Assembly (NCBI RefSeq): GCF_000687145.1
Contig: NZ_JMFG01000018.1
Coordinates: forward strand, 2,070-66,069
Direction: 5' to 3'
Source: Thermoanaerobaculum aquaticum
GTDB taxonomy: Bacteria > Acidobacteriota > Thermoanaerobaculia > Thermoanaerobaculales > Thermoanaerobaculaceae
Length of the DNA stretch: 64,000 nucleotides
Shown in pieces: positions 1-64,000 of this stretch. The position numbers and the translations under genes are program-made. The notes beneath the pieces are model-generated. The model searched no databases, was not told the DNA's origin, and saw only the letters and a list, made by a program, of their open reading frames with translations. Numbering within the stretch: position 1 is the first letter of the stretch; each line of letters begins with the position of its first letter.

Positions 1-138
1 ACGTGCGTGGGGACTCCCTGCAGGACTGGTTCGACTCCCTTGACGAAATCGGTCCATCCCCACGTGCGTGGGGACTCCGCAATAGCCTGGACCGAGTACC
101 GCACCCAGCCGGTCCATCCCCACGTGCGTGGGGACTCC

Positions 139-170
139 TGACCCAGGGGGAGGAGCTGGACCCATTGCTC
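139..170 (-). repeat. CRISPR spacer, copy 1 of a duplicated spacer
   Basis: This 32-nt spacer is identical base for base to the one at 322-353. Two unrelated spacers (200-231 and 261-292) lie between the copies, so the neighbours are not duplicated with it. Confidence 0.95.
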
Positions 171-321
171 CGGTCCATCCCCACGTGCGTGGGGACTCCC
201 CGCACCAGAACACGTTCGGCCTTAGCCCAATCGGTCCATCCCCACGTGCGTGGGGACTCCACCATGAGGGACGCGCTGCTTTTGGAGCTCCTCGGTCCAT
301 CCCCACGTGCGTGGGGACTCC

Positions 322-353
322 TGACCCAGGGGGAGGAGCTGGACCCATTGCTC
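322..353 (-). repeat. CRISPR spacer, copy 2 of a duplicated spacer
   Basis: Identical to the spacer at 139-170. It is closer to the leader, so on the usual polarised-acquisition model it is the younger copy. Confidence 0.95.
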
Positions 354-1297
354 CGGTCCATCCCCACGTGCGTGGGGACTCCCTTCGGCGCTGCACGGAG
401 GGCGCGTAGGTCATCGGTCCATCCCCACGTGCGTGGGGACTCCCGGGATCTTATCCGGGCTGGAAGGGCTGTTTACGGTCCATCCCCACGTGCGTGGGGA
501 CTCCGTACGTGTGCCTGACGGCTACGACTGGCTCGAAGGTCCATCCCCACGTGCGTGGGGACTCCTTCCGGCTGGTCCGCCTCGAGCTTCAGCTTGACGG
601 TCCATCCCCACGTGCGTGGGGACTCCGGACACCACCTGAGCATCGGCCCGGCTCCACACGGTCCATCCCCACGTGCGTGGGGACTCCGTCAATGCAAATG
701 CCAAGCATTTCTGCAACCTCGGTCCATCCCCACGTGCGTGGGGACTCGGAGCTATGAGAACGGAAAAGCGCTGCAAATCGACGGTCCATCCCCACGTGCG
801 TGGGGACTCCATTTCTATTTTCCGCTTGCTTTGTTCCGGATGCGGTCCATCCCCACGTGCGTGGGGACTCCGCAGGCAGGTACGTCCCCTCCGCAACTTT
901 TGCGGTCCATCCCCACGTGCGTGGGGACTCCGCTTTTATCATGACCGCTGGGGGAGCGGTTGGCGGTCCATCCCCACGTGCGTGGGGACTCCGCTCACGG
1001 TTCACCTCCCCTCGTAACGCTTTGGCGGTCCATCCCCACGTGCGTGGGGACTCCATTTCCCCCCGCCTGTGAGAAACGCATCGTCACGGTCCATCCCCAC
1101 GTGCGTGGGGACTCCTTGGCGAACCGACGCGTGTTTTTCTAGATGAAGGTCCATCCCCACGTGCGTGGGGACTCCTAATCCGCCCCCACTGCAGGGCCGC
1201 TGCCATGCGGTCCATCCCCACGTGCGTGGGGACTCCGCCGGCAAAAGCCGGGGCCGAACCATCCGCACCGGTCCATCCCCACGTGCGTGGGGACTCC

Positions 1298-1367
1298 ACT
1301 TGGTCGCCATTGCAAAAACCCACCCTAACCCGCCTCTATGTGTCGGGCTGGCCCTGAGAAGCGCATA
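1298..1367 (-). promoter_or_regulatory. Probable CRISPR leader
   Basis: These 70 bp separate the cas2 stop codon (1368-1370) from the first repeat (ending at 1297). Their position directly upstream of the array on the crRNA strand makes this the leader. It is short and not notably AT-rich, and I see no clear -35/-10 pair, so array transcription may start further up inside cas2 or read through from the cas operon. Confidence 0.6.
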
Positions 1368-1712
1368 TCACCCTCCACCACCGGAACGGGAGCGTTGGGC
1401 AAGCCGCTGAAGCTTCTCCTTTTTTCTTATCGCTTCGGAGTTGCGCACGGCCACAAGCACCAGACCATCAAAGTCACGGGGAACCCTGTCCACATAGCCG
1501 TGGAGCCGAAGGGCAAAGCCCTGTTCGTTGTTGGTACCCCAAGCCATCGCGCAGCGGCCGCCCCCTGCTTTCTCCACAACCTTCTCCCAAAGAAGCTCCC
1601 GCACCAAGGCACTCACCCGCCCCACGAACACACCGGTATCCAGTTCCAGGAGCCAGCGGGTGAGTTCACCCCGAAGGCTCTTCGGTACCCTCTCCAGGAT
1701 CAGCACCACCAT
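1368..1712 (-). CDS. cas2: CRISPR-associated endonuclease Cas2, type I-E (Cas2e)
   Basis: The 114-residue protein forms the integrase core with Cas1 and acts in spacer acquisition. It matches the E. coli type closely: an N-terminal VVLILERVPKSLRG strand-turn (E. coli VVVTENVPPRLRG), then a LLELDTGVFVG segment like E. coli LLEVRAGVYVG, then MAWGTNNEQGF like MAWATNTETGF. The last ~25 residues form a basic, glycine-ending tail. I chose the ATG at 1710-1712 because homology begins there; the frame is open to 1904 but the extra residues are cas1 read in another frame. The start lies 47 nt inside cas1, so the two are probably translationally coupled. It is the last gene of the cas operon and sits next to the leader. 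Confidence 0.93.
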   Translation of the reverse strand: MVVLILERVPKSLRGELTRWLLELDTGVFVGRVSALVRELLWEKVVEKAGGGRCAMAWGTNNEQGFALRLHGYVDRVPRDFDGLVLVAVRNSEAIRKKEKLQRLAQRSRSGGGG

Positions 1713-2643
1713 AAGCCACACCGCCTTCCACTTCGCCCTCCAGGTCCCAAAGCCCCCCGGGCCGGCTTGGTTCTTCGTCCTCCACCTCGTCTTCCCCGGG
1801 AAGCCCGAGCCCGGAAAAGAGATCCAAAAGGTCTTCCACCATGCGCTCCAGAAGCCTGGCGCGGAGGATTTCGTCTCTGAGCTTGGTCCGTACCCTTCGC
1901 TCAACCTCGAGGTTGCCCTCTGCTGCCGTAAGAAAAGCGGCGGGAATCAAAACCTCGGTCTTGTAAAGGTCGGCTACGTCGTAAACGAACGAAAGGAGCT
2001 TTCCGGTATGGATAAAGCCCAGGGCCGGGCTAAAACCGCTGGAAACAATGGCCGCATGTGACAAGCCGTAGAGGTAGGCGGCACCCGCAGAGAGCGCCCG
2101 GTTCACGGGGTCAGAGGCGACCCAGTTGCGGCGGTCGTAGCTGCGGCCGTGCCACGGGACCCCTGTTTTCTCGCTCCAGCTGGCGTAAGCGGTGCGCACC
2201 CGCACGCCTTCCAGGCCACGCAGCCGCTCGAGGGAAAGATCGCTGGGCAAAGGTTCTCGAAAACGCTTGCGATAAAGGCGTAAAACCACCTCCAAATGTA
2301 ACTTCGGGTCCGCCCAGGCCAGGGCTTGCCGCTGAAGCCGGCGAGCACTACGCGTATCCCCGAGACCTTGAGCGTAAAAGCGCGCCAGCCCTTCGCCCAC
2401 CCAAGCCACTGTGCATCCGTTGTTGGCTAAGGCGCGGATCGCGGCATGGGTGATGCGGGTGCCCGGCCCGAGGAAAAGCACGCCTAAAGCCGCGACCGGC
2501 ACCAGCGTGAGGCCCTCTTGGTCGTAAATGCCAATGCCTTGCGCCTCCTGCTCGATAAAGGCGTGCTCCACATAAAGGTAGGACAGGCCATCGCGAAATT
2601 TGGGAAGCTCCTTGAGATTGCGGGCGTTGGGGACTGGAGCCAT
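1666..2643 (-). CDS. cas1: CRISPR-associated endonuclease Cas1, type I-E
   Basis: The 325-residue integrase inserts new spacers at the leader end of the array. Aligned by eye with E. coli Cas1, the metal ligands are all present: E145 in RGLEGVRVR, H212 in GFIHTGK and D225 in YDVADLYK. The segment GTRITHAAIRALA near residue 61 matches E. coli GTRVSHAAVRLAA. It is 20 residues longer than E. coli Cas1; the extra C-terminal tail is acidic and glycine-rich and overlaps the cas2 start by 47 nt. The ATG is 6 nt after the cas6e stop. It acts with the Cas2 encoded next to it. Confidence 0.96.
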   Translation of the reverse strand: MAPVPNARNLKELPKFRDGLSYLYVEHAFIEQEAQGIGIYDQEGLTLVPVAALGVLFLGPGTRITHAAIRALANNGCTVAWVGEGLARFYAQGLGDTRSARRLQRQALAWADPKLHLEVVLRLYRKRFREPLPSDLSLERLRGLEGVRVRTAYASWSEKTGVPWHGRSYDRRNWVASDPVNRALSAGAAYLYGLSHAAIVSSGFSPALGFIHTGKLLSFVYDVADLYKTEVLIPAAFLTAAEGNLEVERRVRTKLRDEILRARLLERMVEDLLDLFSGLGLPGEDEVEDEEPSRPGGLWDLEGEVEGGVAYGGADPGEGTEEPSG

Positions 2644-2649
2644 GGCGTG

Positions 2650-3267
2650 CTAGGGGCACAGCGAGAGCAAGCCCAGGCCCAGGCCCTTGCCCGGGCCAAT
2701 GCCGGTTTGCAGGGTTTTCAGGGCTTTTTCCGGGTCCACCACTTGAAGGGCGCCTTCAAAGAGCACAGCCTGGACCTGGATCAGGTGCCCGGATTTGCGC
2801 GTTTCTAAAAAGGTGTCCTGGCGAATGTGGGCCAGGTAGGCCCCGTCACCCGCCATCAGCCGGAAACCTCCGTCCGCCAGCTTGCGCGCCAACCAGGCGA
2901 GCTTTTCCTCGCGGCTTGCCAGCGCCACCCGCTTGCCCTTGTCGCGGGCCCGCTTGCTGGGGTTGGCCCGTAAGCGGAAGCGCAACACCTGCCCTTCGCG
3001 GAACAGCGGAAGGAAAGGCTTTGGCGGATAGACCCGGGCGTAGCCTTCTTCCAGGACGCTCCAATCCGGCTGGGTGAGGGTTTGCACCAAGACCACCGGT
3101 GGCTCGGTGCTGCGGGTGGGCTCGAGCCGCCATAAAAGCCGCTCCTGCCCTTGCTTGAGCGGTTGGGAAACCGCTCGGCAAAGGGTGCGGTGCATTTCGT
3201 AAGGGCTCGCCAGGTCTCTTCGCGCGGTGGGGGAGCGTAAGTCCAGCGCCAGCTTGCTAATCCACAT
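2650..3267 (-). CDS. cas6e: CRISPR-associated endoribonuclease Cas6e (CasE)
   Basis: The 205-residue protein cuts the pre-crRNA within each repeat stem-loop and stays on the 3' handle as a Cascade subunit. Supporting signs are the N-terminal MWISKLALDL strand, a catalytic-type histidine at residue 26 (in YEMHRTL, the same position as His26 of E. coli), the phrase LRFRLRANPSKR, and the C-terminal glycine-rich loop GIGPGKGLGLGLLSL. The ATG at 3265-3267 has a strong GGAGGA site upstream and overlaps the end of cas5e by 11 nt. The repeat dyad it would recognise is intact in nearly all repeats of the adjacent array. Confidence 0.95.
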   Translation of the reverse strand: MWISKLALDLRSPTARRDLASPYEMHRTLCRAVSQPLKQGQERLLWRLEPTRSTEPPVVLVQTLTQPDWSVLEEGYARVYPPKPFLPLFREGQVLRFRLRANPSKRARDKGKRVALASREEKLAWLARKLADGGFRLMAGDGAYLAHIRQDTFLETRKSGHLIQVQAVLFEGALQVVDPEKALKTLQTGIGPGKGLGLGLLSLCP

Positions 3268-3931
3268 GGTTTTCCTCCATGCTTTTCGCGGCCAACACCT
3301 TGACGGAGTCCTGGGGGAGCACCACCTCTTGAACGTAACGGACCCCAAACCGGCGTTGGGCGAAGGGGGCCAAAGGCTGGTCGTAAACCAGGCGCCCTTC
3401 CTGGCTCTCGATGACCAGGAGCAGCGGCTCTTTCGGTGTTTCGGGAAGGAGGTAGGGGTAGTGGCGCAGGGCTTCCTCCAACGGTTCCTCCCGCAGGCCG
3501 TCCTCCAGGTAAGGGGGAGGGCTGGGCACATACCCTTTGCGGCCCAGGTACAGCACGAAGCGGGGGTTGAGGAGGGCCCGGTGGGCTTCCGCGAGAAGCG
3601 AAGCAGGGCCCTCCAGCGCCACCAGGAAAGCGGCGTCGGCAAGGTAGTAGCGCCAACTTTGAACGTTGACCTTTGCCTTCAGGCTTGCCGCGAGGATCTC
3701 CCGGGCTGTTTGGTAGTCCACCTGCAGGACCCCCCTGCGGTCCACCCGCACGCCCATGCGCAGGGAAGCCAGGTCCGAAATGTCCTCCTGGCGGTCCCGG
3801 CCCAGCGCTGCGGCTAACAGGCCCAGGACCCCGCTTTTGGTGGGGTAAGGCCAGGTGTCGCGGTGGTCAAAACGGCTTCGGGTCCCCCAGGACTGCATTG
3901 GCCCCTGCAGCCGTAAAAGCAGCGTGGGCAT
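3257..3931 (-). CDS. cas5e: Cascade subunit Cas5e (CasD)
   Basis: The 224-residue RAMP protein caps the 5' handle of the crRNA in Cascade. Its N terminus carries the family signature: LLLRLQGPMQSWGTRSRF, then R-x-T-x3-PTKSGVLGLLAAALGR. Length is as in E. coli CasD (224). The ATG is 1 nt beyond the cas7e stop and the end overlaps cas6e by 11 nt, so it is part of the tightly coupled Cascade block. Confidence 0.95.
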   Translation of the reverse strand: MPTLLLRLQGPMQSWGTRSRFDHRDTWPYPTKSGVLGLLAAALGRDRQEDISDLASLRMGVRVDRRGVLQVDYQTAREILAASLKAKVNVQSWRYYLADAAFLVALEGPASLLAEAHRALLNPRFVLYLGRKGYVPSPPPYLEDGLREEPLEEALRHYPYLLPETPKEPLLLVIESQEGRLVYDQPLAPFAQRRFGVRYVQEVVLPQDSVKVLAAKSMEENHVD

Positions 3932-3932
3932 C

Positions 3933-5051
3933 CTAGCCTCCCAAAAGCGCCATTAGAGCTTGGCCGGCTTTTTCCTTGAGCTGGGGCATTTGCTCCACCA
4001 CTGGGATGCCGGGGACCTCCGCCTCGGTGAGGTTTAAAGCAGCTTTCCACTCGGGGTTTAAGGGCCCAAAGGCCCGGTCAAACTTGGCCCACTCCCGGGC
4101 CAGGGCCTCCACGGAGACCACGGAAAGGGCCTTGCCATCCTGAGGGCGAAGGGGGTTTTCAAAAGCCGTAGCGAGGTTGCGGGGCAAGCCCTTGCCGGCG
4201 CGGAAGGCCAGGAACAGCGGGGGGTTGTGGGCGGCAAAGGTGTTTTGCTTGCCCGACGGCAAAGTGAGCGCAAAGGCTTCAAAGAAAGCCAGGGCCCCTT
4301 TGAGGGCCAGCTCCTCATCCTCCTGAAGGTTGGCCACGAGCTGGTCCAGGTTGACCACGGCGTAGCGGTAAAGGGTGGCCGAGGAAAACTCTACGTCGCC
4401 CATCATTCCCGCACCGGTTTCTTCTTTGGGGTTGAGGTCGTCCACGGCGGTGTAGAAGTCAAACTCGCGGTCCACCTTGTGGGTGGAAAGGGCATGGGCT
4501 ACCTGGGCGGCAGCGTCCACGCTGAGTTCGGGCCGGTCCGCCAGCATGCGCCCAAAGAGCGCCAAATCCACCGCTTTGCCGCCGTCCAGGACCTTTTCTA
4601 ACGCTTCCTGAAGAGCCCCATCCAGCTCGGTCTTTTTCTTCCCCTTGGCGGGAGCCACCGTCAGCTTTTCCAGGTTGTCGCGGATACAGGCCGCAAGCTG
4701 TGAAAGCTCTTGGTTCCCCAAGAACAGCAGGTATTCGGTTTTGCCTTCTTGCACTGCAAAACCCAGGGCGTTGAGGGCGTTTTCCACCGCCAAACGGGCC
4801 TGGTCCTGGGGAAGGTCGGAGAGCCTTTCCAAAAGGGCGCTTACCAGGCGCTTGGTGCGCACCGCCCGCTCGTTTTCGTTGAGGAGCTGCTGCTGCTGAA
4901 AGGCCACCCGCACCGCGCGCTTTTGGGCTTGGCTGGAAATGCGGGCCCGCCGGTAGCCCCCAAAGAGTGCGTCCTTGGGGCTTCCCGTATCGTCCCTGTT
5001 TAAGTTGTTTGGACCCACCGTTTGAATGATGTGAATTTCCAAAAGCCTCAT
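3933..5051 (-). CDS. cas7e: Cascade backbone subunit Cas7e (CasC/Cse4)
   Basis: The 372-residue protein (E. coli CasC is 363) polymerises along the crRNA spacer to form the backbone of Cascade. The family N terminus is clear: EIHIIQTVGPNNLNRDD, then GSPKDALFGG and RARISSQAQKRAVR. I placed the start at the ATG at 5049-5051, which overlaps the cse2 stop as ATGA and follows an AAGGAGGAGGTGA ribosome site; the frame is open further upstream but those residues show no homology. Confidence 0.95.
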   Translation of the reverse strand: MRLLEIHIIQTVGPNNLNRDDTGSPKDALFGGYRRARISSQAQKRAVRVAFQQQQLLNENERAVRTKRLVSALLERLSDLPQDQARLAVENALNALGFAVQEGKTEYLLFLGNQELSQLAACIRDNLEKLTVAPAKGKKKTELDGALQEALEKVLDGGKAVDLALFGRMLADRPELSVDAAAQVAHALSTHKVDREFDFYTAVDDLNPKEETGAGMMGDVEFSSATLYRYAVVNLDQLVANLQEDEELALKGALAFFEAFALTLPSGKQNTFAAHNPPLFLAFRAGKGLPRNLATAFENPLRPQDGKALSVVSVEALAREWAKFDRAFGPLNPEWKAALNLTEAEVPGIPVVEQMPQLKEKAGQALMALLGG

Positions 5052-5563
5052 GATGTCACCTCCTCCTTTTCCTGTTGCTCGCTTTCTCTGTGCAGCCCGT
5101 AAAACTCCTTGGCCCAGCGGACCTGCACCGGCCTTTGGCGGTGAAACCAAAGGGTAAGGGCGTCGAGGAGCTCGGCAAAATCCAGGCCCCCATCCACCAA
5201 GTTCACGGCCTGGCGCAGGCGAAAGGCAATTTGGTCACGATCGGCGTCGAGCAGGGCCAGGAAACGCTTTTCCAGGCTTTCCGAACCGCGGCTTTGTTGT
5301 GCCTCCCAGAGGGCTTGGGACAACGTGCGACCCTGCTGATGGGCCCCGTCCTTCAGGGCGTACAGCCCCGCCACCAGGTAGTACGCCTCCCGCCTCCAGC
5401 CCTCCTCCCCCGCGCGTTGCACGAACGGCTCCACGTAGGGCATGGCAGGGGGGTAAGCCCCGGGGCCAAACGATAAGCTCCTCCTGAGGGCCGCTCGTGC
5501 TGGCGTCCAAGCCTTCTGGCCTTTCAAGGACTCCAGCCACTCCACGAACCTTTTGCCGTTCAC
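5048..5563 (-). CDS. cse2: Cascade small subunit Cse2 (CasB/Cas11e)
   Basis: The 171-residue helical protein is the small subunit, two copies of which line the belly of type I-E Cascade. Length (160-170 in the family), a basic surface rich in Arg/Lys, and the segment RSLSFGPGAYPPAMPYVEPF (E. coli/Thermus-type small-subunit motif) fit. Position between cse1 and cas7e, with 4-nt ATGA overlaps on both sides, is diagnostic. Small subunits diverge quickly, so the call relies partly on context. Confidence 0.9.
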   Translation of the reverse strand: MNGKRFVEWLESLKGQKAWTPARAALRRSLSFGPGAYPPAMPYVEPFVQRAGEEGWRREAYYLVAGLYALKDGAHQQGRTLSQALWEAQQSRGSESLEKRFLALLDADRDQIAFRLRQAVNLVDGGLDFAELLDALTLWFHRQRPVQVRWAKEFYGLHRESEQQEKEEVTS

Positions 5564-7020
5564 GTGTTCACCTCCCTTTCCTTGAGCACGGCAAGCGCTC
5601 CGGCGAAAGCCCGTTCACCGGCGCCGAGGGCCTTGAGATGCCTTCCTTCCGTGCCGAGAAAACGACGGGTTTCTTCCCATGCACGCACCGCTGCTGTCCT
5701 GAGCTGTTCCCGCCAAAACCCCAGCGCCCCTCCCTGGCGAAGGCGCAAAAGGAAGCTTGGGAACTCTAGGTCGAGCTCGGACCAGTAAAGCCTCCGAAGC
5801 GGCAACGAGGCGGCAAAGTTCTGAAGCTGGTCTTTTTCTTTGCTGCCCAGGAGCGCTTGGGCGACATGCCAGCTGACGGTTCCCAGGCGCTTGCCGAGGT
5901 TTTCAGCGAGCTCCAGCCCTCTCTGCAAGATGATTTGCGCTTCGGCGGAAAAAAGCCCCTGGGGTAGGGGGTAGACCTCTCGGCGGATATCGAGCAGCTT
6001 CGCCTGGTCGGAAACCTGCCCCAAAACCCGCAGCGTGTACGAGCTCTCCCCGCGATCGGTAATACTGGAAGCCCATTGCAACGAGCCGGGCCATTGGCCA
6101 CCGGCGGCGGGGAGCAGGGCGCCAAAGTCTCGCCAGAAGCTTTTCTCGGTGCTGAGCCGCAGGGGTAAGACGTTTCCCTTTGGGTCCTGGCGGTAGGCGG
6201 CCATGGGGTCGCGCCATAAAACGTCTAAAGGTTCCACCCCCGGGCCGTAAGCAATCCACCGGACGCCGCCGCCGGAGTCCAAAAGCAGCACCCCTCGGCT
6301 GGGCCAGGTAAAAACCCTGGCGCTGCCCTGCAAAGGCCACTTGGTGGCGTAACCGGTGACGTCCCTGGTGGTGAGCGGGGGAGTTTCCCAAATGGGGGGT
6401 TCCCTGCAATCGTCCGGCACCAGGTTCAGCACCAGAGTCTGAAAGAGGTTTTGCCCAACCGGCAGAAAGGCGGCCGGACGGGCCAGGGGTGCATCTTTCG
6501 CTGACCCCACCCCCAGCCTTCTCAGGAGGCCACCGGGAGCAAAATTTTGATGCACCAAGAGCGCCCGGGCAGCTTGGGCGTAGGACGCTACCGGAGGGTT
6601 TTCATCGGTGGTGTGGTCAAAAAGCGTAGGGTTGTTGCCACTGCTGAGCTCAGGCAACAGCTTGGACCAGGGCAGCGCCTCGTCTTGGGGCAAATCGGCA
6701 ATTTGCCAAAAGGGATGGCGTTCGTGAAAAAGGTAAAAGCGGTCGTGGTAGCGGTCCAGGTAGGCGGCAATGGCACCCCGGTCGAACTCCCCCTTTTCCA
6801 GCACATCCATGGCGGCATAGACGTCTTGAACGGGAGGGAGAGCCCGGTATAGCACTGCCAAAAGCAAGCGGTGAAGGGCCGCCTCCTCCAATGGCGAAGC
6901 GACCTCTATGCGCTCGATGGTGTGGGCCTCAAGAAGCGCCGCTGCCAAACCGACTTCTGTCACCTTTCCGTCTTTGAAAACAGGGATCCAGGGCTCATCC
7001 AGCAGGTTGAACTTCGGCAA
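5560..7020 (-). CDS. cse1: Cascade large subunit Cse1 (CasA/Cas8e)
   Basis: The 486-residue protein is the large subunit that reads the PAM and recruits Cas3. The N terminus FNLLDEPWIPV is the family hallmark (E. coli FNLLIDNWIPV). The long middle region with aromatic-rich HPFWQIADLP and a helical C-terminal bundle fit Cas8e, and length is close to E. coli (502). The start appears to be TTG at 7018-7020, supported by GGGAGGTGA five bases upstream. It overlaps cse2 by 4 nt and follows cas3 by 45 nt. Confidence 0.94.
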   Translation of the reverse strand: MPKFNLLDEPWIPVFKDGKVTEVGLAAALLEAHTIERIEVASPLEEAALHRLLLAVLYRALPPVQDVYAAMDVLEKGEFDRGAIAAYLDRYHDRFYLFHERHPFWQIADLPQDEALPWSKLLPELSSGNNPTLFDHTTDENPPVASYAQAARALLVHQNFAPGGLLRRLGVGSAKDAPLARPAAFLPVGQNLFQTLVLNLVPDDCREPPIWETPPLTTRDVTGYATKWPLQGSARVFTWPSRGVLLLDSGGGVRWIAYGPGVEPLDVLWRDPMAAYRQDPKGNVLPLRLSTEKSFWRDFGALLPAAGGQWPGSLQWASSITDRGESSYTLRVLGQVSDQAKLLDIRREVYPLPQGLFSAEAQIILQRGLELAENLGKRLGTVSWHVAQALLGSKEKDQLQNFAASLPLRRLYWSELDLEFPSFLLRLRQGGALGFWREQLRTAAVRAWEETRRFLGTEGRHLKALGAGERAFAGALAVLKEREVNT

Positions 7021-7065
7021 GGCGTCACCTCCCGCTTTCGTTTGCGAAGACCATTCCGTGCTCTT

Positions 7066-9858
7066 TTAGCGCGATTTTACAATTTTGTAAACCACCCCAA
7101 GTTCCGGATCGAGGCTCACGGTGATCCGGCCCCGCGCCCCGGGGAACTCCTGTCCCACTTCCAAAGGTCGAAGCCCCCGCAGCACCGCGCTCGCCTGCCA
7201 TGCAGGGGGCGGGTCCTCTTGGAGCAGGACCTGGGGAATGGGGGGGCGAGAGATGCGGACCACCCGGCTCCAAAGGGCGAGGGTTTCTTCCTTTGTCAGG
7301 TTTCCCCTGAGCCTGGCCGGCTGCTGGCCCATGGCATCCAGGAACAACCCGTCGCCACGCCGGTACAGGGGAACCACAGGGACGGAAACATCCCCCAAGC
7401 GGGTCAAAAAGCGCTGGGTGCGGGCGTCCTCAGCTTCGTCGTCCAATCCAAAAGCTGCCGCAAGGTCGGTGGCATCGTATTGGCGGAGCAGTTTTTCCAA
7501 GCTGGAAAGCGCCAGGTTTTCTGCAGTTTTGCTCTCTTGGCGCCAGCGCTCCACAAGCTCCTTGTGGCTGCTCTCGGCCCTGTCCCTGTGGGCGTCGGGG
7601 AAGCGGCTTGGGTCCCGCTCGTAGACCTCCTCCAGCAGGGGCTCCAGGTCATCGGGCAGGTGCAGTTGCCTGCGGGCCTGAAGGGAAAGCCAGGTCGAGA
7701 GGAGTACGTAGTCCTCGTAAACCCTGTTCCAAAAGAGCTCGCCGCCAAAATCCGGCTCACCTTTGAGGCCGCCTACCAGCAACGTGGGCGCTCGGTGTCC
7801 CTCAGGTCGCTCCCGATGGTGGCGGTGCAGGCGGCCTGCCCGTTGGAACAGCAGGTCAATGGGCGCCAGGTCCGAATAGAGCAAGTCGAAATCCAGGTCC
7901 AGGCTTTGTTCGGCAACCTGGGTCGCCACAAGGATGGCCCTTTCCGGCCGCGGTCCGTGTTTGCCGAAAAGCGCCAGGACCACTGTTTCCCGAAGGCTGC
8001 GTTCCTCCGCCGGGAAGCGGGCATGGAGGAGAAACACCAGGGTCCCGTCGGGGAGGCGCTTGCCGACGACGAAACTGCCCTTTTGCTCCGGCAAGGAACG
8101 CAGCTCAGCCCAGGGTCCGCCGCCGGCATTTCCGTTTGCACTTTCCAGAAGCTTTCCTAGCTGAAGGGGCTCGCCTTCCCCCAGGGCAAGGTAGAGGGCC
8201 TGGGCCCGGTCCACGGTGTTGACGATGGCCCCCAGGGCACCGGGGAGGCGAGCGGTTAACAGCTGGGCCAGCCGAGAAACCTCCACCGGTGCATCCTCGA
8301 TGTTCAGGGTTCGGCTTTGCAAGGGAAGGGTGTGTGCGCCAAGGAGCTTTTCACCCGCAAACACCGCAACCCTGGGGTAAGCAGGCAGGTTGACTCCCTC
8401 CGCTCCCCAGGCCGCCAACAGCTCCTGGCGTTTGGCTTGCGGCAGGGTAGCGGTCATGAGCACCACGCTGGAGCCCAAACTTCGAAGCCACAGGAGCAGG
8501 GCCCGCAAAAGCCCGGAGGTGTACGTGTCGTAGGCGTGCACCTCGTCCAGGACCACCACCCGGTTCATGAGACCCCAAAGGCGGATGAAGTGGTGTTTGA
8601 CCTTCAGCACCCCCAGGAGGGCTTGGTCTACGGTGCCCACGCCGTGCCCGGAAAGCATGGCCCGCTTTCTGGCGGAAAACCAAGCCGATGCACCAACGCC
8701 TCCGGAGTCGTTGCCAGCTTGAGGCTCCCCGTCGGGGTCGTAAACGCCCGCCGGCTTCACCCGCTCGCAAAGGTCCTGGTAGAGCGGGTTCAGAACGGCG
8801 GTGCCGTGCTGGAGCTGCAGTTCCCACCGTTCTCCCTCTGCCAGGTTTTCCAGGAAGCCTTTTACCCTGGGGAACAACCCGTTGGCTGTGGCCTGGGTCG
8901 GCAAGGCCAGGTAAAGCCCCCGGTGAGCCAGCTTTTCCCGCAAGAGGTGGAAAGCGTGCAGGGCGGCTTCGGTCTTGCCCAGGCCCATAGGGGCTTCGAT
9001 GAGGAGCAGGACCGGTCCGTCGTTGACTTGCGAAACCAAGAAAGAGACGGCTTGCTGAAGCGGGTTTGGGGGAAAGGGGAAAAGCCGGTCAAAGCTTTGG
9101 GGAGCCCTGGGCGTACGCGCACGCCAACCAACGCGGTTCAAGGCCTCCTGGGCCAGCGCCAGGGCGGAACGCCAGTAGTCTGGGGCCCGAGGATCCCGCC
9201 CCAGTGGAAAGAGCTGGGGGTCAGAGGCAATCCAGTCGGCAAACGAAGCAATGGCCATGACCCGCAGGATTGCCGGCGGCGAAACTTCGTTAACGGAAGG
9301 CTTCAACGTCGTGGGCATTTCCAACGTATGGAGGAACCGACTAACCAAGAGCTGCCTTACGCTTTTCCAGTTCCGGTCTTCGCATTGAACGTGCCACATT
9401 GCGGCGCGGCGTTCCTTTTGGTTGGCCACAAAGCCGTGGTGGGCCCCTAACCCTTGGGCGAGCTTGTCCGCCACCCGCCGGGGAAAACCGAGTTGCAACA
9501 AAGCCTCGCCAGCGTACAGCTCGGTAAACACGCCATGGGCCACCCACCCCGCGCCGACCACCTCTTGGTTCCACGCAAGGCCCAATTCGCGCAGCCGCGC
9601 GGCCCCCTCTTGCCAACTGGCCTGAAACACCGCGCTGGCCTTCCCCAAATCATGGAGCCCTGCCAGAAAGGCCACAAAGCGCAGGGCTTCCTCGTCATCC
9701 AGGCCCCAGTCGGCAGCGTAAAGCTCGCGCGTACGTTGAGGCTCCCGTCGAAGGATCTCCCAGGCCACCGCGGCGGTGTCCAGCATGTGAGCCAAAAGCG
9801 GGTGCCAGGGCGTTCCCGCCTTAGCCCAAAGGCTGACCAACGCCTGTTCTAAATCCAC
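7066..9858 (-). CDS. cas3: CRISPR-associated helicase-nuclease Cas3 (HD-first, type I-E)
   Basis: The 930-residue effector nuclease is recruited by Cascade after R-loop formation and degrades the non-target strand. An HD nuclease domain comes first (H24 region, then LHDLGK at 68-73), followed by an SF2 helicase: Walker A EAPMGLGKTEA near residue 290, DEVH near 434, the TATLP motif, and motif VI with QRAGRLHRHH near 672. All catalytic signatures look intact, so the system should be able to interfere. The annotated start is a GTG at 9856-9858 with little ribosome-site support. It is the first gene of the eight-gene cas operon; 45 nt separate it from cse1. Confidence 0.95.
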   Translation of the reverse strand: MDLEQALVSLWAKAGTPWHPLLAHMLDTAAVAWEILRREPQRTRELYAADWGLDDEEALRFVAFLAGLHDLGKASAVFQASWQEGAARLRELGLAWNQEVVGAGWVAHGVFTELYAGEALLQLGFPRRVADKLAQGLGAHHGFVANQKERRAAMWHVQCEDRNWKSVRQLLVSRFLHTLEMPTTLKPSVNEVSPPAILRVMAIASFADWIASDPQLFPLGRDPRAPDYWRSALALAQEALNRVGWRARTPRAPQSFDRLFPFPPNPLQQAVSFLVSQVNDGPVLLLIEAPMGLGKTEAALHAFHLLREKLAHRGLYLALPTQATANGLFPRVKGFLENLAEGERWELQLQHGTAVLNPLYQDLCERVKPAGVYDPDGEPQAGNDSGGVGASAWFSARKRAMLSGHGVGTVDQALLGVLKVKHHFIRLWGLMNRVVVLDEVHAYDTYTSGLLRALLLWLRSLGSSVVLMTATLPQAKRQELLAAWGAEGVNLPAYPRVAVFAGEKLLGAHTLPLQSRTLNIEDAPVEVSRLAQLLTARLPGALGAIVNTVDRAQALYLALGEGEPLQLGKLLESANGNAGGGPWAELRSLPEQKGSFVVGKRLPDGTLVFLLHARFPAEERSLRETVVLALFGKHGPRPERAILVATQVAEQSLDLDFDLLYSDLAPIDLLFQRAGRLHRHHRERPEGHRAPTLLVGGLKGEPDFGGELFWNRVYEDYVLLSTWLSLQARRQLHLPDDLEPLLEEVYERDPSRFPDAHRDRAESSHKELVERWRQESKTAENLALSSLEKLLRQYDATDLAAAFGLDDEAEDARTQRFLTRLGDVSVPVVPLYRRGDGLFLDAMGQQPARLRGNLTKEETLALWSRVVRISRPPIPQVLLQEDPPPAWQASAVLRGLRPLEVGQEFPGARGRITVSLDPELGVVYKIVKSR

Positions 9859-10251
9859 GCATTAGATGCTAGCAAATGTTTTCGAGCGCTGGTGTCTCTC
9901 AGCCTGGAAAAACACTGACCTGCGAGCTCTTAAAACCACAGTTTCTGACGAGCTTTTGTCAAAAAACGTGCTTGCGGGTTCTAAAGGGTAAAACCAGTCT
10001 CCTCGAACCTGCAGCTCCAGCGACGATGAATTCTTCTCGACAAAAAGCGCAACCACCTGGTTCTAATGGAAACGGGGCGTCTTCCAGGGGGGCAGTGCTT
10101 CTGCGAACGCCAAAAACGCAAGTGGCAAGCGTTAGCCTATTTTAGGAAAAACTTGACGGTGGAGTTAAAAAGTGGGGAGCGCTAGGAAAAGGCGGCCAAC
10201 AAGAGATAACGGGTTCAAAGCGGGGGCGATTAACCCATCCCTTACTGCAAT
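9859..10251. other. 393-bp intergenic region upstream of the cas operon
   Basis: No convincing gene in either strand. The stretch is visibly more AT-rich than its surroundings and holds the 5' region of cas3 and the 3' flank of the DUF4388 gene. On the minus strand there is a perfect TTGACA at 9957-9962, but the -10 candidates 17-21 bp downstream (GTGGTT to TTTTAA) are poor, so I do not call a promoter. The cas operon promoter most likely lies here. Confidence 0.6.
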
Positions 10252-11397
10252 CTAGTTTTGCCGATCAATTCGGATTAGACCTTTGGCTTCAAGCTGGGAA
10301 AGGATCTCCAGGGCTTTGGCTTGTCCTTCGGGGAAAAGCCTGACGATGGACTTGACGTCCCAACTGCCGTTAATTCTGGAGAGCAGGTAACCCTCTTCCG
10401 GTGAAAGCTCCAGCCGCGTGACGGTGGAGAAGTCCACCGCCAAACGCGGTACGCCGTCTAAGGGCACCGTCTCGGCTGGCCGTGGAGAAAGTGGGGGGAT
10501 GTTGAAGGCCGAGGGGTCGGCGGGGGTGAGGGAGCGCTCGCGCAGGGCGGTGAGGGCCTTGCGGGCTTGCACGTGCACGGGGTTGATGAGCAGCACTGCC
10601 TCGTAGGCTTCTTCCGCTTCCTCCAGCCTTCCCGCCAGCTCCGCGCTTTTGGCTTTAGCCAAAAGCTTCTTGACGGTACCCACGGTATCCCCGGGGCGTT
10701 CGGCGGCGCCCGGGCTTTTCACCTGCAGCACCTGCTTTTGGACCAGGGAAGCCAGCAGCGTGAAGGCGTCGAAGTCGGAGCAGTGCAGTTCGAAGCTGAT
10801 GGCTGCGGCAGTGCGGCCTTCGGCCGCCAGCGACACCACGCGCGCTTCGGTAACGTCGGCAGGGGGCACCGGCCCTGGTGCAAAGGTTGTCCTGGGCGAG
10901 GGGATGACCTGGCGAATCCGCTCCCATTCGTCGGAGCGGCGGGCCCCTTCCAGGAGCACGCCCATAACGTCCAGGTTGAGCTGCACCGGAAGGTTTTCGG
11001 GGATGGGTTCTTCGTGGAAAACGAACTCCCCCTCGTCCCAGAGGAACAGGTCGTAAATGGTTTCTTCGGCCTTTTGTCGCAGCACCTTTTCCAGATCGTC
11101 AGGGGCAAGGAGGCCAAGCTCAATGAGGATGGCCCCTAAGGGACGGTGCTCCTGGTCCTGCTTGAGGAGGGCTTGAAAGAGGTGTTCCTCATCCACCAAC
11201 CCCATGCGCAAGAGGTACTGGCCTAAAAACTCCCGGGGATCGTTGGAGGAAGAGGAGCAAATGGCCCCTTTCCGGAAGTACACGGCTTTTTCCACCTGAC
11301 CGCGGCGAACCCGCAGGACCCCGGTCCCCCCCATGCGGGCCACCAACTGGATGACCTCAGGGAAGGGGAGGGTTCGCAGGTCGCCGGTAAGTGCCAT
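10252..11397 (-). CDS. DUF4388 (PATAN) domain protein with TPR-like segment
   Basis: The 381-residue protein has no signal peptide or membrane segment and is probably cytoplasmic. The N terminus (GDLRTLPFPEVIQLVARMGGTGVLRVRRG, here cited in parts: GDLRTLPFPEV and GTGVLRVRRGQ) is a typical DUF4388 start, followed by repeated LGxILxELGLL-type helical units that resemble the PATAN/type IV pilus-GspE N-terminal fold. Residues ~250-290 look like one TPR pair, and the C terminus (YLLSRINGSWDV) resembles a winged-helix-like end also seen in its paralogue at 21578-23086. DUF4388 proteins are linked to signalling in deltaproteobacteria and acidobacteria, but the biochemical role is unknown. It is one of four paralogues in this window. 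Confidence 0.8.
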   Translation of the reverse strand: MALTGDLRTLPFPEVIQLVARMGGTGVLRVRRGQVEKAVYFRKGAICSSSSNDPREFLGQYLLRMGLVDEEHLFQALLKQDQEHRPLGAILIELGLLAPDDLEKVLRQKAEETIYDLFLWDEGEFVFHEEPIPENLPVQLNLDVMGVLLEGARRSDEWERIRQVIPSPRTTFAPGPVPPADVTEARVVSLAAEGRTAAAISFELHCSDFDAFTLLASLVQKQVLQVKSPGAAERPGDTVGTVKKLLAKAKSAELAGRLEEAEEAYEAVLLINPVHVQARKALTALRERSLTPADPSAFNIPPLSPRPAETVPLDGVPRLAVDFSTVTRLELSPEEGYLLSRINGSWDVKSIVRLFPEGQAKALEILSQLEAKGLIRIDRQN

Positions 11398-11461
11398 GGT
11401 CCTTTAACTCAACGCCCAAGGGCGAGCGGGCTTTTTCAAGCTTATCACCGCGGGCGCACCC

Positions 11462-13093
11462 TCAGAAGGTGGCTTTCGGGGGAATGCGCGCGGCTTGCTG
11501 GGAGCTCCCCTGTACCCGCTGGTAGAGACGGCCTGCCTCCTCCAGGGCTGCCAGTGCCTCCTGCACCTGCTCGTCGTCCCGCACCAGGACCTTGTAACCC
11601 TCGCTGAGGGAAACGCCCACGTTGACCACCTCGGAAGTCAGCAGCACCGAGATGTCCTGCTTGTCAGCCGGCTTGGCTAAGGCCTCCGCCCACTCCTCGG
11701 CGGTCACCCACCCTTTTTCCACCGCGGTTTGCCCGAAAGCCTCCAGTTGCTGATCGTCGGCTCGAAAGGCGCGGGCCACAGTCTCTTTGTCCTGGTGCGG
11801 GGCGAGGTAGCTCACCGCGTACTGGAAGAACGCCGATTGCGCCAGGAGCTTGCTCACCGTGGCCGAGTACTCCCCGAGCCGGCGGAAGCGATCGGGGAAG
11901 ATCCCGCCGTTGCCGTAAACCTTGCGGCCGCTGTCGGTGAAGTAAACCTCGCCCGGGGGTGGTGTGGGCGTGGCAAGCGGCTCCGGGCCACCGTTGGCCT
12001 TCAGCTCCTCGTGGCTCACGTAAGCAAAGTAGGAATCCCAATCCCGCTGGATGCACCGCCCCGAAGGGGTGTAGTACTTGGCGGTGGTGAGGGCCACACC
12101 GCAGTTCTTAACGGGAAAGATCGTTTGCACCACGCCCTTGCCGAAGGTGGGCTCCCCCACCACCAACCCGCGATCGTGGTCCTGAATGGCCCCCGCCACG
12201 ATTTCTGCCGCCGAGGCGGTGGTCTGGTTGACCACCACCACCACCGGCCCCTCAAAGTGCTGGCCGTCCCGGGGCACCCGGTAGTCCTGGAAGGAGTCGG
12301 CGGTGCGCCCGCGGGTGGAAAACACCCTCTGCCCCGGCTGCAGGAGCAAACCGGCCACCTCCACCGCCGAATCCACCAGACCTCCTGGGTTGTCCCGCAG
12401 GTCCAGGATGAGGCGGGTGGCCCCCTGGTTGGTGAGGTTTTTCAGGGCGTTGGCCACCTCATGGCCGGTGGTGCGGGTGAACTCGCCAATGCGGATGTAG
12501 GCTGTGCGTTCGTCCAGGAGGAACGCGTAGCGGACCGAATCGGTGGGCACCCGGGCGCGGGTGACCTGAAACTCCAGGGGTTCGGGCAAGCCGGGGCGGA
12601 TGATGGTGACCCGCACGGTGGTGCCCTCAGGCCCCCGCAAGCGGCGGGCAACCTCGTCCAGGTCCATGTCCTCGGTGGATTGCCCGTCCACCGCCTCGAT
12701 GATGTCTCCGGCCCGCAAGCCCAAGCGGTAGGCCGGGGTGCCTTCAATGGGCGTGAGGATGGTGACCTTGCCACCGCGAATGCCAATTAACACGCCGATG
12801 CCGTAAAAGGAGCCCTGCTGGCGCTCCCGCATGGCGGCAAACGCTTCGGGGCGGAGGAAGTTGGAATGGGGGTCCAGGGTCTCCAGCATGCCATCCACGC
12901 TGCCGTAAACCAGCTCGCTGGCCGGGACCTCGAGCGGGGCGAGCTCCTGGGTTTTCTCGAGGATCTGGGTGTAACGGGCGAGAAAACCGGTGGCACCACC
13001 GTTGCCGGGAGCCTTTTCCCCCACGAGCGCTCCGGTGAGCGCTCCACCGCCCACGGTTACTGCCACCAACAGGGAAAACCCAAGCCGAGCCAT
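11462..13093 (-). CDS. C-terminal processing peptidase (S41, CtpA/Prc family)
   Basis: The 543-residue periplasmic serine protease trims or degrades proteins from their C terminus. It has an N-terminal hydrophobic signal anchor, a PDZ domain (GIGVLIGIRGGKVTIL to about GDIIEAVDG) and the S41 catalytic region with the nucleophile Ser in TTASAAE and the general-base Lys in FGKGVVQ. The C-terminal extension after the catalytic core is long and helical, as in many family members. I chose the ATG at 13091-13093, which has GGAGGG upstream, over an in-frame TTG 15 nt earlier. It is divergent from tatA. Confidence 0.93.
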   Translation of the reverse strand: MARLGFSLLVAVTVGGGALTGALVGEKAPGNGGATGFLARYTQILEKTQELAPLEVPASELVYGSVDGMLETLDPHSNFLRPEAFAAMRERQQGSFYGIGVLIGIRGGKVTILTPIEGTPAYRLGLRAGDIIEAVDGQSTEDMDLDEVARRLRGPEGTTVRVTIIRPGLPEPLEFQVTRARVPTDSVRYAFLLDERTAYIRIGEFTRTTGHEVANALKNLTNQGATRLILDLRDNPGGLVDSAVEVAGLLLQPGQRVFSTRGRTADSFQDYRVPRDGQHFEGPVVVVVNQTTASAAEIVAGAIQDHDRGLVVGEPTFGKGVVQTIFPVKNCGVALTTAKYYTPSGRCIQRDWDSYFAYVSHEELKANGGPEPLATPTPPPGEVYFTDSGRKVYGNGGIFPDRFRRLGEYSATVSKLLAQSAFFQYAVSYLAPHQDKETVARAFRADDQQLEAFGQTAVEKGWVTAEEWAEALAKPADKQDISVLLTSEVVNVGVSLSEGYKVLVRDDEQVQEALAALEEAGRLYQRVQGSSQQAARIPPKATF

Positions 13094-13175
13094 GCGACCC
13101 TCCGCCAAAACTCTAACACACGAGCAAGACCCGGCTGGGGGCGGCGCGGCGCCGGCATCAGGAAGAGGGGTTGAC

Positions 13176-13181
13176 TATAAT
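13176..13181 (+). promoter_or_regulatory. -10 box (TATAAT) of the tatA-tatC promoter
   Basis: A consensus TATAAT lies 26 bp before the tatA ATG in the divergent gap to the protease gene. No good -35 is seen at 17 bp upstream, so the assignment rests on the -10 and its position. Confidence 0.55.
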
Positions 13182-13207
13182 CGCTCGGTGCGGCGCCGGG
13201 AGGGGTT

Positions 13208-13546
13208 ATGTTTGGCTCAATAGGGTTTCCCGAGCTGGTGATGATTTTTATCGTGGCCCTGCTGTTGTTTGGGCCCAAGCAGCTCCCCCACCTGGGCCGG
13301 ACCCTGGGTCGCGCTTTGGCGGAGTTCAAGAGGGCTTCCAACGACCTCCAGCGAACCCTGGAGGAAGAGGTAAGGGCGGAAGAGCTGCGGGAGGTGGGCA
13401 AGGAAGTAAAGGAAGCCACCCAGTTGCCCCAGGTGCTTTCGCCGGAAGAGCAGGCGCAGGTCATGGGCATGGGCGAGGCGCCAAAACTGGAAGGTGAAAC
13501 CACGAGCGCGGAAGAGCAAACCAAGCCCCGAGGGGAAGGGCAATGA
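13208..13546 (+). CDS. tatA: Twin-arginine translocase subunit TatA/TatB
   Basis: The 112-residue single-span membrane protein is a component of the Tat system, which exports folded proteins. The N terminus GSIGFPELVMIFIVALLLFGPKQLPHLGRTLG shows the usual short transmembrane helix, the FGP hinge and the amphipathic helix (quoted parts: IGFPELVMIF, LLLFGPKQLP). The remainder is an acidic, Gln/Glu-rich tail, rather long for TatA and closer to TatB. With no second family member nearby it could fill either role. It overlaps tatC by 4 nt (ATGA), and GGGAGGGG precedes the start. Confidence 0.92.
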   Translation: MFGSIGFPELVMIFIVALLLFGPKQLPHLGRTLGRALAEFKRASNDLQRTLEEEVRAEELREVGKEVKEATQLPQVLSPEEQAQVMGMGEAPKLEGETTSAEEQTKPRGEGQ

Positions 13547-14295
13547 GCTGGCCCGAAGCAAGGGAAGAAGAGCTGCCGCGCATGACGCTTCTGGAGCACC
13601 TGGAAGAGCTCCGGAAGCGGCTTTTGGTTTCCATTGTGGCGTTGTTCGTGGGCTTTCTTTTGTGCTGGAACTGGGCCCGGGAGATCTTTGCCTTTCTTGC
13701 CAAGCCTTTGACCCAGTTTTTGCCCGAGGGTGAGAAGCTGGCGTTTACCGGCCTGGTGGACCCCTTCATGCTGTACATCAAGGTGGCGGCCTTAGCCGGT
13801 GTTTTCGTCGCGTCCCCGGTCATTCTTTACCAGCTCTGGCTTTTTGTGGCTCCGGCCCTCTACCGCCACGAAAGAAAAGTGGCCTCGCTTTTTCTGCTGG
13901 TGACCACCGTGTTTTTTGTTTTGGGCGGTTATTTTGGCTACGCCGTGGCTTTCCCGATGGTGTGCAAGTTCCTCCTGGAAATAGGCCGGGATTTCCGCCA
14001 GGTGCTCACCATCAACGAGTACTTCTCCATGGCCTCCAAGGTCATCCTGGGCCTGGGGTTGGTATTTGAGCTGCCGGTTTTGATTTTGTTTTTGGCGCGG
14101 CTGGGCGTGGTGACCCACCGCTTTCTCTTGAGGCACTTCCGCTATGCGGTGCTGGCGATCTTTATCGTCGCGGCCATCATTACCCCCACCCCCGACATCC
14201 CCACCCAAAGCGTTTTTGCCCTGCCGATGATAGCCCTTTACCTCCTGGGGGTGCTGGTGGCGTGGCTTTTTGGCAAGCGCCCGGAAACCAGCTAA
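13543..14295 (+). CDS. tatC: Sec-independent protein translocase TatC
   Basis: The 250-residue polytopic membrane protein is the signal-peptide receptor of the Tat translocase. Six hydrophobic segments are visible, preceded by the family motif MTLLEHLEELRKRLL near residue 11 and containing the FxxxExxxLP-type signature (VFELPVLILF). It is co-translated with tatA through a 4-nt overlap. Its stop codon overlaps the convergent aminopeptidase stop by 4 nt. Confidence 0.95.
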   Translation: MSWPEAREEELPRMTLLEHLEELRKRLLVSIVALFVGFLLCWNWAREIFAFLAKPLTQFLPEGEKLAFTGLVDPFMLYIKVAALAGVFVASPVILYQLWLFVAPALYRHERKVASLFLLVTTVFFVLGGYFGYAVAFPMVCKFLLEIGRDFRQVLTINEYFSMASKVILGLGLVFELPVLILFLARLGVVTHRFLLRHFRYAVLAIFIVAAIITPTPDIPTQSVFALPMIALYLLGVLVAWLFGKRPETS

Positions 14296-15245
14296 AAGCG
14301 GGGTTGGCCGTTTTCCAAAAGCAGCTCACCATCCAGCCATAACGTGGGCTTTAAGAGGATGCCGTCCACGTGGAAGGGAACGTCCACCGTTCCCCCCATG
14401 GAAACGTTGTTGCCAAAGGCAATATGCACGGTGCCCAGGACCTTTTCGTCCTCCAGGATGGCGCCGGTGACCTTGGCCTTGGGGTTGGTGCCCACACCCA
14501 GCTCGGCCACGTTGCGGGCCAGAGGTCCTACCGCCTCCAGCTGCTGGGCAAACTCCCGGGCTTGCTCGCCCCCCTCCACGCTCACCACCTGACCGTTTTC
14601 CACCTGGATGCGCACCGGCTCCCGAAGCAGCCCGATGCCCGCTAGCGCTCCGTCCACCACGATGACGCCCTGGGTCTTGCCCTCCTCGGGCATGAGGTAA
14701 GCCTCACCGGAGGGGAGGTTCCCCCACTGCCCGGGTTCCCGGATCAAGCCGGTGGAGGCAATGGCGCGAATGCCGGTAATGGGGAGCGTTACGTCGGTGC
14801 CGGCGGGGGTCACCACCCTGGCCACGCTGGCTTTGGTGAGCAGCTCGGCCACGAAGCGGGTTTTCTCGGCAATGGCTTCGTAATCGGCGGTCATGGTGCG
14901 GATGAGCATGTCCTCGGTGATGCCCGGCATGGTGGCCACCCGCGCTCCAGCGGCGGTGGCGTCCCGGCGGGCTTTGGTGTGGGTGATGGAGCGGCTGGTG
15001 GCGGCCAGCACCGCGTCTACCTTTTGCATGAGGGTTGGAACCGGTTCTGGGGGTTCCTCGCCGTTGCGTGCTCGTTGCCCGTACTCCACGAAAATCACCT
15101 CTTTGGCGAGGGTTCTCCCGCCGCGCACAAAGGCGTAAGCGAGATCGTGGAGAGGGGGGTCGGCCAAAACCAAGAGCGTTTCCGAAGGCTTAAGCCCCAG
15201 GCAAACCGAGAGGGCCACGTGCACCGCATGCTCGAGCTCGTTCAT
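14292..15245 (-). CDS. M29-like aminopeptidase
   Basis: The 317-residue cytoplasmic protein resembles the thermophilic M29 aminopeptidase (AmpS/aminopeptidase T) family, though it is shorter than the ~400-residue typical members. The metal-site region is recognisable: a Glu in PSGEAYLMPEEG, then AELGVGTNP, then LGTVHIAFGNN, then PFHVDGILLKPT, which carry the expected Glu/His/His/Asp ligands. The start ATG (15243-15245) lacks a ribosome site but has a -10-like box 6 bp upstream, suggesting a leaderless mRNA. A longer open frame extends upstream but overlaps uvrC and shows no homology. Confidence 0.8.
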   Translation of the reverse strand: MNELEHAVHVALSVCLGLKPSETLLVLADPPLHDLAYAFVRGGRTLAKEVIFVEYGQRARNGEEPPEPVPTLMQKVDAVLAATSRSITHTKARRDATAAGARVATMPGITEDMLIRTMTADYEAIAEKTRFVAELLTKASVARVVTPAGTDVTLPITGIRAIASTGLIREPGQWGNLPSGEAYLMPEEGKTQGVIVVDGALAGIGLLREPVRIQVENGQVVSVEGGEQAREFAQQLEAVGPLARNVAELGVGTNPKAKVTGAILEDEKVLGTVHIAFGNNVSMGGTVDVPFHVDGILLKPTLWLDGELLLENGQPRF

Positions 15246-15251
15246 GGCAGG

Positions 15252-15281
15252 AGTGTACCAGCCAAAGGGAGTGTGGTTGAA
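15252..15281 (-). promoter_or_regulatory. Probable leaderless promoter of the M29-like gene
   Basis: On the minus strand TTCAAC (15276-15281) and an extended -10 TGGTACACT (TACACT at 15252-15257) are separated by 18 bp, and the -10 ends 6 bp before the ATG. Confidence 0.5.
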
Positions 15282-15288
15282 TGGGTCC

Positions 15289-17100
15289 GTGAGCGAGCGG
15301 CATCCGTTGTGGGAGTTGGCCAGCCAGGCCCCGGAGCAGCCGGGCGTGTACCTGTTTTCCGACGGCCGCGGCAGGGTGCTGTACGTGGGCAAAGCTAAGG
15401 ATCTCCGCCGGCGGGTGCTTTCCTACTTTGGCCGGGAGCAGCCGGTGAAAACCGCGCAGATGCTGGCCCGGGCCCGGGACCTCCAGTTTGTGGTGACGCG
15501 CACGGAAGTGGAAGCGCTCATCCTGGAAAACCAGCTCATCAAACAGCACCGCCCCCGCTACAACATCCTGCTGCGGGATGACAAGACCTACCCGTACATC
15601 AAGCTCACCACCTCAGAATACTGGCCCCGGGCGCTGTTGGTGAGGAAGGTGGAGGCCGACGGGAACGAGTACTTTGGCCCCTTCCTGGGCCACGGCACCG
15701 CTGCGCGCCTCATGGACCTCATCCGCATGTACAGCCAGGTGCGCACCTGCCACTGGGATTTAAAACCCGAGGGCACCTTGCCCCGCCCTTGCCTTTACTT
15801 TTCCATGGGCGCCTGTCTGGGGCCCTGCGTGGCCGGTCTCACCACCAGGGAAGCTTATCTGGACGCCGTGAGGGAAGTGCGCATGCTGCTTTCGGGCAAG
15901 ACCGGGAAGCTGGGGAAGGTGCTCCAGCAGCGCATGTGGGAAGCGGCGGAACGGGAAGAGTTCGAAAGGGCGGCCCGCTACCGGGACCTGGAAAGGGCCG
16001 TGAAGGCGCTTGCGGAAGGCCAGGTGGCGGAGCTTCCGGGCAAAGGTTCCTTTGATGTTTTCGGCGTGGAAGGCGACGGGCGCGATGTCACCACGGTGGT
16101 TTTGGTGTACCGCCAGGGCAAGCTTTGCGACAAGCGGGAATACCACTTCGAGGGGGCGGAGGTGCCGGCGGACGGGGCTTTCCTGTCCGAGTTTGTGCCG
16201 CAGTTTTACGAGGCCAACCCGGCCGTGCCGGAGCAGGTAATTTTGCCTTTTGCCGTGGACGAACCCGAGGCGCTGCAGGGATTTTTGGCGGCGAAAGCGG
16301 GCAGGGGCGTGGAGGTTCTGGTCCCCAAGCGCGGTGAAAAGCGCAAGCTCCTGGAGCTGGCCCAGGAAAACGCCGGGGAGTCCTTCCGCTTGCGGTTCCG
16401 CCACCCAGCCCGGGAAGGGGAGAGGCTGGGGGCGGAAGTGCAAAGCCTCTTCCACTTGCCAAATCCGGTTTTGCGGATTGAATGCTTCGACGTTTCCCAC
16501 ACCGGTGGGGAAGCAGCGGTGGTGTCGGTGGTGGTGTGGGAGAAGGGCAAGCTGGCCAAGCGGGAGTACCGCAGCTTTAACGTCAAAACCGCCAAACCCG
16601 GGGACGATCCCGCAGCCATTGCGGAAGCGGTGGGGCGCCGCTTTCGCCGGCTGCTGGCGGAAGGCAAGGCCCTTCCGGATCTAGTGCTCATTGACGGCGG
16701 GCCCACGCAGCTGGCCGCCGCCCGCCAGGCCTTGGCGAAGGTGGGCTGCCAGCTGCCGGTGGTGTCCCTGGCCAAGCGCTTTGAGGAAATCTACCAGGAC
16801 CCCGGCCAGCCGCCGCTTCGTCTCCCCAACAACCACCCGGTGCGTTTGCTGCTGCAGAAAATCCGCGACGAAGCCCACCGCTTTGCCATCACCAGGCACC
16901 GCCGGCGTCGGCGGGCCAGGCGGTTGGCTACGCAGCTTTTGGCGGTTCCCGGGGTGGGTCCAACTCGGGCCAGGAAGCTGCTGGCCGCTTTTGGTTCCGT
17001 GGACGGGATCCGAGCGGCCTCCGAGCAGGAGCTGGCAACGGTGGTGGGCCGCAAGCTCGCCAAAGCGGTGAAGGCTGCGGTTTCCCGAGAGAAGGCGTAA
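15289..17100 (+). CDS. uvrC: Excinuclease ABC subunit C (UvrC)
   Basis: The protein (603 residues from this start) makes the two incisions in nucleotide excision repair. It has the N-terminal GIY-YIG nuclease (PGVYLFSDG then LYVGKAKDLRRRV, and the catalytic Glu in EALILENQLIK), a UVR motif (RMWEAAEREEFERAARYRDL), the RNase H-like second nuclease (CFDVSHTGG, LIDGGPTQL) and tandem C-terminal helix-hairpin-helix motifs (VPGVGPTRARKLLAAFG). The start is uncertain: GTG 15289 puts PGVY at residue 18 as in E. coli, TTG 15277 has GGGAG upstream, and ATG 15244 would overlap the divergent gene's own start codon. Confidence 0.96.
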   Translation: MSERHPLWELASQAPEQPGVYLFSDGRGRVLYVGKAKDLRRRVLSYFGREQPVKTAQMLARARDLQFVVTRTEVEALILENQLIKQHRPRYNILLRDDKTYPYIKLTTSEYWPRALLVRKVEADGNEYFGPFLGHGTAARLMDLIRMYSQVRTCHWDLKPEGTLPRPCLYFSMGACLGPCVAGLTTREAYLDAVREVRMLLSGKTGKLGKVLQQRMWEAAEREEFERAARYRDLERAVKALAEGQVAELPGKGSFDVFGVEGDGRDVTTVVLVYRQGKLCDKREYHFEGAEVPADGAFLSEFVPQFYEANPAVPEQVILPFAVDEPEALQGFLAAKAGRGVEVLVPKRGEKRKLLELAQENAGESFRLRFRHPAREGERLGAEVQSLFHLPNPVLRIECFDVSHTGGEAAVVSVVVWEKGKLAKREYRSFNVKTAKPGDDPAAIAEAVGRRFRRLLAEGKALPDLVLIDGGPTQLAAARQALAKVGCQLPVVSLAKRFEEIYQDPGQPPLRLPNNHPVRLLLQKIRDEAHRFAITRHRRRRRARRLATQLLAVPGVGPTRARKLLAAFGSVDGIRAASEQELATVVGRKLAKAVKAAVSREKA

Positions 17101-17401
17101 AAGACCCGGGATTCTGCGCTTAGAACCGGGCGACCACCTGAAAGGGGTGAAACCCAGTTCGCAAAAAGTCGGGCACGTGTTTCTCCAAGCAAAAAATAAT
17201 TCGGTTTTTCTGTGGTTTTCTTGCGTTTCTTTGAACATCTCGGGCAGCCGCTGGAGTTGCAGCGGGGTGGGTTTTTTGGCTATTATTCTCCGTGCCCACC
17301 GTGTTGCGGCCCAGGTACCGGAAGGAAGCGGGTGCCGGGCTTTCTCTCTTCAAAGAAATTTCAAAAAGCCCTGGTGTTCTTGGGCAGGAGGAGGAGACGT
17401 G
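17101..17401 (+). other. 301-bp intergenic region between uvrC and the PHP-domain gene
   Basis: No gene is supported here. It contains a promoter at 17257-17286, an AT-rich patch around 17180-17230 and a leader of ~110 nt before the strong ribosome site GGAGGAGG at about 17389-17396. I looked for riboswitch signatures and found none that I can defend. Confidence 0.6.
17257..17286 (+). promoter_or_regulatory. Putative sigma-70 promoter of the secreted PHP-domain gene
   Basis: TTGCAG (17257-17262) and TATTAT (17281-17286) are 18 bp apart, upstream of the 17402 start. The implied 5' leader is about 110 nt. Confidence 0.45.
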
Positions 17402-20305
17402 ATGCGCAGACCAATTGGTTGGAGGGTTTTGCTTATCTTACTTTTTGCGGTGGCCCTTGGCAGTTGGCAAGCCGCAGCCGCCGAGTACGACGACTGCGAT
17501 GCCAACTTCATTGCCTTTGTGGGGGCCAGCGCCTACCAGTTCTCTCCCTATGCTCCCGGACCTTTAGGAACCGTTCGACTGTACTCGGTGCTTTCCTACC
17601 AGCGGGCGGCCGCTTTAGGGGAGCGGGGTGATGTGAGGTGGAAGCTGGAGATTCGCTCCCCTGAAGGCAGCATCGTGCGGGAAGCGGAAGGGGCGGGCCG
17701 GCTGGAGGAAAGCGGGCAGGTACTGGCGGAGTTCTTGTGGGACGGCAAGGACCAGCACGGCAGGATCGTGCCGGAAGGCATTTACACCTACACGTTTCGC
17801 GCCTATTTCCTGGCCGACTCCCACGGCAAGCGGTTTGAAAAGTTGGAAGAGCTAGCCTCAGCGCCCATGGTGGAGGAAGCCATGGCCTCCACCGATGAGG
17901 TGGTGGTGAACTACACGCTCCCCGACACCGTGGCGCAGCAAATTCGCGTGAGCGCGCTGGCCACAAGCTGCGAGGTGCAGCAAAACGTCCCGCTGGAAGC
18001 GGGTTTTCCTTACAACTTTTACTACGGTTCCACCCACAGCCACTCCAACTTTTCCGATGGCGGACAGCCCACCACCAACTGCTCCTCGGGTAACGCCTAC
18101 GGAAGCGGCACCTTTAACCCCGCGGCGGTCTTCGATTTTGCTCGCTACTCGGCGGGTCTGGATTACTGGGTGGTGAACGAGCACAACCACCTCATCAATG
18201 ATTCCGTGGCGACCAACAACCCGCCGGTGACCGAAGCCAAGGTAAAGCAACGTTACCAAGACGGGCGGGCGGCGGCTGCGGCAGCCACCGTGGACGGCAC
18301 CTTTGTGGCCCTTTACGGCATGGAATGGGGCGTAACCACCAACAGCGATCAGGGGCACGTGACGCTTTTGGAAACGCCGGTGCTCTTTGGCTGGGAGAGC
18401 TGCAGCAACTGCAACGGGCCGAACCCCGAATGTACCCCGGGAACCGACTGCTACTTTGACGTTTTCACGCCCAAGCGCTATGGCTACCTCACGCTTTACC
18501 AGCGCTCGGTGGAAAACCCCTCGCCGGTGGGACCGCTGGGCATCTTTTGCCATCCAGGTACGGGAAACTTCGATAACTACGCCTTCGATGCCAACGCCGA
18601 CGCTGCGATTCAAGGTATTGCGGTGCGTTCGGGGCTTGCCTTTACCACCTCCACCACCTGCTCCGATGCCAACGTGGCCACCACCGATTACACCCCACGC
18701 TGGCGGGAGGCCTTAAACAAAGGGTTCCACCTGGGCCCCACCGCCGATCACGACGCCCACTGCAACAACTACGGCATCGCGCTTCCCAACCGCACCGTTT
18801 ACTTGCTGCCCAACCAAACCACGCCGGTGCTTACCAAGCAAGCGCTGCTTTTGGCCCATAAACAGCGGCATTTCTTTGCCACCGAAGACCCCAACGCCCA
18901 GCTGGTCTTTGCCACCGGCGATGGGGCGCACATCATGGGCGACATCTTTTCCGTGGGCAGCTCGGTAACCCTGCGGGCGGCCGTGTACGACCCCGCGGGG
19001 GAAACGCTTTCCCGCATTGAGCTGTGGCGGGGTCAGGTGGGTGCAGGAACGCTCACCGCTCCCTACCTCACCTGGAGCAACCAGGACAGCTTCACGGTCA
19101 CCGAAAGCTTTACCAGCGGCACCTACTACTACTTCGTCCATGCGGTGCAGGCCGACGGCCACGACCTGTGGTCCTCCCCCATGTGGATTACCTTTGGGGC
19201 CGCCTGCAGCGACAGCGACAACCCCACGGTGGCCGTGGTTTCGCCTTCCAGCGGAGCCACCGTTTCCGGCACCGTGACCGTCCGGATGCAAGCCAGCGAC
19301 GCCACCTGTGGGCTTTCCCGGGTGGAGCTTTCCATTAACGGTGGCCCCTGGAGCCAGGCCAGCTACAACCCGGCCAGCGGCTACTACGAGCTCGCCTGGA
19401 ACACCGGCGATACCGCCTGCAGCGGTGCCGCCACCTTGCAGGCTCGGGCCACAGACGCTTCCTCCCCCGCTCACACCACCAACTCGGCGTCGGTGCAGGT
19501 GACCATTGCTCCTGCGGATACCACTGCGCCTTTGGTGAGCATCGTGGCTCCGGCAGCGGGGTCGGTTATTTCTTGCCAGGACACGGTCATCAAGGTGAGC
19601 GCCAGCGATGCCTCGGGGGTTGCTGGCGTGGAGGTGCAGGTGGACGGCGGGGCCTGGACCCCGGCCAGCTTCAACACCGCCACCGGTTACTGGGAGTTGA
19701 CCTGGGCCAGCAGTGCCGCTCCTTCCGGCACCCACACTATTGCTGCCCGGGCCACCGATGCTTCCTGCGCCGCTAACGTCGGTACCGCCTCGCCGGTTTC
19801 GGTCACCGTCAACAACGCCTGCGGTCTGGACGTTTCCAACTACCGTCTGGTTCAGATCAACGCCAGCTTCACCTACACCATCCCCGCCGGTACCCGCATT
19901 GCCGACGGTGGCTACCTGGTCATTGCCCGCAACGCTAGCAAGGCGGCGTTTGAAGCCTTCTGGGGGGTGACGCTTCCCTCCAACGTGACGTTCATCAACG
20001 CCGGCGGGGCTTTCCCGGTGATGAACGGTGACGAGCAGTTCACGCTTTACGACGCCGCAGGGAATAGGCTGGACGGTCGCACCGTCAAAATGCCCACCGG
20101 TGGCGGGTACACCGTACAACGCAAGGACCCCTGTCTGGCAGCGGGTAAGAGCACATCCTGGACCATCAGCTCGGCGAGCTGGGCTACCCCCGGCACCGGC
20201 GCCGGCCCGGGGTGCGGCAAGGGCCTGGTGATCAACGAATTTGCCGACCCGGCGGGCAGCGGAGAGTACGTTTACGAGTTCATTGAGCTCCACTACGACC
20301 GCTGA
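17402..20305 (+). CDS. Secreted PHP-domain protein with FlgD-like, Ig-like and permuted lamin-tail domains
   Basis: A 967-residue exported protein with a clear signal peptide (hydrophobic core, then AAAAE near residue 27). Domains in order: FlgD-like Ig (FLWDGKDQHGRIVPEGIYTYTF, roughly 60-145), a PHP-type metal site (THSHSNFSDG near 210, EHNHL near 260, HPGTG near 385, TADHDAHCNNYG near 445, as in DUF3604-type proteins), two bacterial Ig-like repeats (603-700 and 704-805), and a lamin-tail domain (807-967). The last domain looks circularly permuted: its usual first strand VINEFADPAGSG-EFIELH is at the very end. PHP enzymes are phosphoesterases, but the substrate is unknown. The ATG has a strong GGAGGAGG site; a perfect terminator follows. 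Confidence 0.85.
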   Translation: MRRPIGWRVLLILLFAVALGSWQAAAAEYDDCDANFIAFVGASAYQFSPYAPGPLGTVRLYSVLSYQRAAALGERGDVRWKLEIRSPEGSIVREAEGAGRLEESGQVLAEFLWDGKDQHGRIVPEGIYTYTFRAYFLADSHGKRFEKLEELASAPMVEEAMASTDEVVVNYTLPDTVAQQIRVSALATSCEVQQNVPLEAGFPYNFYYGSTHSHSNFSDGGQPTTNCSSGNAYGSGTFNPAAVFDFARYSAGLDYWVVNEHNHLINDSVATNNPPVTEAKVKQRYQDGRAAAAAATVDGTFVALYGMEWGVTTNSDQGHVTLLETPVLFGWESCSNCNGPNPECTPGTDCYFDVFTPKRYGYLTLYQRSVENPSPVGPLGIFCHPGTGNFDNYAFDANADAAIQGIAVRSGLAFTTSTTCSDANVATTDYTPRWREALNKGFHLGPTADHDAHCNNYGIALPNRTVYLLPNQTTPVLTKQALLLAHKQRHFFATEDPNAQLVFATGDGAHIMGDIFSVGSSVTLRAAVYDPAGETLSRIELWRGQVGAGTLTAPYLTWSNQDSFTVTESFTSGTYYYFVHAVQADGHDLWSSPMWITFGAACSDSDNPTVAVVSPSSGATVSGTVTVRMQASDATCGLSRVELSINGGPWSQASYNPASGYYELAWNTGDTACSGAATLQARATDASSPAHTTNSASVQVTIAPADTTAPLVSIVAPAAGSVISCQDTVIKVSASDASGVAGVEVQVDGGAWTPASFNTATGYWELTWASSAAPSGTHTIAARATDASCAANVGTASPVSVTVNNACGLDVSNYRLVQINASFTYTIPAGTRIADGGYLVIARNASKAAFEAFWGVTLPSNVTFINAGGAFPVMNGDEQFTLYDAAGNRLDGRTVKMPTGGGYTVQRKDPCLAAGKSTSWTISSASWATPGTGAGPGCGKGLVINEFADPAGSGEYVYEFIELHYDR

Positions 20306-20363
20306 GGGCTCAGCACCGGGTTTTTCCGGCTGCTGATGCGCAGTAGCTTTGCCACAACCGAGC

Positions 20364-20395
20364 AACCCGGGGCCCACCTGGGCCCCGGGTTTTTT
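20364..20395 (+). terminator. Rho-independent terminator
   Basis: A perfect 12-bp stem, AACCCGGGGCCC (20364-20375) with GGGCCCCGGGTT (20380-20391), a 4-nt ACCT loop and a run of T to 20395, 58 bp after the PHP-domain gene. Confidence 0.93.
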
Positions 20396-20493
20396 GTACC
20401 GCCTTGGGCACAGAGTCGGAACTCCCGGTAGCGGGCGGACTGTGAGAAAGGCCTCTTGGCCTTCACCTTCGGCCCGTTGCGGCCGGAGACCCT

Positions 20494-20523
20494 TTGACTT
20501 AGCGGCGGAAGACAGGGTAGCCT
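20494..20523 (+). promoter_or_regulatory. Putative leaderless promoter of the DUF4388-SPOR gene
   Basis: TTGACT (20494-20499) and TAGCCT (20518-20523) are 18 bp apart; the -10 ends 7 bp before the ATG at 20531, where no ribosome site is present. Confidence 0.5.
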
Positions 20524-20530
20524 TGCGCTG

Positions 20531-21577
20531 ATGGTACGCAACTCGGCGGCTTTGCGCCTGTCTTCGTGGGTTGGGAAGCTGGGACGCGGCTCAGCGGTGC
20601 TGCGCTTTGGCGAGCAAAGGCTGGTCCTGCATGTGGATGCCGGGGCTATTACCTCCGTGGAGGGCAACGACGGGGAGATTCTGGCGGCGGCTTTCGGTTT
20701 GCCTCCGGAAGGCGATTGGTTTGCCGAAGCCCGCGCCGCGGTGAGCCAGAAGCTGGTGACCCCGGAGGAAGCGGCAGCGGTGTTGAAGCGTGCCTTGACG
20801 AGCCAGCTCAAGGCCTTTTTTGCCGATCCCCAGGCCACCCTGGAGCTCTTCCCCGGGGATCCGCGGCCGGCCAGCGGCTTTGTGGTTTCCTACCCCCACG
20901 TGGTTTACGAGCTGGTGCTCAGGGAGGGCGGGGAAGGACTGATGCCGGTGTTTTTGCCCGATCCCTCGGCGGTTTTGAAGCGGCTTCCGGGCTTCAGCCG
21001 GTGGGTGGGTGAGCTGGGCCTGCCCGAGGAGGCGCTGGCCATCCTGGCCAAGGTAAACGACATGCGGAGCGCGGAGGCCATTGCCGAGCCTTCTCCTTAC
21101 GGCAAAGACATGGTCTACCGCTTCTTGGGGGCCACCGTGGGTGCCGGGCTGGTGGAAGCGGAGGAGCTTGCTTTGGAGAAGACCCAGCTGGACACCACCG
21201 AACCCGAACCTCCGCCCCGGCGCAAGCGCCGCTGGTGGTGGATTTTTCCGGCGGTGCTGGTGGTGGCCGCGGGGTTATACCTCTCCCGGCCTTTCCTCCA
21301 GCCCGGACCAAAATCCACCCAGGGGCCGTGGAGCATTGCCGTGGGTGGGGCTTGTCAGCCCGCAGAATTGGAGCAGCTTTACCGCTTGCAGGCCAGGGAT
21401 AAGGAAAAGCTGCGGGTGGTCCCGTTTGGCGATGCCAGTCAGCCTTGCTACCGGTTGGTTTGGGGGGCCTTTGCCAGCCGGGAGCAGGCGGAGGCCGCTC
21501 TGTCCGCCGTGCCTGAGAGCTATCTGCAAAAGGGTTTTCAACCCCACGCTGTGCTTGTGACCGACAACTCCCGTTGA
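20531..21577 (+). CDS. DUF4388-like protein with one membrane span and SPOR-like C terminus
   Basis: A 348-residue protein with a cytoplasmic N-terminal module resembling DUF4388/PATAN (LSSWVGKLGRGSAVLRFGEQ, then helical LVTPEEAAAVLKRAL units), a basic stop-transfer (RRKRRWWW) and one transmembrane helix at about 237-256, and an external C-terminal ~85 residues (WSIAVGGACQP to YRLVWGAFASREQAEAALSA) with the pattern of a SPOR peptidoglycan-binding domain. It would link a cytoplasmic signalling domain to the cell wall. Its stop codon abuts the next gene, another DUF4388 protein, so the pair is likely co-transcribed. Function unknown. Confidence 0.75.
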   Translation: MVRNSAALRLSSWVGKLGRGSAVLRFGEQRLVLHVDAGAITSVEGNDGEILAAAFGLPPEGDWFAEARAAVSQKLVTPEEAAAVLKRALTSQLKAFFADPQATLELFPGDPRPASGFVVSYPHVVYELVLREGGEGLMPVFLPDPSAVLKRLPGFSRWVGELGLPEEALAILAKVNDMRSAEAIAEPSPYGKDMVYRFLGATVGAGLVEAEELALEKTQLDTTEPEPPPRRKRRWWWIFPAVLVVAAGLYLSRPFLQPGPKSTQGPWSIAVGGACQPAELEQLYRLQARDKEKLRVVPFGDASQPCYRLVWGAFASREQAEAALSAVPESYLQKGFQPHAVLVTDNSR

Positions 21578-23086
21578 TTGGCGGGGGTGGGTGGTATAGA
21601 CTTACAACAAATGGAGCGGTTGGGTGTTTCCACGGGCCAACTGGGGGCCGGCGAGGTCGCGGGGCTTTTGCGCCGCCTTTACCAGGGCTTAGCCAGCGGC
21701 CGTCTGGAGCTGAGAAACCAGCAGGGGGTTCGCTGTTTTTGGCTGGAGGCTGGGCAGGTGCGGGCGGTGGAAAGCGAGGTGGAGGAAGAAAAGCTCGGCC
21801 AGTGGTTGGTGGACCGCGGCCTTTTAGAACGTGAACAGCTGGCTCTCACCTTGCTCCGCCAAGAAAACGGCGAGCTTTTTGGCGATTTGCTGTTGCGCCA
21901 GGGGGTGGTGGAGGCGGAGCAGCTGCACGAGGAGCTGGTGGAGCGGGCGGCGTTGATTTTGAGCAGGCTGCTTCCGGCTCCGGTGAGCTTCGAGTTTAAA
22001 CCTGGGGAAAAGGGGGATCCACGTACCTGCGTGTTGGACGTAACCATGGGGGACCTCCTGCTGCGAGCCATCCGCCGCCTTCCCGATGGCGAGATCCTTC
22101 AAAAGCTCATCAACCCCAAAGCGTTTGTTTGCGCCCAGAGCGACGTGCTGTTGCGGGAGCAAAAGGTGCACCTGTCGGCCAGCGAGGCGTTCCTGCTTTC
22201 GCGGGTCAACGGTCGCACCACCACCGACCAGCTCCGCCGTCTGGTGCCCTTTTCCGAGGAGGACTTCGTCAAGGCTTTGGCCGGTTTGATTACCGCGGGG
22301 CTCGTGGAGCTTGCCGATGCCCCGCCGCAAGCCCCCGTGCGCCTGACGCTCACGCAGGAAGAGCCTGAGGTGCGGGTGGATGAAACCGTGGCGTTTGAGC
22401 CCCACCAGGCAGCCGAGCACCAGCGGGTGTTGAAGCTGGCCAGTGAAATCGAGCGCCAGCACTACTACCGACGGCTGGGTCTGTCACCGGGAGCTACCCA
22501 GGATCAAATTCACGAGCGGTACCGGGAGCTGGCCCGCATGTTCCACCCCGATCGTGCCTCGGAGCCGCACCTGCGCACCCTCCGCTCGGAGCTGGCGCGA
22601 ATCTTCAACGCGGTCAAAGATGCCTACGATACCCTCTCCGAACCCGAAAGACGGGCCCGCTACGATCAGTTCCTCAGGCAGGCGGAAGCCGGGCACGAGG
22701 ACTTTCAAGAAGAAGAGCGACGGCGGAAGGCGCAGCTGGAGCTGGCGCGGGCCAGCAAAAAGCAAGCGGACCTGTTGCTGAAAGCGGGAGACTACGGCGG
22801 GGCGTTGCCGCTTTTAGAACAGGCTGCCCGCTTTGCCCCCGAAGCCGACACCCTGCTGCTTTTAGCGCGGGTGGAGCTGCGTAACCCCATGTGGGGCCAG
22901 AGGGCCCTTTCGCACCTGCGAATGGCGGTGTCCCTGGACCCCCAGCTGACCCCCGCGTGGCTGGAGCTGGCGCGTTTCTGGTTCAAGCGCCGGCAGGTTC
23001 AAAGGGCCCTGGCCTGCGTGGAGAAGGTCCTGGAGTACGATCCCAAGAACGCTGAGGCTCTGGAGCTTCGGCGGCAAATGAAATAG
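21578..23086 (+). CDS. DUF4388 domain protein with a J-domain and TPR repeats
   Basis: A 502-residue (from this start) cytoplasmic protein. Residues ~15-150 are DUF4388-like (GRLELRNQQGVRCFWLEAGQ, then two LVDRGLL/LLLRQGVV helical units), ~195-260 a winged-helix-like segment (FLLSRVNGRTTTDQLRRLV) also seen in the paralogue at 10252, ~290-365 a J-domain with an intact HPD motif (FHPDRA near 321), and ~390-502 TPR repeats. A J-domain means it probably recruits a DnaK; the dnaK at 27507-29408 is a candidate. The start is uncertain: TTG at 21578 directly follows the previous stop, while ATG 21611 would still keep the whole DUF4388 module. Confidence 0.8.
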   Translation: MAGVGGIDLQQMERLGVSTGQLGAGEVAGLLRRLYQGLASGRLELRNQQGVRCFWLEAGQVRAVESEVEEEKLGQWLVDRGLLEREQLALTLLRQENGELFGDLLLRQGVVEAEQLHEELVERAALILSRLLPAPVSFEFKPGEKGDPRTCVLDVTMGDLLLRAIRRLPDGEILQKLINPKAFVCAQSDVLLREQKVHLSASEAFLLSRVNGRTTTDQLRRLVPFSEEDFVKALAGLITAGLVELADAPPQAPVRLTLTQEEPEVRVDETVAFEPHQAAEHQRVLKLASEIERQHYYRRLGLSPGATQDQIHERYRELARMFHPDRASEPHLRTLRSELARIFNAVKDAYDTLSEPERRARYDQFLRQAEAGHEDFQEEERRRKAQLELARASKKQADLLLKAGDYGGALPLLEQAARFAPEADTLLLLARVELRNPMWGQRALSHLRMAVSLDPQLTPAWLELARFWFKRRQVQRALACVEKVLEYDPKNAEALELRRQMK

Positions 23087-23089
23087 GCC

Positions 23090-23545
23090 ATGCCCTGGGT
23101 GGTGGACGGGAACAACGTGGCGGGGGGTACCGCCCGTGAGGCTACCCGGCGAGCGGTTCTGGCCCTGGCCCACCGGGAAAAACTCAAGGTCGTGCTCTTC
23201 TTCGATGGAGCCCCACCGCCGGGCACACCCGCTGTGGAGCACCTGGGGGCGGTGGAGGTGCGGTACGTGCCGCACGCCGATTCCGCCATCCTGGCCCTGT
23301 TGCAGCAGGGTGGCCGGGGGTGGCGGCTGGTGAGCTCGGACCAGGCTTTGGCGAGCAAGGCCCGCAGTTTGGGGGCGGAGGTGGTTTCGGTTGGGGAGTT
23401 TTGGCGCAAGCTGGAGGGATGGGAAGCCACGAATAAAGGTGAGCCCAGGTTTTCCGCGGGCGAAGAGATGGACTACCGCCTCGGAGTCACACCGCTGCCC
23501 CAGGAGCCCCTTCGGGTTCGGCGCAAGCGACGGAAAAGCTTTTGA
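23090..23545 (+). CDS. NYN-domain (YacP-like) putative RNase
   Basis: The 151-residue protein starts WVVDGNNVAGG, the PIN/NYN-fold signature with the first catalytic Asp, followed by LFFDGAPPPG and LVSSDQALASKA with the later acidic residues. The family (DUF901/YacP) is related to the RNase Rae1 of Bacillus subtilis. The C-terminal tail is basic (RVRRKRRKSF). It follows the DUF4388-J gene by 3 nt, so it is in the same operon, and ends 4 nt before the convergent ackA stop. Confidence 0.78.
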   Translation: MPWVVDGNNVAGGTAREATRRAVLALAHREKLKVVLFFDGAPPPGTPAVEHLGAVEVRYVPHADSAILALLQQGGRGWRLVSSDQALASKARSLGAEVVSVGEFWRKLEGWEATNKGEPRFSAGEEMDYRLGVTPLPQEPLRVRRKRRKSF

Positions 23546-23549
23546 AGCG

Positions 23550-24815
23550 CTACCTGGGCGCTTCGTTGCCGGGAACGGCAAAGCTGGGCATCACACCAGC
23601 CAGCACCCGGACGGTGTCCCTGGCAATCACGCGCTCTTCGTTGGTGGGGATTACCGCCACCGCCACCGGGCTTTCCTTTTGCGAGATGAGGCTGGGGGTC
23701 TGTGGTTTGACCGCCATGTTGGCCGTGGGGTCCAGCTTGATGCCCAGAAACTCCAGCCCTTGCAGGGACTGGGCACGAATGGCCGGGGCGTTTTCGCCAA
23801 TGCCGCCGGTGAAGGTCACGGCGTCCAGACCCCCAAGGGCAGCGGCGTAAGCGCCGATGTACTTGCGGATGCGGTAGCAGAAGATTTCCACTGCTAACTG
23901 CGCCCGGCGGTTGCCGGCTTCGGCGGCGGCCAGCACCTCCCGCATGTCCGAGGAAACGCCGGAAATGCCGTAAAGCCCCGAGTGCTTGTTGAGCATGGCG
24001 TTGAGCTGCGAAAGGGAAAGCTCCTCCACCGCTTGCACCCAGGGCAGGATGGCGGGATCCAAATCGCCACAGCGGGTGCCCATAAGTAAGCCCTCCAGGG
24101 GTGTAAACCCCATGCTGGTGTCAATGGAGCGGCCGCGGTCAATGGCCGCCATGGAGCAGCCGTTACCCAAATGGCAGGTAACGATCTTGAGGGTTTCCAG
24201 CGGCTTGCCCAACAGCGCTGCGGTGCGGATGGCCACGTAGCGGTGGGAGGTGCCGTGGAACCCGTAGCGGCGGATGCCGTGGCGGGTGTAAAGCTCGTAG
24301 GGAAGGCCGTAAATGAAGGCTCGGGACGGCATGGACTGGTGGTACGCGGTGTCAAAGACCGCCACGTGGGGGACGTTGGGCAAAAGCGCCCGGGCGGCCC
24401 GCAGGCCCCGGAGGTTGTGGGGGTTGTGGAGCGGCGCCAGAACCACGCACTCCTCGATCATGGCCTCCACTTCGTCGGTTACCAGCACCGAAGAGGCAAA
24501 CTTCTCGCCCCCATGCACCACCCGGTGGCCTACGGCTTCAATTTGCGAGATGTCGGTGAGCACCCCGTGCTCGGGGTGAACCAGGACCTTAAGCACCTTT
24601 TCCACCGCTGCCCGATGTTCCAGGATTTCGCAGATTTCCTGATAAGGCTTGCGGTCAGCTACCTGCAAAACCAACCGCGAATCGGGCAGGCCAATCTTTT
24701 CCACCGCACCGCGAGCCAGGGTCTGGTCGGTGTTGTGTTCGATGGCCTCCAGGGAGGTCTCGATGACCTGAAACTTCACGGAGGATGACCCGCAGTTGAG
24801 AACCAGGATTTTCAT
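23550..24815 (-). CDS. ackA: Acetate kinase
   Basis: The 421-residue enzyme interconverts acetate + ATP and acetyl phosphate + ADP in fermentation or acetate activation. Family signatures are clear: the N-terminal LVLNCGSSSVKFQ, GHRVVHGGEKF, FHGTSHRYV, and the ATP-site FTGGIGENAPAIR. Length is slightly over the usual ~400 because of an extra C-terminal segment (LAGVMPSFAVPGNEAPR). The start has an AAAGAGGTGA ribosome site. No phosphotransacetylase gene is adjacent. Confidence 0.97.
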   Translation of the reverse strand: MKILVLNCGSSSVKFQVIETSLEAIEHNTDQTLARGAVEKIGLPDSRLVLQVADRKPYQEICEILEHRAAVEKVLKVLVHPEHGVLTDISQIEAVGHRVVHGGEKFASSVLVTDEVEAMIEECVVLAPLHNPHNLRGLRAARALLPNVPHVAVFDTAYHQSMPSRAFIYGLPYELYTRHGIRRYGFHGTSHRYVAIRTAALLGKPLETLKIVTCHLGNGCSMAAIDRGRSIDTSMGFTPLEGLLMGTRCGDLDPAILPWVQAVEELSLSQLNAMLNKHSGLYGISGVSSDMREVLAAAEAGNRRAQLAVEIFCYRIRKYIGAYAAALGGLDAVTFTGGIGENAPAIRAQSLQGLEFLGIKLDPTANMAVKPQTPSLISQKESPVAVAVIPTNEERVIARDTVRVLAGVMPSFAVPGNEAPR

Positions 24816-24865
24816 GAGCTCACCTCTTTGCTAGCAGTTTGCCGCAATTTCCCAAGCCAAAAAAA

Positions 24866-25777
24866 TCACGCGAGCTGGGGCACGTCATCGGGCAAGCGGT
24901 CGGTGCGGTTGCGGTTTTCGTCGTAGCTGAAAAAGCCCTTGCCCGCCCGCGCCCCGGTGTGCCCGGCCCGTACCAGCTTGCGCAACAGGGGACAGGGGCG
25001 AAACTTGGGATCCCCGGTTTCCTCAAACAGGTGCTGGAGCCAGTTGAGGATCTTGTGCAGGCCCACGCGGTCCGCCCACTCCAGCGGCCCCATGCGGAAG
25101 TCGTAACCCAGCTTCATGGCCAAATCCACCTCGGCAGCGGAAGCCACCCCTTCCATGACCACGTACATGGCTTCGTTGACCAGGGCCAGCACGATGCGGG
25201 TGGTCACAAAACCCGGGGATTCGAACACCTCGATGGGCACCTTCCCCAGCACTCGGGCGAAGTGCCTGGCTACCTCAAAAGCCTCGTTGGACGTCACTTG
25301 CCCGCGCACCACCTCCACCACGCGGGTGGTGGGCACCGGGTAAAGGAAGTGCATGCCCAGCACCCGTTCCGGGTACTTGAGCCCGGAAGCCAGCTCGGTA
25401 ATGGAAAGCGTGGAGGTGTTCACCACGATGGGGACATGGGGAGCGAGGAGCTGGTCCAGCTCGGAGAGGAGGTTTTTCTTGTCCTGAAAGTCCTCGTGGA
25501 TGGTCTCGATGGCCAGCTGGCAGGCGTCAATGCCGTCGTAGCTGGCGGTGAAGGTAATGCGGCTTAAGATGGCCCGCTTTTCAGCACCGGTAAGGGTCCA
25601 GCGTTCCACCTGGTGCTGGAGGGCCTCGTCCAGCATCTTCCGCACTACCTCGGCCCTCTCTGGGTTGATTTCTTTAAGCAAAACGGAAAGGCCGGCTTGC
25701 GAGACCTTGGTGGCAATGGACCGCCCCATGATCCCGCCGCCGATGACCGCCACCTGGTGAAGTTCTGGTGTCCCCAT
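24866..25777 (-). CDS. 3-hydroxyacyl-CoA dehydrogenase
   Basis: The 303-residue NAD-dependent enzyme has an N-terminal Rossmann fold (VAVIGGGIMGRSIA) and the family's catalytic segment (VLGMHFLYPVP with the active-site His, then ESPGFVTTRIV). The C-terminal dimerisation domain contains DFRMGPLEWADRVGL. It oxidises 3-hydroxyacyl-CoA or 3-hydroxybutyryl-CoA, in fatty-acid oxidation or butanoate metabolism; which one cannot be told here. The start is preceded by a -10 only 8 bp upstream (probable leaderless mRNA). Confidence 0.93.
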   Translation of the reverse strand: MGTPELHQVAVIGGGIMGRSIATKVSQAGLSVLLKEINPERAEVVRKMLDEALQHQVERWTLTGAEKRAILSRITFTASYDGIDACQLAIETIHEDFQDKKNLLSELDQLLAPHVPIVVNTSTLSITELASGLKYPERVLGMHFLYPVPTTRVVEVVRGQVTSNEAFEVARHFARVLGKVPIEVFESPGFVTTRIVLALVNEAMYVVMEGVASAAEVDLAMKLGYDFRMGPLEWADRVGLHKILNWLQHLFEETGDPKFRPCPLLRKLVRAGHTGARAGKGFFSYDENRNRTDRLPDDVPQLA

Positions 25778-25785
25778 ACTTGTGA

Positions 25786-25814
25786 AATATAGAACAAGGT
25801 CACCGGAAAAGCAA
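25786..25814 (-). promoter_or_regulatory. Leaderless promoter of the 3-hydroxyacyl-CoA dehydrogenase gene
   Basis: On the minus strand TTGCTT (25809-25814) and TATATT (25786-25791) are exactly 17 bp apart, and the -10 ends 8 bp before the ATG (25775-25777). Transcription would start at or next to the initiation codon. Confidence 0.65.
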
Positions 25815-25822
25815 GGGTGCCT

Positions 25823-26677
25823 TCAGTTGAGGTAGGAGGCGAGGGCCCGGGCCTTGCTGGAGCGCCGGAGCTTGGCTAATGCGAGGTTTTCAATTTGCCG
25901 CACGCGCTCCCGGGAGATCCCCAGCATCTCACCTATTTCCCGCAAGGTGCGGGGCTGGTCGTCCTCCAGGCCAAAGCGCAGGGAGAGGATCTGCCGCTCC
26001 TTGTCGCTGAGCTCCTCCAGGGCCTCTTTCAGGGTTTCCTGAAAGGATTGGCGCAGGAGCTCTTCGTCGGCGTCGGGGATCACGTACTGCTCCAATAGGT
26101 CCCCGAACTCGGCTTCCTCTTCCTCGCCCACCGGCTCGTTGAGGGAGAGGAAGTTCTGGTTGGAAGCCAAAAGCGTGCGCACCTCTTCCACCGGCAAGCT
26201 CATCTCTTCCGCCAGCTCCTCCTCGGTGGGAGCCCGCTCCAGCTCGCGACCTAAGGCCTGGCGGGAGCGCTCCAGGCGGTACAGCACGTTGGCCTGCTTC
26301 TGGGGCAGGCGGAAGCTCACCCCGTGCTCGGAAAGGGCGTGGAGGATGGCCTGGCGGATCCACCACACGGCGTAGGTGATGAACTTCACGTTCTTTTTGG
26401 GGTCGAACTTTTTGGCTGCTTGAATGAGGCCAATGTTGCCCTCGTTGATGAGGTCCAAAAGGCTAATACGCGAGTGCCGGAAGCGCTTGGCGTAGGCCAC
26501 CACAAACCGCAAGTTAGCTTCCACCAGCTGGCGGAGGGCTTCGGCGTCGCCCTTTTGAATGCGCTCGGCCAGCTCCCGTTCCTCTTCCGGTGTCAATTGC
26601 CGGAAGCGGCCAATTTCCTGAAGGTAGCGCCGCAACAGCGCCGCCTCAGGGTCGTAGCGGTGCTCATCGTGGGTCAT
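25823..26677 (-). CDS. RNA polymerase sigma factor, sigma-70 group 2/3
   Basis: The 284-residue factor has region 1.2 (YLQEIGRFRQLTPEEE), region 2 (DLINEGNIGLIQAAKKFDP and FITYAVWWIRQAI), region 3 (LPQKQANVLYRL) and region 4 with a C-terminal helix-turn-helix (LREIGEMLGISRERVRQIE). It lacks region 1.1 and the long non-conserved insert of a primary sigma, so it is an alternative factor. No RpoH box is visible. It is the last gene of the dnaK operon and overlaps hspR by 4 nt, so it is probably made with the chaperones and may act as a functional counterpart of RpoH; that role is inference. Confidence 0.93.
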   Translation of the reverse strand: MTHDEHRYDPEAALLRRYLQEIGRFRQLTPEEERELAERIQKGDAEALRQLVEANLRFVVAYAKRFRHSRISLLDLINEGNIGLIQAAKKFDPKKNVKFITYAVWWIRQAILHALSEHGVSFRLPQKQANVLYRLERSRQALGRELERAPTEEELAEEMSLPVEEVRTLLASNQNFLSLNEPVGEEEEAEFGDLLEQYVIPDADEELLRQSFQETLKEALEELSDKERQILSLRFGLEDDQPRTLREIGEMLGISRERVRQIENLALAKLRRSSKARALASYLN

Positions 26678-27054
26678 TCGTCCTCGCTACGGACCAAGCC
26701 GTGGTAAGGGCGGGGCACCAGGGCGTGCTCCCGCGCCACCCCGCCTTTCTTGGCCAGCTCCCGCTCCAGCGCTTCGGCTAGTCGGCTCACCTCCGCCTGG
26801 AGGGCGTCAATTTGGTCCTTCATCCTCAAGATAACCTCGACTCCTGCCAAGTTTACTCCCATGTCGCGGGTGAGGGTGAGGATGAACTCCAGGCGCTCGC
26901 AGGTGGCTTCATCGTAAAGACGGGTGTTGCCCTCGCTGCGGGCTGGGCGAATGAGGCCTTCCCTTTCGTAAAGGCGCAGCGTTTGCGGGTGGATGTTGTA
27001 GCGCTTGGCCACCCACGAGATCATGTGGTAGCGACGGGGAGCTTTGGCGCTCAT
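26674..27054 (-). CDS. hspR: MerR-family heat-shock repressor HspR
   Basis: The 126-residue regulator has the MerR-type winged helix near the N terminus: ISWVAKRYNIHPQTLRLYEREGL (in parts, AKRYNIHPQTLR and YEREGLIRPAR), then GNTRLYDEATCERLEFI, followed by a coiled-coil (MKDQIDALQAEVSRLAEAL). The HPQTLRLYE helix is the HspR hallmark. In actinobacteria HspR binds HAIR operators with DnaK as co-repressor. HAIR-like blocks occur at the dnaK (29442-29473) and distal hsp20 (52977-53008) promoters. It overlaps both neighbours by 4 nt. Confidence 0.92.
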   Translation of the reverse strand: MSAKAPRRYHMISWVAKRYNIHPQTLRLYEREGLIRPARSEGNTRLYDEATCERLEFILTLTRDMGVNLAGVEVILRMKDQIDALQAEVSRLAEALERELAKKGGVAREHALVPRPYHGLVRSEDE

Positions 27055-27491
27055 GTGGCCTCCCGAGCAATGTGGATGCTCCGGGCGGAGCCTCTGGGCT
27101 TGGGCAGGCGAACCGCAAGCACGCCCCGGGATAGGGTTGCCTCAAACGGGGGCACCACCGGCGAGGGGAGCGGAACCACCCGGTGAAAACGGCCGCGGGG
27201 CCGTTCCATGCGCAGCAGCGTTTCTTCTGTGTCGCCGCTGTCAGATCCCATGACGCCAAAGATCACGAGCCTTTCGCCTTCCAGCTCCACGTGCACGTCC
27301 TGGGCAGCCACGCCGGGCAGCTCCGCTTCCACCACGACTTCGCTGTCGGTTTCGTACACATCCACCGGTGGGAAGGTAACGGCACCGGAGGTCAAGCGCG
27401 AGGGAGCTAGAAAGGCCGATTCCAGCAGGGCCTGCATCCTCTCGGAAAGGCTTTCCAGCTCGCGGAAAACGTGCCAGTCTAGCTCCCTCAT
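27051..27491 (-). CDS. Small heat-shock protein Hsp20 (alpha-crystallin family)
   Basis: The 146-residue holdase chaperone has an alpha-crystallin domain starting at PPVDVYETDSEVVVEAELPG and continuing through VHVELEGERLVIFG; the final strand motif is RGVLAVRLPK. The C-terminal tail keeps an IxI-type anchor (SIHI). It follows dnaK by 15 nt and overlaps hspR by 4 nt. It differs clearly from the second Hsp20 at 52474-52932. Confidence 0.94.
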   Translation of the reverse strand: MRELDWHVFRELESLSERMQALLESAFLAPSRLTSGAVTFPPVDVYETDSEVVVEAELPGVAAQDVHVELEGERLVIFGVMGSDSGDTEETLLRMERPRGRFHRVVPLPSPVVPPFEATLSRGVLAVRLPKPRGSARSIHIAREAT

Positions 27492-27506
27492 GGCGTCTCT
27501 CCCATT

Positions 27507-29408
27507 TTAGTTGGGACCCTTGGTGTCCACGTCCACGTATTCGGCGTCCACGACCTCACCTTCAGTGGGTGGCGGGGTGGTGGCTTGCGCGGTCTGGGAG
27601 GCCGCGGCCCCGGCGTGACGGTAGATCTCCTCGGCAAGACGGTGCGAGGCCCGGGTCAGCCGTTCGTGAGCCTTTTCCATGACCTCCTTGCGACCTTCCT
27701 CCAGGGCCCGCTTGGCTTCCTTGAGCGCCTCTTCGGTTTCGGTGACCTGCGCTGAAGGCAGTTTCTCCTTGTTTTCGGAAACCAGCTTCTCGGTGGAGTA
27801 GACCAGGCTGTCCAGGCGGTTCCGCAGCTCGGCTTCCTCCCGCCGCCGGCGGTCCTCCTCGGCGTGCTGTTCGGCCTCCCGCACCATCCTTTGGATTTCC
27901 TCCTCGGAAAGCCCGGAGGACGCGGTGATTTGGATCTTCTGCTCCTTGCCGGTACCCAGGTCCTTGGCCGACACGTGGAGGATGCCGTTGGCGTCAATGT
28001 CGAAGGTCACCTCAATTTGCGGGATGCCGCGGGGTGCCGGAGGAATGCCCACCAGGTGGAACCGACCCAAGGTGCGGTTGTCCCGGGCCATGGGCCGCTC
28101 CCCCTGCAGCACGTGGATTTCCACTTGGGTTTGGTTGTCCTCGGCGGTGGAGTAAATCTTGGACTTGCGGGTGGGAATTGTGGTGTTGCGGGGGATGACC
28201 ACGTCCACCACACCGCCCAGGGTCTCCACCCCCAGGGAAAGCGGCGTCACGTCCAAAAGCAAGAGGTCGCGGACTTCGCCCTGGAGCACGCCGGCTTGCA
28301 CCGCGGCCCCTACCGCCACCACCTCGTCGGGGTTCACGCCCTTGTGGGGCTCCTTGCCGAAGAACTCGGCCACCAGCTGTTGCACCCGCGGAATGCGGGT
28401 GGAGCCACCCACCAGCACCACCTCGTCCACGTCTTTGGGCTCGAGGCCGGCGTCCTTCAAAGCCTGGCGGCATGGCCCAATGGTGCGCATGATGATGTCT
28501 TCCACCAGCTGCTCGAACTTGGCGCGGGTGAGGCGGATGTTCAGGTGCTTGGGACCGGAAGCGTCAGCGGTAATGAACGGCAGGTTGATTTCCGTTTCCT
28601 GCACCGAGGAAAGCTCGCACTTGGCTTTTTCCGCAGCTTCCTTGAGCCGTTGCAGCGCCATGCGGTCCTTGGAGAGGTCAATCCCCTGGTCCTTCTTGAA
28701 CTCCTCGATGAGCCATTCGATGAGCCGCTGGTCAATGTCATCCCCACCCAGGTGGGTGTCGCCGTTGGTGGACTTCACCTCCACCACGCCTTCGCCTACC
28801 TCCAGGATGGAGATGTCGAAGGTACCGCCCCCGAAGTCGTAAACCGCGATGATTTCGTTCTTCTTCTTGTCCAAGCCGTAAGCCAGGGCTGCGGCGGTGG
28901 GCTCGTTAACCAGGCGCACCACCTCCAGGCCGGCAATCTGGCCGGCATCCTTGGTGGCCTGGCGTTGCGCGTCGTTGAAGTACGCGGGGACGGTAATGAC
29001 CGCCTTTTCCACCTTTTCACCCAGGTAGTCCTCGGCGGCGGCCTTCAGCTTCTGCAGGATCATGGCCGAGATTTCCGGCGGGGAATAGACCTTGCCTTCC
29101 ACCTCCACGCGCGCGGTGTCGTTTTCCCCGCGCACCACCTTGTAGGGCACCATCTTGATTTCGCCAAGCACCTCGTCATAGCGACGCCCCATGAAGCGCT
29201 TGATGGAGTAAATGGTGCGCTCGGGGTTGGTGATCGCCTGGCGCTTGGCCACCTGGCCCACCAGGCGCTCACCGTTCTTGGCGAACGCCACCACCGAAGG
29301 CGTGGTGCGGCTGCCCTCCTGGTTTGGGATCACCACGGGCTTGCCGCCCTCCATTACGGCTACCACGGAGTTTGTGGTTCCCAAATCGATTCCGATGATC
29401 TTGGACAT
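27507..29408 (-). CDS. dnaK: Chaperone protein DnaK (Hsp70)
   Basis: The 633-residue chaperone is full length: ATPase domain starting [13 protein letters not shown], with [29 protein letters not shown] and [13 protein letters not shown], then the linker [16 protein letters not shown], the substrate-binding domain and a helical lid, ending with an acidic DAEYVDVD-type tail. The start has GAGGAGGG upstream. It leads the operon dnaK-hsp20-hspR-sigma; grpE and dnaJ, which usually lie beside dnaK in HspR-controlled operons, are not here. A promoter with a HAIR-like operator is at 29442-29473. Confidence 0.98.
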
Positions 29409-29441
29409 TGACTAAACCCTCCTCAGGTCATACGACCAGCC

Positions 29442-29473
29442 ATAATATAAGACCTGAGCGAAGGATTGTCAAG
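29442..29473 (-). promoter_or_regulatory. dnaK promoter with HAIR-like HspR operator
   Basis: On the minus strand TTGACA, a 17-bp spacer and TATATT form a near-consensus sigma-70 promoter. CTTGA, ten bases, then CTCAGG overlaps the -35 and spacer and matches the HspR HAIR consensus (CTTGAGT-N7-ACTCAAG) at 10 of 14 specified positions. An 8-bp inverted repeat, CTCAGGTC and GACCTGAG, also flanks the -10. The block is 26 of 32 identical to the one at 52977-53008. The promoter overlaps the last 5 bp of the upstream DUF4388 gene. Confidence 0.82.
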
Positions 29474-30755
29474 GACTGGCCAGCTCCACCCCCTTGACCC
29501 CCTCCGCACCCTCGGGGCCTGAGGGTAGGCTCTGCACGATCACCAAGTTGGGGCTGGGCCGGCGTTGCGGTCCATCGCCGGCCAACAGCAACGACCGCTC
29601 CCGAAGCACGTAGCGGTAAGGCTGTCGCCAGGGATCGTGGAGCTGATCGGATGTGAGGTAGCCCTGTTGGGTGAGCTCGGAAAGGGAGTCGGGGTAGGAG
29701 CCGGTGAGTTGGGAAACGCCGTGAAGGATTTGGGCAAGGCCCCAGAGACGGACAAAGGAGGCCGCTTCCTGCAGGTGCGGAAGGGGCGTTGGGGCAGGGC
29801 CCAAGAGGCAGTTCACGGGGTTTTTGGTGGCCAAGAAGAGGGAAGCCGCCAACAGAGGTGCGAGCACCGCCGCAAGCCACGGGATTCCCACCCGCTCCAC
29901 CACCACCGGCAGCTCTTGCTCCGCCAGGGTGGCCTGGGCTTGCGCCAACTCGGCGCGGGAAGCCTTGCGCACCAGCCCGCGGTTGAGAAGCGTGTAAAGG
30001 GCCTTACAGGTTTCGAACTCCCCGTACATGGAAAGCCGCACCACATCGTCCACGGTGTGGATGCCGTTGAGGAGCTGCAACACGTGGTGCTCCACCGGGG
30101 TGACGCGAATGCTCGCTTGGGTTGGCTTTTCCTCCACGGGCAGGGGAGCCTGTTCAAACTCGAAATCAATGAGTTCTTCCAGGTCCTCCTCGGGGGCAAC
30201 CTCCACCTTTTCTGCAGCTTTGGTGGGAAGGTAAACGGCGGTACGGTCGGAAATCTTCTTTTCGATGATAGGCCATTCGTCCAGCATCCTCGCCCCTTCC
30301 ATGAGGATGCTTTCAATGGGCATGGGAACAACCAGCTCCTGGTCGTAATCCACCGAGGTTTCTTGGGCAAAGTGGTAGTCACCATCCTGCCAGCGGAAGG
30401 TCCGGTAAATGATTTGCAGGATTTGCTGCTGCAGGGCGTGGGACAGCTCTTCCTTGGTTAACAGGCCGTGGGCCAGCAAGATGTGGCCCAAGCGCTCCAA
30501 AGTTTCTCGCTGGACAGCTAAGGCCCGTTCCAGCGCTTCTCGGGAAATAGCCTTGCTTTTGAGCAAGACCTGCCCTAAGCGGTCTTCCAAGCGCTTGTTG
30601 AGGGAGTCGGCACCTACGATTTTGCCGTCCAGGAAGGAAACGGTGACCACGTCTTCCTGGGAGCGAAGGGTGAGGACACCGGTTTTCCTCTGCAAGCCGA
30701 TGAGCTGGAAGATATCGGCAAGGGAAAAGTCGCGGAGCGTTCCTTCCAGGGCCAT
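29469..30755 (-). CDS. DUF4388 protein with one membrane span and pseudopilin-like C terminus
   Basis: A 428-residue protein. It begins MALEGTLRDFSLADIFQLIG, the DUF4388 hallmark, continues with helical LGQVLLKSKAISREAL and LGHILLAHGLLTKEEL units and a winged-helix-like segment (HHVLQLLNGIHTVDDV, ~225-290), then a single transmembrane helix at ~310-328. The C-terminal ~100 residues (SYPDSLSELTQQGYL, DPWRQPYRY, then LAGDGP) follow the pattern of the type II secretion pseudopilin GspG globular domain. I chose the ATG at 30753-30755 (GGAGAGG upstream). It is the last gene of an operon with the TPR protein (5-nt gap) and DUF1844 gene. Confidence 0.78.
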   Translation of the reverse strand: MALEGTLRDFSLADIFQLIGLQRKTGVLTLRSQEDVVTVSFLDGKIVGADSLNKRLEDRLGQVLLKSKAISREALERALAVQRETLERLGHILLAHGLLTKEELSHALQQQILQIIYRTFRWQDGDYHFAQETSVDYDQELVVPMPIESILMEGARMLDEWPIIEKKISDRTAVYLPTKAAEKVEVAPEEDLEELIDFEFEQAPLPVEEKPTQASIRVTPVEHHVLQLLNGIHTVDDVVRLSMYGEFETCKALYTLLNRGLVRKASRAELAQAQATLAEQELPVVVERVGIPWLAAVLAPLLAASLFLATKNPVNCLLGPAPTPLPHLQEAASFVRLWGLAQILHGVSQLTGSYPDSLSELTQQGYLTSDQLHDPWRQPYRYVLRERSLLLAGDGPQRRPSPNLVIVQSLPSGPEGAEGVKGVELASP

Positions 30756-30760
30756 GGCGT

Positions 30761-32593
30761 CTACCTCTCCGGGTGCCTTTGCAGCTGGGCAAAAACCAAA
30801 AGGGCAAGCCACAGCAGGGCCAGAAAGACCCTGATGGGCAAGAGCTCAGCTTGCAGCACCAGCGGCTGCACAAAGTGGGGAAGCCACAAGGTGGAGGCCG
30901 TGAGCAGGAAAGCCGCGGGGATCATGAGGAGCACGCCGACCAGCGGTCGCCCGTAAAAGGCCTGGCCAAATCCGGGCAGGAAGAAGTCGAAAAACCGGCG
31001 GAGGGTTTGGTGCACAATCTGGCGCCGACGGAGCTGTCTGTGCTTGGCAATTTGCAGCTCCGGTGCCACCATGTCCCGCTTTAAGAAGATGTTGACGCAC
31101 TGCGTGCAGTAGGTTTGGCTTTCCCGCGACAGCTTGCAGCGGGAGCAGAAGGTCCGGCCACACTTGGTGCACGCGAGGGCAAAGCCGGTGCGGCGGGAAC
31201 GCACCAGGTAGTGCAAGAGCGCCAGCACCAGCGCCACCACCGGCGCCAGGGTTAACGGCGAAAGCAGCGTGCGCTCGCGGCTCAGGGGCGGCGGCAAAAA
31301 GCCGCGATTGAGCAGCAAAACCGGATCTTTGCGGGCAAGAATGCCCTCCGCCTCGTCCAGCGACACACTCTGCAGGATCACTTGGTTGTCGCGGCCGCGG
31401 GTGAGCTGGCGCAGGCGGGATTCCGAGGCCTTGCGGGCGGCGGCGATGGCTTCGTCGCTGTCCCGGAAGTTGTAAAGGTGCGCGAACGCTAAAGAAAGGT
31501 TGAAGTTCACCACCACGGGATCGAACCCCCGGTCCCGGGCCTCGCTCAGGAGCTGCACCGCCGCCCCGTAGTTGCCCTGAAGGTAGTGCACGGTGCCGGC
31601 GGCAGCCAAAAGCGCCGGCTCCTGGGGGCTATGCCGCAGCCCTTCCTGGTAGGTAAGCAGGCTGGCCTCGTAAAGGCCGAATTGCCGCTCCAGATCGCCC
31701 TTAAGCCGGTAAAAGTGGGGATCGTCGGCAAAGAGGTCGGCGGCCTCCTCTAGCTCCACCAGGGCCAGGGGGTCGTAACGGTGTTCCTGCAAGGCCCAGG
31801 CAGCGCGGGTTACCGGATCGGTGGGGTGGGTGAGGTTGCGGGAGGCCCTTTCCAAAAGGGTGGGAAAAGCGGCAAGGAATACCAGAAGAACGCCACCAAT
31901 CACCTTGGCGCTTTCCGAAAAATAAGCCCACGCCAAAGCGAACAGCCAAAACAAAACCCATAAGGGATCCAGGGCCAAAAACAGCGGAAGGCCCACAACG
32001 AAGCAGGAAAACACCCAGGCGTTGGCACCCAGCTTCCAGGCGCCGCCAAGCTCCATGAGGTCGTGCCACAACCGGGGGAATACGCGAGCTAACGACGCCA
32101 GACCCCAGACCACCCCCAAAAGCCCAACAACCAGGACCCCCAACAGCAGCAAAGCGCCCCGTCGGAAATTCACCAAGCGGCCATCGGCCCCGTACGCGGC
32201 AAAGGCCTTGAGGGTGGTCCAAATCCCAGCCACGGAAAAGCTCTTCAGCTGCAACGATGCCAGGGCGAAAAGGGCCTCCGGCGATTTCGGGTCCAAACGG
32301 AGGGCCTCCCGGAGAACCACTTCCTTCCTCTCGGGCGGCAAGGTGCGAGACCGCAGCACCAGGGCCTGGGCATAAGGGCTCAAGCGCTTGAGCTCCAGGC
32401 GGGAGGCTACCTGCAACAGCTCGTCGGTGCGGTCACGGAGAGCGGAAGGGTTGAGGGGATCCAGCGTGCCCGTAAGGCGAAACCAGGCTTGTTCGATTTC
32501 CGCCGGAACCATGCTTCTGGGGGCTGCCAGCGCTGCCTGGCTGGCCAGGAAAAACAAGCCAATGCCCAGAAGCTTAACGGTTTGCTTGGACAT
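30761..32593 (-). CDS. Membrane TPR protein with a zinc ribbon
   Basis: A 610-residue exported or inner-membrane protein. Order: signal-like segment (KLLGIGLFFLASQAALA), TPR region, a cluster of three hydrophobic segments (~150-260), further TPR-like repeats (~300-420), a transmembrane helix, then a treble-CxxC cluster (CTKC, FCSRC, YCTQC at ~474-498) and a C-terminal hydrophobic part that starts LPGFGQAFYGRPLVGVLLM, a motif seen in TM2-like small membrane domains. The ATG is at 32591-32593, overlapping the DUF1844 gene by 20 nt. No enzymatic signature is visible, and I do not recognise a named family. Confidence 0.75.
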   Translation of the reverse strand: MSKQTVKLLGIGLFFLASQAALAAPRSMVPAEIEQAWFRLTGTLDPLNPSALRDRTDELLQVASRLELKRLSPYAQALVLRSRTLPPERKEVVLREALRLDPKSPEALFALASLQLKSFSVAGIWTTLKAFAAYGADGRLVNFRRGALLLLGVLVVGLLGVVWGLASLARVFPRLWHDLMELGGAWKLGANAWVFSCFVVGLPLFLALDPLWVLFWLFALAWAYFSESAKVIGGVLLVFLAAFPTLLERASRNLTHPTDPVTRAAWALQEHRYDPLALVELEEAADLFADDPHFYRLKGDLERQFGLYEASLLTYQEGLRHSPQEPALLAAAGTVHYLQGNYGAAVQLLSEARDRGFDPVVVNFNLSLAFAHLYNFRDSDEAIAAARKASESRLRQLTRGRDNQVILQSVSLDEAEGILARKDPVLLLNRGFLPPPLSRERTLLSPLTLAPVVALVLALLHYLVRSRRTGFALACTKCGRTFCSRCKLSRESQTYCTQCVNIFLKRDMVAPELQIAKHRQLRRRQIVHQTLRRFFDFFLPGFGQAFYGRPLVGVLLMIPAAFLLTASTLWLPHFVQPLVLQAELLPIRVFLALLWLALLVFAQLQRHPER

Positions 32594-33011
32594 AGAGGGC
32601 CCGGAGCTGGAAAAGCACGTCATCCAGGTACCTGGCTTCCTCGGGCGTAAGCTGGGCCGCCGTTTTTTCCTGAACCACTCCGAGGAGGTCAATGAAGTAC
32701 CTGGCGGTCTCAGGATCACGGCCGCGGCCGGGGATTTGCCCGGACAGAAGCGCCAGGGCTTGCTGGGCGAAGAAATCCACCAAGTCAAAAAACGAGAGGC
32801 GGTTGGGGAGATGCACGCCTCCCCGGCCTTTTTGCGGTTCCTCCTTGGGCACTTCTTGGGTTTTCGGTGCACTTTGCTGCTGCGGGGTTGCCGTGGGTTC
32901 GGTGCTGGCGGGAGGTGCCGGGGGCAAATCCTCCCGGAGCTCGCCATCAGGCGTAAACCATCGGCGATCAATGACCTTGACTGGCTTTTTCTCTTTTTCT
33001 TCCTCGCTCAC
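32574..33011 (-). CDS. DUF1844 domain protein
   Basis: A 145-residue acidic/basic mixed protein with a Pro/Gln-rich linker and a C-terminal DUF1844 region: FFDLVDFFAQQALALLSG, then DPETARYFIDLLGVVQEKT and LTPEEARYLDDVLFQLRALY. DUF1844 is common in acidobacteria, deltaproteobacteria and related phyla; its role is unknown. The GTG start (33009-33011) has GGAGG five bases upstream, so I preferred it to an upstream TTG. It heads the three-gene operon. Confidence 0.85.
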   Translation of the reverse strand: MSEEEKEKKPVKVIDRRWFTPDGELREDLPPAPPASTEPTATPQQQSAPKTQEVPKEEPQKGRGGVHLPNRLSFFDLVDFFAQQALALLSGQIPGRGRDPETARYFIDLLGVVQEKTAAQLTPEEARYLDDVLFQLRALYVQANR

Positions 33012-33154
33012 CGCGCCCTCCTGCAAGCCATCTCATCTTAGCGCGGAATAAGGTACGAAGCCAACGTTCTTGTTGCAAGCCGCGACATTTCCGTTCAGGG
33101 GCTTTGCCCGCGTCGCACTTTTGGGTTGTGCGCTCCATGGTAGGCTGCCCTCCG

Positions 33155-34273
33155 ATGAAGGTACTGGTGGTGGGACCATCATGGCCGTTCCGCGGGGGCA
33201 TTGCCCGCACCACCACCAGCTTAGCCGAGGCGCTGGCCAATCAGAACGCTTTAGCCGGTTTCTGCGTGCCGTTCCGCCAGTACCCCCGCTGGCTTTACCC
33301 CGGGGGAGAGGATCGCGACGAGGCTGCGTGTCCGCGGCTACCGCAGGCCAATGCCTGCTTTTCGCTGTTTGATCCGCTTTCCTGGCGGTTTTTGCGGCGG
33401 GCGATCAAGGACCTTGCTCCACAAGCGCTGGTGCTGCCCCACTGGACCGCAGCCTGGGCGCCTCTGGAGCTGTTCCTGGTGCGACAGGGGGTGCCGGTCT
33501 TTGGGGTGGTGCACAACCCCTTTGACCACTCCGGGGCGGCTTTGAGTCGCTGGGCCAGCCGGGCGGTGCTGGGCCGCTTTCGCGGGTTTTTGACCCACGC
33601 CAAGAGCGTGGCTTGGCAGCTTTCCCGCTGGTTTCCCGAAAAGCCCCTGCGTGTTCATCCGCTGCCGCCACCGCAGGTGACGCCGGTGGCCAGGCATCAG
33701 GCGCGGGAGAAGCTGGGAATAGCGCAAGACGCGGTGGTTTTCCTGTTTTTCGGTTTGGTGCGGCCCTACAAGGGGCTGGACGTGCTTTTGGATGCGGCCC
33801 GCTTGCTTCCCGAGGACCGCAAATGGACGCTGGCGGTGGCGGGCGAGCTTTGGGGTGAGGCCGGGGAGCTGGAGGCGCGCCTTGGCGATGCTTTTTGGCG
33901 GGAGAGGCTGCTGTTTCACCCCCAGTGGGTTCCCGAGGAGGAAAGCAAGCTCTGGTTTTCGGCAGCCGATGTGGTGGTTTTGCCCTACCGCCGGGCCACC
34001 GGTTCAGCGGTAGCGGCGCAAGCACTGGCGTACGGTTTGCCGCTGGTGGCCACCCGCACCGGCGGGCTGGAAGAGGTGGTGGAGGAGGGAGTCAACGGGC
34101 TTTTGGTGGAGCCTTCGGATGTGGAGGGGCTGGCAAAGGCCCTGGAGCAGCTTCTGGACCCGGAAAAACGGGAGCGCCTGGCGACGGGTGCGACGCTCCT
34201 GGGCCGTCGCTGGAGTTGGGATTCCTACGCTTCCTGCCTTCTGGACCTCATCCGCGAGGGTCTTGCTGTTTAG
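33155..34273 (+). CDS. Glycosyltransferase family 4
   Basis: A 372-residue GT-B enzyme. The N-terminal half holds VLVVGPSWPFRGGIA, and the C-terminal half has the sugar-nucleotide site: FGLVRPYKGLDVLLDA, then LPYRRATGSAVAAQALAYGLPLVATRTGGLEEVVEEG. Family 4 enzymes move a sugar from a nucleotide donor to a lipid or polysaccharide; the acceptor is unknown here. I chose the ATG at 33155 because homology begins there. Its stop overlaps the convergent XRE-S24 stop by 4 nt (34270-34273). Confidence 0.9.
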   Translation: MKVLVVGPSWPFRGGIARTTTSLAEALANQNALAGFCVPFRQYPRWLYPGGEDRDEAACPRLPQANACFSLFDPLSWRFLRRAIKDLAPQALVLPHWTAAWAPLELFLVRQGVPVFGVVHNPFDHSGAALSRWASRAVLGRFRGFLTHAKSVAWQLSRWFPEKPLRVHPLPPPQVTPVARHQAREKLGIAQDAVVFLFFGLVRPYKGLDVLLDAARLLPEDRKWTLAVAGELWGEAGELEARLGDAFWRERLLFHPQWVPEEESKLWFSAADVVVLPYRRATGSAVAAQALAYGLPLVATRTGGLEEVVEEGVNGLLVEPSDVEGLAKALEQLLDPEKRERLATGATLLGRRWSWDSYASCLLDLIREGLAV

Positions 34274-34944
34274 GGGCCGTGCTTTCCTGGCATCCACCAC
34301 ACCACCCGCCCCAAAACCACCTCCGACAAAGGCTGCCCTGGGCGCAGGCGAATGGCCCGGGGGAGGTGGGCGGGGTTGTCGGAAAGCAAAATCAAAACCC
34401 GTGAGGAAGGGTCCAGGACCAAGCGCTTGATGGTGCAGCCCAAGCTGTCCCCGGCTTCCTCCCGAACCGCGTAGATTTGCTTAGGGGTAATGTGCTCCAC
34501 TGGCGTGAGATCGAGAAGCACCGTGGCCCCCGGGGGGATGGTGTCGGCCATGGAGTCCTGGTCTTTGCCCAGCCGCACCAACACCGCCCGGGAGGGTTCC
34601 ACCCCGAGGGTTTTCAAGAGGGTTGCGGGGAGCGGTTCGTAGCCTTCCACGTGGTCGTTCACGAAGGCCGGTGGGCCAGCGGCAATGCGGTCGGCCACCA
34701 GGGGGACGGGCACGGTTTCGGCGGAGGGGGCAGCGGGGGGCTCTTCCCCTAGGAGATGGGCCACGGTGGTTCCCAAAGCCGAAGCGAGCCGGCGGAGCAC
34801 GGCAACCGTAGGTAGCGACTGGCCCCTTTCAATTTGCGCCAGGAAGTTCCGGGACACCCCGGCGCGGCGGGCTAGGGCTTCTTGGGAGAGCCCCGCCAGC
34901 TTCCGCAGGTGCCGGAGTCGCCAGGAAAGCTGTTCTGTGGTCAT
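34270..34944 (-). CDS. XRE-S24 repressor, LexA-like self-cleaving regulator
   Basis: A 224-residue protein with an N-terminal XRE helix-turn-helix (LSQEALARRAGVSRNFLAQIE, ~19-39 in part) and a C-terminal S24 peptidase domain. The cleavage region is LexA-like: VADRIAAGPPAF puts Ala89-Gly90 where LexA has its AAG site, and HVEGYEPLP matches HIEGHYQVD. The dyad is present: Ser131 in DSMADTIPPG and Lys173 in TIKRL. It should bind operators as a dimer and cut itself on RecA activation. It is divergent from imuA-imuB-dnaE2. This XRE-S24 pairing replaces a conventional LexA; Lactococcus HdiR is a known precedent for the architecture. Confidence 0.92.
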   Translation of the reverse strand: MTTEQLSWRLRHLRKLAGLSQEALARRAGVSRNFLAQIERGQSLPTVAVLRRLASALGTTVAHLLGEEPPAAPSAETVPVPLVADRIAAGPPAFVNDHVEGYEPLPATLLKTLGVEPSRAVLVRLGKDQDSMADTIPPGATVLLDLTPVEHITPKQIYAVREEAGDSLGCTIKRLVLDPSSRVLILLSDNPAHLPRAIRLRPGQPLSEVVLGRVVWWMPGKHGP

Positions 34945-34962
34945 TTGACCTCCACAGTGGTC

Positions 34963-34991
34963 AATATCGTGTGTGGTTCGAAGTTTGTCAA
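34963..34991 (-). promoter_or_regulatory. Promoter of the XRE-S24 repressor gene
   Basis: On the minus strand TTGACA (34986-34991), a 17-bp spacer and GATATT (34963-34968). The mRNA would start close to the ATG at 34944, whose GGAGG ribosome site sits inside an operator dyad. Confidence 0.7.
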
Positions 34992-35000
34992 CTATAGTGG

Positions 35001-35029
35001 TTGACATCTATAGAGGTCAGCCTTACATT
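35001..35029 (+). promoter_or_regulatory. Promoter of imuA-imuB-dnaE2
   Basis: TTGACA (35001-35006), a 17-bp spacer and TACATT (35024-35029). Its -35 is one arm of the 34986-35006 dyad, so repressor binding would block it. Confidence 0.75.
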
Positions 35030-35065
35030 AGGGTTGACCACGATGGTGTTCCATCGGGGGTGGTT

Positions 35066-35770
35066 ATGAGCGCTCGTCCCGTCCTCCTGCCGCTTGGGGA
35101 TGACCCCTCCTGGCGCCAGCTTACCCAGCGCTGGCGCTTCCAGGAGGAGCACCGTCCCCGCTTGAGCACCGGGGAGGAAACCATGGATGCCCTGCTGGCC
35201 GGAGGGTGGCCGGTGGGCAAGGTGGCGGAGCTGGTGGGGGCGGCAAGCTCGGGAAAAACCAGCCTGGCGGTAGCCACCGTGGCGGCGGCCACGGCCCGCG
35301 ATGAGCTGGCTCTGTGGGTGGATGCTTCGGGGCAGTTCGATGCTGCTTCCCTGGTGGCTGCGGGGGTGCGCTTGGAGCAGCTGCTGCTGGTCCAGGCTGG
35401 GGAACCGGGGCAAGCGGTGCGGGCGGTGGAGCTGGTGCTGGAGGCGGGGGGGTTCACGGTGGTGGTGGTGGACCTGGGAGGGGAGGAACCCCGGGAGGGC
35501 AGGGGCTTTCGCCAGGAGGAGCGGGCCCGCTTGCCGCTCCGTTTGGCACGGGCGGTGGAGCGGGCTGGAGTGGTGGGGCTGGTGCTCACCCCCAAACCGT
35601 GGGTGGGGACCTGGGCAGGGGTGCAGGTGGTGTTTTCTCCGGGCAAGCCCCGATTTGTGAAGGAGGAGGGGGCTGGTTTTTGGTTTGCCGGTTTCACGGT
35701 GCAAGCCCAGGTGGAGCGGGGAAAGGGGCAGCAGGTGGGGCGGAGGGTGGCGTGGGTGGCGGGAGGGTAA
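35066..35770 (+). CDS. imuA: ImuA-like RecA-fold mutagenesis protein
   Basis: The 234-residue protein is a shortened RecA-like ATPase-fold protein: VAELVGAASSGKTSLAVA holds a Walker A (GAASSGKT, 58-65), followed by ELALWVDASGQFDAASL and VVVVDLGG. ImuA-type proteins work with ImuB and DnaE2 in damage-induced mutagenesis. The family is variable, so the name follows from the RecA-like fold and gene order. I start it at ATG 35066 with GGGGGTGG upstream; a longer frame overlaps the operator and promoter and is unlikely. The next gene begins 1 nt after its stop. Confidence 0.88.
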   Translation: MSARPVLLPLGDDPSWRQLTQRWRFQEEHRPRLSTGEETMDALLAGGWPVGKVAELVGAASSGKTSLAVATVAAATARDELALWVDASGQFDAASLVAAGVRLEQLLLVQAGEPGQAVRAVELVLEAGGFTVVVVDLGGEEPREGRGFRQEERARLPLRLARAVERAGVVGLVLTPKPWVGTWAGVQVVFSPGKPRFVKEEGAGFWFAGFTVQAQVERGKGQQVGRRVAWVAGG

Positions 35771-37240
35771 ATGCGAATCGCAAGCCTCCTGGTGCCCGAT
35801 TTTCCGCTGGCGGCGCTCATCCGCAGCTTTCCTGAGCTGCGGGAACGGCCGGTGGCGGTGGCGGCAGGACCCTCTCCCCGCGACACCGTACTGGCTGCCA
35901 GTCCGGAGGCGCAAGCCTTAGGGGTGAGTGCGGGGATGACCGCCGCCCAGGCCCGGCAGGTGGACGGGAGGGTGGCGGTGAGGACGGTGCCCAAGGAGGT
36001 GCAGGCAGCCGCCAGCGCTGCCCTGGTGGAGGTGGCGGGGAGCTTTTCCCCTCACTTGCGCCAGGTCCAGCCGGGTCTGGTGTGGTTGAAGGTGGACGGC
36101 CTGGAGGGCCACTTTGCCGAAGAGCAGGCCTTGGCTTTGGAGATCTGGCGCCGCTGTTTCCGGGTAGGGCTGGCAGCGCATGTGGGCATTGGCAACAGCG
36201 GCCAGCTGGCCACGGTGGCCGCCCGCACCGGTGAGGTGGTGGTGGTGCCCCAGGGGGCCGAAGCTGGGTTTTTGGCGCCGCTGGCGGTCACACTGGCGGA
36301 GCCTTCCGCCGGGTGCGGGCACACGCTTGCGCTTTGGGGTGTGCGCACGTTCGGGGCTTTGGCCAAGCTGCCCCGAGAAGAGGTGGTGGCCAGGCTGGGA
36401 GAAGAAGGGCTGCGGCTCCACCGCCTGGCCTGCGGCGAAGGGGAGGATTTTGTTCCCGATCCCCCTGGCGAGGAGCTGAGGGAAGGGGTGTGGCTGGAGG
36501 AAGCGGTGCCCTCCCTGGAAGGGTGCCTGTTTGTGCTGCACGGGGTCCTTTCCCGCCTGGCCGAGCGGTTGCGGTTGCGGGGGGAGGGGTTTGCCCGGGT
36601 GAGGGTGGAACTGGCGCTGGAAGGCGGTGGAAAACGGGAGTACCGCCTGCCGCTTCTGGCACCCACCGACGAAGTGCCGGCCCTGTTGGCCTTAGCCCGC
36701 CTGATGTTTGCAGCTGCCCCACCGGGGGAAGCGGTGGAGGGGGTGGTGGTGGAAGCGCAGGGAGGTGTGGTGCGCTCGGTGCAGGGCTCGCTTTTTGGCC
36801 CACCCCGCCCTCACCCCGGTTCGCTGGCGGCAGCGTTGGTGCGGCTTTCAGCCATCGTGGGGCCGGAGCGGGTGGGGCAACCGCAGCTCGCCAACTCCCA
36901 CCGCCCCAGCGCGTGGAAGCTGGTGCCCTTTGCGCTCAGTTGGGAAAAGAAAAAAGAAAGCCCGTTGCCAGCGGAAAAGCCTCCGGTGCTGCGCCTCTGG
37001 CAGCCACCAAAGCCGGCCCAGGTGACGGTGGTGGGAGGCAAACCGGTGGCGGTGCGGGTGAACGGCAGCGGGGGCGTGGTGGTGGCGTGGGCGGGGCCTT
37101 ACCGGTGGCAGGGGGAGTGGTGGGGAGAGGGCGCTTTTGACCGGGACGATTACGACGTGGCCACCGCGGACGGGGCGGTTTGGCGCCTTTTTTACCACCG
37201 CAAGGAAAAGCGCTGGTACGTGGACGGGGTTTATGACTAA
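35771..37240 (+). CDS. imuB: ImuB, catalytically inactive Y-family polymerase-like protein
   Basis: A 489-residue Y-family-fold protein. The N terminus IASLLVPDFPLAAL aligns with the polymerase palm but without the usual metal-binding motif, and the second acidic motif is replaced by LKVDGLEGHF, so it should not polymerise, as known for ImuB. Near residue 338 the segment VQGSLFGP looks like a beta-clamp-binding motif. The C terminus has the ImuB-type VRVNGSGG and GPYRWQGEWW. It is thought to bridge DnaE2 and the clamp. It overlaps dnaE2 by 8 nt. Confidence 0.9.
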   Translation: MRIASLLVPDFPLAALIRSFPELRERPVAVAAGPSPRDTVLAASPEAQALGVSAGMTAAQARQVDGRVAVRTVPKEVQAAASAALVEVAGSFSPHLRQVQPGLVWLKVDGLEGHFAEEQALALEIWRRCFRVGLAAHVGIGNSGQLATVAARTGEVVVVPQGAEAGFLAPLAVTLAEPSAGCGHTLALWGVRTFGALAKLPREEVVARLGEEGLRLHRLACGEGEDFVPDPPGEELREGVWLEEAVPSLEGCLFVLHGVLSRLAERLRLRGEGFARVRVELALEGGGKREYRLPLLAPTDEVPALLALARLMFAAAPPGEAVEGVVVEAQGGVVRSVQGSLFGPPRPHPGSLAAALVRLSAIVGPERVGQPQLANSHRPSAWKLVPFALSWEKKKESPLPAEKPPVLRLWQPPKPAQVTVVGGKPVAVRVNGSGGVVVAWAGPYRWQGEWWGEGAFDRDDYDVATADGAVWRLFYHRKEKRWYVDGVYD

Positions 37241-40200
37241 GGTTTTGCCTTACTGCGAGCTCCACGCTCACTCGGCCTTTTCCTTTTTGGAAGGGGCCTG
37301 TGAGCCCGAAACCCTGGCCGAAAGGGCACAGGAGCTTGCTTTGCCGGCGGTGGCCCTGGTGGACCGCGGTGGGGTGTACGGCTTGCCGCGCTTTGCCAAG
37401 GCTTGCCGGGAGGTGGGCGTAGAAGCCCTGGCCGGTGCTGAGGTGCCGCTGGAGGACGGCTCCCGTTTGCCGCTTTTGGTGAGGGATCCCAGAGGCTGGT
37501 CCAACCTTTGCCGGCTGCTCACCACGGCTGCGCTGGGCCGCCCCAAGGGACAGGCGGCCGTCAGCTGGGAGCAGGTCCAGCACCACGCTGCCGGGCTTTT
37601 GGCCCTCACCGGTTGGGAGGAAGGGCCTTTGCTGCGGGCCTGGCGCCGGGGTGGGGAGGAAGCAGCGGGTAGCCTGCTTGCCCAGCTTGTGGCTTGCTTT
37701 GGCAAGGAAAACCTGGCGGTGGAGGTTTGCCGGCAGCTGGTGCGGGGGGAGGAAAGGGCCATTGCCGCCGTGGTGCGGCTGGCCCGCCGGTTTGGGCTGC
37801 CTCTGGTGGCAACGACCAACGCGCTTTTGGCTCGCGAGGAAGACGGGATGGTAGCGGATTGCTTTACGTGCCTTAAGGAAAAAACCACCTTGGATCAGGC
37901 TGGAAAGCTTCTGGCCCCCAACCGGGCGAGGGTTTTGCGGGGTGCCCAAGCCATGAGCGCGCTTTTTTCTGAGCTGCCGGAAGCGGTGAGCAACACCGTG
38001 AAGGTTGCCGAACGCTGCACCTTCCGCCTTTCCCAGTTGCCCTACCGCTTCCCCCGGGCGGAGGTGGGCCCCGGGAGAAGCGAAGCCGAAGAGCTGCGGG
38101 CGCGGGTGTGGGAGGGGGCAAAAACCAGGTACCGGCAGATCACACCCCGGGTGCGGGCGCAGCTGGAGCGGGAGCTGGCGCTCATCGAAAAGCTGTCCTT
38201 GAGCGGCTACTTCTTGGTAGTGCACGACATCGTGCGTTTCTGCCAGAAAGAAGGAATCATGGTGCAGGGTCGCGGTTCAGCTGCCAACTCTGCCGTGTGT
38301 TACGCGCTTTCCATCACCAACGTGGATCCCATTGCCTATGACCTGCTGTTCGAGCGCTTCCTTTCGGAAGAGCGGGGGGAATGGCCCGATATTGACCTGG
38401 ACTTGCCCTCGGGTGACGAACGGGAAAAGGTCATCCAGCACGTGTACCGCACCTACGGTGAGCGGGGGGCGGGGATGACGGCAGTGGTGGTTTGTTACCG
38501 GGCGCGGGCGGCGGTGCGGGAAGCGGGAAAGGTGCTGGGGTTTGATCCCGAACGCTTGGAAAAGCTTTCGGCCATGCTTTCGGGGTGGGGCTTTGAGCGC
38601 GATCCCCGGGAAGAGCTGCCGCAGCACATGCGGGCGGTGGGGTTGGATCCCGAGGAAAGGCGGGGCCAGCACTTCGTGGAGCTGGTGGCGCGGCTTTCCG
38701 GGCTTCCCCGCCACTTGGGGCAGCACACCGGTGGCATGGTGCTGGCGGCAGGACGATTGGACGACGTGGTGCCGCTGGAGCCAGCTTCCATGCCCGGGCG
38801 GGTGGTGATCCAGTGGGACAAGGACGACTGTGCGGATTTGGGGATCATCAAGGTGGACCTTTTGGGCTTGGGCATGATGCAGGTGCTGGAAATGGCGGTT
38901 CCCCTCATCCGCCAACACGAGGGGGTGGAGGTGGACTACGCCCACCTGCCGGCGGACGACCCGGCGGTGTACGACATGCTGTGCCGCGCCGATACGGTGG
39001 GGGTTTTCCAAGTGGAAAGCCGGGCGCAAATGGCCACCCTGCCCCGCATGCAGCCCCGGCGCTTTTACGACTTGGTGGTGGAGGTGGCCATCATTCGCCC
39101 GGGCCCCATCGTGGGCAAGATGGTGCACCCGTACCTCAACCGCCGCTTGGGCCGGGAACCGGTCACCTACCCCCACCCCGACCTCCAGCCCATCCTGGAG
39201 CGTACCCTGGGTGTGCCGCTGTTTCAGGAGCAGCTCATGCGGGTGGCCATGGTGGCGGCGGGCTTCACCGGGGGTCAAGCGGAGGAGCTGCGCCGGGCCA
39301 TGGGGGCCAAGCGCTCCCTGGAGCGCATGAAGAAGCTGGAGCGACAGCTGCGGGAGGGGATGGCCGCTCGCGGCATTACCGGCAAGGCCGCCGACGACAT
39401 CGTGCAGGGCATTACCTCTTTTGCCCTTTACGGCTTTCCCGAATCCCACGCCGCTTCCTTTGCCCTCATTGCCTACGCTTCGGCCTACCTCAAGGCCCAC
39501 CATCCGGCGGCGTTTTACTGTGCTCTGCTGTCGGCCTGGCCCATGGGCTTTTACCACCCGGCCACCATCGTCCAGGACGCCCGGCGGCATGGGGTGCGGG
39601 TGTTGCCGGTGGATGTCAACTGCTCCCAGTGGCTTTGCACCCTGGAGCGGGATGATCAGGGGAAGCTGGCGGTGCGGTTGGGCTTTAAGTTCGTGAAGGG
39701 ACTGCGGCGGGAGGTAGCGGAAAACCTGGCGCGGGAAGCGCAAAAACAACCTTTTGCCAGCGTGGAAGACCTCCTGCGGCGGGGTGGGCTCAACCGCCGG
39801 GAGCTGGAGGTTCTGGCCAGCATTGGGGCCTGTGCCAGCCTGGGGGAAACCCGGCGGGCAGCGCTCTGGCAGGTCAGCGCCTTTGACGGCCGTAGTCGCC
39901 CGTTGCAGCAGGCCATGGGGTGGGGGAAAAGCCCCAGCCCGCTGCCGGACATGGACTTGCGGGAACGGTACGTGGCCGATTTTGAGGGTACGGGCTTAAC
40001 CGTAGGCCGTCACCCCCTGCACATGTTTCGCTCCGCCCTGCAAAAGCGAGGGGTTTTGTCCGCTTGTGAGGTGGCCCGGTGCCGTCATGGGCAGAGGGTT
40101 AAGGTAGGCGGCGTGGTCATCGTCCGGCAACGCCCCAGCACCGCCAAGGGGATGTGCTTTGCCACGCTGGAAGACGAAAGCGGCTTCGTGAACGTGGTGT

Positions 40201-40367
40201 TTGCCCCCGATCTCTTCACCAAGGAACGGGCAACTATCACCACCTCGGCGCTTCTGGAGGTGGATGGCGTCGTGCAGAGCCGGGACGGCGTTTTGACCGT
40301 GCGGGCCCTGGCCGCTCGTCCGCTGGTGCTTCCCACCCCGGCCTGTGACTCCCGGGATTTTCACTGA
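37233..40367 (+). CDS. dnaE2: Error-prone DNA polymerase DnaE2 (ImuC)
   Basis: A 1044-residue C-family polymerase: PHP domain (CELHAHSAFSFLEGA), polymerase palm with the active-site PDIDLDLPSGDE near 386 and VQGRGSAANSAVCYALSITNVDP, fingers, a helix-hairpin-helix region and an OB fold (VKVGGVVIVRQRPSTAKGMCFATLEDE). Length is typical of DnaE2 (~1050) and shorter than replicative DnaE (~1160). With ImuA/ImuB it copies past lesions at the cost of mutation. The ATG at 37233 overlaps the imuB stop by 8 nt, and the three genes form one operon. Confidence 0.96.
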   Translation: MTKVLPYCELHAHSAFSFLEGACEPETLAERAQELALPAVALVDRGGVYGLPRFAKACREVGVEALAGAEVPLEDGSRLPLLVRDPRGWSNLCRLLTTAALGRPKGQAAVSWEQVQHHAAGLLALTGWEEGPLLRAWRRGGEEAAGSLLAQLVACFGKENLAVEVCRQLVRGEERAIAAVVRLARRFGLPLVATTNALLAREEDGMVADCFTCLKEKTTLDQAGKLLAPNRARVLRGAQAMSALFSELPEAVSNTVKVAERCTFRLSQLPYRFPRAEVGPGRSEAEELRARVWEGAKTRYRQITPRVRAQLERELALIEKLSLSGYFLVVHDIVRFCQKEGIMVQGRGSAANSAVCYALSITNVDPIAYDLLFERFLSEERGEWPDIDLDLPSGDEREKVIQHVYRTYGERGAGMTAVVVCYRARAAVREAGKVLGFDPERLEKLSAMLSGWGFERDPREELPQHMRAVGLDPEERRGQHFVELVARLSGLPRHLGQHTGGMVLAAGRLDDVVPLEPASMPGRVVIQWDKDDCADLGIIKVDLLGLGMMQVLEMAVPLIRQHEGVEVDYAHLPADDPAVYDMLCRADTVGVFQVESRAQMATLPRMQPRRFYDLVVEVAIIRPGPIVGKMVHPYLNRRLGREPVTYPHPDLQPILERTLGVPLFQEQLMRVAMVAAGFTGGQAEELRRAMGAKRSLERMKKLERQLREGMAARGITGKAADDIVQGITSFALYGFPESHAASFALIAYASAYLKAHHPAAFYCALLSAWPMGFYHPATIVQDARRHGVRVLPVDVNCSQWLCTLERDDQGKLAVRLGFKFVKGLRREVAENLAREAQKQPFASVEDLLRRGGLNRRELEVLASIGACASLGETRRAALWQVSAFDGRSRPLQQAMGWGKSPSPLPDMDLRERYVADFEGTGLTVGRHPLHMFRSALQKRGVLSACEVARCRHGQRVKVGGVVIVRQRPSTAKGMCFATLEDESGFVNVVFAPDLFTKERATITTSALLEVDGVVQSRDGVLTVRALAARPLVLPTPACDSRDFH

Positions 40368-40428
40368 ACCCCTTACCTTGCTTCAGCTCCAGCTATGGAA
40401 CAACCCGCCCTTCAAGCTGCCGGGGCGT

Positions 40429-40785
40429 TCAGGAAGCAAGCTCCCCGCGCTCCTCCAGGGTTTTGAGCGTTAGCGCAGCGTGTCGGAGGTGAGGGATGAC
40501 GATGGAACCACCCACCACCAGCGCCACGTTCATGGCATCCACCAGCTCCTCCTTTCGCCACCCCGCCTTAGCGCACTGGATGAGGTGGTAGTCCACGCAG
40601 TCGTTGCAGCGCAGCACCAGCGAAGCCACCAGCCCCAAAAGCTCTTTAACCTTTGCTGGCAGAGCCCCGTCGCGGTAGGTGTTGGTGTCCAGGTTGTAAA
40701 AGCGCTTGATGCCCAGATGGTCGAGGTCCAAAACGGCCCTGTTGCCTTCTTCCCTGCGGGATTGAAACTCATCAACGCGATCCAC
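40429..40785 (-). CDS. AhpD-like carboxymuconolactone decarboxylase family protein
   Basis: The 118-residue protein has the AhpD-type CxxCxxxH motif (CNDCVDYHLIQC) in an all-helical context (LLGLVASLVLRCNDC, then WRKEELVDAMNVALVVGG). Members reduce peroxidase partners or act on small carboxylates; the partner is not visible. I chose the GTG at 40783-40785 (GGAGGT upstream). It sits alone between dnaE2 and the PBP4 gene. Confidence 0.85.
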   Translation of the reverse strand: MDRVDEFQSRREEGNRAVLDLDHLGIKRFYNLDTNTYRDGALPAKVKELLGLVASLVLRCNDCVDYHLIQCAKAGWRKEELVDAMNVALVVGGSIVIPHLRHAALTLKTLEERGELAS

Positions 40786-40834
40786 GGCGCACCTCCTGAA
40801 ACGTCCCCTCGCTGCAAGCGTACAATACCGCGCC

Positions 40835-42148
40835 ATGGGGCGGCGAATACTGGTTTCCCTTTTGCTTATCCTCTGGTGCGTACCGCTTACGGAAGCATCC
40901 CCCAATCGTCGCCGGCGCCCTGTGCGGCCGCCGCTGCAACTGGTCTGGCATGTGGAGGACGCCCAGGGGACGGTGATTTCCAGCCAGCGAGGGGAAGAAC
41001 CCATCAACCCGGCCTCGGTGGTGAAGGTGGCCACCAGCCTCTGGGCTCTGGAAAAGCTGGGGCCTCAGCTTTCGCTGGAAACCCGCTTTTTTGCCCGCGG
41101 CGGGGTGGACTGGCAGCGCGGGAGGGTGCGGGGTGACTTGGTGGTTCAAGGCTCCGGTGATCCGGACTTCCAGGTGGAAAACGCGCTTCTGGTGGCCAAG
41201 GCGCTCAACGACATGGGCATCAGGGAAGTCCACGGGGCGGTGGTGGTCAACGACCGCTTTTGGATGGGATGGGAAAACGGCTCGGCCGGGACCGAGCCGG
41301 ATCCGGTGAAGCGGGGGCTTTTGATGGCCACCCGCCTGCGGCAAGCCTTGGACCGCCACCGCTGGAACGGGGTGATTGCCAGGGTTTGGCGGGAGCTGGC
41401 CCAACGCCGGGGGTGGCCGGAGAACGTGCCGCCGGGTGTTCGGGTTTCCGGCGGCGTGGGGGCCGATGGCCGCTCCAACCTGGGGGAGCTGCTTTTGGTG
41501 CACCGCTCCAAGCCTCTGGCTTTCGTGTTGCACCGCTTCAACGCCTTTTCCAACAACGACATCGAAAGGCTGGGGGTGCTCTTGGGCCCCCCTTCCGAGC
41601 TGGCCGGCATGCTCAAGGCCCGGCTGGAGCTGGCAGGGCCCGAGCCGAACCTGGAAACCCTCTCAGGATTAGGGGAAAACCGGCTTTCGCCGCGGGCGGT
41701 GGTGCACCTCCTGCGGGAGCTGGTGAGCAGTTGCTCGGCACGAAATTTGAACCCGGGCCATGTCCTGCCGGTGGCGGGTTGCCACCCCGGGACGCTGGAG
41801 AAATTCTTTGAGGTGCTTTCGGCGCCGCCTTACGCGGGCTCGGTGGTGGGCAAAACCGGGACCCTTACCACCACCGACGGGGGCATCGCCGTGCTGGCGG
41901 GGATCGCCAAAACCACCCAGGGCGACTTTTACTTTTGCCTGGCGGCACCCGAAGCTCACGGGCGTTTGCGGGAAGCCAGGAGGCTGCAGGAAGCTTGGGT
42001 TGTGCGCTTCATAGATGAGCACGGGGGCCCGAGACCGGAGCCCTGCGATGCCGGGTTGGTGGAGCCCGACGAGGGCTCGGTAATCATCAAGGTGGCGCAG
42101 GCACCCGGTGGGGATCCGGTGGTGGGAGGCAACGGTGAGCGGCGTTAA
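40835..42148 (+). CDS. D-alanyl-D-alanine carboxypeptidase (PBP4, S13 family)
   Basis: A 437-residue periplasmic penicillin-binding protein with a signal peptide, then the three catalytic motifs: SxxK (NPASVVKVATS), SxN (NAFSNNDIER) and KTG (VVGKTGTLTTTDGG). It removes or cleaves terminal D-Ala in peptidoglycan. The last ~45 residues are a tail with no homology I can see. The -10-like TACAAT ends about 8 bp before the ATG (leaderless). It overlaps the metallopeptidase gene by 14 nt. Confidence 0.93.
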   Translation: MGRRILVSLLLILWCVPLTEASPNRRRRPVRPPLQLVWHVEDAQGTVISSQRGEEPINPASVVKVATSLWALEKLGPQLSLETRFFARGGVDWQRGRVRGDLVVQGSGDPDFQVENALLVAKALNDMGIREVHGAVVVNDRFWMGWENGSAGTEPDPVKRGLLMATRLRQALDRHRWNGVIARVWRELAQRRGWPENVPPGVRVSGGVGADGRSNLGELLLVHRSKPLAFVLHRFNAFSNNDIERLGVLLGPPSELAGMLKARLELAGPEPNLETLSGLGENRLSPRAVVHLLRELVSSCSARNLNPGHVLPVAGCHPGTLEKFFEVLSAPPYAGSVVGKTGTLTTTDGGIAVLAGIAKTTQGDFYFCLAAPEAHGRLREARRLQEAWVVRFIDEHGGPRPEPCDAGLVEPDEGSVIIKVAQAPGGDPVVGGNGERR

Positions 42149-44165
42149 GCTCTGGGGAGCGGCCATGGTGTTGGCAGCAACGCAAGCGTTGGCGCAGCAG
42201 GCAATAATTGATTCACAAACCAAAGAGCGCGTCATTGGCGAGCTGCTTTCCCGCTTTGGGGCCGCCGAAGAAGCGCGCATCCGCCGGGGGGTGGAACAGG
42301 TGGCCGCCCGCTGGTGGGAGGAGGACGGGGACAGCAACGCCTTTGCCACCTTTTGCCGCGACAACTTCCTGCCCAGCGGCGAGCTGGGGCCTGCCTTTGC
42401 CCGCCTGGAGGCGGCCCTGGAGCAGGTGGAAGGCCACCTGCACGAAATTCGCCGGGAGCTCACCACCCCCCTGGATCTGGATACCGGCCCGGTGATGCGG
42501 GTGGATGAGCTTTTGGCCAGACTGGACTTGGGCAGCCACCTTACCGAGGATTTGTTCCGCACCAAGGTGGCCCATTGGGCGCTTTTGAACTTCCCGGTGC
42601 ATTCGCTGGCCGAGCGGTTGCAGGACGGTCCCGCCTGGGACCGGGAAACCTGGGCACGCTCCAGGCTCATGGACCGCTTTGCCCTGCGGGTGCCGGCACC
42701 GGTGGCGCAAAAGGTCACACAGGCGCTTTTGGCTGCCGATCAGTACATTGCCTCCTACAACATCCCCATGGACCTCTTGCGCGATGGCTCAGGAACCCCG
42801 CTTTTCCCCAAGGGCTTGCGCCTCATCAGCCACTGGGGGCTGCGGGACGAGCTGAAATCCTGGTACGGACAGCCGGGTGGTTTGCAACGGCAGCGGGTGA
42901 TCCAGGAGCTCATGCTGCGCATCGTGCGGCAGGAAGTTCCCCAGGGGTTTATCAACTCCGAGCGCCTGCTCTTTGACCCCTTTACCGGCAAGGTGCAGGC
43001 CGCCAACGGCTTTTCGCCAACCCCCGAGGAGCTTTCCTTTGAGCCCAACACCCGCTATCGGCTTTGGCTTGCCAACTTCCACGCCTTGCGCGGGGTGGAC
43101 CCCTACAGCCCTACCGCGCCTACGGCCATTGCCCGGACCTTCGAGCTGGAACGGCAAATCCCCGAGGCCGAGGTGGAAAAGGTGCTCACCGAGGTGCTTT
43201 CGGCCCAGGAGGTGCGGCGGCTGGCCAAGCTCATTGCCACTCGCCTGGGCCGCCCGCTGGAACCCTTTGACCTCTGGTACGCGGGCTTTACCTCCCGCGC
43301 CGGGCTTTCGGAAGACGAGCTGAACCGCAAGGTTGGCGAGCGTTACCCCACGGTGGAGAGCTTCCAAAAGGATTTGCCAAATATCCTGCAGAAGCTGGGG
43401 TTTGCCCCGGAAACCGCGGCTTTTCTGGCCGAGCGCATCGTGGTGGACCCGGCCCGGGGCGCCGGCCACGCCCTAGGGGCGGTGCGCCGTCAGGACAAAG
43501 CACACCTGCGCACCCGCGTGGGGCGCTCGGGCATGGACTACAAGGGCTTCAACATCGCCATCCACGAGCTCGGCCACAACGTGGAGCAGGTGTTTTCCCT
43601 GCACCGCATGGACCGCTGGGCTCTGGCCGGGGTTCCCAACAACGCCTTCACGGAAGCCTTTGCCTTTGCCTTTCAGGCCCGGGATCTGGAGCTTCTGGGC
43701 CTGGGCAAGACCCGCGGGCGCCAGGAAGAGGTGCTGGGCACGCTCTGGGCCACCTACGAGATTGCCGGCGTTTCGCTGGTGGACATGAAGGTCTGGCGCT
43801 GGCTTTACCAGCACCCCGAGGCCACCCCTGAGCAGCTGAAGGAAGCGGTGCTGACCGCCGCCCGGGAGGTTTGGAACGCTTACTTTGCCGATGTCTTTGG
43901 CCGGCGGGACTGCGAGCTTCTGGCCATTTACTCCCACATGGTTGCTTACCCCATGTACCTGCCGGATTACGCCCTGGGGCACCTCATTGCCTTCCAAATT
44001 GGCGAAAAGCTGCGGGGGCCCGACTTCGGCAAGGAGTTTGAGCGCATGGCCCGCATTGGCCGGGTGACTCCCGATTTGTGGCTGAAGCAAGCCGTGGGGG
44101 CGCCTCTTTCAGCGCAACCTCTGCTGCGGGCGGCCCGGGAAGCTCTGGCCGATCAGAGTCATTAA
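42135..44165 (+). CDS. Secreted HExxH metallopeptidase (M3-like)
   Basis: A 676-residue protein with a signal peptide (GAAMVLAATQALAQ). The zinc motif HELGHNVEQVF is near residue 477 and a distal Glu follows in NAFTEAFAFAFQ ~27 residues later, as in M3/M32-type gluzincins. The long N-terminal helical region fits an M3 clamshell. The start GTG at 42135 has GGGAGG upstream and overlaps the PBP4 gene by 14 nt. Its substrate is unknown. Confidence 0.82.
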   Translation: MSGVKLWGAAMVLAATQALAQQAIIDSQTKERVIGELLSRFGAAEEARIRRGVEQVAARWWEEDGDSNAFATFCRDNFLPSGELGPAFARLEAALEQVEGHLHEIRRELTTPLDLDTGPVMRVDELLARLDLGSHLTEDLFRTKVAHWALLNFPVHSLAERLQDGPAWDRETWARSRLMDRFALRVPAPVAQKVTQALLAADQYIASYNIPMDLLRDGSGTPLFPKGLRLISHWGLRDELKSWYGQPGGLQRQRVIQELMLRIVRQEVPQGFINSERLLFDPFTGKVQAANGFSPTPEELSFEPNTRYRLWLANFHALRGVDPYSPTAPTAIARTFELERQIPEAEVEKVLTEVLSAQEVRRLAKLIATRLGRPLEPFDLWYAGFTSRAGLSEDELNRKVGERYPTVESFQKDLPNILQKLGFAPETAAFLAERIVVDPARGAGHALGAVRRQDKAHLRTRVGRSGMDYKGFNIAIHELGHNVEQVFSLHRMDRWALAGVPNNAFTEAFAFAFQARDLELLGLGKTRGRQEEVLGTLWATYEIAGVSLVDMKVWRWLYQHPEATPEQLKEAVLTAAREVWNAYFADVFGRRDCELLAIYSHMVAYPMYLPDYALGHLIAFQIGEKLRGPDFGKEFERMARIGRVTPDLWLKQAVGAPLSAQPLLRAAREALADQSH

Positions 44166-44222
44166 GCTTTTCACCGCCTGCTACAATCCACCGAGTTTGT
44201 GACCCATTCGCAGGAGCGGGGC

Positions 44223-46262
44223 ATGGGGAGAAAACTACAAACAGCGGCGGCAGGGGAAAGGCGGGCCTTTTGGCTGGAGGTGGCGCGGCTGGCTCTGTCT
44301 TCGCGCTTGCTGGACGAGCTGGAGGAGCGGGAGCTTACCCCGCAAGGGCTTGTGAAGTACCAGTTCTCGGCCAAAGGCCACGAGCTGGCCCAGGTGCTTT
44401 TGGCCAAAAGCCTCAACCACCCCCACGATGCTGCGGCCGTGTATTACCGTTCCCGTCCCTTTGTACTGGCCTGCGGTTTGAGCCTGGAGGAAGCCCTGCG
44501 CTCGTCCCTGGCCCGACAGGGCTCCATGAGCCAGGGGCGGGATGTGGGGGTGATGTTCAACCTCCCGTCCCGGGGCGGGGCCACCATCCTCCCCACGGCC
44601 GGTGATGTTGGGTCGCAGTACGCCCCGGCGGCGGGATGGGCGCAGGCGGTGCTCTACCACACCCGGGTGCTGGGGGAAAGCCAGTGGGAAGGGGCTATCG
44701 CCGTAGCCTGTGGCGGGGAGGGCTCGGTGGCGGCCAACGGCTTTTGGGCTGCGCTGGTGATGGCCACCACCTTGCAGCTCCCCATGCTTTTTCTCATCGA
44801 GGACAACGGCCGCGCCATTTCCGCGCCCTCCAGCCTGCAAACCCCCGGGGGCAACATAGCCGCTAACCTGAAAAGCTTCGGGAACCTCAAGGTGCTGGAC
44901 GGGCCCGGCTTTGAGCTGGAAGAAACGGCTCAGCTGGTGGAGGAAGCGGTGCGCTGGGTGCGGGAGGGCCGCGGCCCGTGCCTGCTGCGGCTGGAGGTGC
45001 CCCGCCTTTCCGGTCACACCTTCATTGACACCCAGGCCTATCGGGACCCGGAAGAGCTGGCCAGGGAGCAGGGCAAAGACCCCCTCCTGCGCCTTCGCCA
45101 GCAGGTGGGGGAGGAAACCTGGCGGCAGCTGGAAGCGGAAGCGGAGGCGGAAATCCGGCGGGCCCTGGACAACGCCTTGGCCGCTCCCACCCCGCCGCCG
45201 GAAAGCGCCGCCACCGGGGTTTTCGCCACCCTTCCTCCCGGGTGGCAAGGCCAAAAGCGGCCGGTGACGGCAGCACCGGCAGAAGGGCCGCGGATCAACC
45301 TGGTGGAGGGGGTGCGGAGGACGCTGGCTTTTGAGCTTGCCGCCAACCCCCGGGTGCTGGTCTTTGGAGAAGACGTGGGGGTGAAGGGCGGGGTTCACGG
45401 GGCCACCCTGGACCTGCAGCGGCAGTTTGACAAGGAGCGGGTCTTTGACACCTCCCTTTCGGAGGTGGGGATCCTGGGTCGTGCCCAAGGCATGGCCATG
45501 GCGGGGCTGCGGCCGGTGCCGGAAATTCAGTTCCGCAAGTACGCCGATCCGGCTTACGACACCCTGGTGGACATTGGCCTGGTGCGCTGGCGCAGCGCGG
45601 AGAGGTTTTCGGCGCCGGTGGTGGTGCGCATGCCCTTAGGGGTGAGCCGCAAAACCGGCGATCCGTGGCACTCCTTTTCCGCCGAGGCCATTTACGCCCA
45701 TACCCTCGGCTGGCGCATGGCTTTCCCCTCCAACGCCGCCGACGCGGTGGGTTTGCTGCGGGCCGCCCTGCGGGGTGAGGACCCGGTGCTTTTCCTGGAG
45801 CACCGCGCGCTCCTCGATAGCCCCGAGGCCCGCCGTCCTTACCCCGGGGATGATTTCGTGCTGCCTTTTGGCGTGGCGGAAAGGCTCCTCGCAGGGGATC
45901 GGGTCACGGTGGTGACCTGGGGGGCCATGGTGTACCGCTGCCTGGCAGCGGCGCAGGCGTTTCCGGGTCAGGTGGAGCTTTGGGACCTGCGCACGCTTTC
46001 CCCCTGGGACCGGGAAGCGGTGGTGGCTTCGGTGAAGAAAACCGGCCGGCTGTTGGTGGTGCACGAGGACACGCTCACCGCCGGCTTTGGCGGTGAAATC
46101 GTGGCGAGCGTGGTGGAGGATGCTTTCCCCTATTTGGATGCGCCTCCTCTGCGCCTGGCCAGCCTGGATTGCCCGGTTCCCTACGACGCCGGTCTTACCA
46201 ACGCCGTCATCCCCAGCGAAGAGCGCATTCAAAGCGCCCTGGCCGAGCTTCTGCGCTTTTAA
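44223..46262 (+). CDS. Fused E1 alpha/beta 2-oxo acid dehydrogenase component
   Basis: A 679-residue thiamine-diphosphate enzyme with both E1 halves in one chain. Residues 1-330 are the alpha part, with the TPP motif GEGSVAANGFW and NGRAIS ~28 residues later. Residues 360-679 are the beta part (NLVEGVRRTL, FGEDVG, DTSLSEVGILGRAQGMAM, LVVHEDTLTAGFGGEI). It decarboxylates a 2-oxo acid, probably a branched-chain type or pyruvate. E2 and E3 genes are not in the window. The ATG (44223) has AGGAG upstream; a GTG at 44199 is also possible. Confidence 0.9.
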   Translation: MGRKLQTAAAGERRAFWLEVARLALSSRLLDELEERELTPQGLVKYQFSAKGHELAQVLLAKSLNHPHDAAAVYYRSRPFVLACGLSLEEALRSSLARQGSMSQGRDVGVMFNLPSRGGATILPTAGDVGSQYAPAAGWAQAVLYHTRVLGESQWEGAIAVACGGEGSVAANGFWAALVMATTLQLPMLFLIEDNGRAISAPSSLQTPGGNIAANLKSFGNLKVLDGPGFELEETAQLVEEAVRWVREGRGPCLLRLEVPRLSGHTFIDTQAYRDPEELAREQGKDPLLRLRQQVGEETWRQLEAEAEAEIRRALDNALAAPTPPPESAATGVFATLPPGWQGQKRPVTAAPAEGPRINLVEGVRRTLAFELAANPRVLVFGEDVGVKGGVHGATLDLQRQFDKERVFDTSLSEVGILGRAQGMAMAGLRPVPEIQFRKYADPAYDTLVDIGLVRWRSAERFSAPVVVRMPLGVSRKTGDPWHSFSAEAIYAHTLGWRMAFPSNAADAVGLLRAALRGEDPVLFLEHRALLDSPEARRPYPGDDFVLPFGVAERLLAGDRVTVVTWGAMVYRCLAAAQAFPGQVELWDLRTLSPWDREAVVASVKKTGRLLVVHEDTLTAGFGGEIVASVVEDAFPYLDAPPLRLASLDCPVPYDAGLTNAVIPSEERIQSALAELLRF

Positions 46263-46330
46263 GGCGTAAGTCAGGCAGCATCCCAGGTCATTGGGTACAA
46301 TCCCTTGCCCGTTGGGGCAGCGAGGTGCCC

Positions 46331-47173
46331 ATGGAAACCATCCGTGTTGCTCATTCCCCCGATGCCGACGATGCCTTCATGCACTACGCGGCGGTGCAAG
46401 GGCTGGTGGACACCCGGGGGTTGCGTTTTGAAGAGGTCTTGGCCGACATTGAGACCCTCAATCAAGCGGCGCGGGAGGGGCGGTACGAGGTAACCGCCAT
46501 TTCCATCCACGCTTACGCCTACGTGGCCGATCGCTACGCCCTGCTTTCATCGGGAGCTTCCATGGGCGATGGCTACGGGCCGGTGGTCATTGCGCAAAAG
46601 CCCCTGACCCGCTCCGAGCTCCGCGGCCAGCCCGTGGCGACCCCCGGCCGCTGGACCTCCGCACGCCTGGCGCTTAACCTCTGGCAGCCGGAAGCGCAGT
46701 GTGTGGACGTGCCCTTCGATCAGGTGGCGGCGGCGGTGCGCGGTGGCCGCGTGGTGGCAGGGGTGCTCATTCACGAAGGGCAGCTCACCTACCGGGATGA
46801 GGGCTTTCAGTTGGTGGTGGACCTGGGGGCCTGGTGGCAGCAGGAAACGGGCTTGCCGTTGCCGCTGGGGGGCAACGCCATCCGGCGGGATCTGCCCCGG
46901 GAGGTTGCCCGGCGGGTGGCGGCGGTCTTGTGGGATTCCGTGCGCTGGGGGTTGGAGCATCGCCCGCAAGCCCTGGCCCACGCTTTGAGCTTTGCCCGCG
47001 GCTTGAGCCAGGAGAAGGCCGATCGCTTTGTGGGCATGTACGTGAACCGCTGGACCCTGGACTACGGCCCCCAGGGCCGGGAAGCGGTTCGCCGTTTCCT
47101 GGAGGAGGGGGCCCGGGCCGGGCTGGTTCCCGCGGTGCCGGCGCTGGAGTTCGTTTACCCGGAGGAGACCTAG
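46331..47173 (+). CDS. MqnA/MqnD/SBP-family protein
   Basis: A 280-residue periplasmic-binding-fold protein without a signal peptide. The N terminus VAHSPDADDAFMHYA resembles the MqnD-type SPCPNDTF motif, followed by TAISIHAYAYV and GMYVNRWTLDYG. MqnD makes 1,4-dihydroxy-6-naphthoate in the futalosine menaquinone pathway. The motif is divergent (SPDADDAF), so another member of the family is equally possible. No other mqn gene is in the window. Confidence 0.7.
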   Translation: METIRVAHSPDADDAFMHYAAVQGLVDTRGLRFEEVLADIETLNQAAREGRYEVTAISIHAYAYVADRYALLSSGASMGDGYGPVVIAQKPLTRSELRGQPVATPGRWTSARLALNLWQPEAQCVDVPFDQVAAAVRGGRVVAGVLIHEGQLTYRDEGFQLVVDLGAWWQQETGLPLPLGGNAIRRDLPREVARRVAAVLWDSVRWGLEHRPQALAHALSFARGLSQEKADRFVGMYVNRWTLDYGPQGREAVRRFLEEGARAGLVPAVPALEFVYPEET

Positions 47174-47187
47174 GACCGCAACGGGGC

Positions 47188-47209
47188 CTTGCCAGCGTCG
47201 AGTGGCAAG
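47188..47209. terminator. Possible weak bidirectional terminator
   Basis: A 7-bp inverted repeat, CTTGCCA (47188-47194) and TGGCAAG (47203-47209), lies between the convergent MqnA/D-family gene and mutL. The following T tract on either strand is poor. Confidence 0.3.
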
Positions 47210-47212
47210 CTC

Positions 47213-48883
47213 TTAGTTTCGGCGCCCAATGCGGCGCTCGATTTCCGCGTGGGGCAGGGTCAGGAGCACCGGGCGGCCGTGGGGGCAGCGGTAGGGGTCC
47301 TGGCAGCGGGCCAAATCGGCCAGCAGCTGCTCGGCTTGCAGGGCGGCCAGCGGCGTGTTCTTCTTGATGGCCGCCCGACAAGCCAGGGACGCTGCGGTTT
47401 TTTCCTTCCACGAGCGGCCTGGAAAGGCATCCTGGGCCAGGTCCTCCAGCAAACCCAAAACGAGCTCCTGGGCTTGCCCCGCGGAAACCGCCTGGGGCAA
47501 GGCACACACGCGGAGAGCGCCGCCCGACAGCGGCTCCAGCTGCACTCCCAGCTCCGCCAGCTCCTGCAGGTGCTCGCTGGCCAGGGCGTGCACGGCCGGG
47601 CTTACGGTGAGGATTTCGGGAAGCAGCAACGCCTGAGCCGGAGAAGGCCCCAGGTTCCCCAAAAGCTTTTCGTAAAGCACCCGCTCGTGGGCCACGTGCT
47701 GGTCCACCAGCTTGAGCCCTTCTTCGTCTTCCACCAGCAGGTAGGTGTGCCGGTACTGTCCCAGGTAGCGACCCCAGGGGGTGGTGGGCCGGCTTTGGGG
47801 GAGGACCTGCGGCGTTGGTGTGACTTCGGCTGTTCGTGCAGCCTCCGCCACCTGGAAGGCAAGGGTGGGTTGATGGCCGGAGCTGGTGGGCGGCGAGGGC
47901 AAGCGCACGGGCTGGGCGCCGTGCTGCTTGGCCAGGGCGGAAGCCAGGGTTTCGGCAAGAAAAGACGTCACCGCGCCGGGGTTGGCAAAGCGCAGCTCGG
48001 TCTTGGCCGGGTGGACGTTGAAGTCCACCTCCTGGGGCGGGAGCTCCAGATGGAGGAAGAGGTCGGCCTGCCACTCCCCCTTTACCGAGCGCAAAAGGCG
48101 GGAGAGGGTGCCGGAAAGCAGACGGTCCTTAACGAGGCGCTGGTTGACCGCCACCACCACGTGGCGGGCGGGTGTGGGGGGAAGCAGGAAGGCTTCCAAA
48201 CGCAGCAGGCCGCGCTGGGTCACGATGGGGGGCTCGGGGTTTTTGCCGAGAATCTGGAAGAGCCTCTCGGCTCGCGAGCTGGCCGGGGAAAAATGGGCCA
48301 GCTTCCGCCCGTCGTGCCAGAGGGTAAAGGCCACCTGCGGATAGGCAAAGGCAAACCCCTGGATGAGCTCCACAATGTACCGCAGTTCCGTGGCTTCCGA
48401 GCGCAGGAACTTGCGGCGGGCGGGGGTGCGGGCGAAGAGGTGCTCCACCGTCACCTTGGTGCCCCGGGGTCGCCCGCAGGGCTCCTGCCCCAGCACCCGC
48501 CCAAAACGTACCCGCACGCGGCTCCCCTCCCCGGGGGCGGGAGCTGTTTCCAGGGTCAGCTCGGAAACTGCCGCAATGGAGGGCAAGGCCTCACCGCGAA
48601 ACCCCAGGGTCTGCAGGCGCTCCAGGTCTTCGGCGCTGGCAATCTTGGAGGTGGCGTGGCGCTCCAGCGCCAGCAGGGCGTCATCGGCATCCATGCCGCA
48701 GCCGTCGTCTTCCACCTGAATGAGCTCCCGGCCGCCTTCCGCAAGCCTTACGGTGATGGTTTGGGCTTGGGCGTCCAGGGCGTTTTCCACTAGCTCCTTG
48801 ACCACCGAGGCGGGCCGCTCCACCACTTCTCCGGCGGCAATTTGGTTGATCACCGAGTCGGGCAACAGGCGAATGCGTCCCAT
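47213..48883 (-). CDS. mutL: DNA mismatch repair protein MutL
   Basis: A 556-residue protein with the N-terminal GHKL ATPase: IAAGEVVERPASVVKELVEN, DDGCGMDADD and TLGFRGEALPSIAAV, then the C-terminal endonuclease domain with DQHVAHERVLYEKL (the DQHAxxE motif, one Ala to Val), ACRAAIKKNTPL and CPHGRPV. It should therefore be a nicking MutL. The frame stays open through the divergent acyl-CoA dehydrogenase gene, but the homology starts at the ATG (48881-48883). Confidence 0.97.
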   Translation of the reverse strand: MGRIRLLPDSVINQIAAGEVVERPASVVKELVENALDAQAQTITVRLAEGGRELIQVEDDGCGMDADDALLALERHATSKIASAEDLERLQTLGFRGEALPSIAAVSELTLETAPAPGEGSRVRVRFGRVLGQEPCGRPRGTKVTVEHLFARTPARRKFLRSEATELRYIVELIQGFAFAYPQVAFTLWHDGRKLAHFSPASSRAERLFQILGKNPEPPIVTQRGLLRLEAFLLPPTPARHVVVAVNQRLVKDRLLSGTLSRLLRSVKGEWQADLFLHLELPPQEVDFNVHPAKTELRFANPGAVTSFLAETLASALAKQHGAQPVRLPSPPTSSGHQPTLAFQVAEAARTAEVTPTPQVLPQSRPTTPWGRYLGQYRHTYLLVEDEEGLKLVDQHVAHERVLYEKLLGNLGPSPAQALLLPEILTVSPAVHALASEHLQELAELGVQLEPLSGGALRVCALPQAVSAGQAQELVLGLLEDLAQDAFPGRSWKEKTAASLACRAAIKKNTPLAALQAEQLLADLARCQDPYRCPHGRPVLLTLPHAEIERRIGRRN

Positions 48884-48934
48884 GGCTAGAAGACTAGCGC
48901 AAGAACCCCTAAACTTCCCGCGGGGAGGGTTGGC

Positions 48935-50098
48935 ATGGACTTTGGGTTTTCGGAGCAACAGCTCATGATCCGCCAGATGGTGCGGGAGTTTGCGCGAGAA
49001 CGGGTGGCACCGGGGGCCAGGGAGCGGGACGAAAGCGGTCAGTTCCCGTGGGACATCTTCAAGGAAATGGCGGGTCTCGGGCTTTTGGGCATGGTTACCC
49101 CCGAGGAGTACGGAGGCTCCGGGTTGGACGTGCTTTCGTACCTCATCAGCATTGAGGAGCTGGCGTGGGCCGACGCTTCGGTGGCGGTGGGGCTTTCCGT
49201 ACACAACTCGGTGTGCCAGTGGCCCATCGTGCACTTTGGCAGCGAGGAGCTGAAGCGCAGGGTCCTGCCGCCCCTGGCGCAAGGGGAAGTCCTTGGGGGC
49301 ATCATGCTCACCGAGCCCGATGCCGGCTCGGACCTGGCCTCCTTGAGCACCACCTACCGGCGGGTGGGGGATGAATTTGTGCTTTCCGGGGCCAAGATGT
49401 GGATTACCAACGCCGGCATTGCCAAGTACTTCGTAATCCTCGCCACCAGGGACAAAAGCCTCGGCCACAGGGGAATTTCCGCTTTTGTTTTGGACGCCGA
49501 GCAACCCGGGGTGCTGGTGGATCCGCCGGAAAAGAAGATGGGGTTGCGGTCCTCGGTTACTGCTGGCGTGACTCTGGAGGAAGCTCGGGTGCCGGTGGAA
49601 AACCTTTTGGGGAAAGAAGGAGAAGGGTTCAAGATTGCCCTGGCCACCCTGGACCACTCCCGTCTGGGGATTGCCGCCCAAGCCATAGGCATTGCCCAGA
49701 GGGCCCTGGATGAGTCGCTGCGCTACGCCAAGGAAAGGGTGCAGTTTGGCAAACCCATCATCCAGCACCAGGCCATCGGTTTCCGCCTGGCCGACATGGA
49801 CACCGAGCTGGAAGCCGCACGCTGGTTGACCTACCGGGCGGCCTGGCTTTCCGAACGGGGGGGCAACATCTCCCGCACCTCGGCGCAGGCCAAGCTCCTG
49901 GCCACCGAAACCGCCAACCGCATTTGCAACTTTGCGGTGCAGGTTTTTGGTGGCTACGGTTACTCCCGGGAGTACGTGGTGGAGCGGCTCTACCGCGACG
50001 TGCGGGTCACCACCGTGTACGAGGGCACCAGCGAGGTGCAACGCATGGTCATTGCCCGCGCCCTCGAGCGCCTGGCCTCCACCGCCCCAGAATGCTGA
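48935..50098 (+). CDS. Acyl-CoA dehydrogenase
   Basis: A 387-residue FAD enzyme with the family layout: N-terminal helical domain (FSEQQLMIRQMVREFARE), LTEPDAGSDLAS, WITNAGIAKYFV, and the C-terminal motif RDVRVTTVYEGTSEVQR with the catalytic Glu. It oxidises acyl-CoA to enoyl-CoA; the chain length is not certain. GGGAGGG precedes the ATG. Its stop overlaps the ABC gene start by 7 nt. Confidence 0.95.
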   Translation: MDFGFSEQQLMIRQMVREFARERVAPGARERDESGQFPWDIFKEMAGLGLLGMVTPEEYGGSGLDVLSYLISIEELAWADASVAVGLSVHNSVCQWPIVHFGSEELKRRVLPPLAQGEVLGGIMLTEPDAGSDLASLSTTYRRVGDEFVLSGAKMWITNAGIAKYFVILATRDKSLGHRGISAFVLDAEQPGVLVDPPEKKMGLRSSVTAGVTLEEARVPVENLLGKEGEGFKIALATLDHSRLGIAAQAIGIAQRALDESLRYAKERVQFGKPIIQHQAIGFRLADMDTELEAARWLTYRAAWLSERGGNISRTSAQAKLLATETANRICNFAVQVFGGYGYSREYVVERLYRDVRVTTVYEGTSEVQRMVIARALERLASTAPEC

Positions 50099-51591
50099 GG
50101 CGTTTTCTTGTAGCTATCGCACTCTGGCAGCTGGCTGCAGGGCCCGTGGGAGGGCAAACGGCGCCCCTGGTTTGGGGTGCGGACGCCGAAGGAGGTGCTC
50201 CGTACGTCTTTTACCACCGGGAAAGCGGGGAGCTGGTGGGGTTCGAGGTGGACCTGGCCCGGGCCCTGGAGCGCCGTCTGGGCCGCCCCATCGTGTTCCG
50301 CCAGTACGATTTCAAAAGGCTGGTGGATGGCCTCGAGCGAGGGGATTTGGACCTGGTGATGAACGGTCTGGAGGTCACCCCCGATCGTGCCAGGCGCGTG
50401 CGCTTTACCCGTCCTTACTACGTCTTTCGCCTGCAGCTGGTGGTGCGAAAGGGGGAAAGCAGGTGCGGGGATCTGGCTTGCTGCGTGAAGGCCGCCGCTC
50501 GCATTGGCACCCTGGAAAACAGCGCGGCCTCCCGGCTGCTGGCCGACCTTGGTGCGGTAGCGCTGCTGTACGACAGCCAGGTGACGCCCTTTGAGGACCT
50601 GCAGCTGGGGAGGCTGGATGCGCTGCTGCTGGACGTACCCATCGTTAGGGCGTTTTTGCCCCATTGGCCGGATCTGGTGGCGGTGGAACCGCCCATCCCC
50701 GGCCGGGGGTTTTACGCCATTGCCGTAAGAAAGGAAGATGAGGCTCTAGCGGCGCAGCTGGACGAAGCGCTGGCTTTTCTGGCCGCCACTGGCGAGCTGC
50801 GGGCCATCCTGGAGCGCTGGGGGCTCTGGGATCAGGGGCAGGAGGAGCTTTTGCCGCCGGGTTTTTCCGGCTCCCTTGCGGTTTCGCAGGGAAGCTCACC
50901 CCCTGCTGGTGCTTCCCCGCGGCGGCTTTTGACCTTGGCGCTTTTGGCAAAGGCGGCGCTGGTGACGGTGGCGCTTTCGCTGGCCAGCATGGGGTTGGCG
51001 GTGCTTACGGGGCTTGGGGTGGCGGTGGCACGGCTTTACGGGCCGGGGTGGCTGCAAGCGGGGGCCCTGGTTTACGTGGAGTTTTTCCGGGGTGTGCCGG
51101 TGCTCTTGTTGCTTTACCTGCTTTACTTTGGCTTGCCGGCGGCGTGGGCTGCCCTCACCGGCACGCCAGGGCTTTACATTTCACCCTTCTGGACGGCGGT
51201 GGTGGGCTTGGGTCTTACCTACGCCGCGTACGAGGCGGAAATTTACCGCGCCGCGCTGCAAGCCATCCCCCCCACCCAGTGGGAGGCGGCGGCAAGCCTC
51301 GGTCTTTCGCCAAAACAAACCTTTGTGCACGTGGTGCTGCCCCAGGCCTTGAGGCTGGTGTTGCCCCCTTCCACCTCGGATTTCGTGGCGCTTTTTAAGG
51401 ACACCAGCCTTGCCGGTACCATTACCGTGGTGGAGCTGGCCAAGCAGTACCAGATCATCTCCACCTCGGGAGCGGATTTTCGGGTCTTGGTGGAGGCCGG
51501 TTTGATCACCGCCTGCCTGTACCTCTTCATGTCGGTGCCGGTGGGGCACCTGGCCCGGCGGTGGGAGCGGCGCCTGGCATCGGCGAGGTAG
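50092..51591 (+). CDS. Amino-acid ABC transporter, fused binding protein and permease
   Basis: A 499-residue fusion. Residues ~20-265 form the periplasmic solute-binding domain after a signal peptide (ELVGFEVDLARALERRLG, VTPDRARRVRFTRPYY). Residues ~280-499 are a HisM/GlnP permease with the coupling EAASLGLSPKQTFVHVVLPQALRLVLPP motif (in parts: EAAASLGLSPKQTF). It likely imports a polar amino acid. The ATG lies inside the acyl-CoA dehydrogenase stop. The ATPase follows at once. Confidence 0.93.
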   Translation: MLRRFLVAIALWQLAAGPVGGQTAPLVWGADAEGGAPYVFYHRESGELVGFEVDLARALERRLGRPIVFRQYDFKRLVDGLERGDLDLVMNGLEVTPDRARRVRFTRPYYVFRLQLVVRKGESRCGDLACCVKAAARIGTLENSAASRLLADLGAVALLYDSQVTPFEDLQLGRLDALLLDVPIVRAFLPHWPDLVAVEPPIPGRGFYAIAVRKEDEALAAQLDEALAFLAATGELRAILERWGLWDQGQEELLPPGFSGSLAVSQGSSPPAGASPRRLLTLALLAKAALVTVALSLASMGLAVLTGLGVAVARLYGPGWLQAGALVYVEFFRGVPVLLLLYLLYFGLPAAWAALTGTPGLYISPFWTAVVGLGLTYAAYEAEIYRAALQAIPPTQWEAAASLGLSPKQTFVHVVLPQALRLVLPPSTSDFVALFKDTSLAGTITVVELAKQYQIISTSGADFRVLVEAGLITACLYLFMSVPVGHLARRWERRLASAR

Positions 51592-51593
51592 CC

Positions 51594-52334
51594 ATGGTGC
51601 GGATCCTCGTGCGGGGCTTGAGCAAGTTTTTTGCTTCCCGTGCCGTTCTGGAGGATGTGTCGCTCAGCGTGGAGCCCGGTGAAACACTGGTGGTGCTGGG
51701 TCCCTCGGGAGCGGGCAAGTCCACGTTGTTGCGTTGTGTGGCGGGACTTTCGCCTTTTGACGCCGGCGAGGTGCAGGTGAACTCCTGGGTTTTGCGCCCG
51801 GGGGCCCAGGGGCTTTCTGCGGGCGCCGCCCTCCGCCAGCGGGTGGGGTTTATCTTCCAGGATTTCGGCCTTTTCCCGCACAAGCGGGCGTGGGAAAACG
51901 TGGCGCTGGCACCGCGTTTGGTGCGCAAGCTGGAGGCCGAAACGGCCCGGGAGCAGGCGCTGGAGCTTTTGGCCAAGGTGGGCCTGGCCGCGCGGGCCGA
52001 GGCTTATCCCCACCAGCTTTCCGGTGGGGAAAAGCAGAGGGTGGCCATTGCCCGGGCGCTGGCCATGGCACCGGCGGCGCTTCTGGGCGATGAGATCACC
52101 AGCTCTTTGGACCCCGAGCTCAAGTGGGAGGTGGTGGAGACCCTGCTGCGGCTCAAGGGGGAGGGGCTCACCTTGCTTTTGGTAACCCACGAGGTGGGGC
52201 TGGCCCGGCAGGTGGCGGACCGGGTGCTGCTGCTGGTAGAAGGGAAGGTGGTGGAGGAGGGTCCCACACAAACGCTTTTGTCCCGGCCCAGGACCCCCCG
52301 TGGCCAGCAGTTCCTCTCCCGGTTGTTGGTGTAG
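51594..52334 (+). CDS. Amino-acid ABC transporter ATP-binding protein
   Basis: A 246-residue ABC ATPase: Walker A GPSGAGKST, signature LSGGEKQRVAIARALA, Walker B LLGDEITSSLD (with Gly in place of the usual aromatic or Phe), and an H-loop VTHEVG. It energises the fused binding-protein permease before it; the ATG is 2 nt after that stop. Confidence 0.95.
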   Translation: MVRILVRGLSKFFASRAVLEDVSLSVEPGETLVVLGPSGAGKSTLLRCVAGLSPFDAGEVQVNSWVLRPGAQGLSAGAALRQRVGFIFQDFGLFPHKRAWENVALAPRLVRKLEAETAREQALELLAKVGLAARAEAYPHQLSGGEKQRVAIARALAMAPAALLGDEITSSLDPELKWEVVETLLRLKGEGLTLLLVTHEVGLARQVADRVLLLVEGKVVEEGPTQTLLSRPRTPRGQQFLSRLLV

Positions 52335-52420
52335 CAGCATTTAGCTCCAGAATGGGGCAAACTGCGGTTTCTCTTCTTTCTGCTGCAGTTTGCCTTTGCA
52401 AAAAGCACGACCCCAGGCGC

Positions 52421-52451
52421 AAAAAAGAAAAAAGCGCCGGCGAACCGGCGC
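52421..52451 (-). terminator. Rho-independent terminator of the distal hsp20
   Basis: On the minus strand GCGCCGG (52445-52451), a TTCG loop and CCGGCGC (52434-52440) form a stem, then a T-rich tract (TTTTTTCTTTTTT) at 52421-52433. It lies 22 bp after the hsp20 stop. Confidence 0.9.
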
Positions 52452-52473
52452 CAGAGGCCACGCGGAGCGGAAG

Positions 52474-52932
52474 TTACTTCTCTTCCACCTTGACCGGAAT
52501 GGCCTTGGGTTTGGCCTCCTCGCGCTTGGGCAGGGTCAAGTGGAGGACGCCCAGCTTGTAGGAAGCGCTGATCTTGTCGGGGTTGACGTTGGAAGGCAAG
52601 GTGAAGGTGCGCTCGAAGGAGCCGTAGGACCGCTCCACCCGGTGGTAGGTTTCGCCCTCCTCCGCCTTCTCGAACTTGCGAGATCCGCGGATGGAGAGCA
52701 CCCCACCTTCCACCGTCACCTCCACATCCTTGGGATCAACGCCAGGAAGCTCTACGGAAATCTCCAGGGCGTCCTTGCTCTCCTTCACATCCACCGCGGG
52801 CAACCAGCTGCCGGTGATGTAGTCCTCCTCCACCCGGCGAGGACGGCCCCAGATCTCGTCAAAGAGCCTGCTCATCCGCTCCTGCATGGCGGCCATTTCT
52901 TTGAAGGGATCCCAACGAACCAGGCTGGTCAT
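52474..52932 (-). CDS. Small heat-shock protein Hsp20
   Basis: A 152-residue stand-alone holdase chaperone. The alpha-crystallin domain begins at LPAVDVKESKDALEISVELPG and continues VEVTVEGGVLSIRGSRKFE; the C terminus has an IPV-type anchor (AIPVKVEEK). I chose the ATG at 52930-52932 (GAAAGGAGGG upstream). Its promoter shares a 32-bp block with that of dnaK, so HspR probably controls both. Confidence 0.96.
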   Translation of the reverse strand: MTSLVRWDPFKEMAAMQERMSRLFDEIWGRPRRVEEDYITGSWLPAVDVKESKDALEISVELPGVDPKDVEVTVEGGVLSIRGSRKFEKAEEGETYHRVERSYGSFERTFTLPSNVNPDKISASYKLGVLHLTLPKREEAKPKAIPVKVEEK

Positions 52933-52976
52933 CGTTCTTCCCTCCTTTCTGGAGATCGTTTCCCGACCTCCGGGCA

Positions 52977-53008
52977 ATAATATAGGACCTTAGTGTAAGG
53001 TTGTCAAG
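52977..53008 (-). promoter_or_regulatory. hsp20 promoter with HAIR-like HspR operator
   Basis: On the minus strand TTGACA, a 17-bp spacer and TATATT. CTTGA, ten bases, then CTAAGG covers the HAIR positions at 10 of 14. A perfect dyad ACCTTA-cac-TAAGGT lies between -35 and -10. The block is 26 of 32 identical to the dnaK block. Confidence 0.82.
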
Positions 53009-53056
53009 TACCGGTGCCAATGCGATACAAAATCTGCTAATCCTACGCTAAATTGG

Positions 53057-54829
53057 ATGACCTTCGCCTTCTGCTACCCTAAGACCGTGACACCGTGGTT
53101 GATTCTGCTGGCGGCGGTAAGCCCTCTGGCCTTGCGCGTTGAGGTGGAGCCTCTGGGCAAGGGAGCAACAAGCACGGTGGTGGCGGTGGCCGTGCAGGTG
53201 GCCCCGGAGGAACGGGAGCAGCTCGGTCCGCGCGTGCGGTTTCACGTGGAGTTTTGGAAGGGGTCCCAGAAGCTGGACGACGGCAGCGGGGTGGGGGAGC
53301 TGGCCGGGGATGGCAGCTTCCTCCTTTACCGGGAGTGGCCCTCGGGGGAAGGGCTCCTGCGGGTGGAGGTGAGCTCGCTGGATGGCTCAAAGGCAGGGGT
53401 GGTGGAGCGGAAGGTGGTGGTGCCGGTGCTGGACAAGCCCTTTGTGGCGCCGGAAGGGGCACCGCCGGACGCTACGGCGCTGGCGCCCTCGCCTCCGGCG
53501 GAGGAAGCGGTGCGTTTTGCCCGCCCCCGCCTGGGAACGGTCGTGGGCACCGTGGAGCTTACCCTGGAGGCGCCGGAAGATACGGGGGAGGTGCGGTTCT
53601 TCCAGGACAACCAGCTGGTGGTGGTCAAAAACCGCCCCCCCTGGCAGCTTTCCCTCTCCCTGGGGGCTACGCCGCGAAGGACCGTGGTCCGCGCCGAAGC
53701 GTGGAGCCGCGATGGGCGCCTTATAGGGGAAGACGCGGTGGTGCTCTCGGGCAGCGAAAACCGCCTGGAGGTGCAGATCCTGCTCCGGGAGGGCAAAGGG
53801 CAGGACCAACCCACCAGGGTCACGGTGGCGGTTTCACCCCCCGGTCTTGAGGAGGAGGTGGTGCTCCGGGTTGACGACCGGCCGGTGGCCCGCTGGCTGT
53901 CCTGCCCCTGTGTCACCGAGCTTCCGGCGCAAGCACTCCGTTCCGCGCGGATTCTGGTGGCGGAGGCGCGGGGCGGGGGGAGGGAAGGGGAAGCGGTTTT
54001 GGCGGTGGGAACCGGGACGCTCCTGGAGACCGCCAGGGTGGACGTGGTGGAGTTGCCGGTGGCGGTGCTGGATGCCGCGGGAAGACCCGTTTCGGATTTG
54101 CGCCCGGAGGACTTTCACGTCTGGGAGGACGGTCAACCGGTGGTCGTGGACTCGCTGGGACGCAGTGAGGACCTGCCGGTGCTCTTGGGCCTTGCCGTGG
54201 ACGTTTCCGGCTCCATGGAAAAGGACTTTCCGCTGGTACGGCAAGCGGTGGGCGGGTTCCTGGCTGATTTCCTGCGGCCTGGGGATCGGTTTTTCCTGGG
54301 CACCTTTTCCTGGGAATTTAGCTTGCTGCTGCCCTGGGGTTCCGAGCCCCGGTTGGCGGTGGACCGTTTGGCCGGGGTGCGGGTGGAAGGGGGTACCTCC
54401 CTTCACGATGCGGTGATCAAGGCCCTGGAGCTGTTTCGGGGGAAGAAAGGCCCCCGCGGGCTGGTGGTGATTACCGACGGCGAGGACACCACCTCCCGCA
54501 CCGGCTGGGACGCGGCTTTGCGCTACGCCCGCACCATGCGGACCCCTATCTTTCCTGTGGGTATTCGCGTTTCGGTGCTGGACTTTGTGTTCCGCAGCAG
54601 GCTTTCGGAGTTGGCCGCCGCCACCGGTGGCGAGGCGTTTTTTGTGGGAAAGCCCGAGGACCTGCCGGCGGTTTATCGGCGCATTGGCGAGCAACTGCGC
54701 CAGCAGTACGTGGTGGTTTACCGCTCGCCGGCCAGCTCCGCTGGCGATGCCTTTCGACAGGTCACGGTGAAGGTGCAGAGGGAAGGCGTCACGGTGAGGA
54801 CCATCCCCGGTTACTTTCCGAGCCCCTGA
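53057..54829 (+). CDS. VWFA-related domain protein, probably exported
   Basis: A 590-residue protein with an N-terminal hydrophobic segment (LILLAAVSPLALRV), an Ig-like beta-rich middle and a C-terminal von Willebrand A domain with an intact MIDAS start (LAVDVSGSMEKD), GTSLHDAV and VVITDGEDTTSR. This matches the VWFA-related family common in acidobacteria. The start may instead be a GTG at 53087. Its role is unknown. Confidence 0.82.
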   Translation: MTFAFCYPKTVTPWLILLAAVSPLALRVEVEPLGKGATSTVVAVAVQVAPEEREQLGPRVRFHVEFWKGSQKLDDGSGVGELAGDGSFLLYREWPSGEGLLRVEVSSLDGSKAGVVERKVVVPVLDKPFVAPEGAPPDATALAPSPPAEEAVRFARPRLGTVVGTVELTLEAPEDTGEVRFFQDNQLVVVKNRPPWQLSLSLGATPRRTVVRAEAWSRDGRLIGEDAVVLSGSENRLEVQILLREGKGQDQPTRVTVAVSPPGLEEEVVLRVDDRPVARWLSCPCVTELPAQALRSARILVAEARGGGREGEAVLAVGTGTLLETARVDVVELPVAVLDAAGRPVSDLRPEDFHVWEDGQPVVVDSLGRSEDLPVLLGLAVDVSGSMEKDFPLVRQAVGGFLADFLRPGDRFFLGTFSWEFSLLLPWGSEPRLAVDRLAGVRVEGGTSLHDAVIKALELFRGKKGPRGLVVITDGEDTTSRTGWDAALRYARTMRTPIFPVGIRVSVLDFVFRSRLSELAAATGGEAFFVGKPEDLPAVYRRIGEQLRQQYVVVYRSPASSAGDAFRQVTVKVQREGVTVRTIPGYFPSP

Positions 54830-54860
54830 AAGCGGGGAAGCTCCCAGGAGCAATTGGGGT

Positions 54861-54866
54861 TATAGT
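54861..54866 (+). promoter_or_regulatory. -10 box (TATAGT) of the HD-GYP gene
   Basis: The -10 ends 7 bp before the ATG at 54874 with no ribosome site between, so the mRNA is probably leaderless. The -35 is weak. Confidence 0.45.
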
Positions 54867-54873
54867 GGGTGAG

Positions 54874-56754
54874 ATGGCCCAGGGTTTTTACGTCACCCCC
54901 GAAGTGGCTGGCCGTTCGGGCCTTTCGGAAACCGTCATCCGGCCGGGGCCGGTGGCCGGCGGCTCGGTAATCCTCACCTCGGTGGACACCTTGAAGACCT
55001 GGGCGGCCCCGCTGCCCTCCGGGGTGCTGTGGCTGGTGCTGGGGGATCCTGGGGATGGCGAGCTGCCGGTGGACCCTTTCATGGTGCTTCCCCCGCACGC
55101 CCCGGCTTCTACCGTGCAGAGGGCGGTGCTGGCGGCTTTGGAAACCGCCAGCCTTCGGCTCAAGCTGCAGGACCTGCAAAGCGAGGTGCACCTCGCCCAG
55201 GAGCGGCAGCTGGAGCTGGCCCGCATTGGCATTGCCCTGGTGGCGGAGCGCGACCTGGAAAGGCTTTTGGAGCGCATCCTTTCCAGCGCCCGGGAGCTGG
55301 TGTGCGCCGATGCCGGTTCGCTTTACCTTTTGGAAGAACGGGACGGCGACAAGCTCTTGCATTTCATGCTGGCGCAAAACGATTCGGTACCGGTGGCCTT
55401 TTCGGCGTGGTCGGTGCCGGTGGATGAGAGCTCCATGGCCGGTTACGTGGCGGCTTCCGGGGAGTGCGTGAGCGTGGAGGACGTGCGCTACCTGGCCAAA
55501 GATGCCCCTTACCACTTCAACCCCAGTTTTGACGAAGCCTCCGGGTACCACACCCGCTCGCTTTTGACGGTGCCCATGGCTACGCGCACCGGCGAAATCG
55601 TGGGGGTTCTCCAGCTCATCAACCGGAAACGGCAAAGGCAGGCCAAGATTACCTCCAGCGCCGAGGCCGATCGCTGGGTGGTGCCCTTTTCCCAAGCGGA
55701 TGTGGCGGTGATCCGGGCTATGGCTGCGCAGGCGGCGGTGGCCATTGAAAACAGCCGTCTGGTGGCGGAAATCGAAAGGCTCTTTGAGTCCTTCGTGCGT
55801 GCCTCGGTGATGGCTATCGAGCAGCGGGATCCTTCCACCCGTGGGCATTCCGTGCGGGTGGCTCACTACACCTTGGGTTTGGCCCGGGCGGTGGAGCAAA
55901 ACCCCCCCGAGCCGTACCAGGGCCTGCGGTTTTCCCGGGACGATTTGCTGCAGCTGCGCTACGCCGCGTTGCTCCACGACTTCGGGAAAGTGGGGGTGCG
56001 GGAAGCGGTGCTCACCAAGCCCAAGAAGCTTTACCCTGAAAGGCTGCAGTTGATCCTGGAGCGCTTCCGCCACGCCCGCCGTGCCCAGGAGGTGATGCTC
56101 TTGCGCAAGCTCCTCCAGCGGCTGGTGGCGATGGGTTTGCCCCCCACCGCCGAAGACCTCAAAGCGCTGGAAGCGGCCGTGAGCCAGATGCGGGCGGAGT
56201 TTGACGAGAAGCTGGCCAAGGTCTTGGAAGCCAACGAACCTACGGTGCTGGCGGAAAGCACCGCCGGGCTTTTGCAGAAGCTTTCAGGAGCGCAGTTTTT
56301 AGGGGAAAACGGCGAGCCTTTGCCACTTTTGACCCCCGAGGAGCTGCGCTGGCTTTCCGTCCCCAAGGGCAGCCTGGACGAGGAGGAGCGCCGGGAGGTG
56401 GAATCCCACGTGGTGCACTCCTACCAGTTCCTGCTCACCATCCCCTGGCCCAGGCGGCTCGCCCGGGTCCCGGAAATTGCCTACGGCCACCACGAAAAGC
56501 TGGACGGTCGGGGTTACCCCCGCCGCTTGCGGGGGGAGCAAATCCCGCCGGAAGTGCGGATGATGACTATTTGCGACATGTACGACGCCCTCACCGCTGC
56601 CGACCGGCCCTACAAGAAAGCGGTCAACCCCGAGCGGGCCCTGGGCATCCTGGAGGAGGAGGTCAGGCAAGGGGGGCTGGACCGGGACCTCTTCCGGGTG
56701 TTTTTGGAAGCAAAGATTTACGCCAGCCCGCCTCCCCAGGACGCCTGGTCTTAA
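54874..56754 (+). CDS. GAF and HD-GYP domain protein
   Basis: A 626-residue cytoplasmic protein: unusual N-terminal ~100 residues, a coiled-coil, a GAF domain (~125-290) and an HD-GYP domain with LLHDFGKVG near 367 and GHHEKLDGRGYP near 538. HD-GYP domains hydrolyse cyclic di-GMP or similar dinucleotides. The 170-residue distance between the two motifs is much larger than usual, so an insert of about 110 residues splits the domain. Its stop overlaps the convergent LysE gene by 4 nt. Confidence 0.88.
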   Translation: MAQGFYVTPEVAGRSGLSETVIRPGPVAGGSVILTSVDTLKTWAAPLPSGVLWLVLGDPGDGELPVDPFMVLPPHAPASTVQRAVLAALETASLRLKLQDLQSEVHLAQERQLELARIGIALVAERDLERLLERILSSARELVCADAGSLYLLEERDGDKLLHFMLAQNDSVPVAFSAWSVPVDESSMAGYVAASGECVSVEDVRYLAKDAPYHFNPSFDEASGYHTRSLLTVPMATRTGEIVGVLQLINRKRQRQAKITSSAEADRWVVPFSQADVAVIRAMAAQAAVAIENSRLVAEIERLFESFVRASVMAIEQRDPSTRGHSVRVAHYTLGLARAVEQNPPEPYQGLRFSRDDLLQLRYAALLHDFGKVGVREAVLTKPKKLYPERLQLILERFRHARRAQEVMLLRKLLQRLVAMGLPPTAEDLKALEAAVSQMRAEFDEKLAKVLEANEPTVLAESTAGLLQKLSGAQFLGENGEPLPLLTPEELRWLSVPKGSLDEEERREVESHVVHSYQFLLTIPWPRRLARVPEIAYGHHEKLDGRGYPRRLRGEQIPPEVRMMTICDMYDALTAADRPYKKAVNPERALGILEEEVRQGGLDRDLFRVFLEAKIYASPPPQDAWS

Positions 56755-57428
56755 CCGGGAAGGCCCCAGCGGAGCCCCAAACGGTACCCACCCAAGCCCA
56801 CCAGCCCCAAACCCAGGATCACGAGCACCACCGCCAGGACCCTCACCACCAGCGCTTCGGTTTTGGGTGAAAGGAGCGTTTTTCCGTGGTGGAGGGCGTA
56901 AAGCAGCGGTGCGTACCAGCACACCACCCCGCCGATGAGCGCCCCCAGCATCCACAAAAGCCCCGGTTCGCCGTAGGTGCGGGCCGCTTCCACAAAGGCA
57001 AGACCGGCGGTCACCCACCAAAGCCAGTAGTGGGGGTTGGCCAGGGAAACCCCCATTCCCAAAAGCAAATAGCGAAACCGCGGCCGGCTGTTGCTGGTCC
57101 AGTTGGGTTGGGGTTCGCGGCTGGGCCGGTGACGGGCCGAGCTCAAGCCGCCCCACAAAAGCACCAGCCCACCGGCAATTTCCACCGCCGGCAGGGCCCC
57201 CAGCCGCGCCAGGGAAGGGCCAGCCCCGGCGGCCAGCGCTGCAAACAACAGCCCGTCCAGGAGGGTGGCTCCCAAGAGAAACCAGAAAGCCGCGCCCAGG
57301 CGATGGGCCAAGCCCAAGCGGGTAGCCACCAGCGTTATTGGCCCCGGGATCACCACGGTGGCGAACGACACCAAAAACCCGGTGATGACCAGGGCCGGGA
57401 GGGAAAGGGGAAGCGTAAGGTTCGTCAA
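56751..57428 (-). CDS. LysE-family exporter
   Basis: A 225-residue membrane protein with about six hydrophobic segments. GPITLVATRLGLAHRLGAAFWFLLGATLLDG (quoted part: GPITLVATRLGLA) matches the LysE/RhtB N terminus. It exports amino acids or similar small solutes. The start is a TTG (57426-57428) with weak TGAGG upstream; a downstream start is possible. It follows the adenosine-kinase-family gene by 3 nt. Confidence 0.82.
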   Translation of the reverse strand: MTNLTLPLSLPALVITGFLVSFATVVIPGPITLVATRLGLAHRLGAAFWFLLGATLLDGLLFAALAAGAGPSLARLGALPAVEIAGGLVLLWGGLSSARHRPSREPQPNWTSNSRPRFRYLLLGMGVSLANPHYWLWWVTAGLAFVEAARTYGEPGLLWMLGALIGGVVCWYAPLLYALHHGKTLLSPKTEALVVRVLAVVLVILGLGLVGLGGYRLGLRWGLPG

Positions 57429-57431
57429 GCC

Positions 57432-57917
57432 TCAACCCAGCTTGTAACCGATGGTGCGCAAGAACCGCAGCCTTGCCAAAACGTCTTCATCCTTTTCCAC
57501 ACCCTTGGGGGAAACCCCATCCACCACCCCTAAGATGGCCCTTCCCTGTTCGGTTTCGGCCACCACCACCTCCACCGGGTTGGCGCTGGCGCAGTAAATG
57601 CGGCAAACCTCGGGCACCATCTTGATGGCGTTGAGCACGTTGATGGGGTAGCCCTGCTCGAGGAATACGAAAAACGAATGACCGGCACCCACGGCGAGGG
57701 CATTGCGGGTGGCCAGCTCAATCAGCGCCTCATCGTTTCCCGAGCGGCGGATAAGGGCCGGTCCTGAGGACTCGCAGAAAGCCAGGCCAAACTTCATTTG
57801 CGGGGCGGTGGTAACGATGGCCTCGTGGATGTCCTCCACGGTTTTTATGAAGTGGGCTTGTCCCAGGATGAAGTTCGTGCTTTCCGGCTTTTCCACTTTG
57901 ACGGTGAGGATGGTCAT
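57432..57917 (-). CDS. Adenosine-specific kinase family protein
   Basis: The 161-residue protein matches the compact DUF355/adenosine-specific kinase family: NFILGQAHFIKTVEDIHEA, FGLAFCESSGPALIR, GHSFFVFLEQGYPINVLNAI and RIYCASANPVEVVVAE. Adenosine-kinase activity is a structural assignment and not well tested. It is common in archaea and thermophilic bacteria. Confidence 0.88.
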   Translation of the reverse strand: MTILTVKVEKPESTNFILGQAHFIKTVEDIHEAIVTTAPQMKFGLAFCESSGPALIRRSGNDEALIELATRNALAVGAGHSFFVFLEQGYPINVLNAIKMVPEVCRIYCASANPVEVVVAETEQGRAILGVVDGVSPKGVEKDEDVLARLRFLRTIGYKLG

Positions 57918-57943
57918 GGCTCCCTCCTTTCTTTGGCTTGCGT

Positions 57944-60091
57944 TTAGCGTCCACCCAGGGTCTGCACCAAATCGGCAAGCCCCTGGGCCAAAAGCAGGAC
58001 GTAATCGGGGCTGACGGTGGCCAGCTCAGCCTCGGGCGGCCAAAAATCCCCATCGGCAGGCCCACCTCTGGGCCCGCAAATAGTGATCGTCACCGCCCCC
58101 TGCCGGGAGGCCAATGCCGATCCGGTGTGCGGGGGGGTGGGGTCGGTGGCCAGCTCGGTGGTAAACCCCCAGCGGCGGAAAACCGAGGGGAGATGGGGCG
58201 TAAACAGGCTTGGGGTTTCACCCAGCCGCAACACCAGCTTGCTGGGATCCGGAGCCTTTTTCGCCCAGAGCTGTTCCAGCTCCACCCAAACCGCAATGCG
58301 CCTCTCCCGGGAGGCCAGGAAGGCCTGGGCTCCCGCGGCGTCGTGGCAGCCGCCGGCCAGCAACGCCACCTCCACCGGGATGCTGTGGGGACGGGCCGCC
58401 AGGAGCGTGGCGGTTTCTAAAAGCGTCACCACCCCCAGGGCGTTGTCGGTGACGCCGCGGGCGGCCCGGAAAGAGCGCCACGGATCACCGCTGCAGGCGT
58501 CCCAGTGGGCCACCAGCACCAGGGGAAGGCGCTGGGGCGAGGTCCCCGGCAGGTGAATCACCAGGTTTTCCCATTCCGCAGCGGTTCCCCAGGGGGTGCT
58601 CCGGAGGAAGGACTGGCGCTCCACCCGCAGGCCGCGTTTTTCGGCCTCACCCGCAAGCGCTGTCACGACCCCTGCAGCTTGCGGATGCCAGGCGTAACGG
58701 CTGGCCAGAGGCGGCACCCCAGGTTTTGGGGCTTGCAAACCGGAAAGCACCTTGAGGCTTTCCATCACGCGTGTGCGGAGGGGCGGGCCAGCCTCCCCCA
58801 GGCGCTTGGTTCCCAGCTCAGAGAGCCGCTCGCGAACCCGGCTGGGAGCCATCCGCGGCGACCAGGCCAACCCCCACTGCAAGGGCAAAAAGCGCTCGTC
58901 CGCCCAGCCCGAGGGGTGAGGGAGCACCCCCAAAAAAATCAAAAGCCGCTCCTCCGGTCCCAGCGCGGGAACCTCCACCCGGGCAAAGCCGGTGGCGTCG
59001 AAGCTCAAAGCCTCCGGCGGCGAGACCTCCCGGGGAGTGGCCTTTTGCACGCTCCCTACCCATCGGGCGGAAGGGTCGCCCTGAAGCGAAAGCGGCAGGG
59101 TGGGTGCCCCATCGCCCTCCACGATCACCAGCCCACCGCCACCCACGCCCACGGTCGCTTGTCCCGATGCGGGGCGGGAGGCCACCATCCAGGCCAAAAG
59201 CTGGGGGCGAGGGCAGGAAGCCAGGGGGTTGGGAGCAACCTCGGGACCCAGCCACGGCGCCAGCCAAAGCTTGGCCCAGAAGCTGGCAAAAAGCTCCTCC
59301 GCGCGTTGCTCTGGCTTGCGGGCGGCCAGCAGGGAAGCCAAAGGGCCGGTGGGGGCTTCCTGCTTTGCCACCAGCTCGGGAACCGCTTCTGGTCCCAAGC
59401 TTTGGGCCAGGAACTCCGCAAACAGCGGACCCCACCCCTGGGCGCTCTGGGGCGACCAGGAAGAGGGGCCCGGCCGGTGCGGCTCATCATCCCCCCAGAG
59501 GTAGCGGGGGGGCGCGGCTCCCATGCGGTACGCAAACCACCGGGCGGCGCTGCGGGTTAAGTCCGTGGGGAAAGGATCCGAAGGCGGCAGGGTGGTCACC
59601 AGGAACAGCGATTCCAGCAGGGAAGCGAGGTTACGCCAGGACTGGGGGCCGGAAAAGGGGAAGCTGGCCACAATAACGGGGCTGGGGTTGGCCTGGAACC
59701 CGTAGGCCAAAGCTCCCTCTTTGCCCATGAGATCGAAGGGGGAAAAGGGAGCGGCTGCTGGCCACCCGCTTTCCCAAAGGAGGATAACCACCTTCCCCTG
59801 AAGCCTTGGCCTCTGCCAAAGCTGCAGGCGAGCCAAAGCCTGCTCCACTCGACCTGCCAGTGCTGGCAATCCGCCCGTGGGCAGACGGCTTTCCGCCGGC
59901 AGAGACTGTCCCTCCGCCACAAACACCCTGACGTTTTCGGTTTCTAAAACCGGGCGAGCTGCTACCTGCTCCTGGACGGGATGGCGCTGGGGTGGCAGGC
60001 GCAAAACCCAAAAGCGCGCTTCCACGTCCTCCCCGGTGGCATTGGCAGCCAATAGCCATAAAGCACAAGCGGGAAGGACCGTGGCACGCAC
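57944..60091 (-). CDS. Exported protein with a degenerate M28-like peptidase domain
   Basis: A 715-residue protein with a signal-like N terminus (TVLPACALWLLAANATG) and a C-terminal M28-like domain: LVLVAHWDACSGD, GVTDNALGVVTLLE, then GGCHDAAGAQAF where M28 enzymes usually have an acidic EE-type ligand. The remaining part has no family that I recognise. I start it at GTG 60091, preceded by TACACT 9 bp before (leaderless). It may be an inactive or altered peptidase. Confidence 0.7.
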   Translation of the reverse strand: MRATVLPACALWLLAANATGEDVEARFWVLRLPPQRHPVQEQVAARPVLETENVRVFVAEGQSLPAESRLPTGGLPALAGRVEQALARLQLWQRPRLQGKVVILLWESGWPAAAPFSPFDLMGKEGALAYGFQANPSPVIVASFPFSGPQSWRNLASLLESLFLVTTLPPSDPFPTDLTRSAARWFAYRMGAAPPRYLWGDDEPHRPGPSSWSPQSAQGWGPLFAEFLAQSLGPEAVPELVAKQEAPTGPLASLLAARKPEQRAEELFASFWAKLWLAPWLGPEVAPNPLASCPRPQLLAWMVASRPASGQATVGVGGGGLVIVEGDGAPTLPLSLQGDPSARWVGSVQKATPREVSPPEALSFDATGFARVEVPALGPEERLLIFLGVLPHPSGWADERFLPLQWGLAWSPRMAPSRVRERLSELGTKRLGEAGPPLRTRVMESLKVLSGLQAPKPGVPPLASRYAWHPQAAGVVTALAGEAEKRGLRVERQSFLRSTPWGTAAEWENLVIHLPGTSPQRLPLVLVAHWDACSGDPWRSFRAARGVTDNALGVVTLLETATLLAARPHSIPVEVALLAGGCHDAAGAQAFLASRERRIAVWVELEQLWAKKAPDPSKLVLRLGETPSLFTPHLPSVFRRWGFTTELATDPTPPHTGSALASRQGAVTITICGPRGGPADGDFWPPEAELATVSPDYVLLLAQGLADLVQTLGGR

Positions 60092-60200
60092 CGTGGGCCT
60101 AGTGTAGAAAGCGGGAAAGGCAGACGCAAGGGCTGGCCTACCGGTGAGGATTGAGCGGGGCACCTGAGCCTGCTCCGACCCTCGCTATACTCCCCCTTGG

Positions 60201-61814
60201 GTGAAGGCAAAAGAAGGCACGAGCTCGGGGCTTTTCCGCAGGTTGGCCGGGGTTGCCGCGGCCACCGGCCAGGGGAAGCTTCCCGGCTGGGAGAAAAGGG
60301 CATGGCTGCTGCTGGCGATGTTGGCGGTGGCCCTGCGCTTTTGGCAGCTGGACGCCAAGCCTCCCCACCACGACGAGGCCATCCACGGGCACTTTGCCTG
60401 GGAGCTTTTGCATCGCCACAGCTACCGCTACGACCCCACCTACCACGGGCCGTTGCAGTACTTTGTGCTGGCGGGACTCTTTGCGGTTTTCGGCGAAAGC
60501 GATCTTGTGCTGCGCAGTTACTCGGCAACCTGCGGCGCGGCGCTGGCGCTGGCGCCTTTACTTTTGCGACGGCTCGTGGGGCGGGGTCCGGCTTTGGCCA
60601 TGGGGTGGCTTTTGGCTTTGTCCCCGAGCTTTGTGCACTTTTCCCGCTTTGCCCGCAACGACGTTCCGGTGGTGCTGTTTTCGGCGCTGGCATTGGCTTT
60701 GGTATGGCTTCAAAAGAAAAGCCCGCAGCCACTTTTGCCGTGGGCGGCCTTTTTCCTGGCGCTTCATGCGGTTTCCAAGGAAACCATTTACGTGACCGGA
60801 GTGTTGTGGTTTGCCGCCGGTTTAGGGCTGGTCTTTTGGTGCGGTCCCACCAGGGCCATGGCCTGGTGGCGTGGCTTCTGGCCACGAAACCGCCGGCAGT
60901 TGGTAGTGGCTTTAGGTGTTTTTGCGTTTGTTTGCGTGGTTTTTTACACGGTGTTTTTCACCTGGCCCCAGGATGTGTTTTTTCCCTTGAAAGCCGTGCG
61001 CTACTGGTACGAGCAGCACAAGATCCAGCGGGTGGGAGGCCCCTGGACCTACCATTTCCCCAGGCTTTTGCTTTACGAGTTCTTGATCCTGGGTTTGGCC
61101 GTTTCGGCAGTTATTCGCCGGCGAAGGCGCCTTTTGGTGGCCGAACGCTTCGCCATCCTCTGGGGGGTAGGTGCCCTAGCCATGTACGCTTACCTGGGCG
61201 AAAAGGTGCCCTGGCTTTTGGTGCACCAGGTTTTTCCGTGGGTTCCGCTGGCCGGGGTGGAAATGGCCCATGTTTTTGCCAGCTCCCGGAGGTGGCTGGC
61301 AAAAGGCGCAGTAACGGTCGGGCTTCTGGCCACGGTGTGGTCTTCATTGGCGCTGAGCTACCTTTACCCCACCATTGAGCCCGGGGATCCTCACGCCGAG
61401 CTTTTGGTTTTTGTGCAAACCACCAAAGCCGAGCAAGCGCTGGCGCAGGAAGGCCTGGCGCTTTACCGCCAGAACCCGGAGCAGGTGCTGGCCGCGGTGG
61501 AGGGGGAAGCGGTTTGGCCCCTCTCCTGGCAGTGGAAAGGGCTGCCGGTGCAGTGGTCCCTGGCCACAGCCTTAAACGGCCCGCCTCTGGTGGTGGCGGA
61601 TCCGGGCAAGCTCGAGGAGCACAAGGCGGTTTGGGGGGATCGCTACCGCTGCGAGATCATTCCTTTGCGCGCGTGGTGGGTGGAGCGCTGGCGTGGCGTT
61701 ACCCTTTTGGATGTGGGTCGCTGGTTTTTAACCCGCCGGGCTTGGTCGGAGCGCGGTTCCACCGACGTGGAAGTGTGCCGGAAAAGGGAAAGGAGTGTCA
61801 CCGGTGAGCGTTGA
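60201..61814 (+). CDS. GT39-like membrane glycosyltransferase (TIGR03663/Agl23-type)
   Basis: A 537-residue integral membrane protein with about 9-10 hydrophobic segments. The first loop carries the GT-C acidic signature (PPHHDEAIHGHFAWELL), and the segment HFSRFARNDVPVVLF supports the family. It probably moves a sugar from a lipid-linked donor. The start GTG is 9 bp after a TATACT box and lacks a ribosome site. It overlaps the GT2 gene by 11 nt, so they form one operon. Confidence 0.82.
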   Translation: MKAKEGTSSGLFRRLAGVAAATGQGKLPGWEKRAWLLLAMLAVALRFWQLDAKPPHHDEAIHGHFAWELLHRHSYRYDPTYHGPLQYFVLAGLFAVFGESDLVLRSYSATCGAALALAPLLLRRLVGRGPALAMGWLLALSPSFVHFSRFARNDVPVVLFSALALALVWLQKKSPQPLLPWAAFFLALHAVSKETIYVTGVLWFAAGLGLVFWCGPTRAMAWWRGFWPRNRRQLVVALGVFAFVCVVFYTVFFTWPQDVFFPLKAVRYWYEQHKIQRVGGPWTYHFPRLLLYEFLILGLAVSAVIRRRRRLLVAERFAILWGVGALAMYAYLGEKVPWLLVHQVFPWVPLAGVEMAHVFASSRRWLAKGAVTVGLLATVWSSLALSYLYPTIEPGDPHAELLVFVQTTKAEQALAQEGLALYRQNPEQVLAAVEGEAVWPLSWQWKGLPVQWSLATALNGPPLVVADPGKLEEHKAVWGDRYRCEIIPLRAWWVERWRGVTLLDVGRWFLTRRAWSERGSTDVEVCRKRERSVTGER

Positions 61815-62763
61815 ACTTTCGGTTGTGGTGCCGGTCTTTAACGAGGAGGAAAACCTCCCGGAGCTTTATCGGCGCTTGACGGCGGTCCTCGGCACTGCTG
61901 CTTCCTCCTGGGAAATCCTTTTTGTGGACGACGGCTCCCGGGATCGCAGCTGGGAGATCATCAGGGGCCTGGCGGAGAACGATCCTCGCGTGCGGGGTTT
62001 GCGCTTTTCCCGCAACTTCGGCCACCAGATGGCCTTTGCCGCAGGGCTCGATCACGCCCGGGGCCAGGCGGTGGTGATCATGGATGCCGACCTTCAGGAC
62101 CCCCCGGAGCTCATCCCGCAGCTTCTGGCCAAGCATCGAGAGGGCTTCGAGGTGGTTTATGCGGTGCGCACCGCGCGCCACGGGGAAACGTTTTTCAAGA
62201 GGCTCACCGCCAAGCTCTTTTACCGGCTCTTGGCGCGCATTACCTCGGTGCAAATCCCTTTGGACACCGGGGATTTTCGCCTCATGGGCCGGCGGGCGGT
62301 GGAGGCTTTCCGGCGACTCCCCGAGCGCCACCGCTTTACCCGCGGGTTGGTGGCGTGGTTGGGCTTTCCGCAAACCGGCGTGCCCTACGAGCGAGCTCCC
62401 CGTCATGCCGGCACCACCAAGTACCCGCTGCGCAAGATGCTGCGCTTTGCCGTGGATGCCATTACCTCCTTTTCCCACGTGCCCCTGCAGCTGGCTACCT
62501 GGCTGGGGTTTATCGTTTCGGGATTTGCGTTCTTTTACATCCTGGTGGTGATTGCCCTCAAATTTGCGGGGATTTCCTGGCCGGGCTATACGTCAATTAT
62601 GGCAGCCATTTTGTTCTTGGGTGGTGTGCAGCTGGTGATGGTGGGGCTTTTAGGGGAGTACGTTGGGCGCATTTACGACGAGGTGAAACACCGCCCGCTT
62701 TACCTGGTGGCCGAGGAGGCAGGCTCCCGCGAGCAGGGGAGTATGCGTCACACAAATCGGTGA
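61804..62763 (+). CDS. GT2 glycosyltransferase, dolichol-phosphate-mannose-synthase type
   Basis: A 319-residue enzyme with a GT-A domain (VVVPVFNEEENL, FVDDGSRDRSW, DADLQDPPELIP) and two C-terminal transmembrane segments, the plan of polyprenyl-phosphate sugar transferases. It should make the lipid-linked sugar used by the GT39-like partner before it. I chose the GTG at 61804 (AAAGGAG seven bases upstream) over one 9 bp earlier. Confidence 0.9.
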   Translation: MSVELSVVVPVFNEEENLPELYRRLTAVLGTAASSWEILFVDDGSRDRSWEIIRGLAENDPRVRGLRFSRNFGHQMAFAAGLDHARGQAVVIMDADLQDPPELIPQLLAKHREGFEVVYAVRTARHGETFFKRLTAKLFYRLLARITSVQIPLDTGDFRLMGRRAVEAFRRLPERHRFTRGLVAWLGFPQTGVPYERAPRHAGTTKYPLRKMLRFAVDAITSFSHVPLQLATWLGFIVSGFAFFYILVVIALKFAGISWPGYTSIMAAILFLGGVQLVMVGLLGEYVGRIYDEVKHRPLYLVAEEAGSREQGSMRHTNR

Positions 62764-62793
62764 GAACGGCTTTGCCTCCTGCGTTAGCCTTGG

Positions 62794-63255
62794 TCAGGAC
62801 TCAATGTCGGCAATGGCGGCAGCGGGATCGGCGGAACCCTGCACCACCCGCTGCAGGCCAGGGTAGTAGCGGTCCATGATCCCCACGCTGATGTACAGCA
62901 TGTTGCGGTACTGCTCGTAGGAAAGCTCGCTGCCTTCGGTGCTGGTGGAGCAGCGGAAGCGCACCTCGCCGTCGGAAAGATCCATCTCGAAGTTGCCCAG
63001 GAGCAAGCCGTAGTTGGCGCGGGTGAGGAACTCCATGATGTCCCGGCGCCGGGGCTCCGGAATTTTGCCTTCCAGGAACACCAAAAAGCGCACGATGGAC
63101 CGCTCCTCATCGGCCAGAGCCACCAACCGGTAGGTGCTGTTTTCCCCGGCCACCCCCATCTCGATGGCCTGATAGTGGGGGATGGTGCGGAACTCCCAGT
63201 TGTCCCGCTTGAAAAACTCCACCAGCTTCTCGTAAAGCCCCATGCTTTGCTCCAT
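62794..63255 (-). CDS. YbjN-domain protein
   Basis: A 153-residue protein with the YbjN-like alpha/beta pattern (NWEFRTIPHYQAIEMGV, IMEFLTRANYGLLLGNFEMDLSDGEVRFR in parts). YbjN-type proteins are often linked to secretion-chaperone-like folds; the role here is unknown. It lies after the TonB receptor gene's terminator. Confidence 0.75.
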   Translation of the reverse strand: MEQSMGLYEKLVEFFKRDNWEFRTIPHYQAIEMGVAGENSTYRLVALADEERSIVRFLVFLEGKIPEPRRRDIMEFLTRANYGLLLGNFEMDLSDGEVRFRCSTSTEGSELSYEQYRNMLYISVGIMDRYYPGLQRVVQGSADPAAAIADIES

Positions 63256-63290
63256 CTCTTACTCTCGCCCACCGCGCCGTTGCTGTCAAG

Positions 63291-63318
63291 AGAAAAAGGG
63301 GGGCGCTGAGCGCCCCCC
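63291..63318 (-). terminator. Rho-independent terminator of the TonB-type receptor
   Basis: On the minus strand GGGGGGCGC, loop TCA and GCGCCCCCC form a 9-bp stem (63298-63318), followed by TTTTTCT. It lies 23 bp after the receptor's stop codon. Confidence 0.9.
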
Positions 63319-63341
63319 TGGTTGAGTTTGCGTCACCGCTT

Positions 63342-64000
63342 TTAAAAGCGAATGCGCAGGCCCAGCTGACCCAGGCGCTGTTCGCCCTGGAGCGGGTCGC
63401 CGGCGTAGCTGGTGGGCCGGCCAAAGTTGGCGGCCAGCCGGTTGCCCACGTAGCCCGCGGGGTTTTTGGAGTTGAAGAGGTTGAACACCTCAGCAATGAG
63501 CTCCACACCGATGTCGCCGGCAAAGGTGAACTCCTTGGAGATGCGCACGTCGAACTGGGAGAAGGAGTGGCCGCGGCGGTTGTTGACATGGCTCACGTTG
63601 CTGGGCAAGTCAAAGCGCATACCGTCGCCGTTGAGATCGGTGCCCGCCCACTCGGTGTAGGGGAGAGCCGAACGGTAACGGAACATGCCGGAGATGTTGA
63701 TCCCCCAGGGCGCGCGGTAGAAGCCAGCCAGGGTGATGCGGTGGCGAGCATCGGTGTTGAGGGGACCGATGCACTTATCGCACAGGGGATCGTAGGGGTT
63801 CACGCTTTGGTCGCGCACCGCCCGCAGGTCGGGCTGGTGATCAATGTCGGTGATGCGGAACTCATCGGCACCGGCCAGCACGTTACCCCAGGCCTTGGAC
63901 CAGGTGTAGAAGCCCTGGAACTCGAACTTTTCAGCTCGGGCCCGGAAACCGATGTTGATGCCCTTGTAATCCGCCCGGCCCTTGCCGTACCAAATGCGGA
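63342..64000 (-). CDS. TonB-dependent receptor-like outer-membrane protein, C-terminal part
   Basis: The gene runs off the right edge; the last ~219 residues are seen. Alternating hydrophobic strands and the C-terminal RLGQLGLRIRF (terminal aromatic Phe) mark a beta-barrel outer-membrane protein. NTDARHRITLAGFYRAPWGINISGMFRYRS and VELIAEVFNLFN (in parts) are the closing strands found in acidobacterial TonB/OmpA-like oligosaccharide receptors. The terminator at 63291-63318 ends its transcript. Confidence 0.9.
   Translation of the reverse strand, partial: RIWYGKGRADYKGINIGFRARAEKFEFQGFYTWSKAWGNVLAGADEFRITDIDHQPDLRAVRDQSVNPYDPLCDKCIGPLNTDARHRITLAGFYRAPWGINISGMFRYRSALPYTEWAGTDLNGDGMRFDLPSNVSHVNNRRGHSFSQFDVRISKEFTFAGDIGVELIAEVFNLFNSKNPAGYVGNRLAANFGRPTSYAGDPLQGEQRLGQLGLRIRF

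Follow-up and report, generated by a model that had tools for sequence, protein, structure and literature searches.

A CI-like XRE-S24 repressor as the probable replacement for LexA at the imuA-imuB-dnaE2 mutasome of Thermoanaerobaculaceae

What controls a mutagenesis cassette when the regulator encoded next to it is a CI-like XRE-S24 protein? The question is raised by a 64-kb stretch of DNA (hereafter, the window) from contig 18 of a 2.66-Mb draft genome, G000, which is 95.8% complete. Together with 16 other genomes it belongs to family f1, which appears to be Thermoanaerobaculaceae (Acidobacteriota) and is referred to below as the family; the sister family, f2, is represented by 20 genomes. 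The hosts are heat-loving Acidobacteriota. We consider it very probable that in Thermoanaerobaculaceae this repressor has taken over from LexA the role of damage switch for imuA-imuB-dnaE2. The observations behind this view are the genes themselves, the catalytic residues, the operators and their conservation, the lack of a detectable LexA and the missing ancestral box at imuA.

The repressor, the mutasome operon and the region between them

A sequence-only reading of the window had described an XRE-S24 repressor beside an imuA-imuB-dnaE2 cassette, and all of the parts were found where it had put them. The features, in window coordinates, are as follows.

34270..34944, minus strand: XRE (HTH_3)-Peptidase_S24 repressor, 224 aa, assigned by Pfam domains and residue alignment
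34945..34964, unstranded: predicted operator O_rep, TTGACCTCCACAGTGGTCAA, an exact match to the consensus, the top-scoring site genome-wide, conserved in orthologs
34963..34991, minus strand: candidate repressor promoter, -35 TTGACA (34991-34986), 17-nt spacer, -10 GATATT (34968-34963)
34985..35004, unstranded: central dyad, TTGTCAACTATAGTGGTTGA, linking the -35 boxes of both divergent promoters, the third-best site in the window
35001..35020, unstranded: predicted operator O_imu, TTGACATCTATAGAGGTCAG, one mismatch to the consensus, covering the -35 box and the spacer of the imuA promoter
35001..35029, plus strand: candidate imuA promoter, -35 TTGACA (35001-35006), 17-nt spacer, -10 TACATT (35024-35029), overlapping O_imu
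35034..35053, unstranded: predicted operator O3, TTGACCACGATGGTGTTCCA, weaker, two mismatches, 33 bp downstream of O_imu
35066..35770, plus strand: imuA, RecA-like mutasome protein, 234 aa, assigned by profile matches
35771..37240, plus strand: imuB, Y-family-like protein, 489 aa, profile match to IMS
37233..40367, plus strand: dnaE2 (imuC), error-prone polymerase III alpha, assigned by NF004225

The mutasome cassette comprises three genes in a single operon (35066-40367), from which the repressor gene is transcribed divergently. Its alpha subunit is of the DnaE2 type, scoring 1278 bits on the error-prone model NF004225 (cut-off 939). ImuA matches RecA/ImuA models, and its identity is supported by its position and its RecA-like domain despite a score of 59 on NF033429, which is under the curated cut-off of 150. 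Since the ATG of imuB (35771) follows the imuA stop codon TAA (35768-35770) with no gap and the ATG of dnaE2 (37233) falls within the 3' end of imuB, the three genes are probably translated as one unit. The repressor gene (34270-34944) and the end of a convergent glycosyltransferase-like ORF (33104-34273) overlap by 4 bases, and a coding sequence similar to this ORF adjoins the repressor also at loci L003 and L014.

Translation of the repressor likely starts at ATG 34944; a longer ORF starting at 35007 was ruled out because it would read through its own operators. Pfam identified both HTH_3 (1.8e-16) and Peptidase_S24 (6.3e-10), each past its cut-off, and did not find PF01726, the winged HTH of canonical LexA, in the repressor, where HTH_3/HTH_31 was found instead. 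The AlphaFold model (mean pLDDT 84.7) is in line with this, its N-domain resembling lambdoid CI/434/SinR/DdrO-type HTHs. The modelled C-domain matches LexA C-domains with Z of 11-13 over 117-128 residues, for example 1jhc (Z 12.9, 125 residues, 2.9 A), and RecA-bound LexA (8s7g, 8trg) with Z of 11.4-11.7. The S24 domain has the Ala-Gly bond and the Ser-Lys dyad that canonical LexA requires: the predicted cleavage bond is Ala89-Gly90, with Ser131 as the nucleophile and Lys173 as the general base, and the numbering given in the sequence-only reading is right when counted from ATG 34944. A88-A89-G90, S131-M132 and K173 are invariant across 13 repressor orthologs, and when the repressor is aligned with Escherichia coli LexA, lambda CI and the DMS3 c repressor, few columns are shared by all, A89, G90, S131, M132 and K173 being among them. 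However, the loop before Ser131, KDQDSM, is 2 residues longer than in LexA and CI, and therefore RecA-stimulated cleavage of the repressor is not to be assumed. The closest named relatives of the protein come from Thermoanaerobaculum MAGs (76-88% identity).

The operator core that had been noticed in the intergenic region proved to be real. The predicted operator is a 20-bp palindrome, TTGACMWC-N4-GWKGTCAA, with three sites spread over both promoters. O_rep directly precedes the repressor start codon and touches the repressor -10 box; the repressor promoter itself was identified by consensus match alone (10 of 12 positions). The central dyad is possibly an extra weak operator, or its score may come simply from the two -35 boxes that meet there. 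When the window was scanned with a matrix whose training set left out this genus, the four highest-scoring sites all fell between the repressor gene and imuA, with O_imu ranking first. In the corresponding regions of 13 orthologs there are 23 operator sites with at most three mismatches, compared with 0.08 expected from dinucleotide shuffles, and in G000 the operator pattern has 8 matches versus 0 for a matched control pattern. Conservation of the operators among orthologs extends down to 64% repressor protein identity. O_rep and O_imu are 56 bp apart, start to start, in ten orthologs, and O3 keeps its register in most of them, the distance from O_imu to O3 corresponding to about three helical turns. 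In two genomes (G010 and G013) the distance between O_rep and O_imu is some 172 bp, but that from O_imu to O3 is still 33 bp. This conserved spacing points to repressor dimers sitting on one face of the helix, and they may bind cooperatively.

LexA, its box and the ancestral state

A search of the genome for a conventional LexA, which the sequence-only reading had proposed as a check, found none. A six-frame search detected no PF01726 in G000 (a draft, as noted above), and no confident LexA was found by the same means in any of the 17 family genomes, including 12 assemblies that are at least 90% complete. Marginal PF01726 matches occur in four family genomes (E 1e-4 to 6e-4, one just past the cut-off); all of them are partial and none coincides with an S24 domain. 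By the identical search LexA is present in 19 of the 20 sister-family genomes. The S24 search of G000 returned exactly one protein, the repressor, and the S24 matches of other family genomes are mostly phage-type or signal-peptidase-like. The suggestion that the locus is a self-contained unit with its own operator is therefore upheld only in part: a repressor of the self-cleaving type apparently does govern itself and the imu cassette as one unit, but this unit is not separate from the main SOS control of the cell, because neither a canonical LexA nor another S24 protein was found in G000. In other words, the repressor looks like a replacement for LexA and not like a second system alongside it.

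Repressor orthologs are present in 13 of the 17 family genomes, and in 12 of these 13 the divergent synteny with imuA is retained. In G005 the repressor lies away from imuA with its own operator, TTGACTCATATCGTTATCAA, retained (L014, 2155-2174), and may act on the cassette in trans. Two family genomes (92-96% complete) lack both the repressor and imuB, as if the two were kept or lost together. In G003 (82% complete) imuB is present, the repressor was not detected and the contig ends short of imuA. The repressor is absent from the 20 sister-family genomes, which have HTH-only matches at most. Among 396 genomes of the phylum, with few candidates scored per genome, the matches were family members and one distant protein of other architecture; within the genomes searched, orthologs are thus found solely in one Acidobacteriota family. 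Two further observations concern genomes outside it. In G071, from another family of the phylum, locus L150 (1477-2556, minus strand) encodes a 359-aa protein in which a long central segment separates an N-terminal HTH from an S24 domain closely resembling that of the repressor (IAAG, KDQDSM), with no imu genes adjacent within the locus. In G037, a 2.0-Mb genome of the same class (97% complete), LexA, the repressor and imuB were all undetected, and this bacterium is possibly without any SOS regulator.

In the sister family, as in other families of the class, a direct-repeat box, about TTAYGCYT-N6-YRCCTAT, is common to the lexA and imuA promoters; examples are TTACGCCTTATTATCACCTATG upstream of lexA and TTATGCTTTATTTATACCTATA upstream of imuA. 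The box was noted at 14 lexA loci (L021-L024, L026-L029, L031-L035 and L037) and 11 imuA loci (L154, L155, L158, L160, L162, L163, L166, L167, L169, L170 and L172). With a matrix built from 12 sites, most of the promoters reach scores of about 20-31. Eight loci that did not contribute to training also score (L163, L170, L172, L024, L028, L031, L035 and L037), and a few lexA loci (L025, L039 and L040) are without the box. In the imuA/repressor regions of the family the box was not found, the best score being 6.4. We found no description of it in the literature searched. The canonical LexA of related Acidobacteriota seems to use this direct-repeat box. No lexA was seen beside the imu cassette of the sister family, where it is located elsewhere. 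Because the box is present at both lexA and imuA in the sister family, canonical LexA very likely controlled imuA formerly; and because the sister family keeps LexA and the box while the family is without both, a CI-like repressor with its own operator would have displaced LexA at the mutasome promoter. Judging from these sequences, the family has apparently swapped out both the regulator protein and its box.

As to where the repressor came from, in a tree of C-domains eight repressors are placed apart from the class's own LexAs (support 99/96), beside the DMS3 c repressor and another XRE-S24 protein, with long branches and an unsure deep placement. Among phage proteins, those most similar to it are the c repressors of the DMS3/MP22 type, at 32% identity across 94% of the length; no close viral relative was found in IMG/VR, phage and plasmid relatives reaching just about 30-32%. 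Most likely it arose by capture of a phage-type repressor, and not from a LexA whose N-terminus had been exchanged.

The proposed switch, its regulon and competing explanations

By analogy with known S24 regulators, we infer that the repressor binds DNA, is cleaved with the help of RecA and makes the system inducible by damage. In an undamaged cell, dimers would occupy O_rep, O_imu and O3; occupancy of O_imu would block the imuA promoter at its -35 box and spacer, and the repressor would damp its own promoter. Upon damage, RecA filaments would stimulate self-cleavage at Ala89-Gly90 through Ser131/Lys173, the dimer would fall apart, and both the mutasome and new repressor would be made. Once the damage is gone, fresh repressor would reset the switch.

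The regulon looks minimal, essentially a single divergent unit. With the 20-bp consensus and at most two mismatches there are 10 places in G000, three of them at the imu locus. Six of the other seven sit inside genes with clear Pfam assignments (MscS, SBF, 4HBT, S41 peptidase, ribosomal L1 and POT), and the remaining one, a one-mismatch site on C4, is inside an ORF with merely a weak DUF4139 match. Hence the second check that had been proposed, for further copies of the operator, turned up no other site in a regulatory position in G000 at this threshold. About half of the three-mismatch sites in G000 were listed, so the regulon may include weaker targets. A shorter operator core, RACCWCYRYRGWGGTY, was tried for a wider regulon and was too loose (1063 matches versus 879 for the control). 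No operator was found at the recA promoter in the recA loci of 16 family genomes, nor at second Y-family genes in the family (L092, L100 and L101). An operator-like sequence, CTGACCACGAGCCTTGTCAA (17 bits), lies at position 210 of L063 in G006, about 1.3 kb upstream of recA. We lean, by a modest margin of belief, toward the broader view that the LexA SOS response disappeared and was reconstructed around a single captured phage-type repressor, its regulon being the mutasome alone, with recA and other repair genes outside.

Three other explanations have to be considered. It is unlikely, though the least so of the three, that the repressor controls the cassette while its S24 domain senses a cue other than RecA, such as another coprotease, heat or an antirepressor, in which case the locus would not be a strict SOS unit. 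Some LexA-like proteins, IrvR for example, do depart from the RecA rule, the loop before Ser131 is unlike that of LexA and CI, and recA is outside the regulon. Nonetheless, neither the scissile Ala-Gly nor the Ser-Lys dyad varies among the orthologs, cleavage is RecA-dependent in most S24 regulators studied, and the target mutasome is SOS-controlled in most hosts (PMC3901139). Much less probable is that another, unrecognised LexA is the main SOS regulator and the repressor merely a secondary, LexA2-like local switch. The draft state of the assemblies (G000 included) and the marginal PF01726 matches in four family members leave some room for this, but six-frame searches detected no LexA in G000 and no confident one in the 12 family assemblies at least 90% complete, in contrast to 19 of 20 sister-family genomes; moreover, the repressor is the sole S24 protein detected in G000, those elsewhere being mostly phage-type or signal-peptidase-like, and the ancestral LexA box is missing at imuA. 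Finally, that a prophage or mobile-element repressor lies beside the cassette by chance is scarcely credible: its CI-like domains and its likeness to DMS3/MP22-type c repressors (32% over 94% of the length) would suit such an origin, but 12 of the 13 genomes retain the divergent synteny with imuA, even at 64% identity, the operators are common to both promoters, the repressor and imuB are missing together, no viral contig with a close relative was found, and the pair with its operators is conserved across genera.

Significance and relation to known systems

If replacement of LexA by the CI-like repressor is true, it would be another independent case of bacteria rebuilding the SOS response from a viral part, and one more lineage, from another phylum, joins the few in which a phage-type S24 repressor replaces LexA. 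The takeover of a mutasome agrees with the proposal that control of error-prone polymerases comes first (PMC8565304). Since LexA and its box persist at that promoter in the sister family, both the earlier and the later state of the takeover can be seen, and a change of regulator at a single promoter can be mapped onto a tree and tested. Self-contained divergent units have also been proposed as the pieces from which SOS networks are rebuilt (PMC13148647); the present locus fits that description, and its target is well understood. A prediction follows that in the family only mutagenesis, and not general repair, is damage-induced via this repressor.

We found no report of this system in the open-access literature, to which our search was confined, subscription papers being outside it. 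What is new here is the missing LexA in the genome and the family, the repressor as the sole S24 protein of G000, and the direct-repeat box of the sister family. The system resembles HdiR, UmuDAb, the non-canonical LexAs of Bacteroidetes and FddR, and is a member of none of these groups.

The expectation that LexA2 normally sits at this place holds loosely. In Pseudomonas putida, lexA2 is the first gene of a lexA2-imuA-imuB-dnaE2 operon (PMC3901139), so that a dedicated LexA-type repressor is physically linked to mutasome genes in both cases. However, LexA2 is a canonical LexA paralog encoded in the same operon and accompanied by a second LexA, whereas the present repressor is XRE-type, divergent and alone; in the sister family lexA is elsewhere and reaches imuA via the box. 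HdiR (Streptococcaceae) and UmuDAb (Acinetobacter) are likewise S24 repressors distinct from LexA whose minimal regulons consist of error-prone polymerases (PMC8565304), but their lineages and polymerases are different and UmuDAb derives from UmuD. The non-canonical LexAs of Bacteroidetes (Sanchez-Osuna et al. 2021, PMC8565304) share with the repressor a PF01381 HTH joined to a PF00717 S24 domain, the Ala-Gly bond, the Ser-Lys dyad and a CI-like N-terminus, and they too stand in for a missing LexA. They regulate imuA-imuB-dnaE2 in some species, use the motifs CTAA-N5-TTAG and GGA-N5-TCC, have wide regulons that include recA in several species, and are reported to be exclusive to Bacteroidetes (PMC8565304). 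Unlike them, the repressor described here has neither motif and no wide regulon, only a single divergent unit.

A parallel in organization is seen in Francisella, where FddR forms an autoregulated divergent unit and is able to control dinB (Perez-Varela et al. 2026, PMC13148647). Both look like co-opted phage-type S24 repressors with a palindrome and a divergent target, which for FddR is dinB in two species. FddR occurs without a canonical LexA response and with recA outside its regulon, and the same appears to hold here. The layout, the operators and the absence of LexA fit an autoregulated divergent unit of the FddR type, autoregulation of the repressor being predicted. The differences are that the operator is GTG-N11-CAC in the Francisella clade and TTGACMWC-N4-GWKGTCAA here, that the present target is the whole imuA-imuB-dnaE2 cassette in a different phylum, and that in the present case the sister family still displays the ancestral LexA together with its box.
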